Positions 1-64,000 of a stretch of 64,000 bases of DNA are shown here, piece after piece. Position numbers and translations under genes: made by a program. Origin of the DNA: Ignavibacteriota bacterium (GTDB lineage Bacteria > Bacteroidota > Ignavibacteria > Tepidaquicellales > Tepidaquicellaceae). Under the pieces are notes generated by a model. It saw nothing but the letters and a program-made list of their open reading frames with translations, searched no databases and was not told the origin of the DNA. The stretch is taken from assembly GCA_026390735.1 (NCBI GenBank), contig JAPLFJ010000026.1, positions 62,001 through 126,000 of the forward strand, in the 5' to 3' direction. Each line of letters opens with the position of its first letter. Position 1 is the stretch's first letter.

Positions 1-290
1 ATTACTTTGTATATAAATTCTTTAGAAAATTCTTCATCCCAAAAGACTAAACTTATTTGGTTTAAAGATTTTCTTTTCCCTTTTTCTTTGTAGTGTTTGA
101 ATTTATCAATGTACTCATCAAAGACTATTCCTGCATTTTCTAAACTAAAGTCGCTCAAAAATATGTGAATTTCAATATCCTTACCTCTTGAATCATCAAT
201 ATATATTTCTTTGTACTCTTGGCAAACACTCTTTTGTGCAAAGATTAAAAGCAACATAAAGATAAAGACTGACAAAAATATATTTTTCAT
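1..290 (-). CDS. Secreted hypothetical protein, 3' end off the window
   Basis: An open frame runs from an ATG at 290-288 on the minus strand to the left edge without a stop, giving at least 96 residues. The N-terminus is a signal peptide: MKN, a hydrophobic core rich in Leu/Phe/Ile, then FAQKSVCQ, so the protein is exported. The visible mature part is charged and shows no motif I recognise (DDSRGKD, later KHYKEKGKRK). It lies downstream, on the same strand, of the 158-aa hypothetical gene, separated from it by a tandem repeat. Function unknown; the missing C-terminus may hold the domain. Confidence 0.6.
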   Translation of the reverse strand, partial: MKNIFLSVFIFMLLLIFAQKSVCQEYKEIYIDDSRGKDIEIHIFLSDFSLENAGIVFDEYIDKFKHYKEKGKRKSLNQISLVFWDEEFSKEFIYKV

Positions 291-400
291 TTTGAATTTA
301 TGGTTAGAAAATATTTCTTCCCAATAAAAACTTAGGAAGGAGTTGTAAAAAAGTTTTTTATTATCTATAATATTTAAAATTTTCTATTCACTTTCCTTTT

Positions 401-590
401 ACCCGCTCTGAGCACGTTTTTACCCGCTTTTTTAGTTTTATAACCCGCCCAAAGAGGGTTTTTACCCGCTCGGAGAGGGTTATCCTACCCGCTTGGAGAG
501 GGTTTTTACCCGCCCAAAGAGGGTTATTTGGCTCAAAAAGAGGGTTTTTGCCCTCTCAGAGAGGGTTTTTACCTGCCCTGAGAGGGTTTA
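401..590. repeat. Degenerate 21-bp tandem repeat, about nine units
   Basis: The gene-free stretch 291-621 holds about nine head-to-tail units of 20-23 bp starting at 401, 422, 443, 464, 487, 508, 530, 550 and 571. The best units read ACCCGCYYRRAGAGGGTTTTT. Each intact unit is an imperfect inverted repeat (ACCC...GGGT), so it could fold as a small hairpin followed by T's. The first two units have lost the GAGGG half. One minus-strand frame has a TAA in most units, so the array is not coding. It sits just past the stop of the 158-aa gene. Confidence 0.85.
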
Positions 591-621
591 AACTTGGTTT
601 TTAGCGTATTTTACGGCTTTT

Positions 622-1098
622 TTACTTCGTGCCGTCGGCTGATTTTGGTCTGCCGGGGAATTGCTGCGCTAAATCCTGATAAATTGTTGTTGAACCCGGT
701 ACGTTTGAAACTGATGCGGCTTTTACGGATTTGTAAAATGCGATGCAACTGGTGTACATATCGTGACCGAGGAGCAGCATTAAGTCATCAAGTTTTTCAA
801 AAGTTGAACGGAGCGAAGTGTAGTTCGGTTCGATGTCCGTTCTTGCTTTAAAATCTTTTTCAAGTTCGGGCATGTCTATGTATGCAGGAACTAAAGTTGG
901 TTCGGTGTGCATATACCCGAAGCTTTTTTGCACCCAGGGAAGCATTTCGTAACTAACGCGGGCGTAGCGATGCCTTTCTTCCGGTGTTAAGTTGATTGCT
1001 TTTCCTGCGAGAACTGTGTCAATGTCCTTGATTGCAAGTTTAATTTTGTCAAGTTCTACGGTGGTGAATTCGATTGATACTAAATTATCTAATGCCAT
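622..1098 (-). CDS. Hypothetical protein, 158 aa
   Basis: A complete ATG-to-TAA frame for a soluble protein with no signal peptide or membrane segment. It starts MALDNLVSIEFTTVELDKI and contains NLTPEERHRYARVSYEM; the rest looks helical. I recall similar uncharacterised proteins in Bacteroidota-type genomes with the same opening and NLTPEER-like core, but no function. The gene is divergent from the ATP synthase operon (143 bp between starts) and is followed by the 21-bp tandem repeat. Confidence 0.6.
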   Translation of the reverse strand: MALDNLVSIEFTTVELDKIKLAIKDIDTVLAGKAINLTPEERHRYARVSYEMLPWVQKSFGYMHTEPTLVPAYIDMPELEKDFKARTDIEPNYTSLRSTFEKLDDLMLLLGHDMYTSCIAFYKSVKAASVSNVPGSTTIYQDLAQQFPGRPKSADGTK

Positions 1099-1241
1099 GA
1101 TTCAAAAAGTTTAATTAATAAATATGATTTTAGAAATTTTCTATGAAAAATTATGTAATCTGTTTATCATAATCAATACTTATTTCAATACGGCTTTGAA
1201 TTGAAACTGGGGCTGAAATTTTGTATTTTAAGCTAAATTCA

Positions 1242-1529
1242 ATGGAAACTCAACAACCTCCAAAAGGTAAATATAACTCAATTAAAAACTTTTTGTTTAA
1301 GCCCGTGCTGAAGACGGATTCGAAGGTGGTGAAGTATTCGGGTTTGGGGATTCAGCTTTCGGCGACGATTATTGTGTTTCTGTTTGGGGGGCTTTGGCTG
1401 GATAAATATTTTGAGACGAAGTTCATTTTTACTCTGGTGTTTGTGTTTCTTGGGTTTGTGGGTGTTTTTTACAAGATTTTTGCCGTGCTGAAGGAGCTGG
1501 AAGAGGAGAGGAAGCTTGGAAAGAAGTAA
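1242..1529 (+). CDS. atpZ: AtpZ/AtpI-like membrane protein of the ATP synthase operon
   Basis: A 95-aa protein with two predicted membrane helices (roughly residues 33-53 and 57-80) joined by a short loop GLWLDKYFE, and a charged Lys/Glu tail. This is the AtpZ (old AtpI/AtpQ) architecture found first in many F-type ATPase operons, thought to help assembly or ion supply. I start at the ATG at 1242; an in-frame TTG at 1221 would add seven residues. The tail overlaps the next gene by 14 bp. Codon use changes inside the gene at about 1300, from A-rich to G/T-rich. Confidence 0.75.
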   Translation: METQQPPKGKYNSIKNFLFKPVLKTDSKVVKYSGLGIQLSATIIVFLFGGLWLDKYFETKFIFTLVFVFLGFVGVFYKIFAVLKELEEERKLGKK

Positions 1530-1920
1530 TACGGGGCTTTACAGGGTTTATGCGCTGGTGGTGATGGGGATTTTTGCGGCGTCGATGGCGGGGGTTTATG
1601 TTTGGAAGATGGGCAGGGGTGATTTTGATGTGACGGGGATTTGGGCTGCGGGTGTGATTAATGTTTTGAATTCGGTGATTGGTTTCAGGGTGATTCTGGG
1701 TTCGCTGGAGCATAAGAGTACGCAGAAGTTTTTTATTGCGAGTTTGGGTAGTATGTCGGTGAGGTTGTTTGTGATTTTAATTATGGTTGTGGCAGGTCTT
1801 ATGTTATTTAATTTTAATAAAATTTCTTTTATATTTGCACTGTTTTGTTACTATTTCACTTTTCTATTTTTAGAAACAATAATTTTGGTAAAAAGAATTA
1901 ATAAGCAGAAAGAGAGTTGA
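1516..1920 (+). CDS. atpI: ATP synthase I-like four-helix membrane protein
   Basis: A 134-aa membrane protein with about four hydrophobic segments (near residues 10-30, 40-60, 70-98 and 102-124) and a basic end. Position between atpZ and atpB fits the AtpI / 'ATP synthase I' family, which assists c-ring or complex assembly; similarity is by architecture rather than a clear motif. The TTG at 1516 is chosen because GAGGAGAGGAAG lies directly upstream, inside atpZ; the next Met is residue 17. Codons are strongly NNG/NNT until about 1800 and then become A/T-rich like the rest of the window. Confidence 0.65.
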   Translation: MERSNTGLYRVYALVVMGIFAASMAGVYVWKMGRGDFDVTGIWAAGVINVLNSVIGFRVILGSLEHKSTQKFFIASLGSMSVRLFVILIMVVAGLMLFNFNKISFIFALFCYYFTFLFLETIILVKRINKQKES

Positions 1921-2816
1921 AGATTAAAAGGTTTATTCAAGTAGGTTTATTCGTTGTTGTGTTTGCGCTGCTGTTTGGGCTTGGGCGTTTGTTTGCGAAT
2001 GAGCCGGAGCACGGTAAGGATGATGATGGTAAGCTTGATATTATTGAGAAGGTTGTTGACCACGATTACGTTGACTTTTATTTTCTTGGTAAGCTTCCGC
2101 TTCCGCAGTTTCCGAAGGTTCATATTTGGGGGATGACTATAGATTTTTCGATTACGAAGAGTTTGTTTATGATGTTTCTTTCGTCGGGGATTTTGTTTCT
2201 TGTGCTGACGAGGGCGGCTTCGCTGAATTCAAAGGGCGGTGCTCCGAAGGGTGTTGGAAATTTTATTGAGGTGATTGTTACTTTTATACGCGATGAGATT
2301 GTGCTTCCGAATATGGGAAAAGAGGGTTTGCGATTGCTGCCGTTTTTCCTTACACTTTTCTTCTTTATCCTTTTTGCAAATCTGATTGGTTTGATTCCGT
2401 TTATGGCTCAGCCGACGAAGAATCTTTCGGTGACGACCGGTTTGGCGCTGATTACTTTTTCGATGATTCAGATTCAGGGTATGAAGAAGAATGGCGGGTT
2501 TGGTTATTTCAAGGGGCTTGTGCCGCACGGGATTCCTGTGTTTGTGCTGCCGATTATGATTGTTGTTGAGTTTATCGGTTTGTTTACGAAGCCGTTTGCG
2601 CTGTTGATGAGGTTGTTTGCGAATATTGTGGCTGGTACGATTATCATTTTGTCGTTGATTGGTTTGATATTTATAATGAACTGGGCTGGGGTTGCAATTG
2701 CTATCCCGTTCACGCTTTTTATATATTTTCTGGAATTGTTTGTGGCTTTACTGCAGGCATATATTTTCACGATGCTTTCTGTCATATTTATAAATATGGC
2801 AATGCATCAGCATTAA
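1917..2816 (+). CDS. atpB: F-type ATP synthase subunit a
   Basis: Subunit a of the membrane Fo part forms the half-channels that pass ions to the c-ring. The protein has 299 aa: a signal-like N-terminus (residues 1-28), a charged stretch, then five or six membrane helices. The essential arginine is Arg232 in LLMRLFANIVAG, and Gln280 in LLQAYIFTML matches the conserved polar residue of the last helix. The TTG start overlaps the atpI stop (TTGA). N-terminal extensions with a signal peptide are usual in the Bacteroidota group. Codon use is G/T-rich, returning to the local norm in the last 100 bp. Confidence 0.95.
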   Translation: MKIKRFIQVGLFVVVFALLFGLGRLFANEPEHGKDDDGKLDIIEKVVDHDYVDFYFLGKLPLPQFPKVHIWGMTIDFSITKSLFMMFLSSGILFLVLTRAASLNSKGGAPKGVGNFIEVIVTFIRDEIVLPNMGKEGLRLLPFFLTLFFFILFANLIGLIPFMAQPTKNLSVTTGLALITFSMIQIQGMKKNGGFGYFKGLVPHGIPVFVLPIMIVVEFIGLFTKPFALLMRLFANIVAGTIIILSLIGLIFIMNWAGVAIAIPFTLFIYFLELFVALLQAYIFTMLSVIFINMAMHQH

Positions 2817-2862
2817 TTAAGATTTTTGTATTAAATTAAAATAAATTAAAGGAGTCAAATTC

Positions 2863-3084
2863 ATGGATTTAGCATTTTTATCAGCAGGTATCGGAGCCGG
2901 TTTAGTAGTAATCGGAGCTGGATTTGGAATTGGAAAAATCGCAAGTGCGGCAATGGACGCAAGCGGAAGAAACCCTGAAGCATTGGGTGATATCAGAACA
3001 TCGATGATTATCGCAGCAGCACTTATCGAAGGTGTGGCACTGTTCGGATTAGTTATCTGCATACTTTTAGCTATCAAGAGCTAA
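2863..3084 (+). CDS. atpE: F-type ATP synthase subunit c
   Basis: The 73-aa two-helix c subunit; several copies form the rotor ring. Helix 1 is glycine-rich (residues 9-29), the polar loop carries RNP (36-38), and helix 2 has the ion-binding Glu56 in ALIEGVALFG. Residues expected for sodium binding (a Gln in helix 1, Ser/Thr after the Glu) are absent: the matching positions are Ile23 and Gly57. The ring is therefore predicted to be proton-coupled. A strong AAAGGAG at 2848-2854 lies 8 bp before the ATG, fitting the need for high c output. Confidence 0.97.
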   Translation: MDLAFLSAGIGAGLVVIGAGFGIGKIASAAMDASGRNPEALGDIRTSMIIAAALIEGVALFGLVICILLAIKS

Positions 3085-3112
3085 TCTCTTATTATAAAAT
3101 ACAAAACATAAG

Positions 3113-3670
3113 ATGATACTAATTATTTTACATAATTTGTTTGTCGGTATTTTATTGAGCGGCGATGTGCACGAGAAGCCATCGTTACTTTCTGTAAACC
3201 CGGGATTGATTATATGGACTATAGTGGTCTTTGTATTATTTCTTTTATTGTTAAAGAAGTTTGCATGGAAACCTATTATCGGTGCATTGAACAATCGCGA
3301 GAAAACTATTCAGGAAGCACTTGAAAATGCCGAAAAACAGAATAAAGAATCTGCGGAAACGTTTGAGAAGAATAAGAAGATAATTGCTGAGGCTCATGCT
3401 CAGTCGTCGAAAATTCTTAGTGATGCGAAAGAACTTGCAGTTAAACTTAAGGACGAAATCGTCAGTAAGGCAAACGAAGAATCGAATAAGAATATTGAAC
3501 GCGCAAAAGAGCAGATAGAATCAATGAAATCAACTGCCATAGAGCAGATGAGAGGTGATATAACAGATATAGCTCTGCAGGCTGCTGAAAAGATTTTGTC
3601 TAAAAATCTTAACAGGGATAGCCAGATAGAACTTATCGATGACTTTATGAAGAAAATACCGAAAAATTAA
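3113..3670 (+). CDS. atpF: F-type ATP synthase subunit b
   Basis: The peripheral stalk subunit: a 185-aa protein with one membrane helix (about residues 31-48) and a long charged coiled coil rich in Glu, Lys and Ala. The helix is followed by KKFAWKPIIGALNNRE, typical of b subunits. The C-terminus contacts delta/F1. The first 30 residues before the helix (SGDVHEKPSLLSVNPG) are short and periplasmic. ATG at 3113; the TAA shares its last A with the atpH ATG, suggesting coupled translation. Confidence 0.93.
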   Translation: MILIILHNLFVGILLSGDVHEKPSLLSVNPGLIIWTIVVFVLFLLLLKKFAWKPIIGALNNREKTIQEALENAEKQNKESAETFEKNKKIIAEAHAQSSKILSDAKELAVKLKDEIVSKANEESNKNIERAKEQIESMKSTAIEQMRGDITDIALQAAEKILSKNLNRDSQIELIDDFMKKIPKN

Positions 3671-4209
3671 TGTCGGCAAAACTAATACACAGATATTCGA
3701 ATTCTCTTTACGAGGCAGCAGTTGAAGCAAAGAACGTTTCAAAGGTAGCCGGTGACTGTGAAGGTATACTCTCACTGATGGCTGAAAGTAAAGAGTTGAA
3801 AATACTTTTTGATAGTCCTGTAATCAGCAAGGAAAAGAAAACCAATGTTATCAATTTAATCTTTAAAGGAAAGATTGAAACTTTGACTTTAAACTTCATT
3901 CTTCTGATTATAAAAAATCAAAGAGAGAATTTTATAAAACAATTCTTCGAAAGTTTTCTGAGGGTGAAAGATAATAAAGAGGGGATAATTAAGCCTGTCT
4001 TTACTTCTGCAGTTGAACTGAAAGATGCCGAGAAGAAGAAGTATAAGAAAGATATAGATGCATTGACAAAGAAGAACTCGCAGCCAGTGTTTGAAGTTAA
4101 CCCTGCGCTAATCGGCGGGTTTACAATCAGCGTTGGCGATTCAATGATAGATGGCAGTGTGAAAAGGCAGCTCGAGATGATGAAGGCAATATTGAAAACA
4201 AAAATCTAA
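3670..4209 (+). CDS. atpH: F-type ATP synthase subunit delta
   Basis: The delta (OSCP) subunit links the peripheral stalk to the top of F1. At 179 aa it has normal length: an N-terminal helical domain (RYSNSLYEAAVEAKNV near residues 8-23) and the conserved C-terminal segment NPALIGGFTISVGDSMIDGS followed by the basic end. The order b-delta-alpha is the standard one. Start overlaps atpF by one base. Confidence 0.93.
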   Translation: MSAKLIHRYSNSLYEAAVEAKNVSKVAGDCEGILSLMAESKELKILFDSPVISKEKKTNVINLIFKGKIETLTLNFILLIIKNQRENFIKQFFESFLRVKDNKEGIIKPVFTSAVELKDAEKKKYKKDIDALTKKNSQPVFEVNPALIGGFTISVGDSMIDGSVKRQLEMMKAILKTKI

Positions 4210-4242
4210 ATAAAGAACTTTAACAGGAGATATACTTAAATT

Positions 4243-5763
4243 ATGAATGTAAAAGCAGGTGAAGTATCCGCAGTAATATTAAAACAGCTGTCAGGGTATG
4301 AAAACGAAGTAGACATTTACGATATTGGAACAGTGCTTTCAGTAGGTGATAACGTTGCGAGAGTTTACGGACTTTCGAAATGTATGGCGAGTGAACTTTT
4401 GGAATTTCCGCACGGAGTATTCGGAGTGGCGCTTAACCTTGAAGAAGATAACGTAGGTTGCGTGCTTTTCGGAGAAGTCCATCTTGTAAAAGAAGGCGAT
4501 ACCGTTAAGAGAACCGGAAAGATTATTTCCATACCTGTCGGCGATGCAATGCTCGGACGTGTTATCAATCCGCTTGGACAGCCACTTGACGGTAAGGGAG
4601 AAATCAAGACTGACTTAATGTCGCCAATCGAAAGAAAGGCACTTGGTGTTATCCAGAGACAACCTGTTAAAGAACCTTTACAGACCGGTTTGAAATCAAT
4701 CGATGCTATGATTCCTATTGGCAGAGGCCAGAGAGAATTAATCATCGGTGACAGACAAACAGGAAAGACTGCAATCGCAATCGATACGATTATCAACCAG
4801 AAGGGCAAAGATGTGTTCTGTATCTATGTAGCAACAGGACAAAAAGCATCGACAGTAGCACAGGTAGTAAAAAGACTTGAAGAAGCGGGAGCAATGGAAT
4901 ACACTACAGTTATTTCAGCACCTGCATCAGACCCTGCGCCAATGCTATACATCTCACCTTATTCAGGTGCGACACTCGGTGAATATTTCAGAGACAATGG
5001 TAAACATGCACTCGTAATTTTTGATGACTTAACAAAACAGGCAGCAGCATACAGAGAACTTTCACTGCTTCTTAGAAGACCTCCGGGACGTGAAGCTTAT
5101 CCTGGTGACGTATTCTATCTCCACTCGCGTTTACTCGAAAGAGCATCAAAACTTTCCAATGAACTCGGCGGCGGTAGCTTAACAGCATTGCCAATAATCG
5201 AAACCCAGGAAGGTGACGTATCTGCATACATTCCGACGAACGTGATTTCTATCACAGACGGACAGATTTATTTAGAGCCAAACCTTTTCAATAATGGTGT
5301 AAGACCCGCAGTAAACGTCGGTATCTCGGTATCGCGTGTCGGCGGTAGCGCACAGATTAAAGCAATGAAAAAGATTGCAGGTACATTAAGACTTGACCTT
5401 GCACAGTACAGAGAACTTGAAGCATTCGCGAAGTTCGGTTCTGACCTTGATAAAGCAACACAGCAGCAGCTAAGAAGAGGTGAGAGACTCGTCGAAATCT
5501 TAAAACAGAAACAATATTCACCACTTGGTGTTGAAAAACAGGTTGTAGTAATCTATGCAGCATCAAAAGGTTATTTCGACGAAATACCTGTCGACAAATG
5601 CAGACAGTTTGAAGCAGATTTCTTAACCGAAATGGATAACCTTCATAATGATGTACTTAAAGAAATTATTGAGAAGAAAGACCTGACTGAAAACGTTGTG
5701 AGTAAACTGAATTCGATACTTGATGATTTTACTAATAGATTTAAACAATCAATTAATTTATAA
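4243..5763 (+). CDS. atpA: F-type ATP synthase subunit alpha
   Basis: The non-catalytic nucleotide-binding subunit of F1, 506 aa, full length. The P-loop is GDRQTGKT at residues 169-176; the crown domain is residues 25-95. The signature [17 protein letters not shown] is present, with the catalytic-interface Arg in SVSRVG. An AGGAG lies upstream at about 4225. Base composition is typical of the window, unlike atpI/atpB. It is followed after 2 bp by an unknown small gene rather than directly by atpG. Confidence 0.98.
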
Positions 5764-5765
5764 TC

Positions 5766-6035
5766 ATGACAACAAAAGCACCGGCAGATGTCAATTATTC
5801 CGATAGTGAAGCTCTCATCAAAAAGATCTACACTGCAATAGACGAATTAAAAGACTATGTCCCGACTGATAACGAAAGAAACAGAATTAGTTTTTGCATA
5901 AACCTGTATTTTGAAAAAGAGATTGAATCAATCTACGATGCATTATGTCAGGCAAAACCTAAATCGTCGACAGTGGATTTCAAGGAACTGGAACAAATTG
6001 TTATAAAGAAATTTAAAGAAAAAGGGATTAACTGA
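5766..6035 (+). CDS. Unknown 89-aa protein inside the ATP synthase operon
   Basis: A small soluble, mostly helical acidic/basic protein between atpA (2 bp away) and atpG (3 bp away). There is no signal peptide, membrane helix or metal motif. Visible pieces are DSEALIKKIYTAIDELKDYV, an asparagine/arginine turn TDNERNRI, then a helical half ending KKFKEKGIN. The tight spacing on both sides and matching codon use argue that it is a real, co-translated gene. I do not recognise a family; in most operons atpA and atpG are adjacent. It could be an ATP synthase assembly or regulatory factor (inference). Confidence 0.7.
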   Translation: MTTKAPADVNYSDSEALIKKIYTAIDELKDYVPTDNERNRISFCINLYFEKEIESIYDALCQAKPKSSTVDFKELEQIVIKKFKEKGIN

Positions 6036-6038
6036 TAA

Positions 6039-6902
6039 GTGGCTACATTAAAAGAAATACGAGTCCGTTTTAAAGCTGTAAAGAATATTCAGAAAATCAC
6101 TAAGGCCATGAAGATGGTCTCAGCTGCAAAGATGCGTAAAGCCCAGGAAAGAATCCTGTCTACAAGACCTTATGCCCGCAAGCTGAGTGAACTCATGGGA
6201 CAACTGGTTGCACTGGCTCATCTTAGTGATCACCCTCTTACACAGGAAAGAGAAATTAAAAAGAGAGTGGTGGTACTTGTTACAGCAGACAGAGGACTTT
6301 GCGGAGCATTCAATTCCAATATCATTAAGTTTACGGTTAATCACCTTAATGCAATTGGAAAAGACACTGCACTCGTCACTATCGGTAAAAAAGGATTTGA
6401 TTTCTTTAATAAAAGACAATACAACGTTATAAAAAACTATCCCGGATTGTTTCAGAACCTGAACATTCAGGAATCAAACGAAATCGTTTCTTACCTGAAA
6501 GATTTATTCGTATCGGGTGAATACGATTTCATAGAAGTTATCTACAACGAATTTAAATCTATAATCAAGCAGAACATCACAACTGAAACATTGCTTCCTT
6601 TCAGCAAGAAGATAAACACTGATAAGAAACTGATGAACGCAAGTTTCATATATGAACCTGAAGCCAAGAAGATACTTCAGGAACTCATCCCTAAGGAATT
6701 AAACATACAATTCTGGAAGGCATTACTCGAATCAAATGCTTCAGAGCAGGGCGCAAGAATGACTGCTATGGATGCCGCATCTAACAACGCAGGCGACTTA
6801 ATCCAGGCATTGAACTTAAGTTATAACAGGGCAAGACAGGAATCTATCACAAAAGAACTTCTTGAAATTGTCAGTGGTGCCGAAGCTCTGAAAAAAGAGT
6901 AA
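6039..6902 (+). CDS. atpG: F-type ATP synthase subunit gamma
   Basis: The central rotor shaft, 287 aa. The N-terminal coiled-coil half contains ITKAMKMVSAAKMRKAQ, the conserved gamma motif, and the C-terminal helix contains GARMTAMDAASNNAGD and LSYNRARQESITKELLEIVSGAEAL. The start is GTG at 6039. The operon stops here: no atpD or atpC follows, so the beta and epsilon subunits must be encoded elsewhere, as is common in Bacteroidota and Chlorobi. Confidence 0.97.
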   Translation: MATLKEIRVRFKAVKNIQKITKAMKMVSAAKMRKAQERILSTRPYARKLSELMGQLVALAHLSDHPLTQEREIKKRVVVLVTADRGLCGAFNSNIIKFTVNHLNAIGKDTALVTIGKKGFDFFNKRQYNVIKNYPGLFQNLNIQESNEIVSYLKDLFVSGEYDFIEVIYNEFKSIIKQNITTETLLPFSKKINTDKKLMNASFIYEPEAKKILQELIPKELNIQFWKALLESNASEQGARMTAMDAASNNAGDLIQALNLSYNRARQESITKELLEIVSGAEALKKE

Positions 6903-6923
6903 TAGAATTTACTTATATACGCT

Positions 6924-8492
6924 TTGATTAATAATTATTTCATACTCAAAGCTCAGGTAGATTATCTTAAAAATCTCTCGTCATCTTATTTAATCAAAAA
7001 CGTTTTCTCTACTGAGAAAAACCTGATTGTATTCCATCTTTTAACTGATAACGGAATAGAGGCATATCTCACACTTATTCTTGAAAAATATCTTGAATGT
7101 CTTTTTATAGAAGATGATAAGTCAATACCCGCAAAAAATATACTGTATTTGTTCGATAATGTACTGAATACTTCAATCGTTGATATCAGAATTGAAGACA
7201 AGAACAGGATTGTAACTCTGGAATTAAGTGATTCAAGAAGTATTGTCTTCTTTGCATTTCCTAAATACTCAAACCTGTTTGTAAGTAAAGATGGCGTTAT
7301 TACAGACTGTTATTCCGATAAGGCAGCTTATCTGAATACACAGATTGATGCATTACTCCCAAAACGTAATACTGATGCGACTTCAGTGGAATCTACTGAT
7401 ATTGCATCATTCCTTAAGAATAATTATTCTTACATCGGTAAACAATACAGGGAAGATATAATTCAGAGATTCGAAAGTGATGAATCTGTTAAATATGAAA
7501 GTGAGATTGCTGAGTATATTAATACATTACTTACTCCGAAAAAATTTATGCTGTACAACAATGAAGAAACCATCGTTCCTTCGTTAACTCCTTTACTCGT
7601 ATACGATAATTACACCAGAGAAGAACATAATGATATAAACGAATTAATAACCCACTTCTACAGAAGGTATAAATTCTATTCTTCAAGAAAAGAAATCAAG
7701 AACTCCTTAACTGACTCGGTTGACGCAAAGATAAAAAGAACCAAGAGCCGTATCAGTAATCTTCAGACTGCAATAACCGAAGCAGGTAATTCAGATAAAT
7801 TCAAGAGATACGGAGATATTCTGTTCAGCAATATTCATAACATCGAAAAGGGACTGGGCGTGTATGAGCATACAGATGAAGAGACAGGTGAGAAAGAGAA
7901 GATTAAACTGAATCCGTTAATTTCGGTATCAAATAATGCGACGAATTATTATAATAAGTACAAAGGTATGAAGAATTCTGTTGCTGAACTTGAAAAGAAG
8001 GTTAAAGTCCTCAATAAAGAATTGACTGTACTTGAAAAGCAGAGAGAAGTGTTAATAGCCGAGAATAACTTTAAAAACTTAAAGAAAATGAGTAAAACAG
8101 AAGAGAAAGAAATGGAAACAGAGAAACTTCCGTTCCGCATATTCAAGATTGATGAGAAGTTTGAAGTATGGGTAGGGAAGGACAGTGCGAGTAACGATTT
8201 GCTTACGATGAAGTATGCTAGTCAGTATGATTTGTGGTTTCACGTAAGAGGTTCAAGTGGCTCTCACACAATACTTAAATTTCTTGATAAGAATCTGACT
8301 CCTGAAAAGTCACTGATACTTCAGGCTGCTGCCATAGCAGCTTATTACAGCAAAGCAAGAAACGGGAAGCACGTTCCTGTCGCTTATTGCGAAAGGAAAT
8401 ACGTTAAAAAGAGAAAAGGTTTTAATCAGGGTGCTGTTGTAATGGAAAAAGAGAAGGTTATCTTCGTGGACCCGAACGTTCCGGAAAGTTAA
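6924..8492 (+). CDS. NFACT family protein (Rqc2/RqcH homologue)
   Basis: The 522-aa protein has an N-terminal NFACT-N domain, a central coiled coil (about residues 255-400) and a C-terminal NFACT-R (DUF814) RNA-binding domain with DLWFHVRG at 436-443 and a basic YVKKRKGFNQGAV end. This family binds the large ribosomal subunit with peptidyl-tRNA and recruits tRNA-Ala to add Ala tails in ribosome rescue. The Asp-Arg pair needed for tailing in RqcH seems to be Asn94-Arg95 here, by my alignment from memory. The TTG start is favoured because family members begin at this point. It converges with the TPR gene with no gap. Confidence 0.85.
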   Translation: MINNYFILKAQVDYLKNLSSSYLIKNVFSTEKNLIVFHLLTDNGIEAYLTLILEKYLECLFIEDDKSIPAKNILYLFDNVLNTSIVDIRIEDKNRIVTLELSDSRSIVFFAFPKYSNLFVSKDGVITDCYSDKAAYLNTQIDALLPKRNTDATSVESTDIASFLKNNYSYIGKQYREDIIQRFESDESVKYESEIAEYINTLLTPKKFMLYNNEETIVPSLTPLLVYDNYTREEHNDINELITHFYRRYKFYSSRKEIKNSLTDSVDAKIKRTKSRISNLQTAITEAGNSDKFKRYGDILFSNIHNIEKGLGVYEHTDEETGEKEKIKLNPLISVSNNATNYYNKYKGMKNSVAELEKKVKVLNKELTVLEKQREVLIAENNFKNLKKMSKTEEKEMETEKLPFRIFKIDEKFEVWVGKDSASNDLLTMKYASQYDLWFHVRGSSGSHTILKFLDKNLTPEKSLILQAAAIAAYYSKARNGKHVPVAYCERKYVKKRKGFNQGAVVMEKEKVIFVDPNVPES

Positions 8493-9263
8493 TTACATTC
8501 TTCTTTCGAGGTCTGCAATCTTTTCCAGAATCCTCTTTTTGTTCTTGTGTCCTGCTCTCAGCAGTAATGTGTAAGCATCAAATGCCTCTTTATGCAGTCC
8601 CTGCTTTGCAATAACATCTGCAATAGTTTCTGTAATAATCTTCACGTTTCCGAGTATAGAATCCTTGCTGTCGTTCCTGTAATTATTCAAATCCGTATTG
8701 TCATCATACTTGCTGTTCTTCTTGGGCTGAGGGGCATCAATAGAAATCGAGTTAATCGTATCAAGGAAGATTTTAAACTTTGCATCATTATCTAAGTTAG
8801 CGAATAATTCATGATCTATCAAAACCAGTTCCTGGTTGTTCTGGTCCGGTAATGTGTCGCAGAAAGGTATGTTCCTTAATTTGTCTTCGTAGTCTTCAAA
8901 CTTGTCAAGGTCTGAAAGCATTTCCTTGTAGAATATCTTTGCCTGACTCTGTTTCTTCTTAAATTCATCCAGAGAAGAGTATAGTAAATCAATCAACTCT
9001 TTATTCTGAATCTTGTTTTCAATATCCTTCAACTCTGATTCCGCTTCATTAAAGTACTCAAGTTTAATGAGTGCCTTAACTTTAAGAATCTTTGGAGTAA
9101 GATAGAACGGGAATAGTTCGGTTACCATATTGCATATCTTTATGCAGTTGTCATACTGGTCATTAAAGAAGTACAGGTTGGCTAACTTTATTAAAAGCGG
9201 AGAGAAGAAATTATTCTCTAATTTCTCTTTCAGAAAATTAATATAGTTGTCTAAGTTATACAT
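8493..9263 (-). CDS. TPR-like protein
   Basis: A 256-aa soluble protein made of helical hairpins. An N-terminal TPR-like region (residues 15-75: LIKLANLYFFNDQYDNCIKI, ALIKLEYFNEAESELKDI) and a C-terminal repeat (VIAKQGLHKEAFDAYTLLLR) frame a low-complexity acidic middle with DDNTDLNNYRNDS. It probably acts as a scaffold. It overlaps the start of its gene with the end of the upstream GT2 gene by 8 bp, so it is translated in the same unit and may assist the glycosyltransferase. Function not known. Confidence 0.7.
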   Translation of the reverse strand: MYNLDNYINFLKEKLENNFFSPLLIKLANLYFFNDQYDNCIKICNMVTELFPFYLTPKILKVKALIKLEYFNEAESELKDIENKIQNKELIDLLYSSLDEFKKKQSQAKIFYKEMLSDLDKFEDYEDKLRNIPFCDTLPDQNNQELVLIDHELFANLDNDAKFKIFLDTINSISIDAPQPKKNSKYDDNTDLNNYRNDSKDSILGNVKIITETIADVIAKQGLHKEAFDAYTLLLRAGHKNKKRILEKIADLERRM

Positions 9264-10761
9264 TCGTACTTAATGCTAATTTTATTGCTCTGTTGTGAGT
9301 GATAACCTGCTTGAATGATAAATAAGATATAATACCAAAACCCAGTGAAAACATTAACTGAAACGGAATAGAGGCTATCTGCGCATAGTACACTGATATC
9401 CCAACACCTATAAATGAGTAAATTGATAATAAAGCTTCTACATAAGCAACGAGCGATACTTTCTTCGCGTGATACTTCTTGTCGTGTACTGTGTCCGTGT
9501 CGCTTACTATCTTATATTTAGGTGTTCTTACAAATTCTGTTTTCTTGTTTATCAATCCTTCCCAGACTGCCTTCAGGTTATTAACTGATAAACCCATGCT
9601 TCCCATCATAAACACAGGGAAGTAGATAATTCTTCTCTGCCAGTCAGGATACACATCTTTTTGTGAGTACAGATAAAACATCATAGAACTTACGAATGCA
9701 AATATAAAGAATGACATGAACTTAAACACAGGGTCGTATTCACCGGTTTCCTTTATCAGTGTAACCATTGGATTTAATATTGCCGCTAACAGTATAAACG
9801 GATATGCAAGATTGCTCCACAGATGTATGAATGACTGAAACTTTTCCCTGAACGGTAAATCTGATTTAAGTACTTTAGGATATATTTTCTTAGCAGTTTC
9901 TATTGCTCCTTTAGTCCATCTGAATTGTTGTGAACGTAAAGCATTAATGTCAGCCGGTAATTCAGAAGGGGATGTAAAGTTTACCAGATACTTTAAGTGC
10001 CATCCCTTCATCTGTGCTCTGTATGAAAGGTCTAAGTCTTCCGTTAATGTATCCGCTTCCCAGTTACCTGCATCGAATATACATTCTTTGCGCCATATCC
10101 CGCCTGTACCGTTGAAATTAATGAAGAACCCTGCTCTGTTACGTACTGCCTGTTCTACTACAAAGTGACCGTCGAGTGCAATCGCCTGAGTCTTTGTCAG
10201 TATTGAATAATCCCGGTTAATATGTTCCCATCTTGTCTGAACTAAACCAATCTTTTCATCCTTTAAGAAATAAGGTATGGTTCTGTTAAGGAAATTCTTT
10301 CTCGGAATAAAGTCAGCATCAAATATTGCAACGAATTCTCCAAGCGCAGTTTTTAAACCCTCTTTAAGTGCACCTGCCTTGTAACCCTGCCTGTTGGTCC
10401 TGTGAATATGGTTGATTATAAATCCCTGCTCTACGTATGGTTTTATATGTTTCTCAATAATTTCTGTTGTGTCGTCAGTTGAATCATCGAGTATCTGTAT
10501 TTCCAGTTTGTCTTTTGGATAGTCAACTCTAAGAGCTGCATCTATAAGTCTGCATATTACATATTTCTCATTGTACAATGGCAGCTGAATAGTTACAAAC
10601 GGATAGTCCTTAATCACAAAATCTTTCGGGTCTATGTCTTCAGTTCTTTTGTTAAAAGTTTTAAAGTAGAAGTATATCATGCTGAACCCGTGGCTTGCAA
10701 AGAAGAACAGAATGGATAATGATACAATGTACGTTAACAGAATTATACTCTCAATTTTCAT
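9256..10761 (-). CDS. Processive family 2 glycosyltransferase, membrane
   Basis: A 501-aa cellulose-synthase-like enzyme. One N-terminal membrane helix (residues 8-34) precedes a cytoplasmic GT-A domain with all catalytic motifs: Asp92-Asp93 in LDDSTDD, DAD at 148-150, TED at 240-242 and QxxRW at 278-282. About four membrane helices follow (from residue 310 on). It should polymerise a sugar nucleotide on the inner face and move the chain across the membrane. The product cannot be read from sequence. It is co-transcribed with lptE and a TPR gene. Confidence 0.88.
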   Translation of the reverse strand: MKIESIILLTYIVSLSILFFFASHGFSMIYFYFKTFNKRTEDIDPKDFVIKDYPFVTIQLPLYNEKYVICRLIDAALRVDYPKDKLEIQILDDSTDDTTEIIEKHIKPYVEQGFIINHIHRTNRQGYKAGALKEGLKTALGEFVAIFDADFIPRKNFLNRTIPYFLKDEKIGLVQTRWEHINRDYSILTKTQAIALDGHFVVEQAVRNRAGFFINFNGTGGIWRKECIFDAGNWEADTLTEDLDLSYRAQMKGWHLKYLVNFTSPSELPADINALRSQQFRWTKGAIETAKKIYPKVLKSDLPFREKFQSFIHLWSNLAYPFILLAAILNPMVTLIKETGEYDPVFKFMSFFIFAFVSSMMFYLYSQKDVYPDWQRRIIYFPVFMMGSMGLSVNNLKAVWEGLINKKTEFVRTPKYKIVSDTDTVHDKKYHAKKVSLVAYVEALLSIYSFIGVGISVYYAQIASIPFQLMFSLGFGIISYLSFKQVITHNRAIKLALSTNV

Positions 10762-10767
10762 TTTATT

Positions 10768-11274
10768 TTACCAGTTTGAAATAATATCGTTTAATATATC
10801 TTCGGCTATTTTATCTCTTGCAATGACAATGCCTGCTTCTCTTTCCGAGAATGAATTGGATGATGAATTGTATTCACCCCAGTTATCATAATTCCTTTCC
10901 CAGATTTTCTTTTGCTTCTTCAGATTCTCAAATATTACATTAACACTTATTGTAATCTTCCGCTTGGTTACGTTTTCTGCACCGCTGATTACAAGAGCAT
11001 CATCCTTTATGGAAATAATGGAGCAGGTGATAACGGCATCAGCTTTGGTTTTGTCAACGAGCTTTAAAGTGTTATCACTTATTATTTTATTCTTAAGTAC
11101 TTCCGTAAACTTCTCACCTATTCCTGATACTGCGAATCCTGAATTATCTGTAAATAAAGGCACTGCGACAGTTTTAATTCCTTCAGGAGGATTGTTTCCC
11201 TTGAAACTGTAAACCCCGCAGGAAGAAAAGGCCATAACAAATAATATCAGTAATATGTAATTAATTCTATACAA
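10768..11274 (-). CDS. lptE: LptE-family LPS assembly lipoprotein
   Basis: A 168-aa outer-membrane lipoprotein that plugs and chaperones the LptD pore delivering lipopolysaccharide to the cell surface. The signal peptide ends in the lipobox AFSSC with Cys19, followed by GVYSFKG. The pattern [18 protein letters not shown], the later [12 protein letters not shown] and the final [12 protein letters not shown] match the LptE fold of Bacteroidota and Chlorobi. It sits between the sigma-54 regulator (8-bp overlap) and the GT2 gene. Confidence 0.85.
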
Positions 11275-12379
11275 TATTGTACTTGTCTAAATTATATTTC
11301 TTGATTTTCCTGTAAACATTCCTTGGTGTCTGTCCTAAATTCTCAGAAACCTTATTAATGTCCCATTTGTAAATCTTCAGTAAATAAGTAAGTAATTTAC
11401 TCTCTATTTCTTCAGCATTCAAATCCTTTATTTCGTCATACTTAATCACAAAATCATCACCTGAATCGACATTCGTCTTCGTTATTTCGTGCGACTTTGA
11501 TTTTATCAGTTCTTTCACATCAAGAATATCTGATTTTAATTCTATAAGTGCTCTTACAATTATATCTTTCTCTGAAAAATCCCGTGTAATGGTTGGTATT
11601 GCAGGCAATTGCCTGTTATCATAGATTTCAGTGTAAAGGTTTTTCTTTACGTCTTCTAATGTAATTCTCTTACCGGGGTTTAATATAACAATACTGTCGC
11701 AGAAATTCCTGAGTTCTCTGGCATTGCCGTACCAGACATAGTTTCTTATGTAATCCATTCCGTCGTCTTCAATTCCCGCAAACGTTATGCTGTTTCTTTC
11801 GCAAACACTTTTAATAAAATAATCAAACAGGACATCTATATCAGGTTTTCTTTCTCTTAACGGAGGTATGTTTATATTCACAGATTTAAGTCTGAAATAT
11901 AAATCCTCTCTGAAATTCTTATGTGCAACTTCTTTTGCAAGGTTCTTATTTGTGGCGGCGATAACTCTAACATCAACAAATACTTTCTTTGCACCGCCAA
12001 CCTTCATAAACTCACCTGATTCAAGTACACGCAGAATCTTAACCTGTGTAGCAAGTGGCATATCTCCTATTTCATCCAGAAATATCGTACCCTTGTCTGC
12101 CATCTCAAAGTAACCTGCACGGCTTTCTATTGCACCTGTAAACGAACCCTTGTGGTGTCCGAATAATTCACTTTCTATAATTCCTTCAGGGATAGCTCCG
12201 CAATTAACAGTAATTAACGGCTTGTCGCTTCTTTTACTGTTCTGATGAATGGCATTAGCAACAAGTTCCTTCCCTGTACCGCTTTCTCCTGTCACCAGGA
12301 CGCTGATATCAGTTGGTGCAACCTGCTTAATAATCTCATTTATCTCTTTAATCTGTATGGAATTACCAAGTATTTTCAT
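11267..12379 (-). CDS. Sigma-54-dependent transcriptional activator without receiver domain
   Basis: A 370-aa enhancer-binding protein: the AAA+ domain starts almost at the N-terminus (Walker A GESGTGKE at 31-38, the sigma-54 contact loop GSFTGA at 78-83 with Ser for the usual Ala, Walker B FLDEIGD, arginine finger region [10 protein letters not shown]) and a C-terminal Fis-type helix-turn-helix ([20 protein letters not shown]). There is no receiver, PAS or GAF domain, so activity must be set by abundance or a partner. I use the ATG at 12379; an ATG seven codons upstream exists. In Bacteroidota/Chlorobi this gene is commonly next to lptE. Confidence 0.88.
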
Positions 12380-12508
12380 ATATATTAATAAATATAACAT
12401 TATACAAAAGTTTATTAAAGTTAAATCGGGATATTTGATTTAATTAAAAAATTCTCTTTATCCTTTAATAGTTGATATAATTTATCTAATTTTCTCAACA
12501 TTTTTAAT

Positions 12509-14089
12509 ATGGCAAAATCAAAAGAAGAAAAGATAATAAAAAACCCGGAAGTACCGTTTGATGAATATATTGAAAAGTATTTCTGGCTCGTAATACCTGT
12601 ATTTACACTGATATATTTCTGGCTTTCTAACATATCGGTCGGATTCTATCAGGATGATGAAATAGCACAGTTCTTAAATGCAGTTAAGTTTAAGGTTGAT
12701 GCATTTTCCATTCTTGGTAATAACCCTAAGCCGGGCTGGAAAATATTTCTTGTTATACCCGCTATGATTGATTATAAAGCAGTCCTGATTTTCAATGCTT
12801 TAGTAGCATCTTTAACTGTATTCTTTACTTTTAAACTTCTGAAAGAGTATGAAGTAAAGTATGCTTATTTTGGAGCTCTTCTGCTTGCAGTTCAGCCTTT
12901 ATTCTTTGACCTTTCATTCAGGACTTATTCGGAAATATTTACCGCTCTGTTAATCGTGGTATTCTTAATCCTTTATAAGAAGGAATATTTTCTCCTCTCG
13001 AGTTTGTTGATTGGTTATGTGTTTACTATCAGACAGGAAATAGCTGTGTTTATAGTTGTCCTGTTCGTGATATTGATGTATAAGAAAAAGATTATCCCTG
13101 CTCTTGCATTAGGTGTGTTTCCTATAGTGTACAATCTGCTTGGTGTCTGGAAAACAGGTGACCCGTTGTTTGTACTTACTGAAATGAAAACTGTTGCAGC
13201 ACTGACTTATAACACACAAGGTGTATTCCATTACTTCAAAGTATATATATTTATTGTCGGACCTGTAACATTGATTCTGTTCCTGCAAGGATTATTTGGT
13301 ATGTTTGCCAATACAAAGAATTATAAAGCATACATTGAAAAGTATTTATTATTCTACGTTCTGTTTATAACAGTATTTGCTGTACAAATGTACACAATGA
13401 TGAGTAACGGTCCGAATCCCGGTAACTGGAGATACCTTTTACACATTTCTCCGATTGCTGTTTTCTTCGCAACAGTTGGTTTGAACAATCTCGCTGAGAA
13501 GGAGTTTAAGAAACTGCATTATGTAATTACAGGATTCATTTTCTTTGTTACTTTCGTGTTCTTCTCGAAAGAATCTGACGGGTTTAAACTGCTCGAAGTC
13601 AGCGATTACACGAAAATTGTGTTTATCGTGATATTCTTCATAGCGACAATGCTTATTCCGTCAAAAGACAAAGTATCATACCTGAATAAATTATCACTCG
13701 TATTGGTTATAACATCTGTATTCTATCTCTATGTAGATTTTAAACCAAAGAAGTTATCTCCCGAGAATCAGACTGTAAAATCAGTGGCTGAAGTTTTGAA
13801 TAAGGATGGTCTGAAAGGAAATTTCTATTCCAATCATTCAGTCCTGCTGTTCTTCCTGGATAACTATAAGAAAGAACCTCAGAAGTATTTACCATTAAAT
13901 ACTAAATCTATGACAGATGTCCCGAAGGGCTCAATACTCGTATGGGAAAATCATTACGGCTACAGACCAGAGTTCAGCAATGATATTAAGTTTGAGGATT
14001 TGCAGAAGAATCCCGACTATAAAGTCATTAACCAGTATGTGTCTACGGATAAAAGATTTGCTGCATACATAATTGAAAAAATAAACTGA
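12509..14089 (+). CDS. GT-C fold membrane glycosyltransferase (GT39/ArnT-like)
   Basis: A 526-aa integral membrane protein with about ten to eleven hydrophobic segments and a C-terminal soluble part (residues 420-526). The first luminal loop carries Asp49-Asp50-Glu51 in FYQDDEIAQF, the acidic motif of GT-C transferases that use polyprenyl-phosphate sugars. A second feature is SFRTYSEIFTAL. It lies in an operon with a sugar epimerase and a polyprenyl-phosphate glycosyltransferase, which could supply its donor. The acceptor is unknown. Confidence 0.75.
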   Translation: MAKSKEEKIIKNPEVPFDEYIEKYFWLVIPVFTLIYFWLSNISVGFYQDDEIAQFLNAVKFKVDAFSILGNNPKPGWKIFLVIPAMIDYKAVLIFNALVASLTVFFTFKLLKEYEVKYAYFGALLLAVQPLFFDLSFRTYSEIFTALLIVVFLILYKKEYFLLSSLLIGYVFTIRQEIAVFIVVLFVILMYKKKIIPALALGVFPIVYNLLGVWKTGDPLFVLTEMKTVAALTYNTQGVFHYFKVYIFIVGPVTLILFLQGLFGMFANTKNYKAYIEKYLLFYVLFITVFAVQMYTMMSNGPNPGNWRYLLHISPIAVFFATVGLNNLAEKEFKKLHYVITGFIFFVTFVFFSKESDGFKLLEVSDYTKIVFIVIFFIATMLIPSKDKVSYLNKLSLVLVITSVFYLYVDFKPKKLSPENQTVKSVAEVLNKDGLKGNFYSNHSVLLFFLDNYKKEPQKYLPLNTKSMTDVPKGSILVWENHYGYRPEFSNDIKFEDLQKNPDYKVINQYVSTDKRFAAYIIEKIN

Positions 14090-14090
14090 T

Positions 14091-15023
14091 ATGAATAATT
14101 GTATAATATACGGGGGCGGGGGATTTATCGGTTCGCATCTTTGTGAGGAATTGCTGAAAAGGAATTATAACGTTACAATTTTTGATAAGATAAATTTTGC
14201 AAAAGATAACATAAAGAATTTTAAAGATAAGATTAAAGTAATTGAAGGTGATTTTAACAATGAGTATGATTTGCTGAGCAGTCTTGACGGAATAGATTAT
14301 GTTTACCATTTAGTAAGTTCTACTTTACCAGCTTCATCTAATGATAATCCTGTGTATGATGTTGAATCGAATTTAATATCTACATTGAGGTTATTGCAGG
14401 ATGTTGTTAAAAGAAAAATAAAGAAAGTTATCTTTGTCTCATCCGGTGGTACCGTATACGGCATTCCTAAGGCGATACCTATTCCCGAAGACCATTCACG
14501 GCAGCCAATTTGTTCGTACGGGATTACCAAGAAGACTATAGAAGATTATCTGTATATGTTCAGTTATCTGTACAACCTGGATTATACTGTCTTCAGACTC
14601 GCAAATCCTTACGGTGAAAGACAGAATCCTTTGTATGCGCAGGGCGTCATACCCGTGTTCCTTAAAAAGATATTACTCAAGGAAGAGATTGTTATCTGGG
14701 GAGACGGTTCTGTCAGGAGAGATTATATATACATAAAAGATGCAATTATGCCTCTGGTTAATTCACTTGAGCATAAGAGTGAATACAAGGTGTTTAATCT
14801 TGGTTCGGGCGAAGGTTATTCTGTAAATGAGCTTCTGGAAATGATTAAAAAGGTAACTAATATGGATGCGAAAGTTAAGTATGTTGCAGGAAGAAAACTT
14901 GACGTGCCTGTAAGCGTACTTGATATTTCTCTTCTTAAAAAGGAAATGAACTATGCTCCCAAAATAGAAATTGAAAAAGGTATAGAAATCACGTATAACT
15001 ATTTAAAAGAGGTCTTATTATAA
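14091..15023 (+). CDS. NAD-dependent sugar epimerase/dehydratase
   Basis: A 310-aa short-chain dehydrogenase of the UDP-glucose 4-epimerase/dehydratase group. The Rossmann motif is GGGGFIG (8-14); the catalytic Ser in FVSSGGTVYG (about 117-118) and the Tyr143-x3-Lys147 pair are present; NPYGERQ follows. It would make or modify a nucleotide sugar for the surface glycan pathway encoded around it. It starts 1 bp after the GT-C gene stop and ends 2 bp before the next GT2 gene. Substrate cannot be told from sequence. Confidence 0.85.
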   Translation: MNNCIIYGGGGFIGSHLCEELLKRNYNVTIFDKINFAKDNIKNFKDKIKVIEGDFNNEYDLLSSLDGIDYVYHLVSSTLPASSNDNPVYDVESNLISTLRLLQDVVKRKIKKVIFVSSGGTVYGIPKAIPIPEDHSRQPICSYGITKKTIEDYLYMFSYLYNLDYTVFRLANPYGERQNPLYAQGVIPVFLKKILLKEEIVIWGDGSVRRDYIYIKDAIMPLVNSLEHKSEYKVFNLGSGEGYSVNELLEMIKKVTNMDAKVKYVAGRKLDVPVSVLDISLLKKEMNYAPKIEIEKGIEITYNYLKEVLL

Positions 15024-15025
15024 GC

Positions 15026-15766
15026 ATGATTACAAATTCTGATATCTCGTTATCTGTCTTTTTCCCCGCTTACTACGATGAAGGGAATATTGCAAAGGTT
15101 GTAACTAAAGCGGTTGAAGTTCTTGAAGAACTTAAACTGAAAGACTATGAAGTGGTAATAATTGAAGACGGCAGTCCTGACAAAACGGGCGAGGTTGCCG
15201 ATGATATGGCGAAGAAATTCCCGAAAGTAAGAGTAATACACCATGAGAAAAATATGGGTTACGGTGCTACGCTGAAAGACGGATTCATGAGTGCTAAACT
15301 CGATTACGTATTCTATACTGACGGGGATAATCAGTTTGACCTTGAGGAATTAAAGAAGTTTGTTGCAATGATTCCTTTTACTGATATTGTAGTAGGATAC
15401 AGGAAGAAGAAGCAGTATTCATTGTACAGAAAATTTACTTCACTTAGTTACAACTATCTTTTAAAATTAATATTCGGACTTGATTACTGGGATATCGACT
15501 GTGCGTTTAAGATATTTCCTACAAGGTTGTTTAAAGAAATAAAGATAGATTCAGTCGATGCTTTTATAGATGCCGAGATTATGCTTAAAGCACACCTTAA
15601 AGGATATAAAACTGTCGAAATGGGTGTAACTCACTTACCAAGAGTTGATGGCGTTTCTACAGGTGCAAGACCATCTGTTATTATCGGCACGATTAAGGAA
15701 GTATTCCAGTATAGAAAAGAGTTTATGGGAGAAGTCAAAAAAAGAGGATTAAGTATTAACAAATAA
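15026..15766 (+). CDS. Polyprenyl-phosphate sugar transferase (DPM1-like GT2)
   Basis: A 246-aa soluble GT2 enzyme resembling dolichol-phosphate mannose synthases: N-terminal FFPAYYDEGNI, Asp48 in IEDGSPDKT, and the metal-binding DGD at 99-101, followed by SYNYLLKLIFGL. No C-terminal membrane helices, so it is the single-domain type. It likely loads a sugar onto undecaprenyl phosphate for the GT-C transferase two genes upstream. Confidence 0.83.
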   Translation: MITNSDISLSVFFPAYYDEGNIAKVVTKAVEVLEELKLKDYEVVIIEDGSPDKTGEVADDMAKKFPKVRVIHHEKNMGYGATLKDGFMSAKLDYVFYTDGDNQFDLEELKKFVAMIPFTDIVVGYRKKKQYSLYRKFTSLSYNYLLKLIFGLDYWDIDCAFKIFPTRLFKEIKIDSVDAFIDAEIMLKAHLKGYKTVEMGVTHLPRVDGVSTGARPSVIIGTIKEVFQYRKEFMGEVKKRGLSINK

Positions 15767-15770
15767 TCCT

Positions 15771-16457
15771 CTAATTCTTTTCTGCCCAGATATAGTATTG
15801 TCCTCCCATAGGTACAAAGAACAGAGCTTTCTCAACAGGCCTTAAAAACTTCAGGAAAGCAGGGAAGTATAAAGTGTAGTGTTTCCTTTTAATGCTGAAT
15901 CCTGCATTCTTAAACAATGAAAGTGATTCCTTCGGCTTTAATAATATCGCATCAGTATCCCATACACAGGTATTCACTATATGCCTGGTTACAGGATTGA
16001 ATGGATTATGCTCAAAGAAGAACACATTTCCCTTCGGTTTTAACATATGGAATATATTCTTTACGGCTTTTTCGCGGTACTCAGGTTCTATGTGATGAAA
16101 TACGTTTGAAACAAATATTAAATCGATGGTATCTTTTCTCTTCGCAATCTCTTCATCTTCCAGTAAAAAGAAGTTGACAGATGAATTATTCTTCGAAGCT
16201 ACTTCAATGCTCTTTGCCGAAATATCACTTCCGAAAATATTAGCGTTCGGAAAATATCCTGCGAGGTACTGCAGGTTCATTCCTATTCCGCATCCGTATT
16301 CCAGAATGTTTATTGGTCTGTTCCCGACACATTCCTCAACAATTCTTATCTTGTACTCCGCGAAATATTTGCTTTCTTCACCGAAAAACTTTAAGTCTTC
16401 GGTTAGTTGTTTTTCGTAAGACTCGGCGTGCTTATCAAAATCTACTTTATCAGTCAT
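15771..16457 (-). CDS. Class I SAM-dependent methyltransferase
   Basis: A 228-aa methyltransferase with motif I ILEYGCGIGMN, motif II acidic end GSDIS, motif IV LIFVSNVFHHIE and FFFEHNPFNPVT after it, typical of Methyltransf_11/12 enzymes acting on small molecules or lipids/sugars. The start at 16457 gives a TAATG overlap with the upstream HMA lipoprotein gene; a longer in-frame start (16496) would overlap that gene further and has a very basic leader, so I reject it. It converges with the GT2 gene, 4 bp apart. Confidence 0.8.
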   Translation of the reverse strand: MTDKVDFDKHAESYEKQLTEDLKFFGEESKYFAEYKIRIVEECVGNRPINILEYGCGIGMNLQYLAGYFPNANIFGSDISAKSIEVASKNNSSVNFFLLEDEEIAKRKDTIDLIFVSNVFHHIEPEYREKAVKNIFHMLKPKGNVFFFEHNPFNPVTRHIVNTCVWDTDAILLKPKESLSLFKNAGFSIKRKHYTLYFPAFLKFLRPVEKALFFVPMGGQYYIWAEKN

Positions 16458-16849
16458 TAGTCTTTTTTCTCTTCCTTTTTCATATCGGTTTCGCAATCGT
16501 GCTTGCTGTCTGATTTGGATAATTCAGTATCGTAACCCGCAGCATTTATTGATTTGGAGATGTTCTCTTTGTTAGTCTTGTTTGCATCAAAAGACACTGT
16601 TACTACTTTTGATTTAGAATCTGCCTTAACATCCTTAACTCCTTCGGTTTTCTTCACTTCTGTCGTTATCGTTTCCTCACAGCCAGAACAATGCATTCCT
16701 GCACATTTGTATTCAACTGTCTCTACCTTTTCTGTTACTCCTTTTGTATCGGCAGTTTTATCCCCTGCGGTTCCGTTTGTGCTTTTCTTGCCGCAACCGA
16801 TTACGCCTATTAATAAAAATGCCAGTACTAAATTTAAAAGAGTTTTCAT
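16457..16849 (-). CDS. Lipoprotein with heavy-metal-associated (HMA) domain
   Basis: A 130-aa exported lipoprotein: signal peptide with lipobox IGVIGC (Cys19), a Gly/Thr/Lys linker, then one HMA domain whose metal-binding loop is GMHCSGC (Cys54, Cys57) and whose core contains GVKDVKADSKSKVVTVSFD. The tail is charged with a further His-Asp-Cys. It would bind Cu(I) or a similar metal in the periplasm. The gene follows the copper ATPase by 23 bp on the same strand, suggesting a copper relay. Confidence 0.85.
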   Translation of the reverse strand: MKTLLNLVLAFLLIGVIGCGKKSTNGTAGDKTADTKGVTEKVETVEYKCAGMHCSGCEETITTEVKKTEGVKDVKADSKSKVVTVSFDANKTNKENISKSINAAGYDTELSKSDSKHDCETDMKKEEKKD

Positions 16850-16872
16850 TAAAGAAATCCTTCCTGTTTAAT

Positions 16873-19122
16873 TTATTGATTTATATTTACGTATTTTAAT
16901 CTTAAAGAGTTTATCATTACTGTTATTACATCACTGAATGCCATGAACATTGCTGCTAACACAGGGCTGATTGTAATCCCATAAGAAGCAAAGAGACCTG
17001 CTGCTACAGGTATTGTCAGTGCGTTATAAAAGAACGCCCAGAATATATTCTGCTTGATTATAGACACTGTCTTACCTGATATATTTATTGACCTTACCAG
17101 ACTCATTAAATCACCTTTAACGAGAATCACGTCTGCCGAATCTATTGCTATATCCTGACCTGTACCGACCGCAAGTCCTACATTTGCTCTCGCAAGCGAT
17201 GGTGCATCGTTTATTCCGTCACCAACCATTGCAACATTCTTACCCTCGCTTTGCAGTCTTGAAATAATTTTTTCCTTCTCGTCGGGCATTGTCCTGAAGG
17301 AATAGTTAGTTAATTCAAGCTCTTCTGCAACCTTTTTGGTCGTTTCTTCGCTATCACCTGAAATAAGGAACATATCCAGACCTTTTGACTTAAACCTTCC
17401 TAATATTTCCTTAGCATCATCCTTAATCCTGTCCTCAAATTCAATTTCGCCTGAAAGTTTACCGTCTATACTGATAAACAGATTTCTGCTTTCTTTATTC
17501 TCGATTAAGACTGTGTTCTCAACTTTAAACTTCTCCATCATTGCAGGGCTGCCAATCAGAACTGATTTACCTTCTATCTTTCCTGAAATTCCCATCCCGT
17601 CCTCATTGATGACATCAGTTACATTATTAAAAATGTCCATCTGCTTTTCAATGCAGTAATTAATTACTGACTTTGCAATCGGATGATTTGAAAACTTTTC
17701 AACAGAGAACACATATTTCATCAGTTCATCTTCGGAAATACCATTGAACGAGTTAATGGTCTTTAAATGCATTTCACCGGTTGTCACTGTTCCTGTCTTG
17801 TCAAAACATATCGTGTCTATCTTGTTCAACTTTTCTATAGCTTCAACATTGTTAAAGAGTATTCCGTTCTCTGCAGCTCTTCCAACTCCGATTACAACTG
17901 CCATAGGGGAGGCAAGTCCCAATGCGCATGGACACGCAACAACCAGAACTGAAACTGCAAAGAGCAATGATTCATCGAAAGGAGTACCTATAATAAAGTA
18001 CCAGACGAGAAATGTAACCACAGCTATAGAAACAACTACAGGTACGAATATTGATGATATTTTATCTGCCAGTCTTTGTATCTGCGGTTTGGAGTTCGAT
18101 GCCTCTTTAACGAGTGATATTATTTTCGATAATGTAGTATCTTTGCCAACTTTAAGGGCACTCATTTTCACAAAACCGTTCTTCATCAGAGTTCCGCTTA
18201 TTAATCTGTCATCTTTTTTCTTTTCTATCATTACGCTCTCACCCGTCATTGCACTTTCGTCAATTACACAGAATCCCTCAAGTATTATGCCGTCAACCGG
18301 TATTTTGTCGCCCGACCTGATAATTACTGTATCGTTTACTTTAACCTTTTTGAAAGGTACGAGCATATCTTCTCCGTTACGGATTACATTAACAAACTTT
18401 GCCTGAAGTTCTTTCAACTTCTTAATCGATGTCTGTGTCTTTGATTTTAAAACTGATTCAAGATAATTACCGATTAATATAAGCGTGATAATCATCGCAG
18501 AAGTCTCGAAATATACCTCATGCGAATTTCTGAGTGCATCCAGGTTCAGGTTGAAAATATGATTTATTGCAATTACGAAACTGTAAACATATGAAGAAAG
18601 GACTCCCATAGACACAAGAGTATTCATATCGCTCTTTAAAATCTTTGCCGAGTTGTATGCGCCTGATAGAAACTTTCTTCCGTTGTAGAAAACCACATAT
18701 GAAGTTAAAAGCAATAAAGATATTAAAGAGAAATTCGGGGTTATCTTAAGGTCGTACATACCATGATGACCGCTCATTGATATTAACATAATCAGCGCTG
18801 TTAACATTGCTGATACTATAAAGTTATATTTATCAGAAGCCAGTTTCTGTTTCTTTATTTTCTCAACAGCATCTTCGTCGTCTTCCTCTATAACGTCATA
18901 TCCGAGTTTTCTTATGTCAGATACAATATCTTTAATTAAAATTACGTTCGGATTGAATGAAACATTCGCAACTTCTGAAGTGAAATTAATGTCTACGTTG
19001 TGGATTCCGTTAAGTTTTTCGAGGTATGTTTTGATACTGTTTGCACAGTTCACGCATTCCATTCCGGTAACGTCAAGCTCAACAGCTTCAAAATTCTCCG
19101 GACTATTCTTTTTGTTAATCAA
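16873..19122 (-). CDS. copA: Cu(I)-exporting P1B-type ATPase
   Basis: A 749-aa heavy-metal P-type ATPase. In order: N-terminal HMA domain with GMECVNC (Cys23, Cys26), TGES at 293-296, the ion-binding CPC in membrane helix 6 (397-399), phosphorylation site Asp441 in FDKTGT, and a C-terminal pair of helices with FFYNALTIP and the MAFSD region near the end, in line with Cu(I) specificity (MxxxS type). It pumps copper out of the cytoplasm. It follows folP by 14 bp and precedes the HMA lipoprotein. The linker after the HMA domain is acidic (EEDDEDAVE). Confidence 0.95.
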   Translation of the reverse strand: MINKKNSPENFEAVELDVTGMECVNCANSIKTYLEKLNGIHNVDINFTSEVANVSFNPNVILIKDIVSDIRKLGYDVIEEDDEDAVEKIKKQKLASDKYNFIVSAMLTALIMLISMSGHHGMYDLKITPNFSLISLLLLTSYVVFYNGRKFLSGAYNSAKILKSDMNTLVSMGVLSSYVYSFVIAINHIFNLNLDALRNSHEVYFETSAMIITLILIGNYLESVLKSKTQTSIKKLKELQAKFVNVIRNGEDMLVPFKKVKVNDTVIIRSGDKIPVDGIILEGFCVIDESAMTGESVMIEKKKDDRLISGTLMKNGFVKMSALKVGKDTTLSKIISLVKEASNSKPQIQRLADKISSIFVPVVVSIAVVTFLVWYFIIGTPFDESLLFAVSVLVVACPCALGLASPMAVVIGVGRAAENGILFNNVEAIEKLNKIDTICFDKTGTVTTGEMHLKTINSFNGISEDELMKYVFSVEKFSNHPIAKSVINYCIEKQMDIFNNVTDVINEDGMGISGKIEGKSVLIGSPAMMEKFKVENTVLIENKESRNLFISIDGKLSGEIEFEDRIKDDAKEILGRFKSKGLDMFLISGDSEETTKKVAEELELTNYSFRTMPDEKEKIISRLQSEGKNVAMVGDGINDAPSLARANVGLAVGTGQDIAIDSADVILVKGDLMSLVRSINISGKTVSIIKQNIFWAFFYNALTIPVAAGLFASYGITISPVLAAMFMAFSDVITVMINSLRLKYVNINQ

Positions 19123-19136
19123 ATCTGTTATATCGT

Positions 19137-19970
19137 TTACTTTAAAGCGTCTGCTGTTAATGCAGCACGTTTATTCTCTAAAACATCGTGTACTCTTATA
19201 ATGTTCGCACCATTCAATATCCCTGCTGTGTTCGCGGCCATCGTTCCTTCAATCCTTTCGTCAGTACCGGATTCATAGATTTCATTAATAAACCTTTTCT
19301 TCGAAAGACCAAGTAATACAGGGTAACCAAGTGACTTAAACTTATAAAGATTCTTTATGATTTCTATGTTATGTTCAAATGTCTTGCCGAATCCGATGCC
19401 CGGGTCGACTATTATCTGTTCTATCCCTGCCTCTTTTGCTATCGAGACTGAATTCCCTAAATATTCCTTTATCTCTTCTATTACATTATCATAAACAGGA
19501 TTCTTCTGCATCTCTTTTGGTGTGCCTTTTATGTGCATAAGTATGCACGATGCATTATACTTCTTCGTAACCTCAGCAATCTTATCGTCAAACTGAAATC
19601 CGCTTATATCGTTTACAATAACTGCACCTACCTTCAATGCTTCTTCAGCAACTTCGTGTTTGTACGTATCTATTGAAATTGGAATGTTAATGTGTTTCTT
19701 TATCTCTGAAATTACAGGAATCACTCTCAGGATTTCTTTGTCTGCACTTACTTTCTGAGCACCTGGGCGGGTTGATTCGCCCCCGACGTCAATAAAGTCG
19801 GCGCCTTCTCTTTCCATACGCACTGCATCAACTACAATTCTCTGCATCTGAATATCTTTATCGAAGTATTTCCCTCCGTCAGAGAAAGAATCGGGTGTGA
19901 TGTTTAATACCCCCATCACAAAAGTGCGGGATGAAAGATCGTATTCTAAATTATTAAACTTATAAATCAT
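19137..19970 (-). CDS. folP: Dihydropteroate synthase
   Basis: Joins p-aminobenzoate to 6-hydroxymethyl-dihydropterin diphosphate in folate synthesis; target of sulfonamides. The 277-aa TIM barrel shows MGVLNITPDSFSDGG (19-33), GGESTRPGA, VNDISGF, LMHIKGTP and DPGIGFGKTFEHN, the family signatures in order. It is first in a minus-strand run with copA and the HMA lipoprotein. A pair of palindromic repeats lies just upstream. Confidence 0.96.
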   Translation of the reverse strand: MIYKFNNLEYDLSSRTFVMGVLNITPDSFSDGGKYFDKDIQMQRIVVDAVRMEREGADFIDVGGESTRPGAQKVSADKEILRVIPVISEIKKHINIPISIDTYKHEVAEEALKVGAVIVNDISGFQFDDKIAEVTKKYNASCILMHIKGTPKEMQKNPVYDNVIEEIKEYLGNSVSIAKEAGIEQIIVDPGIGFGKTFEHNIEIIKNLYKFKSLGYPVLLGLSKKRFINEIYESGTDERIEGTMAANTAGILNGANIIRVHDVLENKRAALTADALK

Positions 19971-19985
19971 TAATTTCTATAATCC

Positions 19986-20057
19986 TCAATATGTCATCCC
20001 TACGGGACTTAACTTATATTAATCCTTTTTGTTATTGTTATGTCGCTCCTACGGAGC
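19986..20057 (-). repeat. Two copies of the palindromic CCCGTAGGG repeat
   Basis: Between folP and metG are two hairpin repeats, best read on the minus strand: AGTCCCGTAGGGATGACAT (about 19990-20008) and AGCTCCGTAGGAGCGACAT (about 20041-20058). Both have the form stem-GTA-stem followed by GACATA. The second keeps pairing although two stem positions differ from the first. Four more copies lie at 46224-46407. Confidence 0.8.
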
Positions 20058-20101
20058 TTCTTTTATAATACTCTTCACTAAATTGTCTGTTTTTTATTCC
20101 A

Positions 20102-22087
20102 CTAACTTACGTCGGCTCCGTCTGCTATTTCACCGTCGACAGTTATCACTTTCAGTTTTCCGTCTATCTTTGCGGCAAGAAGCATTCCCTGTGATTCAAG
20201 TCCCATCAATTTTGCCGGTTTCAGGTTGTCAACTATTAAAACCGTTTTATTCAATATCTGTTCAGCTGAATAATGTTCGGCTATACCGGCTATAATTTGC
20301 TTTTCTTTGCTTCCGCATTTTACTTTCAGTTTCAGGAGTTTCTTGCTTTTTGGAACTGCTTCTGCATGAATCACTACTGCCGTTGCAAGTTTTACCTTCT
20401 TAAAATCATCAATCGTAATAAGATTTTCTTCTACTACAACCACTTCCTCTTCTTTAGGTGCAGCAAGTTCTATCTGCGGGAAAAGTATTTCGTTCTCGCC
20501 GAGTTCGGTATCTCCCTTTAAAACAAGATCGCCAATCTTATCCCAGCTAAAGTCAGAATTGTCTTTCCCGAGTACCTTCAGAATCTTTTCCGACGTAAAC
20601 GGAATCACAGGAGCAATTGCAATCGCGAGCGAATGTGCAATCTCAAGGCAGTCGTTTATAATTTCTCCGCACTTTGCCTCGTCAGTTTTTATTACTTTCC
20701 ACGGCTCACTGTCATTAAAGTATTTATTCGCCGCACGGGCTATGTTCATAGTTTCATTTAAAGCATCGCGGAATTTATAATTGTTGTAACAGTCTTCTAT
20801 AACTTTCTTCTGTGATTTTATGTAAGCAAATATTTCAGGCACTTCACCCGAAACCCTTGCAGGTATTTTGTTGTCAAACTTATTCTTTGCAAACACTACG
20901 GTACGGTTTATGAAGTTACCGAGTATTGCTGCAAGTTCATTGTTATTCTTTGACTGTAAATCTTCCCACGAGAAATCAGAATCTTTATTCTCGGGCATAT
21001 TCGATGCTACCGAATACCTTACAACATCAGGATTGAACGATTCCACAACATCCTTCACGAGTATTCCGTGACCTTTGCTCTTAGAAAGTTTCGCACCATC
21101 GAGATTTAAGAATTCGTTTGCAGGAACGTTCTCCGCAAGTACAAACCCGCCGTGTGCCATAAGCATTGCAGGGAATACAATCGCGTGAAAAATAATATTA
21201 TCTTTGCCAATAAAATGTACCATCCTTGTGTCTTCTTCGCACCAGTAATCTTTCCATTTCTCAGGCGTTCCTCTTTCTATAAATAATTCCTTCGTTGCAG
21301 AGATGTAACCAATCGGTGCTTCAAACCAAACATAAATCACTTTGCCTTCAGTATTCTTCACGGGCACTTTCACGCCCCAATCAAGGTCACGCGTAATGGC
21401 ACGGTCTTTTAAACCTGTCTTAAACCAGCCCTCGCAGTAATTCTTAACGTTCGGTTTCCAGTTAGTCTTTCCTTTAATCCACTCTTCCAGTTTTGGCTGA
21501 AACGCTTCCAGAGGAAAGAAGAAATTTATAGATTCTTTTACAACGGGAGTGTCACCCGAGATTTTAGACTTTGGATCCTTCAGTTCAAGAGGAGTAAGGT
21601 TAGACCCACACTTTTCGCACTGGTCGCCGCGTGCTTCTTCATATCCGCAGATAGGGCAGGTACCTTCCACAAACCTGTCAGCGAGGAATCTTTTATCTTT
21701 TTCTGAATAGAGCTGTTTCTCTGTTTTTTGAACAAGAAGGTTTTTATCAAAAAGGTTGAGGAAAAAATCCTGAGAAGTCTTGTGATGAATCTCGTTTGAA
21801 GTCCGTGAATAAATATCAAAAGAAATTCCAAGTTTAGCAAAAGCATCTTTATTCGCAAAGTGAAACCTGTCAATGATTTCTCTGGGAGTAACATTCTCTT
21901 TCATAGCGGAAATTTCTATAGCCGTGCCATGTTCATCCGAGCCGCAGACAAAAATAATCTCTTCGCTGCAAAGTCTTTTAAACCTTACAAAAATATCTGC
22001 CGGTAAATACGCACCTGCAATATGCCCGAGATGAATATATCCGTTGGCATAAGGTAATGCCGCTGTAACAAGTAATCTATTTTTCAT
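20102..22087 (-). CDS. metG: Methionyl-tRNA synthetase
   Basis: A 661-aa class I synthetase charging tRNA-Met. HIGH-type motif HLGH at 19-22, a zinc knuckle CPICGYEEARGDQCEKCG after about residue 143, and KLSKS at 333-337 (KMSKS motif). The C-terminus is a tRNA-binding/EMAP-like OB domain (DFKKVKLATAVVIHAEAVP onward), the dimerising form. I take the ATG at 22087; a TTG two codons upstream exists. It heads its own transcript, with a long AT-rich gap upstream. Confidence 0.97.
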   Translation of the reverse strand: MKNRLLVTAALPYANGYIHLGHIAGAYLPADIFVRFKRLCSEEIIFVCGSDEHGTAIEISAMKENVTPREIIDRFHFANKDAFAKLGISFDIYSRTSNEIHHKTSQDFFLNLFDKNLLVQKTEKQLYSEKDKRFLADRFVEGTCPICGYEEARGDQCEKCGSNLTPLELKDPKSKISGDTPVVKESINFFFPLEAFQPKLEEWIKGKTNWKPNVKNYCEGWFKTGLKDRAITRDLDWGVKVPVKNTEGKVIYVWFEAPIGYISATKELFIERGTPEKWKDYWCEEDTRMVHFIGKDNIIFHAIVFPAMLMAHGGFVLAENVPANEFLNLDGAKLSKSKGHGILVKDVVESFNPDVVRYSVASNMPENKDSDFSWEDLQSKNNNELAAILGNFINRTVVFAKNKFDNKIPARVSGEVPEIFAYIKSQKKVIEDCYNNYKFRDALNETMNIARAANKYFNDSEPWKVIKTDEAKCGEIINDCLEIAHSLAIAIAPVIPFTSEKILKVLGKDNSDFSWDKIGDLVLKGDTELGENEILFPQIELAAPKEEEVVVVEENLITIDDFKKVKLATAVVIHAEAVPKSKKLLKLKVKCGSKEKQIIAGIAEHYSAEQILNKTVLIVDNLKPAKLMGLESQGMLLAAKIDGKLKVITVDGEIADGADVS

Positions 22088-22875
22088 TGGCAAATATACT
22101 CAATACAGGCTTTTGAATAAATGGAAAACAATGACTTATATTTAGTCTGAATATTTACAGATTCAGGATTAGATAAAAGAATAATACTTACATTTGAATT
22201 CTTAAAATATAGGGGTACATTTGTAAAAAGAAGCAGTATAAGATTATAAATCCTCTGAAACAGACCGGAAATCTGCACTTCAAAAAAAACAAAGAAAATA
22301 GCGTATTGGTGTCGTATTGCTTCAGACAGAATCTATTTAGCCTGTATATACTTGCCAGTAAAGGGAGTATAAAAATGATACATTTGCGAGAATTAATAAT
22401 AGTGTTGTGACTATTCTATAGCATCTCTCATTGTGATGGAGTAGTTGGAATTTTGCAATATTCCGAAAATTAAAAAACATACAACCTCTGATGGAATAAA
22501 GTAACAATCTTGAAATCATGTTTGGCTTCATAATTAATATATTGTTTTTTCATGTAAAACATATTAATTTTATTTGGGTCAAGTAAGATTAAAAACGTTA
22601 GGGTTTATGTAAGTTCTTTAACATTGACGGGATTTCTTGAAACAAAAAGTATTGATTTGCTTATATAGTCAGTTTAAGACAAAAATATATATTTAAGTTT
22701 TTGATATTGGCCCAATAGCACACACGATTTTTAATTTCTAATACATATATCCATTGTCTGGTATTTTTATATTTCCATTTACCTAAGATATTCCCGGGGA
22801 GAAAATATTAAATAAAATTATTATAATTTGTTAAATACAAAAGTATAAGCAAGAAATTTAAAACAAAAACATAAT
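22088..22875. other. Long gene-free AT-rich gap between divergent genes
   Basis: About 790 bp between metG (minus) and the SUMF1-like gene (plus). It must hold both promoters. I found no convincing ORF, tRNA, terminator hairpin or repeat. I looked specifically for a copy of the SUMF1 gene's 3' end (a template repeat) and for reverse transcriptase sequence and saw neither. Confidence 0.6.
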
Positions 22876-24390
22876 ATGAAACAAAAAAATCTATCACGTT
22901 TGATTCAATTTCAGACAGTTCTTATGCTCTGTCTGTTTATGTTTGCAAGTTACAATGGCTTAGCAAACAACGTTACAGTTTCCAACTTTAGTCTGACAGG
23001 ACAAAATGCAGCAAATCATTACGCAATGGTGAAATTCGACATCACCTGGGAAAACTCATGGCGGACTTCGTCCGATCCGAATAACTGGGATGCCGCCTGG
23101 GTGTTTGTGAAGTACCGTGTAGGCACAAGCGGGTGGCAGCATACGTGGCTGAATAATACGGGACACGTCAACCCAACCGGAAGTACAATATCAACCGGCT
23201 TGCTTGACCCGGCTTTACCATTTAACCAAACCACTAATCCCGGTTTGGGTGCATTTATATACCGCGATTCTAATGGCACAGGCACATTTTCGAAAACAGG
23301 CGTACAGCTCCGATGGAACTACGGCGCCAATGGTGTAGCTGATAATGCAATCGTAGATATTCGCGTATATGCCATAGAGCAGGTATATGTGCCGCAGGGG
23401 AGCTTTTCTGTAGGAAGCGGCGGAACGGAATACGACGCTTTTTACAAATACCCCACAACAGCTAATCCTTATCAGATTACAAGTGAAGGCGCAATCACAG
23501 TAGGAACTGCAACCAATAACCTTTATTACCCTGTTGTTTATTATGGCGGCGACCAACTCGGTCCCATCCCTGCCGCATTCCCAAAAGGATTCAACGCTTT
23601 CTACTCTATGAAGTATGAAATAAGCCAGCAGGAATATGTTGACTTTTTGAATACTCTTACACAAACGCAGGCTTCCAATCGTTATTCTACTTCAAGCACA
23701 GGTTATAGGTATGGCATTACAGCATCAAGTGGAGTTTACAGCACCACCAACCCTTTTGTCGCCTGCAACTGGATAAATTGGCCTGATTTAGTTGCATATC
23801 TTGATTGGAGCGGTTTGCGTCCGATGACAGAATTGGAATTTGAAAAATCCTGCCGAGGCATAATACCCTCAGTGTCCAACGAATATTCCTGGGGCACCAC
23901 AGGAATTGGCGGTATTACATACACACTGAGCAATAGTGGATTGACAAACGAGAACATAGCTACAAATTACAGCACAAGTCTTGGCAATGCGGCAACTGGG
24001 TCAACTATCCCTTATGGTGGCAGTATTAATGGACCGGTCAGAGTAGGAATCTTTGCGGGTAATGGATTAAATACAGGCAGGGTATCAGCGGGCGCAACGT
24101 ATTACGGCATAATGGAGATGAGCGGCAATCTGTGGGAACGCCCTGTAACAGTGGGCAACCCAACAGGCAGAGGATTTACAGGCACACACGGCAACGGAGT
24201 ATTAAATACCGCTGGCGATGCTGATGCATTAACATGGCCCGGTATAAATTCCGAAGGCGCAGGTTTCCGTGGCGGCTATTGGTCCGGTAGTGACACTAAC
24301 TTGAGAGTTTCTGACCGTCCCAATGCGGCGAGTACATACATTGTTCGGCACTACTTTTATGGTGGTCGTGGAGTTCGTACGGCGCCTTAG
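22876..24390 (+). CDS. Secreted SUMF1/formylglycine-generating-enzyme-fold protein
   Basis: The 504-aa protein has a signal peptide (residues 1-31), an N-terminal beta domain (about 32-170) and a SUMF1/CLec-fold domain from VYVPQGSFSVGSGGTEYDAFYK (about 172) to the end, with FYSMKYEISQQEYVDFLN, WIDLSGLRPMTELEFEK-type text (WSGLRPMTELEFEKSCRG) and MEMSGNLWERPV. The C-terminus has no Cys, so the copper/cysteine site of true formylglycine enzymes is missing; a binding role is more likely. The tail reads GFRGGYW...LRVSDR...GGRGVRTAP. The GC content is visibly higher than its neighbours. There is no sorting domain; one is encoded as a separate small gene downstream. Confidence 0.85.
   Translation: MKQKNLSRLIQFQTVLMLCLFMFASYNGLANNVTVSNFSLTGQNAANHYAMVKFDITWENSWRTSSDPNNWDAAWVFVKYRVGTSGWQHTWLNNTGHVNPTGSTISTGLLDPALPFNQTTNPGLGAFIYRDSNGTGTFSKTGVQLRWNYGANGVADNAIVDIRVYAIEQVYVPQGSFSVGSGGTEYDAFYKYPTTANPYQITSEGAITVGTATNNLYYPVVYYGGDQLGPIPAAFPKGFNAFYSMKYEISQQEYVDFLNTLTQTQASNRYSTSSTGYRYGITASSGVYSTTNPFVACNWINWPDLVAYLDWSGLRPMTELEFEKSCRGIIPSVSNEYSWGTTGIGGITYTLSNSGLTNENIATNYSTSLGNAATGSTIPYGGSINGPVRVGIFAGNGLNTGRVSAGATYYGIMEMSGNLWERPVTVGNPTGRGFTGTHGNGVLNTAGDADALTWPGINSEGAGFRGGYWSGSDTNLRVSDRPNAASTYIVRHYFYGGRGVRTAP
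24262..24387 (+). other. Candidate variable region at the 3' end of the SUMF1-fold gene
   Basis: The last 42 codons have the layout of DGR target variable regions: fixed residues GFRGG, W, LRVS, R, A and GGRGVR separated by positions of unrelated residues (SGSDTN, PN, STYIV, HYFY). Most of these interspersed codons end in C or T (TCC, GGT, AGT, GAC, ACT, AAC, TAC, ATT, GTT, CAC, TTT, TAT), as expected if templated from AAC/AAT codons. No template repeat or reverse transcriptase was seen in the window, so this is a suggestion only; ordinary SUMF1 conservation could look similar. Confidence 0.35.
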
Positions 24391-24552
24391 CAAATGGTTA
24401 TAAACATTCAGAATCAGGGACGGCAGCCAAATAAAGATATTTTTCTGATATGCAGACAGCAAGTTTTAAAAGTAAAGAATAAATAGTAAAAAGCATATAA
24501 AGTATCAATTAATAGAATAACGATTTTATTAAATTTAAACATAATAAAAAAA

Positions 24553-24972
24553 ATGAAGAAGATAACAATAATATTAATAGCACTCATACTTGCACTGCCA
24601 GTTTTGCTTCAAGCACAATATTCGGGAGGCAACGGCAGGGGTGATGTAATGCTTGAACTTCTATCAAGTCCACTAACCAATACAGGCAACAACAACATTA
24701 CAACTTCAGAATCATATTCATTGTCACAGAACTATCCGAATCCGTTTAATCCGACAACAAACATAAAATTTGATGTCGCAAAGTTTAGTAATGTAAAGAT
24801 AATTGTTTTTGATATTATGGGACGTGAAGTTCAAACGCTCGTAAACGAATCGGTGAAACCAGGAACGTATGAAACATCATTCGACGGTTCATCATTAGCA
24901 AGCGGAGTTTACTTTTATAAATTGATAACTAGCGGCTTCACTGAAACAAAGAGAATGCTGATGATAAAGTAA
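24553..24972 (+). CDS. Small secreted protein consisting mainly of a T9SS sorting domain
   Basis: A 139-aa protein: signal peptide (1-21, ending LLQAQ), about 30 residues of linker (SGGNGRGDVMLELLSSP...), then a complete type A T9SS C-terminal domain with LSQNYPNPFNPTTNI, a central VFDIMGREVQTLV and the final SGVYFYKLI...KRMLMIK. There is no cargo domain. The preceding SUMF1-fold protein is secreted but lacks a sorting domain. This gene could be the remnant of a split fusion or an anchor partner (inference). Confidence 0.85.
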   Translation: MKKITIILIALILALPVLLQAQYSGGNGRGDVMLELLSSPLTNTGNNNITTSESYSLSQNYPNPFNPTTNIKFDVAKFSNVKIIVFDIMGREVQTLVNESVKPGTYETSFDGSSLASGVYFYKLITSGFTETKRMLMIK

Positions 24973-25057
24973 GGTTAATCATTTTATCATAAATTCGTCT
25001 TCTTTATGGCGGAATGATGATAAATTAATTAAGCTAAATATAAGAGGTTACAAATCA

Positions 25058-25091
25058 GAAAACCTTCCCGGTTAATCACGGGAAGGTTTTC
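25058..25091. terminator. Bidirectional hairpin terminator
   Basis: A perfect 13-bp stem GAAAACCTTCCCG (25058-25070) with its complement at 25079-25091 and an 8-base loop. T-rich tails flank it on the plus side (CTTTTA). It lies between the convergent sorting-domain gene and the cupin gene and can serve both. Confidence 0.88.
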
Positions 25092-25093
25092 TT

Positions 25094-25594
25094 TTACTTA
25101 GTAAGTATTGTTATTAAATCTGCGTGTTGAGGAAACTTTTCGCTCAGTTCTTCTTTCTTACATAGCTCGAAATCGGAATATTCGAAGCCGGGGGATACTG
25201 TGCAACCGACGAGTGCAAAGGAAGATTTGTCACGTACTTCTGCGGCAAAATAGTGACCAGTCTTAATGCAAAACTGGAAGCATTCGCCTGATTCAAAGTC
25301 TTTTCCGAGCGATATTGAATTAAGTGAGCCATCCGGACTTATAATGTGAACATCAAGTGTTGTTCCTTTGTAGAAGTGCCAGATTTCATCCGATTTTAAT
25401 ACGTGGAATGCTGAATAATCGTTTTCTGACAGCAGAAAATATATCGATGTGTATAGGGAGTGTTTCCCTGAAAATCTTTCGTGCAAATCTTTTTCGATTG
25501 TCTCGTCTGAACGGTAAACTTCTGAGAAGTATCCTCCTTCAGGATGTTTTGTAAGGTTAAGTGCATCTATAATTTTTTCTGCTTCTTTGTTCAT
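25094..25594 (-). CDS. Cupin superfamily protein, DUF985 type
   Basis: A 166-aa single-domain cupin. The N-terminal HPEGGYFSEVYRS and later FHVLKSDEIWHFYKGTTLDVHII and GCTVSPGFEYSDFEL are hallmarks of the DUF985 family (often annotated as cupin 5). These are beta-barrel proteins with uncertain, possibly sugar-related, function; metal ligands would be the His/Glu of the first cupin motif. It stands alone, with a terminator directly after its stop. Confidence 0.9.
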   Translation of the reverse strand: MNKEAEKIIDALNLTKHPEGGYFSEVYRSDETIEKDLHERFSGKHSLYTSIYFLLSENDYSAFHVLKSDEIWHFYKGTTLDVHIISPDGSLNSISLGKDFESGECFQFCIKTGHYFAAEVRDKSSFALVGCTVSPGFEYSDFELCKKEELSEKFPQHADLITILTK

Positions 25595-25624
25595 TCTGAA
25601 ATTTGATTATCTAATACTTTATTG

Positions 25625-25730
25625 TCTATGGATTCCCTGTATTATGGATCCCCGTATTCTGGATTCCCGATAAGATCATTCGGGAATGACAAAGAACAGA
25701 GAACGACAAAGAACAGAGAATGACAAAGAG
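25625..25730. repeat. Degenerate dispersed repeat with hairpin and 17-bp tandem units
   Basis: The gap between the cupin and DCC genes holds three near copies of TGGATTCCC/TGGATCCCC (about 25628, 25644 and 25660), a hairpin with 8-bp arms ATTCCCGA and TCGGGAAT (25663-25687), and 2.7 tandem copies of AAYGACAAAGAACAGAG (25685-25701, 25702-25718, 25719-25730). The GGATTCCCG...CGGGAATGACA layout resembles the short palindromic repeats scattered in many bacterial genomes. Confidence 0.75.
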
Positions 25731-25754
25731 TACAAGTTACTCACTTTTAATAAA

Positions 25755-26162
25755 TTATTCTATGAACTTAGCACGTTCTTCTGCAGATGGAATTCTGCAT
25801 ACTTCTTTCTTCCCGAACCATCTGTAACGGTTGCGTGCAATTATGTCATAAAATAAATTCCTGATAAATGGCGGAATGACAATAAATGCAAAGGAAAGAC
25901 TATAAGGGAATGATAAATCTTTTGCAATTCTTAATGCTGCGGAGGAACGTGTGAAATATTTTCCGTTTGATACAAGTATGAGCGTGGAAAACGAATCAGC
26001 CGGCAGATTAAAATCTTTTAAACACTCTTGCCCGAAGTCCGACTGTAAAGATGCAAACCTGAATACATCGCGTTTATCTTTATCGATAATAAAATTTACT
26101 GATGAATTGCAGAAATTACAAACACCGTCGAATAAGATTACTTCGTTTTCCGTTACTGTCAT
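25755..26162 (-). CDS. DCC-family (YuxK-like) thiol-disulfide oxidoreductase
   Basis: A 135-aa DUF393/DCC protein. The defining motif DGVCNFC (about 12-18) is near the N-terminus; LQSDFGQECLKDF, SAALRIAKDL and the end RNRYRWFGKKEVC follow the family pattern. It has a thioredoxin-like fold; the physiological substrate is not known. I use the ATG at 26162; a TTG two codons upstream is possible. Single gene. Confidence 0.9.
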   Translation of the reverse strand: MTVTENEVILFDGVCNFCNSSVNFIIDKDKRDVFRFASLQSDFGQECLKDFNLPADSFSTLILVSNGKYFTRSSAALRIAKDLSFPYSLSFAFIVIPPFIRNLFYDIIARNRYRWFGKKEVCRIPSAEERAKFIE

Positions 26163-26242
26163 TACCAAATTATGTTTTAATAAAAGTATATTTTGAGTAT
26201 TTTAAACATACATTATAAAACAAACAATTAAAATTAAAAGTT

Positions 26243-26887
26243 ATGAAGATTCAAAAATTGATGTACCTGCTGGCAGTTGTTGTGCTATCGTTCAGTTTTA
26301 TAACCGGCTGCGGAAAGAAAGATGCAACCGACAAAAAAGACGATAAAAAGGGCGATAAGAAGGAAGTTGCAGTAAGTGAAAACACACCTTTCCATCTTAA
26401 GTACGAAATGGTAAGTGAAACCGAAAAGGGTTCGATGGATATGTACGTTTTAGGGAAAAGTGTAAAGCTTGATATTAAGGCAAAAGATAAAGGAACTGAT
26501 GTGAATTCTACAATGTACGTCAAAGAAGGAATGATGTATATGGTAATGGACTTAATGGGGCAGAAAATGGGAATGAAGATGGATGTTTCGAAAGATGAAA
26601 ACTTCCAGAAAGATTTTGCAAAGTTATACGATGTAAAAGATAAATTGAAAGATTACACAAAGGGCGGCTCAGAAGAAATCATCGGTTATAAATGCGATGT
26701 TTATTCAAAGGGTGAAGAGAAAATCTGGATTTACCAGGATAAGATGGCATTGAAATTTACCGACGGTAAAATGACAATGACAGCTTCGACTTTTGAACCG
26801 GAAGCAAAAGTAGCTCCTGACTTTTTCGATCCTCCAAAGGATATTGACTTCAAATCGATGGATGATTTGAAAAATATGGGCAAGTAA
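26243..26887 (+). CDS. Lipoprotein with DUF4412-like domain
   Basis: A 214-aa lipoprotein: signal peptide with lipobox ITGC (Cys23), a Lys/Asp-rich linker, then a beta-rich domain with repeated Met (KEGMMYMVMDLMGQKMGMKMD) and GYKCDVYSKGEEKIWIYQD. This pattern fits DUF4412 periplasmic proteins; function is unknown. Single gene followed by a strong terminator. Confidence 0.8.
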   Translation: MKIQKLMYLLAVVVLSFSFITGCGKKDATDKKDDKKGDKKEVAVSENTPFHLKYEMVSETEKGSMDMYVLGKSVKLDIKAKDKGTDVNSTMYVKEGMMYMVMDLMGQKMGMKMDVSKDENFQKDFAKLYDVKDKLKDYTKGGSEEIIGYKCDVYSKGEEKIWIYQDKMALKFTDGKMTMTASTFEPEAKVAPDFFDPPKDIDFKSMDDLKNMGK

Positions 26888-26917
26888 CCGAACCATAGGT
26901 AATATCAGTGTTTATAA

Positions 26918-26946
26918 GGGTTTGAGTCTGTACTCAAACCCTTTTT
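26918..26946 (+). terminator. Rho-independent terminator after the DUF4412-like gene
   Basis: Perfect 10-bp stem GGGTTTGAGT (26918-26927) with ACTCAAACCC (26932-26941), loop CTGT, then TTTTT. Confidence 0.95.
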
Positions 26947-27009
26947 GCATTAAAATATACATTGAGAAAGACGTTGAAATTGCGTATTTTCACAGTATTA
27001 AAAATGAGA

Positions 27010-27082
27010 GGGGATATAGCTCAGTTGGTAGAGCACTTCGTTCGCAATGAAGGGGTCGCAGGTTCGAATCCTGTTATCTCCA
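27010..27082 (+). tRNA. tRNA-Ala (anticodon CGC)
   Basis: A full cloverleaf: acceptor GGGGATA pairs with TATCTCC including the G3-U70 pair that marks alanine tRNAs; D-arm GCTC...GAGC; anticodon stem CTTCG/TGAAG with loop TTCGCAA, giving anticodon CGC (reads GCG); variable loop GGGTC; T-arm GCAGG-TTCGAAT-CCTGT; discriminator A at 27082. CCA is not encoded (CGA follows). A hairpin terminator comes 11 bp later. Confidence 0.96.
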
Positions 27083-27092
27083 CGAAAATTAT

Positions 27093-27112
27093 AAAGCCCG
27101 AAAACGGGCTTT
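27093..27112 (+). terminator. Hairpin terminator after tRNA-Ala
   Basis: Stem AAAGCCCG (27093-27100) with CGGGCTTT (27105-27112), loop AAAA. The T-run is contained in the 3' arm and continues as ATTC, so it is somewhat weak. Confidence 0.8.
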
Positions 27113-27149
27113 ATTCAAGTATGTAAAAGTTTATTTAAATAATTAATTA

Positions 27150-29627
27150 ATGCCAAACGAAAAGATAATACCGGTTAATATTGAAGACGAATTAAAAACG
27201 TCTTACATTGATTATTCAATGTCTGTTATTGTGTCAAGAGCTCTGCCTGACGTCAGAGACGGTTTAAAACCCGTTCACAGAAGAGTTCTCTATGGAATGA
27301 GCGGACTGAGTTTGTACTCAAATAAACCTTATAAAAAATCCGCAAGAATAGTTGGAGAGGTCCTCGGTAAGTATCACCCGCACGGTGATTCTGCCGTTTA
27401 TTATACGATGGTCAGAATGGTTCAGGATTTTTCTTTAAGGTACACGCTCGTTGACGGACAGGGAAACTTCGGTTCTATCGATGGTGATTCTCCTGCTGCG
27501 ATGCGTTATACAGAAGCAAGACTTTCAAAAGTCGCTGAAACACTTTTAACTGATATTGATAAAAACACAGTTGACTTCGTTCCTAACTTTGATGAGACAT
27601 TAAAAGAACCTACGGTTCTTCCGTGTAATTTTCCTAATCTGTTAGTAAACGGTTCGAACGGTATTGCTGTTGGTATGGCAACTAATATTGCCCCACATAA
27701 TTTAACTGAAGTCTGTGATGGCTTGATATATCTTCTAAAGAATCCAGATGCTCCAATTAAGAAATTAATGAAGTACATTACTGCACCTGATTTTCCGACA
27801 GGCGGGATAATATACGGCTATCAACCTGTTATCGATGCTTTTGAAACAGGAAGAGGTAAGGTTATACTTCAGGCAAAACTGAACATCGAACCTGACAGAA
27901 ATGGGAAACAGAATATAATAATTACCGAATTACCGTATCAGGTAAACAAAGCAACACTTATCGAAAATATTGCACAGCTCGTAAGAGATAAAAAGCTTGA
28001 AGATATTGCAGCCATTAATGATGAAAGTGACAGAGACGGAATGAGAGTGGTTATCGGTCTGAAACGTGATGCTAATCCGAACGTGATTGTAAATAACCTT
28101 TACAAGCATACTCAGATGAGAGTAACGTTTGGTATTATTACTCTTGCACTGGTTGATGGTGTTCCTAAAGTTCTGAATCTCAAGCAAGTGATGGAGTATT
28201 TTATAAAGCACAGACTTGAAGTTATCGTGAGACGTTCGAAATATGAACTCGATGAAGCAGAAAAACGTGCACATATACTCGAAGGATATATCATTGCTCT
28301 TGATAACATCGATGAAATTATCAAAGTAATCAGGAAGTCCAAAGATACTCCTACCGCAAAAGATGCTTTAGTGAAGAGGTTTAAACTTTCTGAGATTCAG
28401 GCAACCGCTATTCTGGAAATGAGACTGCAGAGACTTACAGGTCTTGAAAGAAAGAAAATCGAAGAAGAATACAAGGAAGTATTAAAGACTATCGAAAGAC
28501 TGAAGAGAATACTTGCGAGCGAAGATTTAAGAAGAGAAATTATCACTGATGATTTAAAGGAACTCAAAGAGAGATTTGGCGACGAGAGAAGAACTTCTAT
28601 TATTTACGACGTGAAGAAGATGACTGATGATGAAATGATTAAAGAACTCGTGAAGGAAGAAGACGTAGTCATAACTATTTCTAACAAAGGATTCATAAAA
28701 CGTATTCCTGTAAATTCATATAAGACACAGGGCAGAGGCGGCAGGGGAATAACTGCTGCATCAACGGGCAGTTCTGATGAGGACTTTATCGAACATATGT
28801 TCATAGGCTCCACACATCAGTATATTATGTTCTTTACCGACAAAGGTAAATGCTACTGGCTGAAAGTTTACGATATTCCTGAGGGTTCGAGAGCCTCAAG
28901 GGGTAAATCGATACTTAACCTGATAGAGAAAGAGAAAGATGAAAATATTTCCGCATTCCTGATGGTTAAAGACTTCACTGAAGAACTATACATCACAATG
29001 ATTACAAAATTTGGTACTATTAAGAAAACCAAACTTGAAGCATATTCAAACATCAGAAAAAACGGTATTAATGCGATTAATATTAACGATAACGATGCTT
29101 TAGTTGAAGTGAAACTTACAACCGGTAATCAGGAAATAGTAATCGGGACTCACTTCGGTCAGGCAATCCGCTTCAACGAGTCACTTGTTCGTGATATGGG
29201 CAGAACCGCAACAGGCGTTCGTGCTATTAAACTTGCAAAGGGTGATTATGTTGTTGGTATGATAGCAGTCGTAAGAGCCAGCGCTACAATTCTTGTGGTA
29301 ACTGAAAAGGGCTACGGCAAGAGAAGCGATTTGAATGATTACAGAATTACTTCACGTGGCGGTAAGGGTGTCAGGACAGTAAAGACATCCGATAAAGTCG
29401 GAAAGATGATTTCAATAAAAGAAGTTACAGACACAGATGACCTTATGATAATCACAACACGTGGTATACTGATAAGACAAAAGATGAAAGATATTCGTGT
29501 TATGGGAAGAGCGGCATCTGGTGTAAGACTTATAAGAATCGGTGATAATGATAATATATCAGCAATTGCCAGAATACTTGAAGAGGATAAAGAAGGCAGC
29601 GGCGCTGATCAGGAAAAAATATTCTAA
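27150..29627 (+). CDS. gyrA: DNA gyrase subunit A
   Basis: The DNA-breaking subunit of gyrase, 825 aa. Catalytic Tyr120 lies in [10 protein letters not shown], and the GyrA box QGRGGRG (527-533) at the start of the C-terminal beta-pinwheel marks gyrase rather than topoisomerase IV. In the quinolone-binding region Ser81 matches E. coli Ser83, but Tyr85 replaces Asp87. The GHKL subunit gyrB is not in the window. It is followed 4 bp later by the mntA-type gene. Confidence 0.97.
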
Positions 29628-29631
29628 TAAT

Positions 29632-29928
29632 ATGGAAAACAAACCGGAACTATACGATAAAATTGTTTCCTTTCTGAAGGAGTATGGAGTTATTAATATT
29701 TCCGTTTTCGGCTCGTATGCTAATAATGAAGAAACAGAAAGAAGTGATATAGATTTAATAGTTGAATTCAAAAATCAGTTGAGTCTTCTAAAATACGTAG
29801 AAATTGAGCAGGGATTGTCTGACTATTTAGGTATAAATGTCGACTTGCTGACAAAAGCTTCCATAAGTCCTTATATATATAATAGTATACAAGGTGAAAT
29901 AAAGGTCATATATAAATGGGTAAGCTAG
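29632..29928 (+). CDS. mntA: MntA-type nucleotidyltransferase antitoxin
   Basis: A 98-aa minimal nucleotidyltransferase. The active-site motif is Gly27-Ser28 followed by Asp39-x-Asp41 (GSYANNEETERSDID), with a third acidic residue in INVDLL. MntA proteins AMPylate a tyrosine of the HepT toxin and so silence it. I use the ATG at 29632, just after the gyrA stop; longer frames run into gyrA. It overlaps hepT by 13 bp, as is usual for the pair. Confidence 0.9.
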   Translation: MENKPELYDKIVSFLKEYGVINISVFGSYANNEETERSDIDLIVEFKNQLSLLKYVEIEQGLSDYLGINVDLLTKASISPYIYNSIQGEIKVIYKWVS

Positions 29929-30275
29929 ATTCAGTATATCTATTCCATATCAGAGATTCTATTAATAAAATTATAGAATATACTGTAAGTACAGATATAG
30001 AAAGTTTTAAATCAAATTCAATGATGCAGGATGCAGTTATCAGGCAAATTGAAATAATCGGAGAAGCCTCTTCAAAATTGACAAAATCATTCAGGGAAAG
30101 TAATTCACAGATTCCCTGGAAAAATATTGTCGGTATGAGAAACAAACTTATTCATGACTATTTTGGCGTTGATGTCATGGCAGTCTGGGAAACTGTGAAG
30201 AATGATATCCCAACTCTTAAAATTAATTTGGAAACTATTATCTCAACTTTAGACCAACCTTTAAATTTCCTGTAA
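29916..30275 (+). CDS. hepT: HepT-type HEPN RNase toxin
   Basis: A 119-aa HEPN domain protein (DUF86). The catalytic and modification motif R-x4-H-x-Y is intact: Arg75, His80, Tyr82 in MRNKLIHDYFG. Other family features are AVIRQIEIIGEASSKL and the final WETVKNDIP. HepT is an RNase toxin neutralised by MntA through AMPylation of the Tyr. Its TAA shares a base with the ATG of the threonine aldolase gene. Confidence 0.92.
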   Translation: MGKLDSVYLFHIRDSINKIIEYTVSTDIESFKSNSMMQDAVIRQIEIIGEASSKLTKSFRESNSQIPWKNIVGMRNKLIHDYFGVDVMAVWETVKNDIPTLKINLETIISTLDQPLNFL

Positions 30276-31300
30276 TGAAACCTATAGACTTAAGAAGTGA
30301 TACGGTAACTCAGCCGTCAAAGGCAATGCGCGAAGCAATTTTCAATGCTGAAGTCGGCGATGATGTATTTAGTGAAGACCCCACAGTAATTAAACTTCAG
30401 CGGAAATGTGCTGAGTTGTCGGGTAAACAATCATCTTTATTCGTTACAACAGGATGCCTGGGAAACCAGCTTGCTATCAAAGGGCACACTGTACAGGGAG
30501 ATGAAGTTATCTGCGAATCTGAGGCTCATATATTCCACTACGAGACTTCCGCACCGTCAATCATTTCAAACGTTCAGCTTCATACTGTACCAGGAACAAA
30601 CGGAGTTATGAATGTCGAAGATATTAAGTCAGCAATCAGGTCAGACGAATATTACTTCCCTAAAACTAAACTAATCTGCCTCGAAAATACTCATAACAGG
30701 GCAGGCGGAACAATACAACCGATTGAAAACATAAAAGATATTTATTCTCTCGCAAAACAGAACAACATCAAAGTCCACATAGACGGTGCAAGAATATTTA
30801 ACGCCTCTGCTGAAACAGGAATAACCCTTAAGGAATATGCTCAATATTGTGATTCGATATCATTCTGCTTCTCAAAGGGACTCGGTGCACCTGTAGGCTC
30901 GATACTTTGCGGTGATTATGAGTTGATTACTCTTGCTCATAAATGGAGAAAGATTCTTGGCGGCGGAATGCGCCAGTCGGGAATACTTGCTGCTGCAGCG
31001 TTATATGCTCTGGATAATAACGTTACAAGACTTAAAGAAGATAATAATAATGCCATGTATTTCGCAAAAGAAATTTCCGCTCTTGAGAAAGTCAATATAA
31101 ACATTGATGCAGTTCAGACAAATATCGTGGTATTTGAAGTTAAAGGGATTGTAAAAGATGAATTCCTGGGCCATATGAAAGATAAAGGTGTATTAATGTC
31201 TTCAGGTTCATACTCAAACATCAGAGCAGTATTTCATCTTGATGTTAGCAGAGAAGAAGTTGTAAAAGCAGTTAAACTGATTAAAGAGTATCTGACATAA
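30275..31300 (+). CDS. ltaE: Low-specificity L-threonine aldolase
   Basis: A PLP enzyme splitting threonine to glycine and acetaldehyde. The 341-aa protein starts with DLRSDTVTQPSKAMREA, has EVGDDVFSEDPTV, VHIDGARIFN (the aspartate contacting PLP) and the lysine Lys201 in SFCFSKGLGAPVGS. Full length for the family. The ATG overlaps the hepT stop (TAATG), so the toxin-antitoxin pair sits within one transcription unit with gyrA and ltaE. Confidence 0.94.
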   Translation: MKPIDLRSDTVTQPSKAMREAIFNAEVGDDVFSEDPTVIKLQRKCAELSGKQSSLFVTTGCLGNQLAIKGHTVQGDEVICESEAHIFHYETSAPSIISNVQLHTVPGTNGVMNVEDIKSAIRSDEYYFPKTKLICLENTHNRAGGTIQPIENIKDIYSLAKQNNIKVHIDGARIFNASAETGITLKEYAQYCDSISFCFSKGLGAPVGSILCGDYELITLAHKWRKILGGGMRQSGILAAAALYALDNNVTRLKEDNNNAMYFAKEISALEKVNINIDAVQTNIVVFEVKGIVKDEFLGHMKDKGVLMSSGSYSNIRAVFHLDVSREEVVKAVKLIKEYLT

Positions 31301-31304
31301 TTTA

Positions 31305-32612
31305 TCACTTTTCTTTCTTTCTTTTTCTGTCTTCGAGAAATTTTTTAAACTTCTCTTCTCTTCCGCTGTCAGAAGGGTCGTAATAAGTCTTATCCTTTAA
31401 TTCTTCCGGCAAGAAATCCATCTTTGCCCAGTGATTGTCATAATCGTGAGCATATTTATACTCTTTCCCGTAACCAAGTTCTTTCATTAGTTTTGTCGGG
31501 GCATTTCTCAGATGAAGCGGCACTCCGTAAGGTGGTAAAGTATTTACATCTCCTTCTGCATTCTTAATAGCCATGTATGAAGAATTGCTTTTTGGTGAAC
31601 AGGCAAGATATGTTGCACACTGCGAGAGTATTATTCTTGCTTCAGGCATTCCGATATTATCAACCGCATTAAACGTTGTGACTGCGAGTGTTATTGCATA
31701 CGGGTCAGCATTCCCGATGTCTTCCGATGCGAGTATAATCATTCTTCTTGCTATAAACTTCGGGTCCTCGCCTCCACGAAGCATTCTTGCAAGCCAGTAG
31801 ACCGCAGCATCAGGGTCGCTCCCGCGCATACTTTTAATAAAAGCAGAAATAATGTTATAATGTTCTTCTGCATTCTTATCGTATTTAATGTGATTAGTCT
31901 GGAATGCATCTTTAAGAATGTCGTTTGTAATTATGTATTTCCCGTTATCTGCCTGTGTAATCTTGAATGCAAGTTCAAGTCCGTTTAAAAGTCTTCGTGC
32001 ATCTCCGTTTGAAAGGGATATCAGGAAATCAGTATCCGTAATCTCTATATCAAAATCCTTTAATAGTACATCATCTTTAAGTGCTCTTTTAATGATGTTC
32101 TCAAAATCTTTCTTCCCGAGTTCTTCGAGTGTGTAAACACGGCATCTTGAAAGAAGAGGGGATATAACTTCGAAAGAAGGGTTTTCAGTTGTTGCACCGA
32201 TTAATGTCAGTATACCATTCTCTACACTGTGCAACAGTGAATCCTGCTGTGATTTATTGAACCTGTGTATCTCATCTATAAACAATAAAGTTTTTCTGCT
32301 GTAAAACTTTAAACTTCTTTCGGCTTTATCGATTGCTTCCCTTACATCTTTCACTCCCGACGAAACTGCTGATAACTGTATGAAATCAAAATCTATTAAC
32401 TTCGAAATAATCAGTGCCAGAGTAGTTTTGCCGACTCCCGGAGGTCCCCATAGAATCATGGATACTATTGATTTGTTCTCAAGCATTAATCTTATGGGCT
32501 TTCCCTTACCGATTAAATGTTCCTGCCCGAAAAATCCTTCGAGCGTATCAGGCCTCAGTCTTTCTGCAATCGGTTTACCGGCATCTGTATTATTTACGTC
32601 AAATAAATCCAT
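31305..32612 (-). CDS. rarA: Replication-associated recombination protein RarA (MgsA)
   Basis: A AAA+ ATPase acting at stalled replication forks, 435 aa. It starts with AERLRPDTLEGFFGQEHL, Walker A GPPGVGKT at 56-63, Walker B LLFIDEIHRFN, sensor GATTENPSFEV, and the C-terminal MgsA part with ASEDIGNADP and the YKYAHDYDNHW motif. Convergent with ltaE, 4 bp apart; upstream gene ends 1 bp before its start. Confidence 0.95.
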   Translation of the reverse strand: MDLFDVNNTDAGKPIAERLRPDTLEGFFGQEHLIGKGKPIRLMLENKSIVSMILWGPPGVGKTTLALIISKLIDFDFIQLSAVSSGVKDVREAIDKAERSLKFYSRKTLLFIDEIHRFNKSQQDSLLHSVENGILTLIGATTENPSFEVISPLLSRCRVYTLEELGKKDFENIIKRALKDDVLLKDFDIEITDTDFLISLSNGDARRLLNGLELAFKITQADNGKYIITNDILKDAFQTNHIKYDKNAEEHYNIISAFIKSMRGSDPDAAVYWLARMLRGGEDPKFIARRMIILASEDIGNADPYAITLAVTTFNAVDNIGMPEARIILSQCATYLACSPKSNSSYMAIKNAEGDVNTLPPYGVPLHLRNAPTKLMKELGYGKEYKYAHDYDNHWAKMDFLPEELKDKTYYDPSDSGREEKFKKFLEDRKRKKEK

Positions 32613-32613
32613 T

Positions 32614-33690
32614 TCAAAACTTTTTAAATAAGTAAATTAAATTAGAAACATCTTCAAACTTATGCATCGGGAAGTTGCCAATCCTTATGTGGTTCTCTTT
32701 GAAATCACCATACCCACTGCTTACAACAAAATCATTGTATTCTAACTTTGTGTGTATTTTATTCGTATCCAGTTCTGTTTTCAGTACTATTGTCGTTAAT
32801 GACCTTAAATCTTTTTCTTCTACGAATGGTTTTATGTTAGGATGTTTGTCAAAGAAATTATAAAGTAAGTTTGCTTTCTTCTCCGTCTCGTTTCTCATCG
32901 TATCAACACCTTTATTCAATATTGCCTCGCAGGATTTCCCAAGTAGGTAAATTGCAGGAATGTTCGGAGTTATAGTGGTCTGATTCTTATCAGCATTAGC
33001 CGCTAAATTTAAAAAATTATTGTATGTACCTATAACAATTCCTTTGTCACTCAGTCCTTTCGCCTTATTAATCAAACTCTTTCTGCATACCATCACTCCA
33101 AGCCCAGGCGGAAGCCCAAAACCTTTCTGCACTGAAAAGAATGCGGCATCAATGAAGTTAAAGTCAAACTGATAATAGGGGACTGACGTAACTATATCAA
33201 CTGCCATTATCTTCTCAGGGTATTTATTCTTCAACTCATAAATCTTCTTTGCGTCAAGCACTGTTCCTGTGCTCGTTTCATTATGCGTAACACAAATCAT
33301 TTCAGTACTATCACTTATACTGACATCATTCCAGTTGAAATCTGTGCCGTATTCTGATTTAATAAATGCAGTATTCTTACCAAGATGTTTTGATATTTTA
33401 AGGAATCTTTCCGCGAAGTAACCATTGATAAAATGAAAAGATTCTTTCTCCACGAGGTTCTGCACAACTCTTTCCATACATTCTGTAGCAGATGAAAGAA
33501 AGAAAACATAAAAGTCGTCGGGTATATTAAGTAAAGACTTCAAAGATTTAACGGTGTCTGCGTATATCTCTTCAAATTCTTTTGAACGGTGGGAAAATGA
33601 AAATATATTATTCTCTACGGCATTAGCATAATTATAGGCAATTCCTTCTGAAAGTTCAGTAGGGCCTACTGTAAAATATTTCTTATTCAT
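32614..33690 (-). CDS. Class V aminotransferase (SerC/alanine-glyoxylate type)
   Basis: A 358-aa PLP enzyme. It opens with the family signature YFTVGPTEL and has VTHNETSTGT, the PLP-aspartate in MAVDIVTSVPYY and the PLP-lysine Lys189 in FFSVQKGFGLPPG. The layout fits phosphoserine aminotransferase-like enzymes, but the substrate residues cannot be called by eye. It overlaps the preceding hydrolase gene (ATGA) and runs into rarA, so the three genes form one unit. Confidence 0.82.
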   Translation of the reverse strand: MNKKYFTVGPTELSEGIAYNYANAVENNIFSFSHRSKEFEEIYADTVKSLKSLLNIPDDFYVFFLSSATECMERVVQNLVEKESFHFINGYFAERFLKISKHLGKNTAFIKSEYGTDFNWNDVSISDSTEMICVTHNETSTGTVLDAKKIYELKNKYPEKIMAVDIVTSVPYYQFDFNFIDAAFFSVQKGFGLPPGLGVMVCRKSLINKAKGLSDKGIVIGTYNNFLNLAANADKNQTTITPNIPAIYLLGKSCEAILNKGVDTMRNETEKKANLLYNFFDKHPNIKPFVEEKDLRSLTTIVLKTELDTNKIHTKLEYNDFVVSSGYGDFKENHIRIGNFPMHKFEDVSNLIYLFKKF

Positions 33691-34655
33691 CTTGTGTCTT
33701 TGTCTGTTTCTGTCTTTTCGATAAAACTTTTAACAATATAATTATATTCCTCCGTCTTTTCAAGATGATGATTGTGCGAGGCATCCTTAAAGACAACTAT
33801 CTTTGAGTCTGGAGTTAAATCACTGAGCATTTTAGTAATCTCAGGTGTCGCTTCGTCGTATTCTCCGCTTGTATAAAGCACGGGTACGGATATCTTTTGT
33901 AAATCATTAATCCTGTTATGGTTTAGTAAAGTACCTGTTGCAGTAAACTCGCTCGGCCCCCACATATAAGTATAAATCTTTGAATTAATATTATTCAAAG
34001 ATTCCAGAAGTAACGGATGCCATGGAGTTGTTCTGCATAAGTGCAGGTTGTAATAATAATTCATGGCTTCTGTGTAAGAGGCGTTATTAAAATCTTTTAT
34101 TTTCTCACAGTTTGAAATTACTTTTCTGTAATTATCTGGTAACGCAGATAAGTATGACCTTGCCCCTTTTACGAATAAGTCCGGACTGATACACGCACCT
34201 GATAATATCATCCCCCGTACTTTAACAGATTTTGTAAAATATAATTCTGTCGCGAGTATAGTTCCCCAGGAATGGCCCAGAAGAAAAACTTCAGTATAAC
34301 CCAGATGCTTTATAAGGGTCCCAAGTTCCTTCGTATATCTTTCAACTGTCCATAGCGAGTCATTGTCAGGTTTGTCAGAACGTCCGCATCCGAGCTGATC
34401 ATAGAAAACCACAGGTCTGTCTCCGTCCAGTTCATTAATCGTTAAAAGGTAATCATGTGTCGCCCCGGGACCACCGTGAATGCATACAAGCGGAGTGCCG
34501 CTCTTTTCGGCACCGTAAATTATGTACCATATCTTTCCGCCTACAACATCACAATAATCCGTTACCCCGCTTAAAGTATTACCCTGTGCTACCATAAAAT
34601 TTATTCTTAAAAGGTTTAAAAATATAATGGAAAATATTGCAAGTATATATTCCAT
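33687..34655 (-). CDS. Proline iminopeptidase-like alpha/beta hydrolase
   Basis: A 322-aa hydrolase of peptidase family S33. Oxyanion region VCIHGGPGATHDY, FYDQLGCGRSDKP, nucleophile Ser129 in LLGHSWGT, Asp in SGEYDEATPE and His in ASHNHHLEK. The helical lid (about 160-240) is as in prolyl aminopeptidases. The first 20 residues are hydrophobic; a start at Met21 (34595) would make a cytoplasmic enzyme, the longer form an exported or anchored one. The gene begins 20 bp past tRNA-Gly. Confidence 0.83.
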   Translation of the reverse strand: MEYILAIFSIIFLNLLRINFMVAQGNTLSGVTDYCDVVGGKIWYIIYGAEKSGTPLVCIHGGPGATHDYLLTINELDGDRPVVFYDQLGCGRSDKPDNDSLWTVERYTKELGTLIKHLGYTEVFLLGHSWGTILATELYFTKSVKVRGMILSGACISPDLFVKGARSYLSALPDNYRKVISNCEKIKDFNNASYTEAMNYYYNLHLCRTTPWHPLLLESLNNINSKIYTYMWGPSEFTATGTLLNHNRINDLQKISVPVLYTSGEYDEATPEITKMLSDLTPDSKIVVFKDASHNHHLEKTEEYNYIVKSFIEKTETDKDTR

Positions 34656-34674
34656 TAAAGAGAAATGATTTCAG

Positions 34675-34746
<72 letters not shown>

Positions 34747-35014
34747 TTAATTTGTTTTTACAGTAGCTTAAAAACTCATATAAAAAAACATTCACTAAAT
34801 CGTTCACTCGATTATTTCTAATCATCAACTCTAAGCATAATTTACGGAGATTAAATAAATCAATTCCATTATTATTTACGAATATCAAATTAGCAGACTA
34901 AAATAAGATTATCAATTCAATAATAAACGCAGATCTTTCATAAAGTTATCAGTTAATGTACCAAGGGAGTAAAATAAAGAGAATTAGAAAATAAATTTAA
35001 AATATGATGGTGTA

Positions 35015-35061
35015 TTGAATATTTTAAATTTATTATTTAATTTAATCCATTCAATATTCAA
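35015..35061 (+). promoter_or_regulatory. Leader hairpin upstream of the secreted-protein gene
   Basis: The gap 34747-35077 is AT-rich without a gene. Near its end an imperfect hairpin is possible: outer arms TTGAATATT (35015-35023) and AATATTCAA (35053-35061), inner arms TTAAATT (35024-35030) and AATTTAA (35039-35045), with a 7-base bulge. It ends 3 bp before the ribosome binding site AAGGAG (35065-35070) of the gene starting at 35078, so it could affect translation or mRNA stability. Confidence 0.45.
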
Positions 35062-35077
35062 AATAAGGAGAACGAGA

Positions 35078-35524
35078 ATGAAAAAAGTGAAAGTACTAAT
35101 CATAGTTTTAACCTTAATATTAGCTTCTTCTTTCCTTTCGAAAGAGACTAATGCTCAGGATAAATGGGAAATAAAGTCAGTTATCTGCCCGACATCCTGT
35201 AAACTAAATGCAAAAGATCTTACGTTTAAGGTTAAGATTAAAAACATTAGTAATGCTATTTCAACAGGCGACAAAGTAACTGTAAAAGCAGTTATAACTC
35301 ATAACGGTGAAAATCTTGGTGGTAATGAAATAGATTTTACAACTGGTATTAGTAATATAGGCATTGGGAAAACTACCACACTAAGTATTCTGTGCACTAA
35401 TGAGAATTTCAGGCAATTTACAAATGTAAAAGGTGCAAAAGATGTTACTGCAGTTTTCACGCTGATAACAGAAACAACTATACCGGCTTTTACAAAAAAT
35501 TTCTCGCTAAATGTGAGACAGTAA
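35078..35524 (+). CDS. Secreted beta-sandwich protein of unknown function
   Basis: A 148-aa exported protein: signal peptide MKKVKVLIIVLTLILASS... ending near ETNAQ, then a domain of alternating beta strands (LTFKVKIKNISNAISTGDKV, TVKAVITHNGE, TAVFTLITETTI) resembling an immunoglobulin-like or CARDB fold. Two Cys near CPTSC may bond. The start at 35078 is set by AAGGAG 7 bp upstream; a longer in-frame ATG at 35015 precedes it but lies in the leader hairpin. A strong terminator follows. Confidence 0.7.
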   Translation: MKKVKVLIIVLTLILASSFLSKETNAQDKWEIKSVICPTSCKLNAKDLTFKVKIKNISNAISTGDKVTVKAVITHNGENLGGNEIDFTTGISNIGIGKTTTLSILCTNENFRQFTNVKGAKDVTAVFTLITETTIPAFTKNFSLNVRQ

Positions 35525-35550
35525 ATCATACAATAAAATATTTATAATTG

Positions 35551-35580
35551 CGGGTTTTGCAGGTATGCAAAACCCGTTTT
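35551..35580 (+). terminator. Rho-independent terminator
   Basis: Perfect 11-bp stem CGGGTTTTGCA (35551-35561) with TGCAAAACCCG (35566-35576), loop GGTA, then TTTTATTA. Confidence 0.95.
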
Positions 35581-35662
35581 ATTATCTGTTTAATCTTTAT
35601 ACTATTTTGCTTATTATTCCACCTGTAAATAAAACAACATTTAATAATTAAAAGGGTGCCTT

Positions 35663-37333
35663 ATGTTTTCATTGTTACTCGAATTAAAAACTGACTGTAA
35701 TTTCTGCGGGAATCCTCTTCCAATCAATGCATTCGTGGATAAAATATTCTGCGATAAATGCAATAAAGACAATGTGCTTAATGCAGAACTCTGGAAATCG
35801 CTTCTTGAAGAGTTACCGGATGATATACTTGGTTTTAAAGATGACGAGGGCAGGCCGTCAAAAGTTATGACGGGACAGTATAACTTTGATATGATGTACG
35901 GAAGAAAGCAGGCACGGTGTAATAAATGCAAGACTAATATACCCGATGATGAACTGAACAAGTTTACTGAAGGCGGTAATTATAAGTGCAAGAAATGCAG
36001 AGCCGATGTTTTTGTCCGACCTGCAACTGACTTAATGAAGTCTATATTCCCGTCATCGAAATACATTGTCAGCGAAGACGAAAACATGCTAAAGGGTACT
36101 CCGGAAAAACCTGTTGAAAAGAATTCCGATAAACCTGTTTTATTTACATGTCCTTCGTGTGCAGGAAACCTTGAGATAGACGGCAAGGAAAGAATAGTTG
36201 AATGTAATTTCTGTAAGTCGAAAGTATACCTTCCCGATGACCTGTGGTTTTCACTTCATCCCGTTGTTTCAAAAGAAAGATGGTATATCACATTTGACAG
36301 TAAGTTATTATCAGAACAGCTGCCAGAATGGTGCAAACTTTATGATGCAGCAATTGACAGGGAAGGAAACATATACGTAGCAGGTACACTTGATGTGTTC
36401 GATAAAGATGTAACTGTCTGGTCCTTTTCGCCTGATTTTAAGAAAAGGTGGTCTGTAAATAATCTTAATGTTGAAGATGTGCATGCACATCTTGCAGTAA
36501 CGAAGAAGGGCGAGTTATACTTATGGGATTCAACCAAACATTCAATATCAGTTTTGTCCTGCAAAGACGGTGCTCTGTTAAGAAAGATTAACGGAAGTGA
36601 GCAATCAAAAGATAATCATTACCCTTTTACCGTAAAAGACTGTGAGACGTTAATAAATGATTCGGATGATACAATTCTTGCTGTAATAAACGACTTATTT
36701 GTGAGGTTTAATACAGACGGCACACGTGCATCACTCTGGGGTGACCCGACGGATAAAGGCAGCATAGGATTATTCTCTGCATTCTTCTCAGGTTTTGACC
36801 ACAAAATTAACCTATCTGAGGGTTATTCAGGTGATATTCCAGAACTGAAAGAACTTGGTGACAAACCACGTGCTGTAAAATCGTACAAAGTAGAAATGTT
36901 TGCAGGATGGGATGACTATATCTATATTTATAACTTAGAATACAGCGTAGCATACATTGCAAAATATACACGCAGAGGCAAGCAAGAGTGGAGTACGTCT
37001 TTCCAGTTTGATGAACTGTGTGATAAGATATACGCAGACGGAAAAGGGAATGTTTATATTGCAGGGACGGACGGTAATAAAAAATCGAAGATAATGCGTT
37101 ATACACCTGATACTGATAACTTTGACGTAGTATTGAAAGATATTTCCGAAGGTGGAACGTACGTTTTCGATTCCTGTGATATGGTTCTTGTAAGTCCTGA
37201 AGGAGTTATTAATATAATCAATACAAGCGGAGACCTTCGTGTTTATAACCCTGATTATTCAGTTAAGTATATCAGCAAGTCTATCAAAGAAGACGATGAA
37301 TCATACAGGGAAGAATTAAACAGGAATAACTAA
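35663..37333 (+). CDS. Triple zinc-ribbon protein with beta-propeller-like C-terminus
   Basis: A 556-aa cytoplasmic-looking protein without signal or membrane segment. The N-terminal 190 residues hold three complete four-cysteine zinc ribbons: Cys12/15/30/33, Cys86/89/109/112 and Cys163/166/181/184. The rest is made of repeats such as AAIDREGNIYVAGT, LAVTKKGELYLWD, KIYADGKGNVYIAGTDG, LVSPEGVINI, like NHL/SBBP blades of a beta-propeller. I know of no named family with this order. It could read nucleic acid or protein partners; function unknown. It overlaps the convergent PAP2 gene by 4 bp. Confidence 0.75.
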   Translation: MFSLLLELKTDCNFCGNPLPINAFVDKIFCDKCNKDNVLNAELWKSLLEELPDDILGFKDDEGRPSKVMTGQYNFDMMYGRKQARCNKCKTNIPDDELNKFTEGGNYKCKKCRADVFVRPATDLMKSIFPSSKYIVSEDENMLKGTPEKPVEKNSDKPVLFTCPSCAGNLEIDGKERIVECNFCKSKVYLPDDLWFSLHPVVSKERWYITFDSKLLSEQLPEWCKLYDAAIDREGNIYVAGTLDVFDKDVTVWSFSPDFKKRWSVNNLNVEDVHAHLAVTKKGELYLWDSTKHSISVLSCKDGALLRKINGSEQSKDNHYPFTVKDCETLINDSDDTILAVINDLFVRFNTDGTRASLWGDPTDKGSIGLFSAFFSGFDHKINLSEGYSGDIPELKELGDKPRAVKSYKVEMFAGWDDYIYIYNLEYSVAYIAKYTRRGKQEWSTSFQFDELCDKIYADGKGNVYIAGTDGNKKSKIMRYTPDTDNFDVVLKDISEGGTYVFDSCDMVLVSPEGVINIINTSGDLRVYNPDYSVKYISKSIKEDDESYREELNRNN

Positions 37334-38511
37334 AACGTAGCTTTAAAAACCAGAGCCGGTGAACTTTCATACATACCAAGAGTGAAACTTGTTTTCACTT
37401 TAGAAAGAAATTTATTTCTTACTCTGTGGTCTCTTGTGAACTGTGACGGGTTGTTGTGAACTATCTGAGTTGCCGATAAATATCCTAATATTGCTCCTAC
37501 AAATACGTCTGAAGCCCAGTGAGTACTTTCTCCTATCCTTGTAATACCAACAATCGAAGCTGCCGCATAGGATAAAATCGGAACGATTAATGTCTGGTTA
37601 TATTGCTTCGCAAATACTGTTGCTATTGAAAATGCCGTTGCCGTATGTCCGGAAGGGAATGCATCAAAGTTTGTGATTGATTTCTTCGGGTTACTCCTGA
37701 AGTATGCAACGGGTCCGTACCATTTTCCTCCGGCAACTGATTGAGATTGTTCCTGTGCACTCGGTCTTTGTCTGCCCGCTATCCATTTAATGCTGACCAC
37801 CCATACACTCGAAGTAAGGAATGCTTCAAACGCAAGGAACGAAGTTTCCTGTGCCTTCTTATTATTAAAAAATAATGAGTATCCTGCAAATGCACCTAAA
37901 GAAAGTAATCCGTAGTTTGCTCCTAATTCAGTTACCTCAGGACTCGTATTCCTGAATAGTGAAGTTCTCTCTGTTCCTTTATGAATGAAATTATATGAAG
38001 CCTGGTCTGTTGCGAGTAATCCTGCAGTTATTATCGCTCCTGCTCCAAGCCAGACAAAATCAGTACCTTTCATTTTAAACGGCGCTGATGCCTGCATCCA
38101 TAAATCTTTTCCGAACCTTGTAAAAGGATTATAGTCAGGCTGAAATGTATATTCGGGATTCCCGGTTTCTTTTACTTCAGGACTTTGTTTTGAATCTTTA
38201 TGTTCAGGATCTTCTACAGTTGTTTTGTATTTACCTGCTACTTCTATAAGAAACAGGCTGTCCGGAGTAAAGATTGTGTATTCCTTTTTGTAATTTATGG
38301 TTGTGAAATTATCAACTGAATTGTCAAAAGAAGGTGAAAAATTTTTTATAAACTGAAAATCTATTCCTTTTAGTTGATTGCCTGCCGGAAGGTTTAAAAT
38401 CTTTCCTGAATTTTGAGAATAAAATACACTGCGTAAGTTTTCAGATTCCTGTGCTGAAAGACTAACGGCTATTAATAAAAATCCTATTACAAAAATCCTG
38501 ACTATAAGCAA
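37330..38511 (-). CDS. PAP2-family membrane phosphatase
   Basis: A 393-aa protein: signal peptide (1-20, ending LSAQ), a 110-residue periplasmic part, then a PAP2 domain with membrane helices and all three motifs: KWIAGRQRP, FPSGHTA and RIGESTHWASDV. Such enzymes remove phosphate from lipid diphosphates such as undecaprenyl diphosphate or from lipid A. The start is TTG. The upstream gap carries three copies of a palindrome that may be operator sites. Confidence 0.87.
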   Translation of the reverse strand: MLIVRIFVIGFLLIAVSLSAQESENLRSVFYSQNSGKILNLPAGNQLKGIDFQFIKNFSPSFDNSVDNFTTINYKKEYTIFTPDSLFLIEVAGKYKTTVEDPEHKDSKQSPEVKETGNPEYTFQPDYNPFTRFGKDLWMQASAPFKMKGTDFVWLGAGAIITAGLLATDQASYNFIHKGTERTSLFRNTSPEVTELGANYGLLSLGAFAGYSLFFNNKKAQETSFLAFEAFLTSSVWVVSIKWIAGRQRPSAQEQSQSVAGGKWYGPVAYFRSNPKKSITNFDAFPSGHTATAFSIATVFAKQYNQTLIVPILSYAAASIVGITRIGESTHWASDVFVGAILGYLSATQIVHNNPSQFTRDHRVRNKFLSKVKTSFTLGMYESSPALVFKATF

Positions 38512-38611
38512 TATAAATTATTTCAAAGTTCTGAATATATGGAAATATTTCTACAAATTCCGTGCCAAACGAAAAGCCCAAAAATATACAAAAAAAGCGG
38601 TATTGTATTTT

Positions 38612-38819
38612 AATTTGTCTCATTTTGAGACAAATTTTCTTATTTTGAGACTTTTATTTGAGTAAAGCACTCATGTTAAACTTTGTAATCACAGAAATAC
38701 GTGTAAGAATATTTCCAAAAAAATTGGTTTAAATGATTTAAACGCAGATTCCTATTTAATCGAATAACTTATCATTTCATTCATCATTTATATCGAATAA
38801 ATTTTCTCATTTTGAGAAA
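38612..38819. promoter_or_regulatory. Three TCTCA-TTT-TGAGA palindromes upstream of the PAP2 gene
   Basis: The 440-bp gap 38512-38953 has no gene but three sites of one design. Site 1 is perfect, with 11-bp arms AATTTGTCTCA (38612-38622) and its complement (38626-38636) around TTT. Site 2 (38638-38650) is TCTTATTTTGAGA, one mismatch. Site 3 has 7-bp arms TTTCTCA (38803-38809) and TGAGAAA (38813-38819) around TTT. Sites 1 and 2 are 20 bp apart, about two helix turns. They lie 100-310 bp before the PAP2 start and look like binding sites for a dimeric regulator. Confidence 0.6.
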
Positions 38820-38953
38820 GTGACTTATTCTATTATTAAAAGTGCATTTATACATATATAAATAACCAAATAACCCGTTTGGAATATAAATTTCAGGATA
38901 TTCAAATACCCCTTGATTCGATGCAATCGTAGATTAAAAATTAAAGACTGCTT

Positions 38954-39283
38954 CTACAGTGTATCGTAGTAATGTTTTAATAAATATGAAAGTACTATTC
39001 CGAATACCAGAAACCAGAAGAGTGCAATTATGTAATTTCTGAATACACGTTTTGGGTTCTCTGTAAACCTTTTTGTATGAAGATACCCATCCCACTTGCA
39101 GGACCTGCAGTGGTATTCTTTAAAACCAAAAAACCTCGGGACCCTTTTTAGCTTTCTTTTCTCCATCAAGCGTTCCAGAGTCGCATATTCTCCGCAATTC
39201 GGACAATTACTTAAATGGAAACCCTTTTTGTGAATGATTTTATAATCTAAAAATAGTATTTTAGTAAACCATTTTGAAATCAC
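38954..39283 (-). CDS. Small zinc-ribbon membrane protein
   Basis: A 109-aa protein with a four-cysteine zinc ribbon (CPNCG at 27-31 and CRSCKW at 59-64) and one C-terminal membrane helix (about 82-103). It begins with GTG. The topology suggests a cytoplasmic zinc ribbon anchored to the inner membrane. No family name recognised; divergent from queF. Confidence 0.65.
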   Translation of the reverse strand: MISKWFTKILFLDYKIIHKKGFHLSNCPNCGEYATLERLMEKRKLKRVPRFFGFKEYHCRSCKWDGYLHTKRFTENPKRVFRNYIIALFWFLVFGIVLSYLLKHYYDTL

Positions 39284-39367
39284 GAATTATATCTTTGCGT
39301 AAAAGTTAATTTAATGTTTATTAATTAGTATTATGTTTAAAATAATTAAAATCAAAATCATATTGTA

Positions 39368-39748
39368 ATGAAAAATAAATCTGTATTAGATAAGAAAAAA
39401 CTGGCGTTGCTTGAGGTATTTGAGAATTCTCATCCCCGCAGGAATTATGAAATTATACACCAGACGGATGAGTTCACTTCTGTTTGCCCTAAAACAGGTC
39501 AGCCTGATTTTGGTACTATAGTAATCTCATACATAGCCGATAAAAAATGCGTTGAACTTAAGTCATTAAAATTTTATCTGCAGTCCTTCAGGAATGAAGG
39601 TATCTTTTACGAAAACGTTACTAACCGTATACTCGATGATTTAGTGTATATGCTTAAGCCAAGGTGGATGGAAGTGAAAGGGATATATTCCAGACGCGGC
39701 GGACTTTTCTCAACTGTAATTGCAACTCACGGAAAGAAGAAACAGTAA
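39368..39748 (+). CDS. queF: NADPH-dependent preQ0 reductase
   Basis: Reduces 7-cyano-7-deazaguanine (preQ0) to preQ1 on the way to queuosine in tRNA. The 126-aa type I enzyme has the thioimide-forming Cys40 in SVCPKTGQPDFG, Asp47 seven residues later, the QueF motif ELKSLK at 63-68 and a glutamate at 82 at the spacing seen in the B. subtilis enzyme. queC lies 4.6 kb downstream. No preQ1 riboswitch was recognised in the 84-bp leader. Confidence 0.95.
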   Translation: MKNKSVLDKKKLALLEVFENSHPRRNYEIIHQTDEFTSVCPKTGQPDFGTIVISYIADKKCVELKSLKFYLQSFRNEGIFYENVTNRILDDLVYMLKPRWMEVKGIYSRRGGLFSTVIATHGKKKQ

Positions 39749-41416
39749 TTGAAGAAAACTTTTGTCCCCAAACTCTGGACTGTCTTTAAGGAAGGTTATA
39801 CAAAAGAAAAATTCTTTGCGGATTTATCCGCAGGTGTTATAGTTGGCATTGTTGCGCTGCCTCTGGCAATCGCCTTTGCCATCGCTTCAGGTGTTAAACC
39901 TGAACAGGGACTTTACACTTCTATAATAGCAGGGCTTATTGTCTCTCTGCTTGGTGGAAGCCGTGTGCAGATTGCCGGACCTACCGGTGCATTCATCGTT
40001 ATTATATATGGCATCGTTCAGAAATACGGAATGGACGGTCTTATGATTGCCACTTTTATGGCGGGTGTAATTCTTATCCTGATGGGAGTTGCAAGACTGG
40101 GCACACTTCTTAAGTTTATTCCTTATCCTCTGATAGTCGGATTCACGAGCGGCGTTGCTGTTATTATTTTCACTTCACAGATAAAAGATATTTTCGGATT
40201 GCAGATAGCAGAACTTCCTGCTGATTTCGTTTCGAAGTGGATAGTTTACTTTCAGAATTTCTCTGCCGTCAATTATAATGCAATGTTTGTCGGAGGCCTT
40301 TCCCTTTTCATCTTACTTTTGTGGCCAAAGATTTCGCATAAAATTCCTGCTCCGTTAGTCGTTATAATATTTGTTACCGTTATTGTGCAAATTTTTGATA
40401 TAAAAGTAGATACTATACAAAGCAGGTTTGGCGCAGTACCGAATACATTACCAGCTCCGCAATTACCGCATATTACATGGGAAAAAATTACGGGTGTGTT
40501 TTCACCTGCGATTACAATTGCTTTGTTAGGGGCAATCGAATCTCTTCTGTCAGCAGTTGTTGCCGATGGTATGATACGTTCAAGACACCGTTCGAATATG
40601 GAACTCGTTGCTCAGGGTGTTGCAAACATATTCTCTCCGATATTTGGAGGTATTCCTGCAACAGGTGCAATCGCAAGAACGGCAACTAATGTTAAGAACG
40701 GTGCAAAGACTCCTGTTGCAGGTATTGTTCACGCAGTCGTACTTTTATTAATAATGCTCTTCTTCGGTAAATGGGCAGCATTGATTCCAATACCAACTCT
40801 ATCTGCAATACTTCTGATAGTTTCTTACAATATGAGCGAATGGCGTTCCTTCAAAAAACTTTTAAAGAGTCCTAAGAGTGACATCATAATTCTTCTTGTT
40901 ACGTTTGTACTCACTGTCATTGTTGACTTAACGGTTGCTATTGAAGTTGGAGTAGTTCTTTCAGCTTTGTTCTTTATGCGCCGTATGGCAGAAGTTTCTC
41001 AGGTGAATGCAATCACAAAAGATATTAAGGATGAACTCGACGGTAAGTATGAAAATGAACAGAGTGACATAAAGATGCCCGAAGGCGTTGAAATCTTTGA
41101 AGTGTTCGGCTCTCTGTTCTTCGGAGCAGTAGAACAGTTCACAGAGTCATTAAGGTCTGTAGAAAAGAAGCCAAAGTATTTAATTCTTGAATTACAGCAT
41201 CTGCTTTCAATCGATGCCACTGGGTTAAGAGCGTTAGAAGATTTGGAATCGAAATTAAGAAAGCAAAAGACTAAATTCATATTATCGGGTTTGCACAAGC
41301 AGCCGCTCTTTGCGATGGTTCAGTCAGGATTGATTGATAAAATAGGGGAGGATTATTTATTCGGAAGCATTCCCGAAGCATTAAGTTTTATTGAAACAGA
41401 CAAAACGAAAAATTAA
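39749..41416 (+). CDS. SulP-family anion transporter with STAS domain
   Basis: A 555-aa transporter: ten or more membrane helices from residue 25 to 420 including GIVALPLAIAFAIASGV and GPTGAFIVII, then a C-terminal STAS domain (about 440-550) with LILELQHLLSIDATGLRALED. SulP proteins carry sulfate, bicarbonate or other anions; the substrate is not evident, though no carbonic anhydrase or sulfate assimilation gene is adjacent. It starts with TTG directly after the queF stop. Confidence 0.9.
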   Translation: MKKTFVPKLWTVFKEGYTKEKFFADLSAGVIVGIVALPLAIAFAIASGVKPEQGLYTSIIAGLIVSLLGGSRVQIAGPTGAFIVIIYGIVQKYGMDGLMIATFMAGVILILMGVARLGTLLKFIPYPLIVGFTSGVAVIIFTSQIKDIFGLQIAELPADFVSKWIVYFQNFSAVNYNAMFVGGLSLFILLLWPKISHKIPAPLVVIIFVTVIVQIFDIKVDTIQSRFGAVPNTLPAPQLPHITWEKITGVFSPAITIALLGAIESLLSAVVADGMIRSRHRSNMELVAQGVANIFSPIFGGIPATGAIARTATNVKNGAKTPVAGIVHAVVLLLIMLFFGKWAALIPIPTLSAILLIVSYNMSEWRSFKKLLKSPKSDIIILLVTFVLTVIVDLTVAIEVGVVLSALFFMRRMAEVSQVNAITKDIKDELDGKYENEQSDIKMPEGVEIFEVFGSLFFGAVEQFTESLRSVEKKPKYLILELQHLLSIDATGLRALEDLESKLRKQKTKFILSGLHKQPLFAMVQSGLIDKIGEDYLFGSIPEALSFIETDKTKN

Positions 41417-41438
41417 TTTTATAACTTAAAGAATAAAA

Positions 41439-42830
41439 ATGGAATACAGAATTGAACACGACACAATGGGAGAAGTTAAAGTTCCTGCGGATAAATACTG
41501 GGGAGCTCAGACCCAAAGGTCAAAGCAGAATTTTACCATCGGCGCTCAATTAATGCCAAAAGAAGTTATCTATGCTTTTGCTGTACTTAAAAAAGCCGCG
41601 GCAATGGCAAACCACGAATGCGGTGTACTGCCAAAGGAAAAAATGGAACTCATAGGAAAAGTATGCGACGAAATTCTCGCAGGAAAACTTGATGACCAGT
41701 TTCCGCTTGTAGTCTGGCAGACAGGTTCAGGCACGCAGTCTAATATGAACCTGAATGAAGTGATCGCTAACAGGGGACATGTACTCAACGGCGGTAAACT
41801 TTCAGACGAGAAAAAATTCCTTCATCCTAACGATGATGTAAATAAATCTCAGTCATCAAATGATACTTTCCCGACTGCAATGCACATAGCAGGATACAAA
41901 ATGATTTTTGAGAACACTATCCCGAAAGCAACCGTACTGATGAATACTCTGAAAGCGAAGTCTGAAAAGTTTATGGATGTGGTAAAAATCGGAAGGACTC
42001 ATTTAATGGATGCAACTCCGCTTACTCTCGGTCAGGAATTCTCGGGTTATGTATCTCAGATAAGTCACGGCTTGAAAGCTATCACAAACACTCTTGCACA
42101 TTTGTCAGAACTCGCACTCGGCGGTTCGGCAGTTGGTACGGGTTTAAACGTTCCGAAGAATTATGACGTAATAGTTTCAAAATATATTTCCGATTTATCA
42201 GGTCTTCCATTCAAGACTGCAGAAAATAAGTTTGAATCACTTGCGGCACACGATGCAATGGTAGAATCATCGGGTGGATTAAAAACACTAGCAGTAAGTT
42301 TAATGAAAATTGCAAACGACATACGTTTACTTGCTTCGGGTCCACGCAGCGGTATCGGCGAATTAATTATTCCTGAAAACGAACCTGGCTCATCGATAAT
42401 GCCGGGTAAAGTAAATCCAACACAGGCAGAAGCAATGACGATGGTCTGTGCACAGGTTATCGGAAATGATGTAGCAATAACAACAGGCGGTATTTACGGA
42501 CATTTCGAACTTAACGTCTTCAAACCTGTAATGATAACAAACCTGTTACACTCGGCAAGACTTCTGGGTGATGCCTGCGAATCTTTCAACGAACATTGCG
42601 CAGTAGGAATAGAACCGAATATGGCTGTCATAAAAAGGCATGTGGAAAATTCTTTAATGCTCGTAACAGCATTAAACACTCACATCGGTTACGAAAATGC
42701 AGCAAAGATAGCCAAGAAAGCTCACAAGGAAAACAAAACACTCCGTGAAGCAGCAATCGAACTCGGATTATTAACCAGCGAGCAGTTTGACCAGTGGGTA
42801 GTGCCAAAGAATATGGTTGGCAACCTATAA
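41439..42830 (+). CDS. fumC: Class II fumarate hydratase
   Basis: Interconverts fumarate and malate in the citric acid cycle. The 463-aa protein has the superfamily signature [11 protein letters not shown] (317-327), the catalytic-site His188 in RTHLMDATP, and GSGTQSNMN near residue 97. All regions are full length. It lies between the SulP gene and a strong terminator. Confidence 0.97.
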
Positions 42831-42854
42831 TATTAATGATTCATTGTTTTAGCC

Positions 42855-42883
42855 AAACAGGAGTGCAACCCACTCCTGTTTTC
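42855..42883 (+). terminator. Rho-independent terminator after fumC
   Basis: Perfect 11-bp stem AAACAGGAGTG (42855-42865) with CACTCCTGTTT (42871-42881), loop CAACC, T-run in the 3' arm. Confidence 0.92.
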
Positions 42884-43075
42884 GTATAATCTTATAAATC
42901 AGTGCAAATCACAAACCTTCAGTTCTTTCAGTGTGCGTTTTTTTTATTAAGTGAAGAAAAATCTTTAAAAACACTCACTATACCTAAAAAAAGGGTTTCT
43001 TAAATTGATTAAAACAGTTATTTTTGTATATTAAAATAACAATTAACCTTAATATTTTAAAAATTTTCCTCTAAT

Positions 43076-44389
43076 ATGACTGTACCCAATTACAAAAGTA
43101 AAGTTGTCTCTGCTGAAGAAGCAGTAAAAGTAATAAAATCTAACAATACCGTTCATCTTCACGCAAACAGTGCATTTCCCGATGTACTTGTTAATGCAAT
43201 GTGTGAAAGATACAAAGAACTTGAGAATGTGAAAGTCCAGCACCTTACAACTTTTCATAAAGCTCCTTACGTTGAGCCTAAGATGGCAGGCCATTTTATA
43301 CACCAGGCACTTTTCTGCGCAGGCAACGTCCGCAAAGCTATTAATGAAGGCAGAGCAGATGTCTATACAGTTTTCCTTTCAGAAATAGGATGGTTAATGG
43401 ACCTTGGCAAATTACCTATTGACGTATGTATGCTCCATCTTTCACCTCCCGATGAACATGGATACTGCTCTTTTGGAGTAAGCAATGAAGTGACAAAAAC
43501 AGCCGCTGAAAATGCTAAAATAGTTATTGCACAGATTAATCCAAATATGCCGAGAGTACTCGGGGATAATTTTATTCACGTAAGTAAATTAAAATACATA
43601 GTAGAAGTTGACCATCCTTTGCTTGAAGTACCGATGGTCGACGCAAACGCTTCAGAAGAGGAAAAGAAAGTTTATCAGACAATTGCAGAATATATTTCGT
43701 CATTAATCGACGACGGTGCTACATTACAAATGGGTATCGGAGCCATTCCTGATGCCGTTCTCCCTTTCCTGAGAGAAAAGAAAGACCTTGGTATTCATAC
43801 AGAAATGTTTTCCGACGGACTTATTGATTTAATCGACATGGGAGTTGTTAACGGCGAGAAGAAATCTTTTATGCCTAACAAAGTTGTTTCTTCATTCGTT
43901 ATAGGTACCAACAAAGTTCACGATTTCATACACAACAATCCTTTAATCGAATTCCGTTCTTCTAAATTCGTAAATGACCCCGTGAATATTTCACGTAACG
44001 ATAATATGATTTCAATCAACTCTGCTATTCAGGTTGATTTGAGCGGACAGGTATGTTCAGATTCGATGGGTACGAAAATCTTTTCAGGTTTTGGCGGTCA
44101 GGTAGATTTCGTAAGAGGTGCAATGAGAAGTAAAGGCGGTAAATCTATACTTGCTTTCCCGTCAACTACAAAGAATAATACTATTTCAAAGATTGTTCCT
44201 ACACTTTCACTTGGCTCAGGTGTTGTTACATCAAGAGGGGACGTTATGACAATCATTACTGAATACGGCATAGCAGATTTATACGGCAAGACCTTAAGAG
44301 AAAGAGTTCAGTTGTTAATAAATATCGCACATCCGAACTTCAGAGAAGATCTAGAGAAGCAAGCACGCGAATTTAAATGGCTGTGGTAA
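43076..44389 (+). CDS. Acetyl-CoA hydrolase/transferase family enzyme
   Basis: A 437-aa CoA-transferase related to 4-hydroxybutyrate or acetate/succinate CoA-transferases. The active-site Glu243 lies in GIHTEMFSDG, and GFGGQVDFVRGA, SPPDEHGYCSFG and TEYGIADLYGKTLRER are family signatures. It moves CoA between short organic acids; which ones cannot be told. The gene is preceded by the fumC terminator and overlaps queC by 13 bp. Confidence 0.88.
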   Translation: MTVPNYKSKVVSAEEAVKVIKSNNTVHLHANSAFPDVLVNAMCERYKELENVKVQHLTTFHKAPYVEPKMAGHFIHQALFCAGNVRKAINEGRADVYTVFLSEIGWLMDLGKLPIDVCMLHLSPPDEHGYCSFGVSNEVTKTAAENAKIVIAQINPNMPRVLGDNFIHVSKLKYIVEVDHPLLEVPMVDANASEEEKKVYQTIAEYISSLIDDGATLQMGIGAIPDAVLPFLREKKDLGIHTEMFSDGLIDLIDMGVVNGEKKSFMPNKVVSSFVIGTNKVHDFIHNNPLIEFRSSKFVNDPVNISRNDNMISINSAIQVDLSGQVCSDSMGTKIFSGFGGQVDFVRGAMRSKGGKSILAFPSTTKNNTISKIVPTLSLGSGVVTSRGDVMTIITEYGIADLYGKTLRERVQLLINIAHPNFREDLEKQAREFKWLW

Positions 44390-45072
44390 GGAAAGAGAAA
44401 GCAATAGTTTTAGTAAGCGGTGGTATGGATAGTTCCCTTACCGCCGCATTTGCTTTTAAAAAATATGACCTTGCATTCCTTCACGTGAACTATGGTCAGC
44501 GTACAGAGAAACGTGAACTCAAAGCATTCAACGATATTGCAAAGTATTATAATGTAAAGGAAAAATTAATAATAGATATCGGTTATCTGAAAAAAATCGG
44601 CGGCTCATCTTTAACAGATAAAAAATTAAAGGTCACAAAGGCTGACATCAAATCAAAGAAGATTCCTACGAGTTACGTTCCCTTCCGCAATGCTAACATA
44701 CTCGCAATCGCAACAAGCTGGGCTGAAGTTATCGGAGCAAAAAGAATTTTTATCGGAGCTGTAGAAGAAGATTCAAGCGGATATCCCGATTGCAGAAAAT
44801 CATTCTTTGAATCTTACGAAAAGATGATTAACCTTGGCACTAAACCAACTACGAAGATTAAAATCGAGACACCGATTATAAATTTCTCAAAGAAGAAAAT
44901 CGTTGAGTATTCTTACAAAATGAAAGTGCCAATCCATCTAACCTGGTCTTGTTACAAAAGGGAAGACGTTGCCTGCGGTGAGTGTGACAGTTGTGCGCTT
45001 CGTCTGAGAGGATTCCGTCTGGCGGGTAAAAAAGATGCGATTGTTTATAAGAACAACATAAACTATTTTTAG
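44377..45072 (+). CDS. queC: 7-cyano-7-deazaguanine synthase
   Basis: ATP-dependent enzyme turning 7-carboxy-7-deazaguanine into preQ0, the substrate of QueF. The 231-aa protein has the PP-loop SGGMDSS (14-20), PFRNANILAIATSWAE, and four zinc-binding cysteines in CYKREDVACGECDSC near the end. It overlaps the CoA-transferase gene and is 2 bp from the next gene. queD and queE are not in the window. Confidence 0.95.
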   Translation: MAVVRKEKAIVLVSGGMDSSLTAAFAFKKYDLAFLHVNYGQRTEKRELKAFNDIAKYYNVKEKLIIDIGYLKKIGGSSLTDKKLKVTKADIKSKKIPTSYVPFRNANILAIATSWAEVIGAKRIFIGAVEEDSSGYPDCRKSFFESYEKMINLGTKPTTKIKIETPIINFSKKKIVEYSYKMKVPIHLTWSCYKREDVACGECDSCALRLRGFRLAGKKDAIVYKNNINYF

Positions 45073-45074
45073 CA

Positions 45075-46160
45075 ATGGAAACCAAGAGCACAAAATTCTT
45101 AAATACTGTTGCAGCACTCTTTCTGGTAGGGTTTATATTCTTCATACTGAAAGAATTGCAGGCAATATTACTGCCGTTGTTTATGGCAATAATCATTGCA
45201 TTCCTGTTCGCACCTTTTTACGAATGGATGAAGTCAAAGAGAATTCCATCTGCTGTCGCAATAATCATAGTTGTTGTTACTATACTTGTTATTGCAAACT
45301 TATCGAGCGTGTTTATATACACAAGCATCATTTCTTTTAATGAACAGCTTCCAAAGTATATTCTGAAAGGTGAAATGATAGTAAAATCTTCTCAGAGTTT
45401 CATGCAATCGTTAAACTTACCACCCCAGTACAGTAAAGCAATTGATTTCGGCAGTATGCTTAACGGCGAAAAGATTGCAGGAATAGTGGGCGGACTGGTT
45501 TCAGGCATTGCAGGACTCTTCACAAATTTTATACTCATACTTATATACGTTATCTTTTTTATAACGGAATTAGACAGCATTAAAAAAAGAATTCTAAAAG
45601 CATTCAGTGCTGATAAGGCAAAAACAGTCAGCGAAACATTAAACGACATACTCACAGACGTACGGAAATACATAGTCGGTAAGACACTCGTGAACCTTGC
45701 TCACGCAATTACTATTACGATAATATTCTACATCTTTGGACTCGACTTTGCACTTATATGGGGATTGTTTACTTTTATTTTAGCTTACATACCGACAGTT
45801 GGTTCGCTGATATCAACAATATTGCCGTTCTTAACTGCAATGCTTCAGTACGATAATATATTCACACCGGTTATCCTACTTGTGATAATGACCGTTACAG
45901 GCAGTATGTTCGGAAACATAGTTGAGCCAAAAGTACTCGGCGATAAACTAAACCTCAGTCCTTTACTGCTTTTATTCTCATTAATTTTCTGGGGATATTT
46001 GTGGGGAGTAGTTGGTATGATTCTGTCAGTACCTTTTATGAGTATGATAAAAATAGTATTAAGCAAGTTTGATTCTACAAGACCGATTTCTATACTGATG
46101 TCTTATGATGTTACTGAAAAGCTTGATAAGAATCAAACGGAAATGCAGTTTAAGGAATAA
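45075..46160 (+). CDS. AI-2E family (PerM-like) membrane protein
   Basis: A 361-aa inner-membrane protein with about eight helices and a central soluble-looking stretch (QLPKYILKGEMIVKSSQSFMQ). The conserved pieces are GLVSGIAGLFTNFIL, KTLVNLAHAITITIIFYIFGLD, YIPTVGSLISTILP and EPKVLGDKLNLSPLLLLFSLIFWGYLWG. The family was named for autoinducer-2 export; several members act as Na+/H+ or other exporters, so function is open. Confidence 0.85.
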   Translation: METKSTKFLNTVAALFLVGFIFFILKELQAILLPLFMAIIIAFLFAPFYEWMKSKRIPSAVAIIIVVVTILVIANLSSVFIYTSIISFNEQLPKYILKGEMIVKSSQSFMQSLNLPPQYSKAIDFGSMLNGEKIAGIVGGLVSGIAGLFTNFILILIYVIFFITELDSIKKRILKAFSADKAKTVSETLNDILTDVRKYIVGKTLVNLAHAITITIIFYIFGLDFALIWGLFTFILAYIPTVGSLISTILPFLTAMLQYDNIFTPVILLVIMTVTGSMFGNIVEPKVLGDKLNLSPLLLLFSLIFWGYLWGVVGMILSVPFMSMIKIVLSKFDSTRPISILMSYDVTEKLDKNQTEMQFKE

Positions 46161-46179
46161 TTTAAGAAAATTTTAAATT

Positions 46180-46407
46180 GTAAAGTTTAAATTTCAAATT
46201 TACATTTTAAATTTCAAATTGTTAGTCCCGTAGGGACGAAATATCAATAGCTATAAAAGTTAATATAAATAAAGTCCCGTAGGGACGACATATTAGATTT
46301 ATTAAATTTACATTTTCAAATTTAAAATTGATAGAAATCCCGTAGGGATTTAATATCAGTAGCAAGTAAATGACAAGTTCTTCAATCCCGTAGGGATTGC
46401 ACATTAG
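46180..46407 (+). repeat. Four palindromic CCCGTAGGG repeats with AT-rich direct repeats
   Basis: The gap 46161-46456 holds four hairpin repeats starting near 46224, 46273, 46335 and 46383. Cores are GTCCCGTAGGGAC (twice) and ATCCCGTAGGGAT (twice), each followed by a conserved tail ending ATATTAG, ATATCAGTAG or ACATTAG. Ahead of them TTTAAATTTCAAATT occurs twice (from about 46183). Spacing is about 48-62 bp. Two related copies lie upstream of folP. Confidence 0.88.
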
Positions 46408-46456
46408 ACAAAAACATAAATTACATAAATAAATAATCTAAAAAGAAAGGTTCACA

Positions 46457-48232
46457 ATGACTACGAACAAAAAACTCATTGCCTGGGTTGATGAAATGGC
46501 AAAACTCTGTAAACCTGACAGTATTCACTGGTGCGACGGCTCCGAAGAAGAAAATCAGATGCTTATTAAAGGGTACGTTGACAGCGGTGTCTTTACACCT
46601 ATCCCAAAACGTCCTAACTCGTACTGGGTTGTTTCTGACCCGAAAGACGTTGCACGTGTTGAAGATAAAACATTCATCTGTTCTAAAAATAAAGTTGATG
46701 CGGGTCCTACAAACAACTGGATGGCTCCCGACGAAATGAAAACCCTTATGTCAGGTCTCTACGACGGTTGTATGGTCGGACGCACAATGTATGTCATTCC
46801 TTTCTCGATGGGTCCACTCGGTTCAAAGATTGCCCACATAGGCGTTGAACTTACAGATTCACCGTATGTAGTTATCAATATGCGCATTATGACACGTATG
46901 GGAAAAGCAGTGCTTGATGTACTCGGCGAAGGCGAATTTGTCCCTTGCCTGCACTCAATCGGCTATCCTTTACCAGACGGCAAAAAAGACGTTGCCTGGC
47001 CTTGCAACGACACAAAATATATTTCGCATTTCCCTGAAGAAAGAATGATATGGTCATTCGGTTCAGGATACGGCGGCAACGCATTACTCGGAAAAAAATG
47101 TTTCGCACTCCGCATAGCATCAGTCCTCGCACGCGATGAAGGCTGGCTTGCAGAGCATATGTTAATACTCGGTTTAACTCCACCAAACGGAGAGAAGAAG
47201 TACATCGCAGCAGCGTTCCCGTCTGCCTGCGGAAAAACAAACCTCGCAATGCTCACACCTTCCATCCCGGGATGGAAAGTTGAAACTGTCGGAGACGACA
47301 TTGCCTGGATGAAATTCGGCGAAGACGGACGCCTTTACGCAATCAATCCTGAATACGGATTCTTCGGCGTGGCTCCGGGAACTTCGATGAAGACAAACGC
47401 AAACGCAATGCTTTCCTGCGAGTCGAACTCCATCTTCACAAACGTAGCCTTCACAGACGACGGCGATATATGGTGGGAAGGAATGACAGACGAAAAGCCT
47501 GCACACTTAATAGACTGGAATAAAAACGACTGGACACCTGCATCGGGCAAACCATCGTCGCATCCAAACTCACGTTTCACGGCACCTGCAAAACAGTGTC
47601 CTGTAATCGATGCAGCGTGGGAAGACCCGAAAGGCGTGCCTATCAGCGCATTCTTCTTCGGCGGACGCAGAGAAAGTTTTGTACCGCTAATCAACGAAGC
47701 ATACGACTGGAATCACGGAGTTTATATGGGCTCAGCCTGTGCCTCCGAAACCACAGCCGCAGCAGCGGGAGCAGTCGGCACACTCCGCCACGACCCGTTT
47801 GCAATGTTACCGTTCTGCGGATACAACATGGGCGACTACTTCAAACACTGGATAAACATCGGAACAAAATCATCAGCGGATAAACTGCCGAAAATATTCT
47901 TCGTAAACTGGTTCCGCAAAAACGAAGCAGGCAAGTTCATCTGGCCGGGATACGGCGACAACATACGTGCACTCAAATGGGCAATCGAAAGAGTAAACGG
48001 CACAGGAAAGTATATTGATACACCAATCGGCAGACTTCCTGCAGAAGGTGCAATCGATATGGACGGACTCGACATCTCTGCAGAAGACTTCAAGAAACTC
48101 TTCACCATCAACAAAGAAACCGGTCTTGCAGAAGTAGCCGAAATGCGCGAATACTATAAGAAGTTCGGTGACAGACTACCAAAAGAACTCACCATCGAAC
48201 TCGACAAGATAGAAGAAAGATTAAAGAAGTAA
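46457..48232 (+). CDS. pckG: Phosphoenolpyruvate carboxykinase, GTP-dependent
   Basis: Makes PEP from oxaloacetate and GTP, linking the citric acid cycle to gluconeogenesis. The 591-aa enzyme shows the GTP-type P-loop FPSACGKTN (254-262) with the reactive Cys258, plus [16 protein letters not shown] and [15 protein letters not shown]. Codon use is rich in C-ending codons (AAC, CTC, GGC), unlike its neighbours, as expected for a highly expressed gene. Leader contains the palindromic repeats. Confidence 0.96.
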
Positions 48233-48243
48233 ATTAAATCATA

Positions 48244-48276
48244 AAGCCCGGGGCAAACAACCTCGGGCTTTTTTGT
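48244..48276 (+). terminator. Rho-independent terminator after pckG
   Basis: Stem AAGCCCGGGG (about 48245-48254) with CCTCGGGCTT (one G-T wobble), loop of about seven bases, then TTTTTTG. Confidence 0.92.
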
Positions 48277-48353
48277 ATATGCAATAATCTCTATTTCACC
48301 ATTCCGTAATAACATATAAATAATCTTCCAATAATTGAAAATCCTTTTTAAAA

Positions 48354-48388
48354 ATGCTACTTATAGAATGTAGATTTATAAGTAGCAT
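48354..48388 (+). promoter_or_regulatory. Palindromic operator (C-box-like) of the R-M controller
   Basis: A perfect inverted repeat with 12-bp arms, ATGCTACTTATA (48354-48365) and TATAAGTAGCAT (48377-48388), 11 bp spacer. It ends 25 bp before the controller ATG. The ACTTATAG core resembles the operators of known restriction-modification controller proteins (GACTTATAGTC-like boxes, from memory), so the regulator likely controls its own operon. Confidence 0.7.
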
Positions 48389-48413
48389 CTTAATAATTTA
48401 CTTAAAAAACCGT

Positions 48414-48623
48414 ATGGATATTCTTAAAAAACTTGGCAGTAATATACGAGAACAAAGAACAAAATTAGATCTTTCACAAGAAATGCTTGCAAATAATGCA
48501 GAAATACATAGAACATATTTAGGGGCAGTAGAAAGAGGAGAAAAAAATGTGTCATTTAAAAATCTGTATAAAATTGCAAAAGCTCTTAAAGTTTCCGTTA
48601 GCGATTTAACTAAACTAATATAG
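48414..48623 (+). CDS. XRE-family controller protein of the R-M system
   Basis: A 69-aa helix-turn-helix protein: LGSNIREQRTKLDLSQEMLANNAEIHRTYLG, VERGEKNVSFKNLYKIAKAL. It matches the size and fold of C proteins that time restriction enzyme expression after entry into a new host. The start at 48414 is chosen because the upstream open frame runs through the operator palindrome. It precedes the methyltransferase by 15 bp on the same strand. Confidence 0.85.
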   Translation: MDILKKLGSNIREQRTKLDLSQEMLANNAEIHRTYLGAVERGEKNVSFKNLYKIAKALKVSVSDLTKLI

Positions 48624-48638
48624 TACACGAAGTAAATT

Positions 48639-49769
48639 ATGCAAACTAAAAAGGAAAAGATAAATTATATCGCTGCTACACTAAATTATGAAGTTAATGA
48701 ACCACAACTTGAATTAATTTACACTAAACTTTATAATAAGAAAGAAGCTGAAAAGAAATTTAGATTTATAGATTTATTTGCAGGTATAGGAGGTATACGT
48801 TTTCCTTTTGAAAAACTTGGCGGGGAATGTGTATTTACTTCTGAATGGGATGTGAATTGCCAAAAGACGTATTTTGCAAATTATGGAGAAATTCCAAATG
48901 GAGATATAAATTCTATTGAAGTTAATAGTATCCCAAATCACGATATTTTATTAGCTGGTTTTCCCTGTCAGGCATTTAGTGTTGCAGGTTATAGAAAAGG
49001 GTTTGATGATACTAGAGGGACTTTGTTCTTTAATATTGCTGAGATATTGAAAGAACATAGACCAATCGGCTTTTTATTAGAAAATGTAAAAGGATTAGTC
49101 GGTCACAATCACGGTAATACATTTGCAAGAATTAAAGAAGTATTGGAAAAGGAATTAGAATATAAAATATATACTAAAGTTCTTAATTCAATGACTCATG
49201 CCAATATCCCACAGAATAGGGAAAGAATTATTATTATAGGTGTAAGAAAGGATATAAATTCTTTAGGTGAAGAACATAACATTCACCATGAGTTTCCACC
49301 TGAGGAAATTAAATTAACCAAAACAATACATGACTTAATTGAAAAAGACAAGAAGGATGAAAAATATTATTACAATAAGAATCATAAGTATTATGAAGAA
49401 TTGAACAAAAGCCTTAAATCTAAAGACACTATTTATCAATGGCGAAGACATTATGTCAGAGAAAACAAAAACAATGTTTGCCCGACTCTTACTGCAAATA
49501 TGGGAACAGGTGGTCATAATGTACCAATAATAAGAGATAGTTTTGGCATAAGAAAACTAACTCCGAAAGAATGTGCAAGATTTCAGGGTTTCCCAGAAAA
49601 TTTCATATTGCCAAATAATTTGGCTGATAGTAAGTTGTACTATCAAATCGGTAATTCGGTTACAGTACCATTAATTAAAAGAGTAGCAGATAATTTTATT
49701 AATTATTTAATTAAACTTGATGCATTTTCTAGAGAATCAAACAACTGGAAGCAGAGAAAAGTATTGTAA
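48639..49769 (+). CDS. C5-cytosine DNA methyltransferase
   Basis: A 376-aa modification enzyme. Motif I is DLFAGIGG (45-52), motif IV GFPCQAFS with catalytic Cys110, motif VI LLENVKGL, motif VIII QNRERI and motif X QIGNSVTVPLI. The target-recognition region is between about residues 225 and 315 and cannot be read for specificity. An N-terminal 40-residue extension (helical) precedes motif I. The gene is AT-rich, as is the whole island. It overlaps the restriction gene by about 50 bp. Confidence 0.95.
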   Translation: MQTKKEKINYIAATLNYEVNEPQLELIYTKLYNKKEAEKKFRFIDLFAGIGGIRFPFEKLGGECVFTSEWDVNCQKTYFANYGEIPNGDINSIEVNSIPNHDILLAGFPCQAFSVAGYRKGFDDTRGTLFFNIAEILKEHRPIGFLLENVKGLVGHNHGNTFARIKEVLEKELEYKIYTKVLNSMTHANIPQNRERIIIIGVRKDINSLGEEHNIHHEFPPEEIKLTKTIHDLIEKDKKDEKYYYNKNHKYYEELNKSLKSKDTIYQWRRHYVRENKNNVCPTLTANMGTGGHNVPIIRDSFGIRKLTPKECARFQGFPENFILPNNLADSKLYYQIGNSVTVPLIKRVADNFINYLIKLDAFSRESNNWKQRKVL

Positions 49770-50868
49770 TTATTTAAAAGCTGTATCTTCTTTGTCTAAT
49801 TTATTTAGTGATTCGAGTGTACCTTATATTAATTATAGGGTAGCTGAAAACTTATTCTGTAAAGCCTTCGAAGCTGACAATTTGTCCCGTTCTGATATTT
49901 CATATGATGCAAGGAAAGATAAAATTGGAATTGGTATCAAAACATTTATAAATCAAAAAATATCGAAGTTTGAAAAAGTCGCTGAGTTCAATGTATTAAG
50001 TAAGAAAATTAAAACACTTGAAGGAATTAGTTTAGCTGAAAAACTTGCAGACTTCAGAAATGAAAGAATAGATTTTGCAAATCGCACTTATGAAATTGAA
50101 AAAGGTCTTTATCATTGCATTACTCGAAGCGATAAAAAGTTAATTATTTTTGAAACGGAATATAAAACAATCGATAAGGATTCACTAAAAATAGTTAAAT
50201 CAACAGATGCCTCCCTGCATTTTAAGGACAGATTTAATAATTATCTTTACAACCATTCAAAAAGTACATTATTCCAGAAGTTTGAGAAACCTGAAAATGC
50301 TTTAGAGTTAAAAGTTAATATTATTGATGACCCATTTGATTTAATCCTAAAACTTTTGAATTTTAAAGGATTATCATTTAATAGTGAAATTGGAACAGCA
50401 GGTATAGATTATGTGATACTCCCGCTATATTCAACTGCTTTAAGTAATGAAAAGCAAAAAGTGGTTCCTGAAAAAAGCGGTTTAAATCAGTGGAACGCAG
50501 GCGGCAGGGCAAGAAAGCCCGGAGAATTATATATTCCTGTTCCATCAGCTATTCATAAGAAATATCCTAAGTTCTTCCCAACAAGAGATGTTGTATTTAC
50601 ATTGAAGACACCTGATAATGAAGTACTGAATGCAAAATTGTGCCAGGAAAATTCCAAGGCGTTAATGACTAATCCAAACGATGCCTTAGAGAAATGGATG
50701 CTAAGAAAAGTATTGGAGGTTAAAACGAATAAAATTCTTACTTATGATAGACTATTGGAAGTTGGAGTTGACAGCGTAATAATCACTAAAATTAAATCTG
50801 GTGAATATAAAATTGATTTTGCAGCGATTGATTCATACGATTCATTCTCGGAAAAGTATTTAACTTAA
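49720..50868 (+). CDS. Probable type II restriction endonuclease with B3-like C-terminus
   Basis: A 382-aa protein encoded next to the methyltransferase. The C-terminal third (EKSGLNQWNAGGRARKPGE, PVPSAIHKKYPKFFP, CQENSKALMTNPNDALEKW) resembles the B3-type DNA-recognition domain of NgoFVII-like enzymes (my recollection). The N-terminal half has Asp63 and GIGIKTF (70-76) then VAEFN, which could be a PD-(D/E)xK-type core, but I cannot fix the catalytic residues. An ATG at 49720 is used; TTG at 49717 precedes it. Confidence 0.75.
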   Translation: MHFLENQTTGSREKYCNYLKAVSSLSNLFSDSSVPYINYRVAENLFCKAFEADNLSRSDISYDARKDKIGIGIKTFINQKISKFEKVAEFNVLSKKIKTLEGISLAEKLADFRNERIDFANRTYEIEKGLYHCITRSDKKLIIFETEYKTIDKDSLKIVKSTDASLHFKDRFNNYLYNHSKSTLFQKFEKPENALELKVNIIDDPFDLILKLLNFKGLSFNSEIGTAGIDYVILPLYSTALSNEKQKVVPEKSGLNQWNAGGRARKPGELYIPVPSAIHKKYPKFFPTRDVVFTLKTPDNEVLNAKLCQENSKALMTNPNDALEKWMLRKVLEVKTNKILTYDRLLEVGVDSVIITKIKSGEYKIDFAAIDSYDSFSEKYLT

Positions 50869-50876
50869 ATTTGGCA

Positions 50877-51281
50877 ATGGATAATCTTACTCCTGATCAG
50901 CGCAAGAAAAACATGAGTAATATTAAATCTAAAGATACTCTTCCCGAAAGATTAGTTGAAGCATACCTTAATCGAAAGAAAATCTACGTTAGCAGAAAAT
51001 ACAATAATATTGTTGGTAAACCTGATTTTATATTTAGACGGAAAAAAGTATTACTTTTTGTCGATTCGGACTTTTGGCATGGACACTTAAAAAGATGTGT
51101 TATGCCTAAATCAAATCAAGAGTATTGGAATAAAAAGATATTAAGAAATAGAGAACGTGATAAAATTGTTAACAAACAACTTCGAAAAGAAGGATGGACA
51201 GTGATAAGAGTTTGGGAATACGATATTAAAAAGAACGTTGAACAGTCTTTAAGAAAAGTAATTAAAGCAATAGATAAATAG
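50877..51281 (+). CDS. vsr: Very short patch repair endonuclease Vsr
   Basis: A 134-aa Vsr nuclease: it starts with LTPDQRKKNMSNIKSKDTLPE, then RKYNNIVGKPDFIFRRKKVLLFVDSDFWHGH and a basic RERDKIVNKQLRKEGW and ending VIRVWEYDI. Vsr nicks T:G mismatches made when 5-methylcytosine deaminates, and is a regular companion of C5 methyltransferases. In the usual DGCFWHGC motif the Gly-Cys and the last Cys are replaced here (DSDFWHGH). TTG at 50871 is an alternative start. Confidence 0.9.
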   Translation: MDNLTPDQRKKNMSNIKSKDTLPERLVEAYLNRKKIYVSRKYNNIVGKPDFIFRRKKVLLFVDSDFWHGHLKRCVMPKSNQEYWNKKILRNRERDKIVNKQLRKEGWTVIRVWEYDIKKNVEQSLRKVIKAIDK

Positions 51282-51293
51282 CTAAGAAATGCT

Positions 51294-52040
51294 TTGTCAA
51301 AACTTAATCTAAAATATTCTCCATCTAATACCATCGTCTGCTGGCTGAAGCAGAAGAACGACTTATCAATTCTGCTGAATGAGGGATGGTACAGAATCCC
51401 CGTGAAAACTAATCTTGAAAATCTGCATAAGGTGAAATATCTGGCGTTCTATCAGTCGTACGCATTCGGCAAAGCTGCTTGCATCATTAAACATTATGGG
51501 ACGATTGAGAAAATTGATACAGTTAAACGCACAGAATTATTCCCGAAAGAAAAACTAAATGAGAAAAGTGACGATGAGTACTATAAGATTAAGATGAAGG
51601 ATATGAACATTCTCGAAACTCCAATCCCAAGCAAACGGCACAGAAGAATCATTTTCATAAATACTACTCTGGAAAAACTACTATCGGCAACGGAAGTAAA
51701 CGACTTGTACAATGAAAGTCCGCTTGAAGATGTTCTATGGAACGGTATGAAGCAAAACAACATTGTAGCCGAAAGACAATACTTCCTACGCGGCAGTAAT
51801 AATATGTACTGCCTCGACTTTGCCGCTTTCTGCAAAAAAGGAAACCTCAACATCGAATGCGACGGCGATGCTTACCACATCGGAAAGGAAAAAGCTGTAA
51901 AAGACAATCGCCGCGACAACTATCTGACTAAGAAGGGCTGGAGCATTCTCCGCTATTCTACTACACAATTGCACGACACTGACGAATGTATAGAAGAAAT
52001 TCGCGAATCCATTTCTCAAAAGGGCGGGATTGAAAAATAA
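51294..52040 (+). CDS. DUF559/Vsr-like nuclease-domain protein
   Basis: A 248-aa protein. The C-terminal 110 residues have the DUF559 pattern of PD-(D/E)xK nucleases: NNIVAERQYFLRG, YCLDFAAFCKKGNLNIECDGDAYH (Asp, then Glu-x-Asp), KDNRRDNYLTKKGWSILRYS. The N-terminal 130 residues (WYRIPVKTNL, LAFYQSYAFGKAACII) are a separate domain I do not recognise. It starts with TTG 12 bp after vsr, on the same strand, so it belongs to the R-M island. It may be a second repair or restriction nuclease. Confidence 0.75.
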   Translation: MSKLNLKYSPSNTIVCWLKQKNDLSILLNEGWYRIPVKTNLENLHKVKYLAFYQSYAFGKAACIIKHYGTIEKIDTVKRTELFPKEKLNEKSDDEYYKIKMKDMNILETPIPSKRHRRIIFINTTLEKLLSATEVNDLYNESPLEDVLWNGMKQNNIVAERQYFLRGSNNMYCLDFAAFCKKGNLNIECDGDAYHIGKEKAVKDNRRDNYLTKKGWSILRYSTTQLHDTDECIEEIRESISQKGGIEK

Positions 52041-52127
52041 ATTCTAATTCCATTTGAAAAAAACACCCTCCATAGTTTTTCTTTAATATAATCCGAACAA
52101 ATCATTCTTTTTTACCGTAGTATACTT

Positions 52128-53057
52128 ATGAATAATATTATTATTACTGAAGACCTCTGTTACGAGTTTGCGAAAGGCACGGCGGTCCTAAAAAACGTTA
52201 ACCTGATTGTTCCGGAAGGTGCTGTGTACGGTTTCCTCGGTCCGAACGGTGCAGGGAAAACCACTACGCTTAGGTTGCTGCTCGGACTTCTGAGGATGCA
52301 GAAGGGGAGTGTTAAGATTTTTGGAAATTCCTTTGCGCAAAACAGGATTAGCATCCTGAAGCAGACGGGCTCGCTGATTGAACAGCCGTCTTTGTATCCG
52401 CATCTTACGGGAAGTGAGAATCTGGATGTGTACAGAATCATTTACGGGTGCACAAAGCAGCGCGTTGAAGAAGTGCTGAAGCTTGTGAAACTGGATGACG
52501 CACGGGGAAAGCTTGTTAAGGCGTATTCGCTCGGTATGAAGCAAAGACTTTCGATAGCTCTTGCTCTGCTGCATAAGCCGAAGCTTCTGATTCTTGACGA
52601 GCCGACGAACGGTCTCGACCCGCAGGGGATTATTGAAATCAGAGAGCTTATCACGTCGCTGGCAAAAGATACGGGAGTTACGGTTCTGGTTTCTAGCCAT
52701 AACCTCAGCGAGGTGGAAAAGACTGCAACACACGTTGGGATTATAAACAAAGGGTCGTTGCTTTTTCAGGGAAACATAGAAGAGCTGCAGAAGATGAAGG
52801 CAAAGAATAAGAAAGTGATGATTTGCACTTCGGATAATGATGCTTCGCTCGGAATTGCGAAAAGATTTTTTGCCGATGCTGAAATCAAAGGCGAAGAGAT
52901 TCTGATTAGTGCGGATGATAAAGATAAAATAGCTTTGCTGAACGAAGAATTGGTGCACGGAGGAATCGGCGTTTATGAAATATCAACGATGAAAAATAAT
53001 CTTGAGGACTTATTTATTGAATTAACCACGAAGGACAATGCTGACATCAATAATTAA
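52128..53057 (+). CDS. ABC transporter ATP-binding protein
   Basis: A 309-aa ABC ATPase of the bacitracin/lantibiotic-export type. Walker A GPNGAGKT (38-45), Q-loop GSLIEQPSLYPHLTG, signature SLGMKQ (134-139), Walker B LLILDEP (153-159) and switch SSHNL. The last 80 residues are an accessory domain. It overlaps the permease gene by 20 bp. Codons are G-rich (CTG, AAG, TCG), unlike the R-M island upstream. Confidence 0.93.
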   Translation: MNNIIITEDLCYEFAKGTAVLKNVNLIVPEGAVYGFLGPNGAGKTTTLRLLLGLLRMQKGSVKIFGNSFAQNRISILKQTGSLIEQPSLYPHLTGSENLDVYRIIYGCTKQRVEEVLKLVKLDDARGKLVKAYSLGMKQRLSIALALLHKPKLLILDEPTNGLDPQGIIEIRELITSLAKDTGVTVLVSSHNLSEVEKTATHVGIINKGSLLFQGNIEELQKMKAKNKKVMICTSDNDASLGIAKRFFADAEIKGEEILISADDKDKIALLNEELVHGGIGVYEISTMKNNLEDLFIELTTKDNADINN

Positions 53058-53805
53058 AACTGAGTTTCTTAAATCAAAAAGAAGTGCATCTGTTAGGCTG
53101 ACGCTTATCGGTTCGGCATTTATACCGTTTATATTTCTAATGATATACATTTTTAAGCCCGAACATTTTATGAAAGCCCTTGCGGTGAATCCGTGGATAG
53201 AGCATTACCTTAACGGTTATCAGTCGGGTACTGCTTTTCTTCTGCCGATGTTTATAATACTGATTACGAGTCTTGTGACGCAGACGGAAACGAAGAACAA
53301 TGCCTGGAAGCAGGTTTATGCTTCGCCCGTTAGCATCACATCGGTGGTTCTTGCAAAGTTTATAATGGTACAGGTGATAATCATATCGTGCTTTATACTT
53401 TTTGATTTATATATGGGGCTTACTGCCGTTGCTGCTAACATTGTTAATCCGGGATATAAATTCTTCTCGTCGCATCTGGATATGAATGCAGTGATGATGT
53501 ATACTCTGAAAATATACACTGCAACGCTTGCGATATCGGCGATACAGTTCTGGATTAGTCTGAGGTTTAAAAACTACATTTTGCCGCTTGGAATAGGAAT
53601 GGCTTTACTGATAACCGGACTGATAGTTATGAACTGGGAATACATTTATCTTTATCCTTATGCGTATCCGCTGCTGACTTTTATGTCTTCAATCAAGCAA
53701 AACCAGAACTGGCTCGTAAAGCACGAATATATTTCAATGGGATATGCATTGGTAATACTTTTGTTAACAATAGTAGATGTGAACAGGTTTAAAGAAAAGG
53801 GATAG
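53038..53805 (+). CDS. ABC-2 type permease
   Basis: A 255-aa membrane protein with about six helices, fitting the ABC-2/lantibiotic immunity permease layout: N-terminal TEFLKSKRSASVRLT, helix 1 at 22-42, cytoplasmic loop TQTETKNNAWKQVYASPVS (conserved in this group), four further helices and a short basic end. Together with the ATPase it would export a peptide, lipid or antibiotic; substrate unknown. Confidence 0.85.
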   Translation: MLTSIIKTEFLKSKRSASVRLTLIGSAFIPFIFLMIYIFKPEHFMKALAVNPWIEHYLNGYQSGTAFLLPMFIILITSLVTQTETKNNAWKQVYASPVSITSVVLAKFIMVQVIIISCFILFDLYMGLTAVAANIVNPGYKFFSSHLDMNAVMMYTLKIYTATLAISAIQFWISLRFKNYILPLGIGMALLITGLIVMNWEYIYLYPYAYPLLTFMSSIKQNQNWLVKHEYISMGYALVILLLTIVDVNRFKEKG

Positions 53806-53919
53806 TAACAGGCAATTGATTCAGGAAATTTATTGTTCTGGCACTGTCTTTTGCAATCATAAACAGCAAAAATACCAATTCCGGATAATTTAAGACTGAA
53901 ACTTTGTTTTAAGACTAAT

Positions 53920-54144
53920 TGGAGACCAAGGAGAGGCCAAGGAGTGACCAAGATAAGACTAATTTGAGTGAAGTCTTAGAAGTAGTCATAAGACTATAAT
54001 TATCTTTTGGTGTTTCGTTTCTGAATTTAATTTGTTGTATCTTTGCCGTCCGTTCCATAGTTGTTTGTCGTCTGTTCCATAGTTGTTTGACATCCGTTTG
54101 ATAGTTTTGCCCCGTCAATATACCGTCTGTTCAATAGATGATTG
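53920..54144. repeat. Degenerate tandem repeats in a gene-free stretch
   Basis: The 470-bp gap 53806-54279 has no credible gene. It holds an 11-bp tandem (GACCAAGGAGA, GGCCAAGGAGT, GACCAAGATAA, about 53924-53956) and a 22-bp tandem built on CGTCYGTTCCATAGTTGTTT: near-identical units at 54045-54066 and 54067-54088, then decaying units at 54089-54109 and 54121-54144. Short frames that cross this stretch are unlikely to be genes. Confidence 0.75.
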
Positions 54145-54218
54145 CAGTTAGCCATACTTGCTGCTTCATATTTTATGATACTTCATTTCAGATAAAAAGA
54201 TAACGGTAGCAATCATTT

Positions 54219-54256
54219 TAAAAAAACTGTGCTGCCGTTTAGAAACGACAACACAG
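54219..54256 (-). terminator. Rho-independent terminator of the cupredoxin gene
   Basis: On the minus strand, CTGTGTTGTCGTTT (54256-54243) pairs with AAACGGCAGCACAG (54240-54227) over 14 bp including two G-T wobbles, loop CT, followed by a long T-run. Confidence 0.92.
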
Positions 54257-54279
54257 ATATATTTACAATACAGAAAAAA

Positions 54280-54906
54280 CTATTTTATAAGGACCATACG
54301 TTTTATTTCAGTAAAGTCTCCCGCGGTTATTTTGTAAAAATATACACCACTCGATAAACCGGATGCATTCAGAGTGTAATTGTAAGTTCCTTGCGGTAAC
54401 TGACTATTAACAAGTGTCTCTACTTCCTTGCCGCTAACATCGTAAATCTTTAATGTAACTAATTTACTCTGCGGAATACTGAACTTAATAACTGTAGATG
54501 GATTAAACGGATTAGGATAGTTCTGTGAAAGTTTATATGCGTTTACAGCTTCTCCTGTCGGTTGAATACCAATAGGGTTAGCAACGAACGTACCCGTCAT
54601 TCCGAATAATGCGTGAAAAGTACATTGATAATTGTACGTACCTGCCTTGGTGATAACGTAACTGAATGTGGGTGTTGCTGCGGCAATTGGTGCATCCCAA
54701 ATAGCTGCGCCAGAAGGAATTGAAACGGATGTGGTCGTATGTATTCCTGACACTAAAACCCATGTTATAGTATCTCCAACATTAGCATTCGGAATGCTTG
54801 AAGGTGTAAACGTAAATCCTGAAGCTGTAACTGTAAATGTTGTACTGTTAGCTGTTGTTAAAAACAGACTTGCGAAAAGGAGCAATGTCAAAATAAGTTT
54901 TTTCAT
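54280..54906 (-). CDS. Secreted cupredoxin with T9SS sorting domain
   Basis: A 208-aa protein: signal peptide (1-20), a plastocyanin-like domain (about 22-112) and a type A sorting domain (about 123-208; LSQNYPNPFNPSTVI ... SGVYFYKITAGDFTEIKRMVLIK). The type 1 copper site is complete: His56, Cys95, His98 and Met103 (CTFHALFGM). It is therefore probably a surface-attached or secreted electron carrier or copper protein. Strong terminator downstream. Confidence 0.92.
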   Translation of the reverse strand: MKKLILTLLLFASLFLTTANSTTFTVTASGFTFTPSSIPNANVGDTITWVLVSGIHTTTSVSIPSGAAIWDAPIAAATPTFSYVITKAGTYNYQCTFHALFGMTGTFVANPIGIQPTGEAVNAYKLSQNYPNPFNPSTVIKFSIPQSKLVTLKIYDVSGKEVETLVNSQLPQGTYNYTLNASGLSSGVYFYKITAGDFTEIKRMVLIK

Positions 54907-55248
54907 AGCGTTTATGTTTAATTAATAATTAAAACTAATGTATGTACATATTAATTCATTCTAATTCTGAACGAAACATGTTTCCCAGTAATAATGATAG
55001 ATATTGACAATTTTAAATATTTGTTTGCTATAGGCTTATACAATTAAAAGTAATTCGAATTCAGTTGAATATATTTTTGCTTTTTAGAATTATTACAACT
55101 TAATGGTACTGATATGAAGAAAATAATTTTCGAAGATACATTCGAAAGCAATAAAAGGAATGTTCACGAGACTGGATAAATATCTTTCTTCTGTAAAATA
55201 ACTTTAATATACTTATATCGGTTTTAATATTAAATTAAATCACCCGGT
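54907..55248. other. Divergent intergenic region
   Basis: About 340 bp, AT-rich, between the cupredoxin gene and a divergent zinc-ribbon gene; it must contain both promoters. A 21-codon frame at 55114-55179 (MKKIIFEDTF...) is the only coding-like piece and I have no support for it. No repeat or hairpin of note. Confidence 0.5.
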
Positions 55249-55692
55249 ATGAGAAATATTTTATCGTTCGTTTTGCTGCCGCTAATAGTAGTGATGGTTA
55301 TGATGTCAGTTCACGTTGATTTACTTGCCCATAATCACGACATCACAGGTAACATAGTTTCTGCTAAATGTGACTGCGGTTTTAAAACTTCTATGGCATT
55401 GGGCGGAGGGAAGATGAACTTTGAAACTGTTTGCATATTCCCTTTTTACTGTAAAGATTGTTCTTCATTGATTGAGCTGAATACTTTTAACGAAAAGTAT
55501 TTCTGTGAAAAATGCAATTCCGAAAATGTAATGTGCTATGATAATGATTCCTTAAGAGCACATAAAAGTGATATATCGGTATTCGGATGGAACCTTGACC
55601 GGAAATCATATGTGCTAAAAGATGATTTCTATCTTTGTCCACAGTGCAAGGAGTTTAAACTGAAATTTAAATCGATTGGCTTCTTCGATTAA
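55249..55692 (+). CDS. Secreted or anchored cysteine-rich (zinc-ribbon-like) protein
   Basis: A 147-aa protein with an N-terminal hydrophobic segment (residues 4-24) acting as signal or anchor. It then has CDCG (41-44), CKDCSSL (68-74), CEKCN (86-90) and CPQCK (129-133), so about two zinc ribbons or disulfide knots. No family recognised. Its last 17 bp overlap the YgbA-like gene, which also is rich in Cys, so the two are probably co-expressed. Confidence 0.65.
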   Translation: MRNILSFVLLPLIVVMVMMSVHVDLLAHNHDITGNIVSAKCDCGFKTSMALGGGKMNFETVCIFPFYCKDCSSLIELNTFNEKYFCEKCNSENVMCYDNDSLRAHKSDISVFGWNLDRKSYVLKDDFYLCPQCKEFKLKFKSIGFFD

Positions 55693-56029
55693 GCTTAAAT
55701 CAAAACGGCTCGAAAGAGAAAGAATCACAATCGGAAAAATGATTGATTATTACTGCAGTAAGAATCACAGTACATATCCTTGTGCTGACTGCACTGAACT
55801 GAAAGATTATGCACTGAAGAGACTTTTGCTGTGTCCATTCGATGAAGATAAACCCGTCTGTTCAAACTGTACCGTTCATTGCTATAAAACTGAGATGCGT
55901 CAGCGTGTGAAAGACGTTATGCGCTACTCAGGCCCGCGAATGCTGATAAAACATCCATACCTTGCACTGATGCATTTAATAGATGAAAGAATTTATAAAC
56001 CATTATCTTTCCGCAGGAAAACTGCTTAA
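55676..56029 (+). CDS. YgbA-like 'nitrous oxide-stimulated promoter' family protein
   Basis: A 117-aa protein matching the small family named for a nitrous oxide-stimulated promoter and including E. coli YgbA: RERITIGKMIDYYCSKNH, PCADCTELKDYALKRL, CPFDEDKPVCSNCTVHCYKTEMRQ and VMRYSGPRMLIKHPYLA. Its six cysteines include CADC and CSNC. In enterics it is tied to nitrosative stress. Start is TTG; no regulatory site for NO sensing is visible. Confidence 0.85.
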   Translation: MASSIKLKSKRLERERITIGKMIDYYCSKNHSTYPCADCTELKDYALKRLLLCPFDEDKPVCSNCTVHCYKTEMRQRVKDVMRYSGPRMLIKHPYLALMHLIDERIYKPLSFRRKTA

Positions 56030-56142
56030 AAGCTTTCATTCACTTTCATTGTGTTGATTTATGGTTGTCTCTTTTTACCCATTTTATCATTGTGAATTAT
56101 TTATCCCTAAAATAAGTTTAAGAACGTAAGGGGAAAAACAAT

Positions 56143-57420
56143 ATGAAAAAACTATTACTATTAATTATTCTGATATTACCTTTGAACGTGTCGTTTTGTC
56201 AGTGGACTTTGTGCAATGGTACTGCAGGGGATAATATCAAAAAGATTATTAAAGTAAACAACACACTCTTTGCGGGTGTTGCCAACACATCATTTGCCGG
56301 CAGAATCCTTAAGTCTACTGATAACGGTGCTAACTGGGATTCAGTAAGCACAGGATTTATACTCTCAGCTATATTTGACGTTACTGTCACGGGTAATTCT
56401 GTTTATTTCGGAACGTATGAAAGGGGAGTTGTCTGGTCGACGAATGAAGGTCTGACCTGGCAGCAGAGTTTCGTAAACGGAATTAACGGTAACGGAGTAT
56501 TTAACGTTATTTCAAGCGGGAATATTATTATCACACGCAGCAATACAGTTAATCCTCCTGCTAATACAGTATATCATTATACATCTGACAATGGTGCAAA
56601 CTGGCTTCCTTTATACATAGGTACACTTGGCTTCATTCCAAATTATTCATATAACTCAGATTCATTATTCTTTGTCGCCAGTCAGAAAGGTGTAGCCATT
56701 TCAGGCAATCACGGATTAAACTGGTCTATGCCTGCTAACAATGGTTTGCCTGCATTCCCTGACGGGCGTATAAGTTTGTTTGCAATGTATATGAGCAACG
56801 GAAATTTATATGCAGGATGTATTCACGGGTTTGCATACTCGACTGATATGGGAAATAACTGGGTGAGTACGAATATGGGTTTCTCGGATTTCTGTGCATT
56901 CACTGATTTTAAAACAGCAAACGGTGTAGTGTTTGGAAGCGTAGCAAATTCGGCAGGTGCAAACGCAGGGGTTTATAAAACAACTAATAACGGAGTGAAC
57001 TGGACTGTAATGAACAGTGGACTTACATCTAATCCCTCTGTATCTTCTTTGATTGTCTCCGGCGATTATCTCTTTGCAGGCTCTGATTATGACGGAATAT
57101 TCAGGATGCCTTTGTCCTTAGTTACGACAACAGGAAATCAAAATAATGAAATAGTTAAAGAATATTCACTTTCTCAGAATTATCCAAATCCTTTTAATCC
57201 TGAGACTAAAATCGGTTTTGAAGTACCGAAATCTTCAGTAGTGAATGTTTCAGTGTATGATATAAACGGAAAACTTTTAGAAACTTTATCAAATCAGGTT
57301 TATAACCCAGGCAAGTATGAAGTAGTCTGGAATGCTGATAAATATCCAAGCGGAACATATTTTTGCAGGATGAGCTCTCAAGGAATCGGGCAGACGGTAA
57401 AAATGCTGCTTATAAAGTGA
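56143..57420 (+). CDS. Secreted BNR/Vps10-like propeller with T9SS sorting domain
   Basis: A 425-aa protein: signal peptide (1-19), a beta-propeller with repeated TDNGANW, STNEGLTW, SDNGANW, SGNHGLNW, STDMGNNW and TTNNGVNW (Asp-box/BNR-like) over about 20-330, and a type A sorting domain (about 343-425; LSQNYPNPFNPETKI ... SGTYFCRMS). Such proteins are common exported cargo; no catalytic residues of a sialidase are seen. Confidence 0.9.
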   Translation: MKKLLLLIILILPLNVSFCQWTLCNGTAGDNIKKIIKVNNTLFAGVANTSFAGRILKSTDNGANWDSVSTGFILSAIFDVTVTGNSVYFGTYERGVVWSTNEGLTWQQSFVNGINGNGVFNVISSGNIIITRSNTVNPPANTVYHYTSDNGANWLPLYIGTLGFIPNYSYNSDSLFFVASQKGVAISGNHGLNWSMPANNGLPAFPDGRISLFAMYMSNGNLYAGCIHGFAYSTDMGNNWVSTNMGFSDFCAFTDFKTANGVVFGSVANSAGANAGVYKTTNNGVNWTVMNSGLTSNPSVSSLIVSGDYLFAGSDYDGIFRMPLSLVTTTGNQNNEIVKEYSLSQNYPNPFNPETKIGFEVPKSSVVNVSVYDINGKLLETLSNQVYNPGKYEVVWNADKYPSGTYFCRMSSQGIGQTVKMLLIK

Positions 57421-57509
57421 TGAGAATTTGTAATTGTAACAAGTTATATTTCCTGACGTATTGAAAAATAGAAAAAGGGAACAATTATATTAATTAAACA
57501 ACATTAGAA

Positions 57510-58925
57510 ATGAAAACAACTATACTTTTCATTCTTATTTCTTTATTCGTATTATCGAATGCATATTCAACCATTCGCGGTGTACCCGGCACATACTCAA
57601 CCATACAGTTGGGAATTAATGCAGCAGCAAACGGTGACACTGTTCTTGTTGAACCAGGGACATACTTTGAGAACGTAAACTTCCGCGGGAAAAAAATTGT
57701 AGTGACAAGCCGTTTTTATCTGAGCAATGATTTGTCATACATTACATCAACAGTTATTAACGGAAGTACACCAGTGAATCCTGATTCTGCTTCTGTCGTA
57801 ATAATAGGCTCGGGCTGCGATTCAACTACAGTACTTCAGGGTTTTAAAATAACAGGAGGTACAGGTACGAAATGGACGGATGAACACGGTGCAGGAGTTT
57901 TCAGAGAAGGTGGTGGTGTTCTAACGGCTTTATCTTCTCCTGTTATCAGGTTTAATATCATCGCTAACAATTCTGTTATGAACACAACGGGTGTAACAGG
58001 AACGGGCGGCGGAGGCATCAGGGCCGGTGACGGAATGCCGAGGATTCTGAACAATATGGTGATGTATAATACCGGAAAATACGGAGCTGGAATTGTCCTG
58101 AACTATACCGGTGCTACTGTTAAGAATAATATCATATACGGAAACTCTTTATCATCGACTTATAATGCGGGTACTGCTATCTGGGCTGATAATGTACTTG
58201 GTACGAGCAAAAACCTGATTGAGAACAATACTGTAGTCGGTAACAGTTCCGTTAACGGTACTCCGGGAATTCTAAGTGCTTTTTCAGCTAATATAATTGT
58301 GCGGAACAATATAGTATGGGGAAATACAGGTCCGGGGAACATTCAAATGATGGTCTCGGGGGCGACATTGACTGCTACATATAACGATGTTCAGTTTGGT
58401 TATACAGGTGCAGGAAATATTAATATCTATCCGCAGTTTACTGATTCAAATTTTGTGCTTTTAAACAGTTCTCCATGCATAGATGCAGGGGACAGTTCTG
58501 CAGTTTATAATGATCCGATAGATCCGTTGAATCCGCCTAATCCTAAGTTTCCTTCAAAAGGTACAATAAGGAATGATATGGGTGCGTACGGCGGACCATT
58601 GAGTGCAGTAATTGCTGTTGTTAAAATTATAGGCATAAAAAACATCAATACGGAAATGCCCGATGGATATATACTTTTTCAGAACTATCCTAATCCATTT
58701 AATCCAAACACAAATATTAGATTTCAGATTAAAGAACCGGGAATTGTTTCCTTAAAAATTTTCAATGTTGAAGGAAGGGAAATAGAATCTCTTTTACAGA
58801 GTAACCTTAAGCAGGGGACTTACGAAGTCTCGTTTGACGGAAAGAGTTATGCAAGCGGAACGTATTTCTATAAATTAAAAGCAGGAGACTATTCACAAAC
58901 AAAAACCATGATGCTTATTAAATAG
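57510..58925 (+). CDS. Secreted right-handed beta-helix protein with T9SS sorting domain
   Basis: A 471-aa protein with signal peptide (1-20) then STIRGVPGTYSTIQLGINAA and DTVLVEPGTYFENVNFRGK, the usual entry to parallel beta-helix (pectate-lyase-like) folds. Repeats such as NNMVMYNTGKYGAGIVL, KNNIIYGNSLS, IENNTVVGNSS and VRNNIVWGNTG are helix rungs. A sorting domain (about 388-471) ends the protein. May bind or cut polysaccharide; no catalytic site identified. Confidence 0.9.
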   Translation: MKTTILFILISLFVLSNAYSTIRGVPGTYSTIQLGINAAANGDTVLVEPGTYFENVNFRGKKIVVTSRFYLSNDLSYITSTVINGSTPVNPDSASVVIIGSGCDSTTVLQGFKITGGTGTKWTDEHGAGVFREGGGVLTALSSPVIRFNIIANNSVMNTTGVTGTGGGGIRAGDGMPRILNNMVMYNTGKYGAGIVLNYTGATVKNNIIYGNSLSSTYNAGTAIWADNVLGTSKNLIENNTVVGNSSVNGTPGILSAFSANIIVRNNIVWGNTGPGNIQMMVSGATLTATYNDVQFGYTGAGNINIYPQFTDSNFVLLNSSPCIDAGDSSAVYNDPIDPLNPPNPKFPSKGTIRNDMGAYGGPLSAVIAVVKIIGIKNINTEMPDGYILFQNYPNPFNPNTNIRFQIKEPGIVSLKIFNVEGREIESLLQSNLKQGTYEVSFDGKSYASGTYFYKLKAGDYSQTKTMMLIK

Positions 58926-58952
58926 GAATACCTGGAAATGTTTTACTGAAAG

Positions 58953-59906
58953 TTACTTCTTCCATTCAAAAGTATCTTTGGCATTCAGAATGCTTTTGTA
59001 ATCATTCTTAAGCCAGATACCATCATTCTCATTATTTTTTAAGTAGCAGTTAAGGAATGCGGTAACACCTTTCTTCACACTTTCAAGATGTTCATCGATG
59101 TAGGGGTCATCTTTTTTGTTGCCGTTAAAAGTTGAGTGTACTGCTTTGAAAAGTATTAGTAAATACTGTGCTGATGTTTTAATGTTATGATAGGGGATAG
59201 TCCTTTGAAGTGGTGAGAAATCGCTTTTTCTGTCTAATGGGTCTCCGTCTTCTGTTCCCGTTATATGAAATAAAGGGATTTTGATATCGTTGAATATTTT
59301 ACTTAAATCTATCGGAGGATTATCGGGTAAATTTGGACTTAATACAACCCCTGCTTTTATTCTCGGTTCTTTAAAACTGTATTTTCCTTTATTAATTTTT
59401 TCTCCTGAAGCAATTAATACTGAACGTGCACCATACGAATGCCCGATTATCCCGACATTTACAGTGTCAAGATGTCCTTTGAATATGTCAGAATTTCTGT
59501 TAAATTTAGATATCTCATCAACTACAAAAGGTATATCTTTAAACCTGTTGAACGCATTCTCATAATCCTTTATAGATTCTTTTAATTTCTTAATGACTTC
59601 TTTTATAGTCGTTGCACCTTTCCACACGGATTCATCCGAACCTAAGTGTTGTATATGAAAACATACGTAACCGTTCTGTGAAAGATATTCTCCAAGATAT
59701 TCTGCCGCCTCTACTGAACCGCCTAAACCATGTGAAAAGATAATAATGGGATATGTTCCGCTTAATTCATCAGGATAATATACCTTATAAGGTATCTCTC
59801 TCTTTCTGCTTTCGTCATAAAACTTACCGTAATCCGTTTTCCCAAATACCAGAGAAACGGACAACAGATTCAATACAACTAAAATGTACAGTAAAGTCTT
59901 ATTCAT
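58953..59906 (-). CDS. Secreted alpha/beta hydrolase (platelet-activating-factor acetylhydrolase-like)
   Basis: A 317-aa hydrolase with signal peptide (LLYILVVLNLLSVSLVFG). After KREIPYKVYYP come PIIIFSHGLGGS (oxyanion region), the nucleophile in IGHSYGARSV, an Asp in ITGTEDGDPLD and a His in AVHSTFNG. It resembles PAF acetylhydrolase or dienelactone hydrolase enzymes of unknown substrate. I start at 59906 so that the signal peptide is at the N-terminus; 59933 adds nine residues. Confidence 0.82.
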   Translation of the reverse strand: MNKTLLYILVVLNLLSVSLVFGKTDYGKFYDESRKREIPYKVYYPDELSGTYPIIIFSHGLGGSVEAAEYLGEYLSQNGYVCFHIQHLGSDESVWKGATTIKEVIKKLKESIKDYENAFNRFKDIPFVVDEISKFNRNSDIFKGHLDTVNVGIIGHSYGARSVLIASGEKINKGKYSFKEPRIKAGVVLSPNLPDNPPIDLSKIFNDIKIPLFHITGTEDGDPLDRKSDFSPLQRTIPYHNIKTSAQYLLILFKAVHSTFNGNKKDDPYIDEHLESVKKGVTAFLNCYLKNNENDGIWLKNDYKSILNAKDTFEWKK

Positions 59907-59948
59907 ATTATGTGTCTGATAAATTATGCTCACTTAAAAATTAGAAGA

Positions 59949-60422
59949 TTATAAGCTGACTTTCTCTTCAAAGAAATTATCGTCCTGATTGTATATACGG
60001 ATTATGTAATTTCCGCTCTTTCTTAGTTTAACAAACCCCTCTAAAAATGTGCTTTCAGAACAATCTCTGATTATCATATAATCATCACTCCAGGTATCGT
60101 TTTGTTTGATTGCAGTGTAATTGCTTTCGTATACTTTACCGCTTTCGGTTTCATAACCTTTCTTATATTGCACAGTCTCAATGTTAATCACTGAAGCTGA
60201 CAAAGTTCCCTCTTTTTCTGATTTGTCAATCTGTGTTATCTCAATGTTATACCTTTTGTCCTGTCTTGCAGGAAATACTTTCAGAGTGAAATGTACATAA
60301 TCAGAATATTCGGCTTCTTTCTTTATGAATGCAGTTGTCTTTGTATTCTGGCAAATACCCGATAAGGGAATTGCCGCAAATAACAGAAATGCCAACAATG
60401 ATTTGGTGAACAGGTGTCTCAT
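59949..60422 (-). CDS. Secreted hypothetical protein
   Basis: A 157-aa protein with a signal peptide (1-24, ending SGICQ). The mature part is a beta-rich domain (VHFTLKVFPARQDKRYNIEIT, YIIRIYNQDDNFFEE) with a single Cys. No family recognised. Its ATG overlaps the stop of the DUF2007 gene by one base, so the pair is co-translated. Confidence 0.65.
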   Translation of the reverse strand: MRHLFTKSLLAFLLFAAIPLSGICQNTKTTAFIKKEAEYSDYVHFTLKVFPARQDKRYNIEITQIDKSEKEGTLSASVINIETVQYKKGYETESGKVYESNYTAIKQNDTWSDDYMIIRDCSESTFLEGFVKLRKSGNYIIRIYNQDDNFFEEKVSL

Positions 60423-60763
60423 CAGAACATTTCCATTGCTTTCAATATTTCAATCGCCCTTTCTACATCATTCTCATTCACAAGCATCCTTATTCCTTTT
60501 GTCAGGGAAAGGTGTGGTGCCATTCCGCCTTCATTATCGCCTGAAAGCACACATACAATTCCTGATTCGTCAAGTTGTGCCTTTGCAGACTGTGCTTCAA
60601 AATCATTCTGGAATATCTTCAGTAATACTACTTCGCCAATATCGTCTTCCCTTATCTCGCCAAGGTCTGCACCGCAAACAGGGCAAAAACTGTCTTCCAG
60701 TCTGACAATTGCATTACATTCAGAACATCTGAATTCTTCTGCTTCATTGTTTTCTGTTTCCAT
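60422..60763 (-). CDS. Zinc-ribbon plus DUF2007 domain protein
   Basis: A 113-aa cytoplasmic protein: an N-terminal zinc ribbon (CSECN at 13-17, CPVCG at 27-31) and a C-terminal DUF2007 domain (VVLLKIFQNDFEAQSAKAQLDESGI, GIRMLVNENDVERAIEIL), thought to be a small signal-transducing or PII-like domain. It precedes the secreted protein at 59949-60422 in one unit. Confidence 0.85.
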   Translation of the reverse strand: METENNEAEEFRCSECNAIVRLEDSFCPVCGADLGEIREDDIGEVVLLKIFQNDFEAQSAKAQLDESGIVCVLSGDNEGGMAPHLSLTKGIRMLVNENDVERAIEILKAMEMF

Positions 60764-60792
60764 ACTTATTAATTTTATTAATGTAACCTAAT

Positions 60793-60823
60793 AAAAAAGG
60801 CAGACTTTTACAAGTCTGCCTTT
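60793..60823 (-). terminator. Rho-independent terminator of the Kelch gene
   Basis: Perfect 12-bp inverted repeat AAAGGCAGACTT (60796-60807) and AAGTCTGCCTTT (60812-60823), loop TTAC; on the minus strand it is followed by six T's. Confidence 0.93.
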
Positions 60824-60845
60824 CACTTCTATTTATACTAATTTA

Positions 60846-62741
60846 CTATTTAACGAGTGTCATTTTCTTTGTATCTACGTATCCATTAACTTCCAGCCTG
60901 TAGAAGTATACACCACTGGTTAAGTTGCTTGCGTTGAAATCAACTGAGTAACTTCCTGCAGGTTTATTCTCGTTCACAAGACTGACTACCTCTCTGCCAA
61001 GTACATCGTAAACCTTTAAAGTAACCAGTCCGCTCTTCGGTAATGCATAATTTATCTTTGTTACCGGGTTAAACGGATTTGGATAGTTTTGCTTTAATGA
61101 ATATGCTTCAGGTATAGTATTTCCGTTGTTTGTCGTTCCTGTCACAACACAGTTATAACATCTCGCGGCAAATTTTAATATGGATGTCTGTCCTGCAGCA
61201 TTGTATCCTGCCCCAAGATAAACAACACTGTCCCTGAATGTGTACAACCTTGAACCCATATTGCTCTTTGCACTTCCTGTCGCGGATGTTAAAGTTGTGT
61301 ATGTGTTTAAGCATGGATTATAGAGGTATGCTGTCCCGTTGTATGCTCCAACCGCATTGGCACCGCCAACTATCAGAACACCGCCGTTTACCGATTTTAT
61401 TGTAGCAGCCGAAGACCGATAAGTCGTTCCGTTTGCATTGAAAGTAGCAGGTAACGCTGCTATTGTTGTCCAGGTAATTGATATTGGATTTCCCGGAGTT
61501 ATTATTCCTCTGTATGACGTACCAACAGTTGTACCTGCAGCATCATATCCACCGAACGTAAATATAGTATCGCCAACAATGGTTCCAGCCATCATTGCCA
61601 TCGAGACAGGGTAAGTACCTGCAAGTGTTGTCCAGGTGTCAGTGTAAACATTGTAATATCTAACAGCATTTGTTGTAGAAGCTGCTGCAAATAATCCTGT
61701 CCCTCCTCCAACGCAGATAATTAAAGAATCACGCCATGGGACTATAACCATATCCGCTGTCATTGTTGAAACAGGCATTGGAGTTTTTGTTACCCATGCA
61801 TCCGTGCGTGGATTGTATTTATAAACAGCTCCGCTGGTTCCTGTCGCTCCGAGGTATCCACCGATCACATATATAGAATCTTTAATAGTTGTACCGTTTG
61901 TAGTTGCAAGTGCTACTGGTAAAGCTGTCTTTGTTGACCATACATTTGTTACGGTATTATAACATCTGTTAATGTTTGTTGGTGTACCACCGCCCATAAT
62001 ATAAACATATCCTGTATCATTGATGATAATCCCTGATGGGATAACTCTTGACGCATTTGTTGCTCCGTCAGGGAGTACTGCAAGACCTGTTGTCCATGCC
62101 GACGAAAAATTACTGCATGGTGGTGTTACAGTTCCGACATCAACTCCACAATTTGCAACGTAAGCTGTCTGGCCTGAATAAACATAAGGACATCCACCAA
62201 CACTGTAAGACCTTCTCATTCCGGTTGTATTTGTATGCAAAAGACTGAAGCCTGTTGTTGTTCCTGTTGCGCTGCATTGTTCGATCTGTATTACAAGGCT
62301 CTGTGCAGGATTATAAGCATAAGGATGGTCAAGAGTAAATTGCAGCCATGTTCCTCCTCCTGCTGTAAAAGTTACACTTGCTCTTTTATAAACCGTATCC
62401 CAGGTTCCGGTATATAATGAACCTGCTGGTAAATCTGTAAGAGCAGTTTGACTGAAAAGTAAATTAAAGTTTGTGTACGTTGCAGGGCCGAGTGGATATG
62501 TTGGTGAAATAAATAAATAGAATTTAGTAATATTCCCTGCTGTCACAACCGAAGGCTGATTAAATTCACCAGGAGCGACAAGTGTTTGTATCATTTTACC
62601 TGCAGCCTGATTTAAAGGGAACGAATTACTCACACTACCATTGTTAAAATTGTAGAACTGAGGTGTTTGTGCGAATGAAACCGCAGTAAGCATTACCAAT
62701 ACAAGTAAACTTACAAGTGTGTAAAGTTTTTTTGTCTTCAT
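60846..62741 (-). CDS. Secreted Kelch-repeat protein with T9SS sorting domain
   Basis: A 631-aa exported protein: signal peptide (1-24), an N-terminal beta domain (about 30-210), then about six Kelch repeats (YVYIMGGG, CYNTVTNVWSTKTALPVALA, SIYVIGGY, KYNPRTDAWVTKTPMPVS, TIFTFGGYD, VLIVGGANA) forming a beta-propeller, and a type A sorting domain (about 545-631). Likely surface binding protein. Its sorting domain is nearly identical to that of the next gene. Confidence 0.92.
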   Translation of the reverse strand: MKTKKLYTLVSLLVLVMLTAVSFAQTPQFYNFNNGSVSNSFPLNQAAGKMIQTLVAPGEFNQPSVVTAGNITKFYLFISPTYPLGPATYTNFNLLFSQTALTDLPAGSLYTGTWDTVYKRASVTFTAGGGTWLQFTLDHPYAYNPAQSLVIQIEQCSATGTTTGFSLLHTNTTGMRRSYSVGGCPYVYSGQTAYVANCGVDVGTVTPPCSNFSSAWTTGLAVLPDGATNASRVIPSGIIINDTGYVYIMGGGTPTNINRCYNTVTNVWSTKTALPVALATTNGTTIKDSIYVIGGYLGATGTSGAVYKYNPRTDAWVTKTPMPVSTMTADMVIVPWRDSLIICVGGGTGLFAAASTTNAVRYYNVYTDTWTTLAGTYPVSMAMMAGTIVGDTIFTFGGYDAAGTTVGTSYRGIITPGNPISITWTTIAALPATFNANGTTYRSSAATIKSVNGGVLIVGGANAVGAYNGTAYLYNPCLNTYTTLTSATGSAKSNMGSRLYTFRDSVVYLGAGYNAAGQTSILKFAARCYNCVVTGTTNNGNTIPEAYSLKQNYPNPFNPVTKINYALPKSGLVTLKVYDVLGREVVSLVNENKPAGSYSVDFNASNLTSGVYFYRLEVNGYVDTKKMTLVK

Positions 62742-62952
62742 AGTTTAAGTAGTTTAATTTATAGAAAAATAGATCTCATTATTCTGTTAAAATTAAATCC
62801 ACCTTGCGCCTTAAAGATTCAAATGTGTAAAGTCTATTAAAAACTCTTTACATTACATAATAATATACTCATGCCAATATAAATATTTTTTAAAATAAAT
62901 GCAAATATTAAAGTAATGTTTATTGATTGAATTAATTATTCGGATATGTATT

Positions 62953-62984
62953 AAAAAAGCCCGTTGTGAATAAACAACGGGCTT
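62953..62984 (-). terminator. Rho-independent terminator of the LamG-like gene
   Basis: On the minus strand AAGCCCGTTGT pairs with ACAACGGGCTT over 11 bp (62957-62967 and 62974-62984) with a 6-base loop and a following run of six T's. Confidence 0.93.
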
Positions 62985-63014
62985 CAAATAATAATTTGTT
63001 GGATTTTAGATTTA

Positions 63015-63262
63015 CTATTTAATGAGTGTCATTTTCTTTGTGTCAACATATCCGTTTACTTCCAGTCTGTAGAAGTATACACCACTGGTTAAGTTACTTG
63101 CATTGAAATCAACAGAGTAACTACCAGCCTGTTTGGTTTCATTTACAAGTCTGGCAACTTCTCTTCCGAGTATATCGTATACCATCATCGTTACCAACCC
63201 GCTCTTTGGTAAAGCAAAATTAATCTTTGTTACAGGGTTAAACGGATTTGGATAGTTCTGTG
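63015..63262 (-). repeat. Sorting-domain coding sequence repeated from the Kelch gene
   Basis: The last about 245 bp of this gene and of the Kelch gene (60846-61093) are near copies on the same strand: long identical blocks (for example around GAAGTATACACCACTGG) and most differences at third codon positions. The domain seems recently duplicated or homogenised by recombination. Confidence 0.8.
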
Positions 63263-64000
63263 AGAGTTTATACTCATTTGGAATCTGAGTACTTACCGGC
63301 GTCACACCTGTTATTATTCCAAGGTTCTGATTCCATGTAGAGGTAATTTCTGCCTGGCCTAATGCTCTTTTGTAGAACCTGAATTCATCCATTAATCCCT
63401 CTAAGCCTGCCGAAGTGCTGTATCCGCCGACTGTGAATCCTGTCCCTGTTGTGAAATTAAATGCAGTTTGTACAACAGTATTCTTTAAGACTCCGTTTCT
63501 GTATATTTTAACGCTTGAAGAAGCCGAATCATAAACTATATGGACAACCGTTGGTCCCGGAAATATGCTGTCTATGTTAACGTCTGTAATTCCTGTCCCT
63601 CTAAAGATTGCGCCTCCCACCGGAGCCACACCACCAACAAAACAGCGGAATGATAATCCGGCATCGCCGAATAAATATCTCGTTGTTGCAGGTGTGACAA
63701 GGTTGTTAAGCCACATGCTGATTGTGAAACTGCTCGTTCCGGTTGATAAATTGTATCCGGTAGTAATCTTTGCACTTGTAGTAGCTGTTCCTGCTAAGCA
63801 ACTGTCAAACTGTCCGCCTGAAGTTAAAGTCAGACCTGTAAGCGGTGCCGGACTCGTTCCTACACCCGGTACTGCAAAGTTTTTAACAGATGTAGTCGTT
63901 GGATTATCCTTAAATTTGTAATAAATTAAATCAGGTAATGCATTTGATGATGAATTTATAACATCAAAACCTACGTTTGTTACTGCAGCGTCACCGGATG
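63015..64000 (-). CDS. Secreted LamG/concanavalin-like protein with T9SS sorting domain, 5' end off the window
   Basis: The frame stays open to the right edge, so the gene is longer than the Met-started part ending at 63716. Visible are a LamG-like lectin domain (SFTISMWLNN, RYLFGDAGLSF, VHIVYDSASSSVKIYRNGVLKN, LMDEFRFYKRALGQAEI) and a C-terminal type A sorting domain (LSQNYPNPFNPVTKI ... KMTLIK). The part before 63716 reads on as a beta-rich sequence, ending at the window edge with VTNVGFDVINSS and similar text. Probably a carbohydrate-binding surface protein. Confidence 0.9.
   Translation of the reverse strand, partial: SGDAAVTNVGFDVINSSSNALPDLIYYKFKDNPTTTSVKNFAVPGVGTSPAPLTGLTLTSGGQFDSCLAGTATTSAKITTGYNLSTGTSSFTISMWLNNLVTPATTRYLFGDAGLSFRCFVGGVAPVGGAIFRGTGITDVNIDSIFPGPTVVHIVYDSASSSVKIYRNGVLKNTVVQTAFNFTTGTGFTVGGYSTSAGLEGLMDEFRFYKRALGQAEITSTWNQNLGIITGVTPVSTQIPNEYKLSQNYPNPFNPVTKINFALPKSGLVTMMVYDILGREVARLVNETKQAGSYSVDFNASNLTSGVYFYRLEVNGYVDTKKMTLIK

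What the first reader, a model, noticed from the sequence alone, without database searches (positions are those of the whole stretch)
46180..46407. Palindromic repeat family with covarying stem bases
Six copies (four here, two at 19986-20057) share stem-GTA-stem cores and a tail ending CATAT/ACATTAG. Stem versions GTCCC/GGGAC, ATCCC/GGGAT and GCTCC/GGAGC keep base pairing, so the folded form is under selection. Both loci are intergenic. It may be a mobile small palindrome, a protein-binding site or an RNA processing signal.
Basis: seen in the sequence. Interest (0 to 1): 0.55.

Follow-up and report, generated by a model that had tools for sequence, protein, structure and literature searches.

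The report
Paired hairpin repeats flanking TnpA genes
The short palindromes are real, number about 94 in this genome, and look like mobile DNA hairpins that travel with a small transposase whose close relatives were described in print as having no such repeats.

Summary
All six window copies exist, are intergenic, and keep stem pairing through compensatory changes. The genome has about 94 copies in 41 clusters. They look like dispersed ends of a transposase element. The one Y1 (HUH tyrosine) transposase match without internal stops is flanked by these hairpins, and so are two decayed copies.

The protein has the signature of TnpAY1 subclass 1.2 (Corneloup 2018, PMC6006769), for which that paper's table says REP "no". 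Of 80 homologous loci, 74 had enough flank to test. 73 of the 74 carry such hairpins within 200 nt, 238 in all, against 10.3 ± 2.8 in shuffles.

The typical layout is two hairpins about 50 nt apart at an end, oriented inwards, with a GTAG-like tag 9 nt 3' of the outer hairpin. Canonical REPs carry GTAG directly 5' of a longer stem, so the published automatic search rule would miss most of these.

The window's 19996-20057 pair is absent at that junction in five relatives, so it was most likely gained.

I read this as a REP-like system of subclass 1.2 TnpA. Association, architecture and dispersal are shown. Cleavage and mobility by TnpA are inferred.

The parts
46225..46293 (+). Dimer 1: hairpins 46225-46237 and 46274-46286, start-to-start 49 nt; first copy tagged (tail GAAATATCAATAG, 46238-46250), second ends GACATAT without tag
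46337..46404 (+). Dimer 2: hairpins 46337-46349 and 46385-46397, start-to-start 48 nt; first copy tagged (GTAG 46359-46362), second ends TGCACAT without tag
19989..20057 (-). Dimer 3: hairpins 20057-20045 and 20008-19996, 49 nt apart, reading on the - strand; first copy has ATAA at the tag position, second ends GACATAT without tag
19973..20104 (.). Stretch of about 132-135 nt holding dimer 3, absent at the folP-metG junction of G004 and G010; no hairpin of this kind there in G001, G002, G003 either
46161..46456 (.). Intergenic region holding dimers 1 and 2; five relatives with the same two neighbour genes have no model hit there (G004 has one ATCCC-TTTA-GGGAT hairpin without tail or tag)

Best explanation
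The palindromes are a REP-like family: short single-strand DNA hairpins recognised by a Y1 HUH transposase of TnpAY1 subclass 1.2. The complete element is tnpA with, typically, a pair of hairpins at each end, about 50 nt apart within a pair and inverted between the two ends. The outer hairpin carries a GTAG-like tag 9 nt beyond its foot; the inner one carries it less often. The dispersed copies in this genome fall into 24 pairs (single ends), 8 longer runs and 20 single hairpins; some pairs face each other without the gene. Inferred: TnpA binds the hairpin on single-stranded DNA and cleaves just 3' of the ATAT tail, where terminal copies lose the tag. It then joins ends, so pairs are inserted elsewhere and arrays grow in units of 48-50 nt. 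Shown: association, architecture, copy number, covariation, and an insertion-like difference between species. Not shown: binding, cleavage, mobility.
For: PF01797 has 5 matches in the genome. One, C69, has no internal stop and is flanked by hairpins: five upstream, and downstream one perfect inverted copy, three by the model. Two decayed loci (C50 end, C28) have hairpins on both sides. Protein motifs DHLH, WQ, YIENQKEHH and 153 aa fit subclass 1.2. Homologues: 73 of 74 tested loci have at least one hairpin within 200 nt; 47 of 74 have them on both sides against 0.25 in shuffles; density 8.07/kb near and 0.63/kb beyond 1500 nt; spacing peaks at 49-52 nt. A 45-56-nt pair is present upstream in 40, downstream in 37 and on both sides in 21 of 74. 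GTAG exactly 9 nt after the fifth stem pair: 45 of 99 outer, 15 of 97 inner, 0 of 90 oppositely oriented hairpins. Both flanks share an exact five-base stem arm in 34 of 48 loci; permutation mean 8.6, maximum 16 in 2000 permutations. In the window's genome, non-terminal copies of runs are tagged in 38 of 42 and terminal ones in 6 of 32; same-strand neighbours lie 47-51 nt apart in 41 of 46 cases. The pair at folP-metG is missing in five relatives, and the repeat model finds nothing in 50 relatives' loci around the two window sites' genes. tnpA and repeat co-occur in 26 of 99 genomes, 14.6 expected, p = 1.8e-6, thresholds chosen afterwards, no correction for kinship.
Against: No experiment, and no polymorphism between strains of one species. 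26 of 74 loci show hairpins on one side only. One (L039), the closest homologue of all at 62%, has none, and looser settings found only one weak AT-rich hairpin near it. Only 21 of 74 show the full double-pair layout. The tag is only GTAG-like in the window's genome and missing in several copies. 12 of 99 genomes have the repeat model without a strong tnpA match and 12 the reverse. In 39 homologue genomes the tagged pattern reaches 3 times its reversed control in 14 but does not exceed it in 18. The inward/outward loop sets were chosen after seeing the loop counts. A distant plasmid homologue (Persicobacter, 35%) has other hairpins and I saw no tag at +9.
Confidence: 0.8

Rival explanations
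1. They are canonical REPs of a class 2 RAYT (TnpAREP), as in E. coli or Stenotrophomonas, merely not recognised as such.
For: Short intergenic palindromes, a GTAG motif, transposase flanked by inverted copies.
Against: No GTAG at the 5' foot: in 196 inward hairpins the nearest 5' GTAG starts 18 nt before the stem. Stems are about 5-7 bp with GTAG 3', against 7-20 bp with GT[AG]G 0-2 nt 5' in the published search rule. The protein has YIENQ, not YIxxNP, and scores 25.4 bits against a cut-off of 80 for the REP transposase model, but 62.5 against 55 for IS200. Four of the genome's five PF01797 matches are also found by the subclass 1.2 alignment at E <= 1e-20; the fifth is a decayed fragment.
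Confidence: 0.05
2. They are ends and internal deletion derivatives of an ordinary IS200/IS605 insertion sequence.
For: The curated model that fits is IS200/IS605 and the nearest solved structures are IS200/IS605 enzymes, with weak scores. Subterminal hairpins and a fixed distance to a presumed cleavage point resemble an IS right end.
Against: Hairpins are inverted between the two ends, whereas IS200/IS605 transposition is strand-specific (PMC8266576 passages; that both ends lie in the same sense is recalled). One intact and several decayed copies only; the published analysis says subclass 1.2 lacks IS properties.
Confidence: 0.1
3. They are RNA elements (terminators, mRNA stabilisers or leader hairpins) selected for RNA folding.
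For: Stem covariation with some G.U pairs; the nearest upstream hairpin often lies 20-60 nt before tnpA.
Against: No T run follows the six window hairpins. Clusters lie between co-directional (19), convergent (9) and divergent (8) ORFs of 36 by rough calls. Copies are inverted on the gene's 3' side. No Rfam family matches the repeats in the window or in 17 related loci at gathering scores.
Confidence: 0.03
4. Protein-binding sites (operator or chromosome-organising sites) unrelated to transposition, spread by recombination.
For: Regular 48-50 nt spacing and intergenic location.
Against: Tight linkage to subclass 1.2 tnpA in many genera and matched stems at both flanks.
Confidence: 0.02

Closest known systems
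REPtrons of class 2 TnpAREP/RAYT (E. coli, Stenotrophomonas; Nunvar 2010 PMC2817692, Corneloup 2018 PMC6006769, 2021 PMC8266576)
   Same: Short palindromes dispersed between genes, a single-gene Y1 transposase flanked by inverted copies, stem type matched at both flanks, a GTAG motif
   Different: GTAG-like tag 9 nt 3' of the hairpin instead of 0-2 nt 5'; stems about 5-7 bp; direct pairs about 50 nt apart are the common unit instead of inverted dimers; transposase is subclass 1.2
TnpAY1 subclass 1.2 (Corneloup 2018)
   Same: Protein size, WQ, Y---Q--HH signature, conserved C-terminal tail, low copy number, Bacteroidetes range
   Different: The paper lists no REP and generally no terminal secondary structure for it; here hairpins are found at 73 of 74 loci tested. 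Cyanobacterial members were not tested
IS200/IS605 insertion sequences (IS608, ISDra2)
   Same: Y1 HUH transposase, hairpins recognised as single-strand DNA (by analogy)
   Different: Ends inverted and often doubled; dispersed gene-less copies dominate
CGTC-tagged REPs (Di Nocera 2013 PMC3733652, passages read)
   Same: Reported from Bacteroidetes and Chlorobi
   Different: 8-9 bp stems, 4-5 nt loops, CGTC tag and no dedicated transposase
TnpAREP subclass 2.6 of Bacteroidetes (PMC6006769)
   Same: Same phylum, atypical REPs without a GT[AG]G foot
   Different: Class 2 protein (YIH[QN]NP, median 179 aa); repeats found there by manual inspection

Membership tests
TnpAY1 subclass 1.2 | DHuH, WQ and Y---Q--HH motifs in a protein of about 150 aa with conserved C-terminal tail | tested here: met
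   P0001 has DHLH (paper: DH[IV]H), WQ, YIENQKEHH, 153 aa; 25-row alignment
TnpAY1 subclass 1.2 | No associated REP (as stated in the paper's Table 1) | tested here: not met
   73 of 74 loci with hairpins within 200 nt; read as an omission of the published search rule
Canonical REP/REPtron (class 2 TnpAREP) | GT[AG]G 0-2 nt 5' of the hairpin foot | tested here: not met
   (GTAG only tested): nearest 5' GTAG starts 18 nt before the stem in 196 inward hairpins; GTAG at +9 on the 3' side
Canonical REP/REPtron (class 2 TnpAREP) | Class 2 protein with YIxxNP | tested here: not met
   YIENQ; NF047646 25.4 bits, cut-off 80
REP in the wide sense | Many dispersed intergenic copies of a short palindrome | tested here: met
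   94 copies, 41 clusters, 39 of 41 without an ORF of 90 aa or more across them
REP in the wide sense | Y1 transposase gene flanked by inverted copies | tested here: met
   three loci of the window's genome; hairpins on both sides in 47 of 74 homologous loci
REP in the wide sense | Transposase binds and cleaves the repeat as single-strand DNA | not testable with these tools
   needs purified protein
IS200/IS605 insertion sequence | Both end hairpins act on one strand, not inverted | tested here: not met
   loop and tag orientation is mostly inward at both ends
IS200/IS605 insertion sequence | IS200-type Y1 transposase | tested here: met
   NF033573 62.5 bits over cut-off 55; PF01797 90.2 bits

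The most novel reading that the evidence does not exclude
Subclass 1.2 TnpA, published as an IS200 relative without IS properties and without REPs, is the enzyme of a separate REP system found across Bacteroidota and related phyla. Its substrate would be a pair of hairpins about 50 nt apart, with the guide or cleavage tag on the 3' side of the hairpin, a mirror of canonical REPs, and single ends would spread without the gene.
Probability: 0.65. Interest if true: 0.68.

Novelty: new variant of a known kind. Interest (0 to 1): 0.6.

Why it matters
REPs are a long-known puzzle, and how they spread has been tested for few enzymes. Here an enzyme group said to have no REP gets a candidate substrate of defined anatomy with many natural variants, so a cleavage assay is simple to design. 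It also suggests that the published search rule, which demands a 5' GTAG and a longer stem, has missed a REP family in Bacteroidota. One such gene that I looked up is annotated simply as an IS200/IS605 transposase.

Tried and rejected
Rejected: Rfam RNA family (no match on the repeats at gathering scores). Terminator (no T run at the window copies, mixed gene context). Canonical RAYT. A 3-mismatch pattern search of the genome was uninformative beyond its exact hits: 228 matches against 223 for the control. The exact 13-base repeat was in 0 papers. Empty-site mapping at 46161-46456 gave no clean boundary because relatives hold unrelated sequence there. A TIR-bounded element of about 245 nt in genome G128 looked at first like the natural ends of the tnpA element; its ends were not found in that genome's tnpA locus L096, so I did not use it as evidence. 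DNA folding of the three window pairs gave z = -2.6, -4.6 and -1.5, so the third is not remarkable. No structure prediction was run.

Literature: searches. PMC6006769 was read in sections 12, 16, 17 and 18 and in passages; PMC3733652, PMC8266576, PMC2817692, PMC12306157 and PMC11194056 in passages only. PMC12306157 (RepRanger, 2025) tabulates REP counts for two Flavobacterium genomes and does not use the words RAYT or transposase; PMC11194056 reports RayT genes in Chryseobacterium without REP. Whether either concerns this family I could not tell. Bertels 2017 I know only as cited in PMC6006769; ISfinder could not be searched.

Rows dropped: one search left out 6 of 80 loci for short flanks (L047, L058, L060, L062, L107, L114). 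One search used 80 loci and 337 hairpins; 51 with other loops were counted neither inward nor outward. One search counted 88 of 94 hits (32-nt matches only). One search kept the best 80 of 483 relatives. One search covered 39 genomes of 40 named loci (one not held). One search used 94 of the 102 hits (E < 1); 5 of its 41 clusters lack an ORF on one side. One search compared 6 relatives' loci at PEPCK and 7 at folP-metG. Two of the seven (L248, L249) have the genes further apart and show no model hit. One search's 38 copies had been picked by pairing, so its 100% pairing is by construction.

Full report
Observation. A covariance model built from 38 genome copies, these six among them (A1, R1), finds exactly these six in the window. 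The exact pattern TCCCGTAGGGANNNNAYAT occurs 22 times in the 4.0-Mb genome and its reversed control 0 times. The model gives 102 hits at E up to 10; the 94 with E below 1 form 41 clusters. Of those, 39 are not overlapped by any ORF of 90 aa or more, and the other two are overlapped only by ORFs of about 95 aa. Gene context rests on plain ORFs, so it is rough: 19 co-directional, 9 convergent, 8 divergent, 5 without an ORF on one side.

Pairing. Of 88 ungapped model hits, 82 have five pairs and 6 have four. The third pair occurs as CG 64, AT 9, TA 5, GC 5 and 5 others; the fourth as CG 55, TA 30 and 3 others. Because the model rewards pairing, I also anchored on loop and tail alone within the fetched loci: 39 of 48 have five pairs, 6 four and 3 three. 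The background of 4880 GTA sites with poor tails has 1.1% with five. The shuffle control agrees, but its rows had been picked by pairing.

Anatomy. Same-strand neighbours lie 47-51 nt apart in 41 of 46 cases. The 94 copies fall into 24 runs of two, 7 of three, one of five and 20 singles. Within runs, TAG follows at fixed distance in 38 of 42 non-terminal copies but in 6 of 32 terminal ones (Fisher p = 2e-10); singles have it in 13 of 20. So the repeating unit seems to end just after ATAT, and the tag belongs to the stretch between hairpins. The window's three pairs follow this rule, except that the first copy at 20057 has ATAA.

Transposase. PF01797 has five matches in the genome; one, C69, has no internal stop (P0001, 153 aa). 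It stands between five hairpins upstream and inverted copies downstream (one perfect, three by the model). Decayed copies at C28 and at the end of C50 also have hairpins on both sides, of the ATCTC, TTCCC and ATCCC types. The fifth match, on C55, is a fragment with four stops. Outside these three loci, 70 dispersed copies are nearest to the C28 type in 32, the C69 type in 28 and the C50 type in 10 cases, some by small margins or ties. Window dimer 1 and the 20057 pair go with C69. Dimer 2 is mixed: first copy nearest the C50 type, second nearest C28.

Class of the protein. Motifs DHLH, WQ and YIENQKEHH match the published subclass 1.2 signature. NCBIfam calls it IS200 (62.5 bits, cut-off 55) and not REP transposase (25.4, cut-off 80). 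The nearest solved structures by sequence are the transposases 2xm3/2xma/2xo6, with the ISHp608 enzyme further down; all scores are weak. Corneloup 2018 states that subclass 1.2 has no REP and generally no terminal IS200 structure. Their automatic rule demanded GTAG or GTGG 0-2 nt 5' of a stem of 7 bp or more, which most of these repeats do not satisfy.

Homologues. A scan of one-per-species genomes gave 483 relatives; the best 80 were kept, 50-62% identical, from Ignavibacteria, Bacteroidales, Flavobacterium, Chitinophagaceae, Cytophagales, Saprospiraceae, one each of Chlorobium, Gracilimonas and Opitutales, and others, by record title. In the 74 with adequate flanks, 238 hairpins lie within 200 nt. 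Dinucleotide shuffles give 10.25 ± 2.8 (20 shuffles). The density beyond 1500 nt is 0.63/kb against 8.07/kb near. 73 loci have at least one, 47 have both sides, 26 one side, one none. The one without, L039, is the closest homologue; looser settings found only one weak AT-rich hairpin there. A 45-56-nt pair is present upstream in 40, downstream in 37 and on both sides in 21. Stems at the two flanks share an exact five-base arm in 34 of 48 loci; permuted loci give 8.6 on average and 16 at most. So the two flanks evolve together.

The tag. Among hairpins with inward-type loops, GTAG starts exactly 9 nt after the fifth stem pair in 45 of 99 outer and 15 of 97 inner copies. It does so in 0 of 90 hairpins with outward-type loops. 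RTAR in that zone: 87 of 99, 45 of 97, 7 of 90. The loop sets were defined after seeing loop counts but without use of the tag. A plasmid-borne homologue in Bernardetia, annotated as an IS200/IS605 transposase, shows hairpins with ATATTTGTAG tails on both sides by eye, though the script's rule caught only one of them. A more distant one from Persicobacter (35% identical) has other hairpins and I saw no tag at +9.

Spread. In 39 homologue genomes the tagged pattern has 548 matches and its reversed control 155. It reaches 3 times the control in 14 genomes (for example 109 against 7, 89 against 6, 61 against 3, 48 against 4, 42 against 2) and does not exceed it in 18. The pattern covers only GTA and GTNA loops with an exact GTAG. 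Among 99 related genomes, the window's own included, 26 have both a strong tnpA match (E at most 1e-50, chosen afterwards) and the window-type repeat model. 12 have only tnpA, 12 only the repeat, 49 neither (kinship not corrected).

Gain in the window. At folP-metG the relatives G004, G001, G003, G002 and G010 have the two genes close together without hairpins. In G010 the junction reads AAATCATTAACTTAC, and the window has about 132 nt between the two halves of it. The simplest reading is insertion in this lineage. At the other site five relatives with the same neighbour genes lack these repeats but hold other sequence; G004 has one ATCCC-TTTA-GGGAT hairpin there without tail or tag. Over all 50 relatives' loci fetched around the two sites' genes, the repeat model has no hit at E up to 1; gene order was checked only in the loci.

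Mechanism. By analogy with IS200/IS605 and TnpAREP (PMC8266576 passages), a Y1 enzyme would bind the hairpin on single-strand DNA and cut at a fixed distance. The loss of the tag in terminal copies marks the likely cut just 3' of ATAT. Joining of such ends would give tandem arrays with a period of 48-50 nt, and insertion of one end gives a pair. Two facing pairs without the gene (C9:18769-18929, C56:146257-146425) look like gene-less elements. All of this paragraph is inference.

Verdict. A plain-looking repeat turns out to be the candidate substrate of an enzyme group that was described as lacking one. By protein and tag position it is not a canonical REP system; in what it does it most likely works like one. 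I found no report of it in searches, which cover open-access papers only.

Noticed in passing
L271-L280, L281, L286, L289 (genome G128, homologue of L096): An element of about 245 nt with 19-bp terminal inverted repeats ATGCGAATCAAGGGTTGAA carries one hairpin pair at each end; 50 matches to the terminus (up to 2 mismatches, control 0) in the genome, often flanked by TA. It looks like a TIR-type miniature transposon that holds the hairpin pairs.
   Followed up: partly
window 46169-46329: Dimer 1 sits between AT-rich inverted repeats (26 nt, 85% complementary), possibly an outer shell of another small element.
   Followed up: no
L031 4016-4249: A decayed fragment of a Y1 transposase (2 TAG, 2 TAA); the nearest model hit on that contig is about 13 kb away.
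   Followed up: no
L218 about 3270-3500: In relative G004 the region upstream of the PEP carboxykinase gene holds a different palindromic insert (CACAGAG... inverted arms around ATCCCTTTAGGGAT).
   Followed up: no
L220 about 3320-3440: In relative G001 the same region has three hairpins CACTC-TTTA-GAGTG about 30 nt apart, another repeat family.
   Followed up: no
L101 959-1039: Flavo-1 RNA (Rfam RF01705) about 2 kb from the tnpA gene of Flavobacterium frigoris.
   Followed up: no
L071 3001-3453: The Sphingobacterium homologue has an internal stop codon, so decayed copies are not confined to the window's genome.
   Followed up: no

Follow-up and report, generated by a model that had tools for sequence, protein, structure and literature searches.

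Closest described systems

In restriction-modification (R-M) systems, the methyltransferase is usually made first, and the restriction endonuclease is delayed. In the systems of C.Esp1396I, C.AhdI, and C.BclI, a small XRE-family controller gene is directly preceded by a 35-bp operator, and the methyltransferase gene of Esp1396I has an operator of its own (OM). Within C.Esp1396I, R35, T36, and R46 contact bases, and Y37 has a role in DNA bending (PMC4041747). The restriction enzymes NgoFVII, NgoAVII, and CglI have a C-terminal B3-like DNA-binding domain; NgoAVII and CglI also have a PLD (HxK) nuclease at the N terminus and work with a helicase-like partner. In Escherichia coli, Vsr is encoded in tandem with the C5 methyltransferase Dcm and acts in very-short-patch repair. 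Among studied DUF559 proteins, the closest that was found is Caulobacter VsrA (CCNA_02930), which has a functional and genetic tie to a C5 methyltransferase, although the two genes are unlinked (PMC12907096).

Organization of the locus

The window analyzed here is a 64,000-nucleotide stretch of DNA from an Ignavibacteriota bacterium. The preliminary description had placed in it a palindromic operator, an XRE controller, a C5 methyltransferase, a B3-like restriction enzyme, Vsr, and a DUF559-type nuclease, in that order on one strand, and all six elements were found. Together with the upstream flank, the features are as follows.

46457..48232, plus strand: pckA (PEPCK), conserved left flank of a variable slot
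48243..48271, plus strand: intrinsic terminator of pckA, 11-pair stem with a T tail, separating pckA from the cassette
48354..48388, plus strand: predicted operator, perfect 12-bp arms around an 11-nt spacer, TATA-N11-TATA
48414..48623, plus strand: C, XRE-family controller, 69 aa (Pfam, PADLOC, and PDB matches)
48639..49769, plus strand: M, C5-cytosine DNA methyltransferase, 376 aa (Pfam, PADLOC)
49720..50868, plus strand: R, Type II restriction endonuclease, 382 aa (PADLOC, Pfam, structural model)
50877..51281, plus strand: V, Vsr mismatch endonuclease, 134 aa (NCBIfam, Pfam, E. coli Vsr)
51294..52040, plus strand: DUF559 nuclease, 248 aa, neighbor outside the R-M cassette (Pfam, GC3, linkage)

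Positions 48354 to 51281 very probably represent a Type II R-M cassette that was acquired horizontally and lies in a variable slot just 3' of pckA, with the DUF559 gene as an independent neighbor. The spacing is as tight as had been described, with 15 bp between C and M, a 50-bp overlap of M and R, 8 bp between R and V, and 12 bp between V and the DUF559 gene. The AT richness that had been ascribed to the whole locus holds for C, M, R, and V (GC, 0.29 to 0.31; GC3, 0.13 to 0.24) but not for the DUF559 gene (GC, 0.40; GC3, 0.47), and the flanking host genes have GC3 values of 0.37 to 0.51. Codon composition shifts exactly at the boundary between V and the DUF559 gene, and the contrast in GC3 indicates that the foreign segment ends at vsr. 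A terminator was looked for between V and the DUF559 start and none was found, which, together with the 12-bp gap, means that the two genes may be cotranscribed.

Controller and operator

The operator consists of the palindrome ATGCTACTTATA-N11-TATAAGTAGCAT, which forms two tandem C-boxes and is a predicted binding site for two C-protein dimers. An arm length of 12 bp was matched in only 1 of 1,000 dinucleotide shuffles of the upstream stretch of 134 bp. The palindrome has the same length as the combined OL and OR sites of C.Esp1396I, and the two sequences coincide at both TATA cores; the 35-bp reference was assembled from two published oligonucleotides (PMC3758141), with the stretch between them filled in. 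At 22/35, the identity to this reference is the highest in the window; alone, it is weak evidence, because 21/35 is reached four times elsewhere in the window by chance. The operator assignment from sequence is therefore based on position, register, and palindrome rather than on raw identity to Esp1396I.

Position 48354, where the locus had been said to begin, is indeed the first base of the palindrome, but the ATG at this position is spurious as a start of C. The likeliest start of C, at 48414, gives a 69-aa protein and places the operator upstream of C rather than within it. C matches Pfam HTH_3 (2.4e-15) and PADLOC Control_protein (7e-21), and its closest solved proteins are C.BclI (2e-12) and C.AhdI (3e-11), followed by C.Esp1396I (4e-6). 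In an alignment made by eye, C keeps the R-T-Y triplet, and the position of R46 is occupied by K. At another locus of the same R family, L073, a different inverted repeat lies upstream of the C gene.

Methyltransferase and Vsr

M is a typical C5 enzyme that matches Pfam PF00145 (1.4e-92) and PADLOC MTase_II (2.6e-125), and its nearest solved structure is M.HhaI (8e-62). V passes the curated cutoffs for Vsr in both TIGR00632 (114 bits versus 97.85; 4e-33) and PF03852 (65.5 bits versus 27), and it matches E. coli Vsr at 4e-14. H64 of E. coli Vsr is replaced by D in V, as has been reported for V.NgoAXIII and V.Nme18VIP.

Restriction endonuclease

R matches PADLOC REase_II PDLC03479 over its full length (5e-130), and its C terminus matches the B3-like domain RE_NgoFVII_C of Pfam (PF20731; 8e-14). 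In a model of R built with the window and related-locus sequences as the alignment (mean pLDDT, 70), the B3 part resembles the B3 DNA-binding domain of R.NgoAVII (4rd5; Z score, 11.2), and the N-terminal part shows middling similarity to restriction enzymes (3ndh, Z score of 8.0; HinP1I, 6.7; EcoRV, 6.1). E44, D64, and K75 are invariant in the aligned family, and G, rather than D or E, stands two residues before K75. The PLD nuclease motif HxK(x4)D was sought in the N-terminal domain and was absent from 8 of 8 and 7 of 7 aligned family members. On the basis of these alignments and the model, R is better read as a putative PD-(D/E)XK-like N-terminal domain joined to a C-terminal NgoAVII-type B3 domain. 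Assignment of R as an NgoFVII-type PLD restriction enzyme is probably wrong, since the B3 domain is present but HxK(x4)D is missing from every aligned member.

In public annotation (PGAP), the plasmid relatives of R at L086 to L089 are named "restriction endonuclease PLD domain-containing protein" or "NgoFVII family." In view of the missing HxK and the invariant E44, D64, and K75, the PLD names probably reflect the B3 part only.

Related R-M loci

Sixteen further loci with R relatives were gathered from phylum relatives, genome contigs, viral contigs, and plasmids. M adjoins R in 15 of them, and Vsr is present at five (L075, L081, L082, L086, and L089). C is found at three, namely, L073 and L081 by blastp and L086 by record annotation, as a helix-turn-helix gene immediately before R, and no member of the two-domain DUF559 family occurs at any of the 16. 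The parts of the cassette thus recur at related R loci with variable accessories, so that operator-C-M-R-V is a known kind of system. This recurrence, the family matches, and the operator bear out the earlier reading, in which a controller regulates a C5 R-M system that has a B3-type restriction enzyme and linked Vsr, and the sequence supports a predicted Type II cassette of known kind for C-M-R-V.

Accessory genes at these loci are diverse. In the Caldicellulosiruptor plasmid R-M locus (L088:7153-7824), a base-excision repair protein is encoded beside M, where other versions have Vsr. At L073:7716-12066 and L075:3047-7339, two large genes come after the R-M relative (671 and 776 aa and 657 and 771 aa, respectively), which by eye resemble the MORC/paraMORC ATPases of R-M loci (PMC2292703).

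Variable slot downstream of pckA

pckA is present in 27 of the 29 family genomes. The order QueC-AI2E-pckA is kept in relatives, but what comes 3' of pckA is different in each of the ten genomes that were compared. The slot, which spans 48233 to 52127 in the window and is also represented in L066, L067, L068, L034, L040, and L070, often holds defense-type genes. In genome G001 (L066:66-1741), it contains a dCTP-deaminase-like gene, a cytidine deaminase gene, and a Vsr gene whose product is 44% identical to the window Vsr, and the contig ends there. The G002 slot contains a C5 methyltransferase gene with HD-CE, ORC-CDC6-like, and CARF6-like genes, and the G004 slot contains Mrr, PRTase-CE, and NADAR genes followed by DUF559. 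A variable slot at this position explains why the cassette and the DUF559 gene are adjacent.

The DUF559 family

The Pfam DUF559 match covers residues 142 to 240 of the 248-aa protein (3e-10), and the nuclease motif is intact. The preliminary description had assigned this protein to the broad fold of Vsr, and the profiles agree: V itself reaches Pfam DUF559 at 21.3 bits (cutoff, 20.6), and a search with a DUF559 nuclease-domain profile recovers Vsr proteins, so that the nuclease part is Vsr-like. The N-terminal domain of approximately 135 aa gave no convincing Pfam match in a search with 14 members, and this part holds most residues that are invariant in the family. A single-sequence structure prediction of the protein had a pLDDT of 36, which is too low for use.

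Relatives encoding the same two-domain protein, or the N-terminal domain with remnants, were read with their flanks at 36 loci; the linkage survey as a whole covered one phylum together with viral, plasmid, and two genome-contig matches. In the flanking sequence read, homologs of C, M, R, or V were near the DUF559 homolog at none of the 36 loci; the 5' flank is 1.4 kb or longer at 34 of them, and several contigs are short. No relatives of the DUF559 protein were found in viral contigs, and plasmid matches were to the DUF559 part only, covering at most half of the query. The gene occurs without the cassette in the same slot after pckA in G004 and G018 and elsewhere in other genomes. Identity among the copies does not parallel host distance, with 92% for pckA and 63% for DUF559 in G004 and 78% and 68%, respectively, in G028.

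In the copies from one family (L041:3150-4004, L042:8838-9635, L043:8962-9708, L044:8984-9829, and L045:8717-9766), the nuclease motif (ExDG...H) is lost and the N-terminal domain is kept. By eye, at least those at L042, L043, and L045 lie downstream of anti-sigma-type and lipoprotein-like genes. The motif-less copies suggest a domesticated, nonnuclease role. In G018 (L040:6157-9010), the DUF559 gene is interrupted and reads as an N-terminal part, a 368-aa gene, a 301-aa gene that by eye looks like an adenine methyltransferase gene, and a second short N-terminal fragment.

Alternative explanations

The preliminary description had taken the DUF559 nuclease for an additional repair or restriction component and had proposed a survey of its linkage to C5 R-M systems. 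The survey, within one phylum plus viral, plasmid, and two genome-contig matches, places the gene mostly outside R-M loci (0/36), and the suggestion was abandoned on this count, on the 0/16 among R loci, and on the composition break between Vsr and DUF559; membership of the gene in the cassette is rejected on the same grounds. If the protein were nevertheless a functional fifth component, it would serve as a second repair nickase or a backup nuclease coexpressed with Vsr. Such a role would fit the shared strand, the 12-bp gap with no terminator found in it, the intact motif and Vsr-like fold, and the genetic interaction of Caulobacter VsrA with a C5 methyltransferase (PMC12907096), but it is very improbable given the two linkage counts, the host-like GC3 of 0.47 as opposed to 0.13 to 0.24 in C, M, R, and V, and the conservation of DUF559 homologs in genomes with no such R-M system nearby. 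A somewhat better, though still unlikely, reading is that the protein is a general host Vsr-like repair enzyme that does not belong to the cassette and acts on mismatches from any methyltransferase, including M. VsrA, a DUF559-domain protein unlinked from its own methyltransferase (PMC12907096), is a precedent for this, and the window family is likewise solitary and scattered, but the N-terminal domain of approximately 135 aa with no Pfam match is not a feature of Vsr, and the lineage that has lost the nuclease motif and kept this domain suggests that the core function may be something other than nuclease activity. Since VsrA is tied to an unlinked methyltransferase, a functional link may exist even where gene linkage is missing. 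Speculatively, and with little confidence, the family might be an undescribed group of two-domain solitary repair or modification-sensing nucleases, in which the N-terminal domain is under the strongest selection and which is here controlled by the incoming R-M operon.

A different doubt concerns the cassette itself, which could be a degenerate or silent remnant that lacks active restriction. R-M genes often decay, and the cassette is GC-poor, recently acquired DNA, but the frames of C, M, R, and V are all intact and of full length compared with their families, and the operator is intact, which makes a remnant least likely of all. An intact, horizontally acquired cassette beside an independent DUF559 gene is the preferred reading.

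Proposed working

The gene identities, operator geometry, composition break, and absent linkage are seen in the sequence itself, and all the biochemical activities that follow are inferred. On entry of the preferred cassette into a cell, basal transcription would yield C and M. C dimers may then occupy both tandem C-boxes and activate the operon before repressing it, which would make R late and limited. M is predicted to methylate cytosine at C5 in its own site, and R would read the same site via its C-terminal B3 domain and use its N-terminal PD-(D/E)XK-like domain to cut DNA that is unmethylated. V would nick at T:G mismatches that arise in the M site by deamination of 5mC. Since C precedes both M and R, a delay with M first would need an additional promoter. 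The DUF559 gene would be an independent, mostly solitary chromosomal nuclease gene that was already in the slot or reached it separately.

Tight spacing alone can thus feign a five-gene "system" when a defense cassette comes to lie before an unrelated nuclease of similar fold. By-products of the analysis are a variable slot after pckA that often holds defense genes and an R family whose PLD name is probably wrong for the catalytic domain.

Comparison with known systems

The locus resembles the C.Esp1396I, C.AhdI, and C.BclI systems in its small XRE controller with a 35-bp operator directly upstream, in the two TATA-centered C-boxes in the same register, and in the R-T-Y recognition residues. 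It differs from them in the flanking bases of the C-boxes, which deviate from the GAC/GTC consensus, and from Esp1396I, with its separate OM, in that C, M, and R all point the same way, in that order. V belongs to the same Vsr family as that of E. coli and likewise stands in tandem with a C5 methyltransferase gene, but it is part of a full R-M cassette, unlike the Dcm-Vsr pair. R shares the C-terminal B3-like domain with NgoFVII, NgoAVII, and CglI, but unlike NgoAVII and CglI it has no helicase gene in its cassette, no HxK, and a predicted restriction enzyme-like N-terminal fold. The sites of these B3 relatives, GCCGC for NgoAVII and CglI and GCSGC for NgoFVII, are a mere lead to the target site of M and R. 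The window DUF559 protein and Caulobacter VsrA, likened here by domain rather than by direct sequence comparison, share the DUF559 nuclease domain, and in both cases the gene lacks linkage to a methyltransferase gene; the window protein differs in its additional N-terminal domain of approximately 135 aa.
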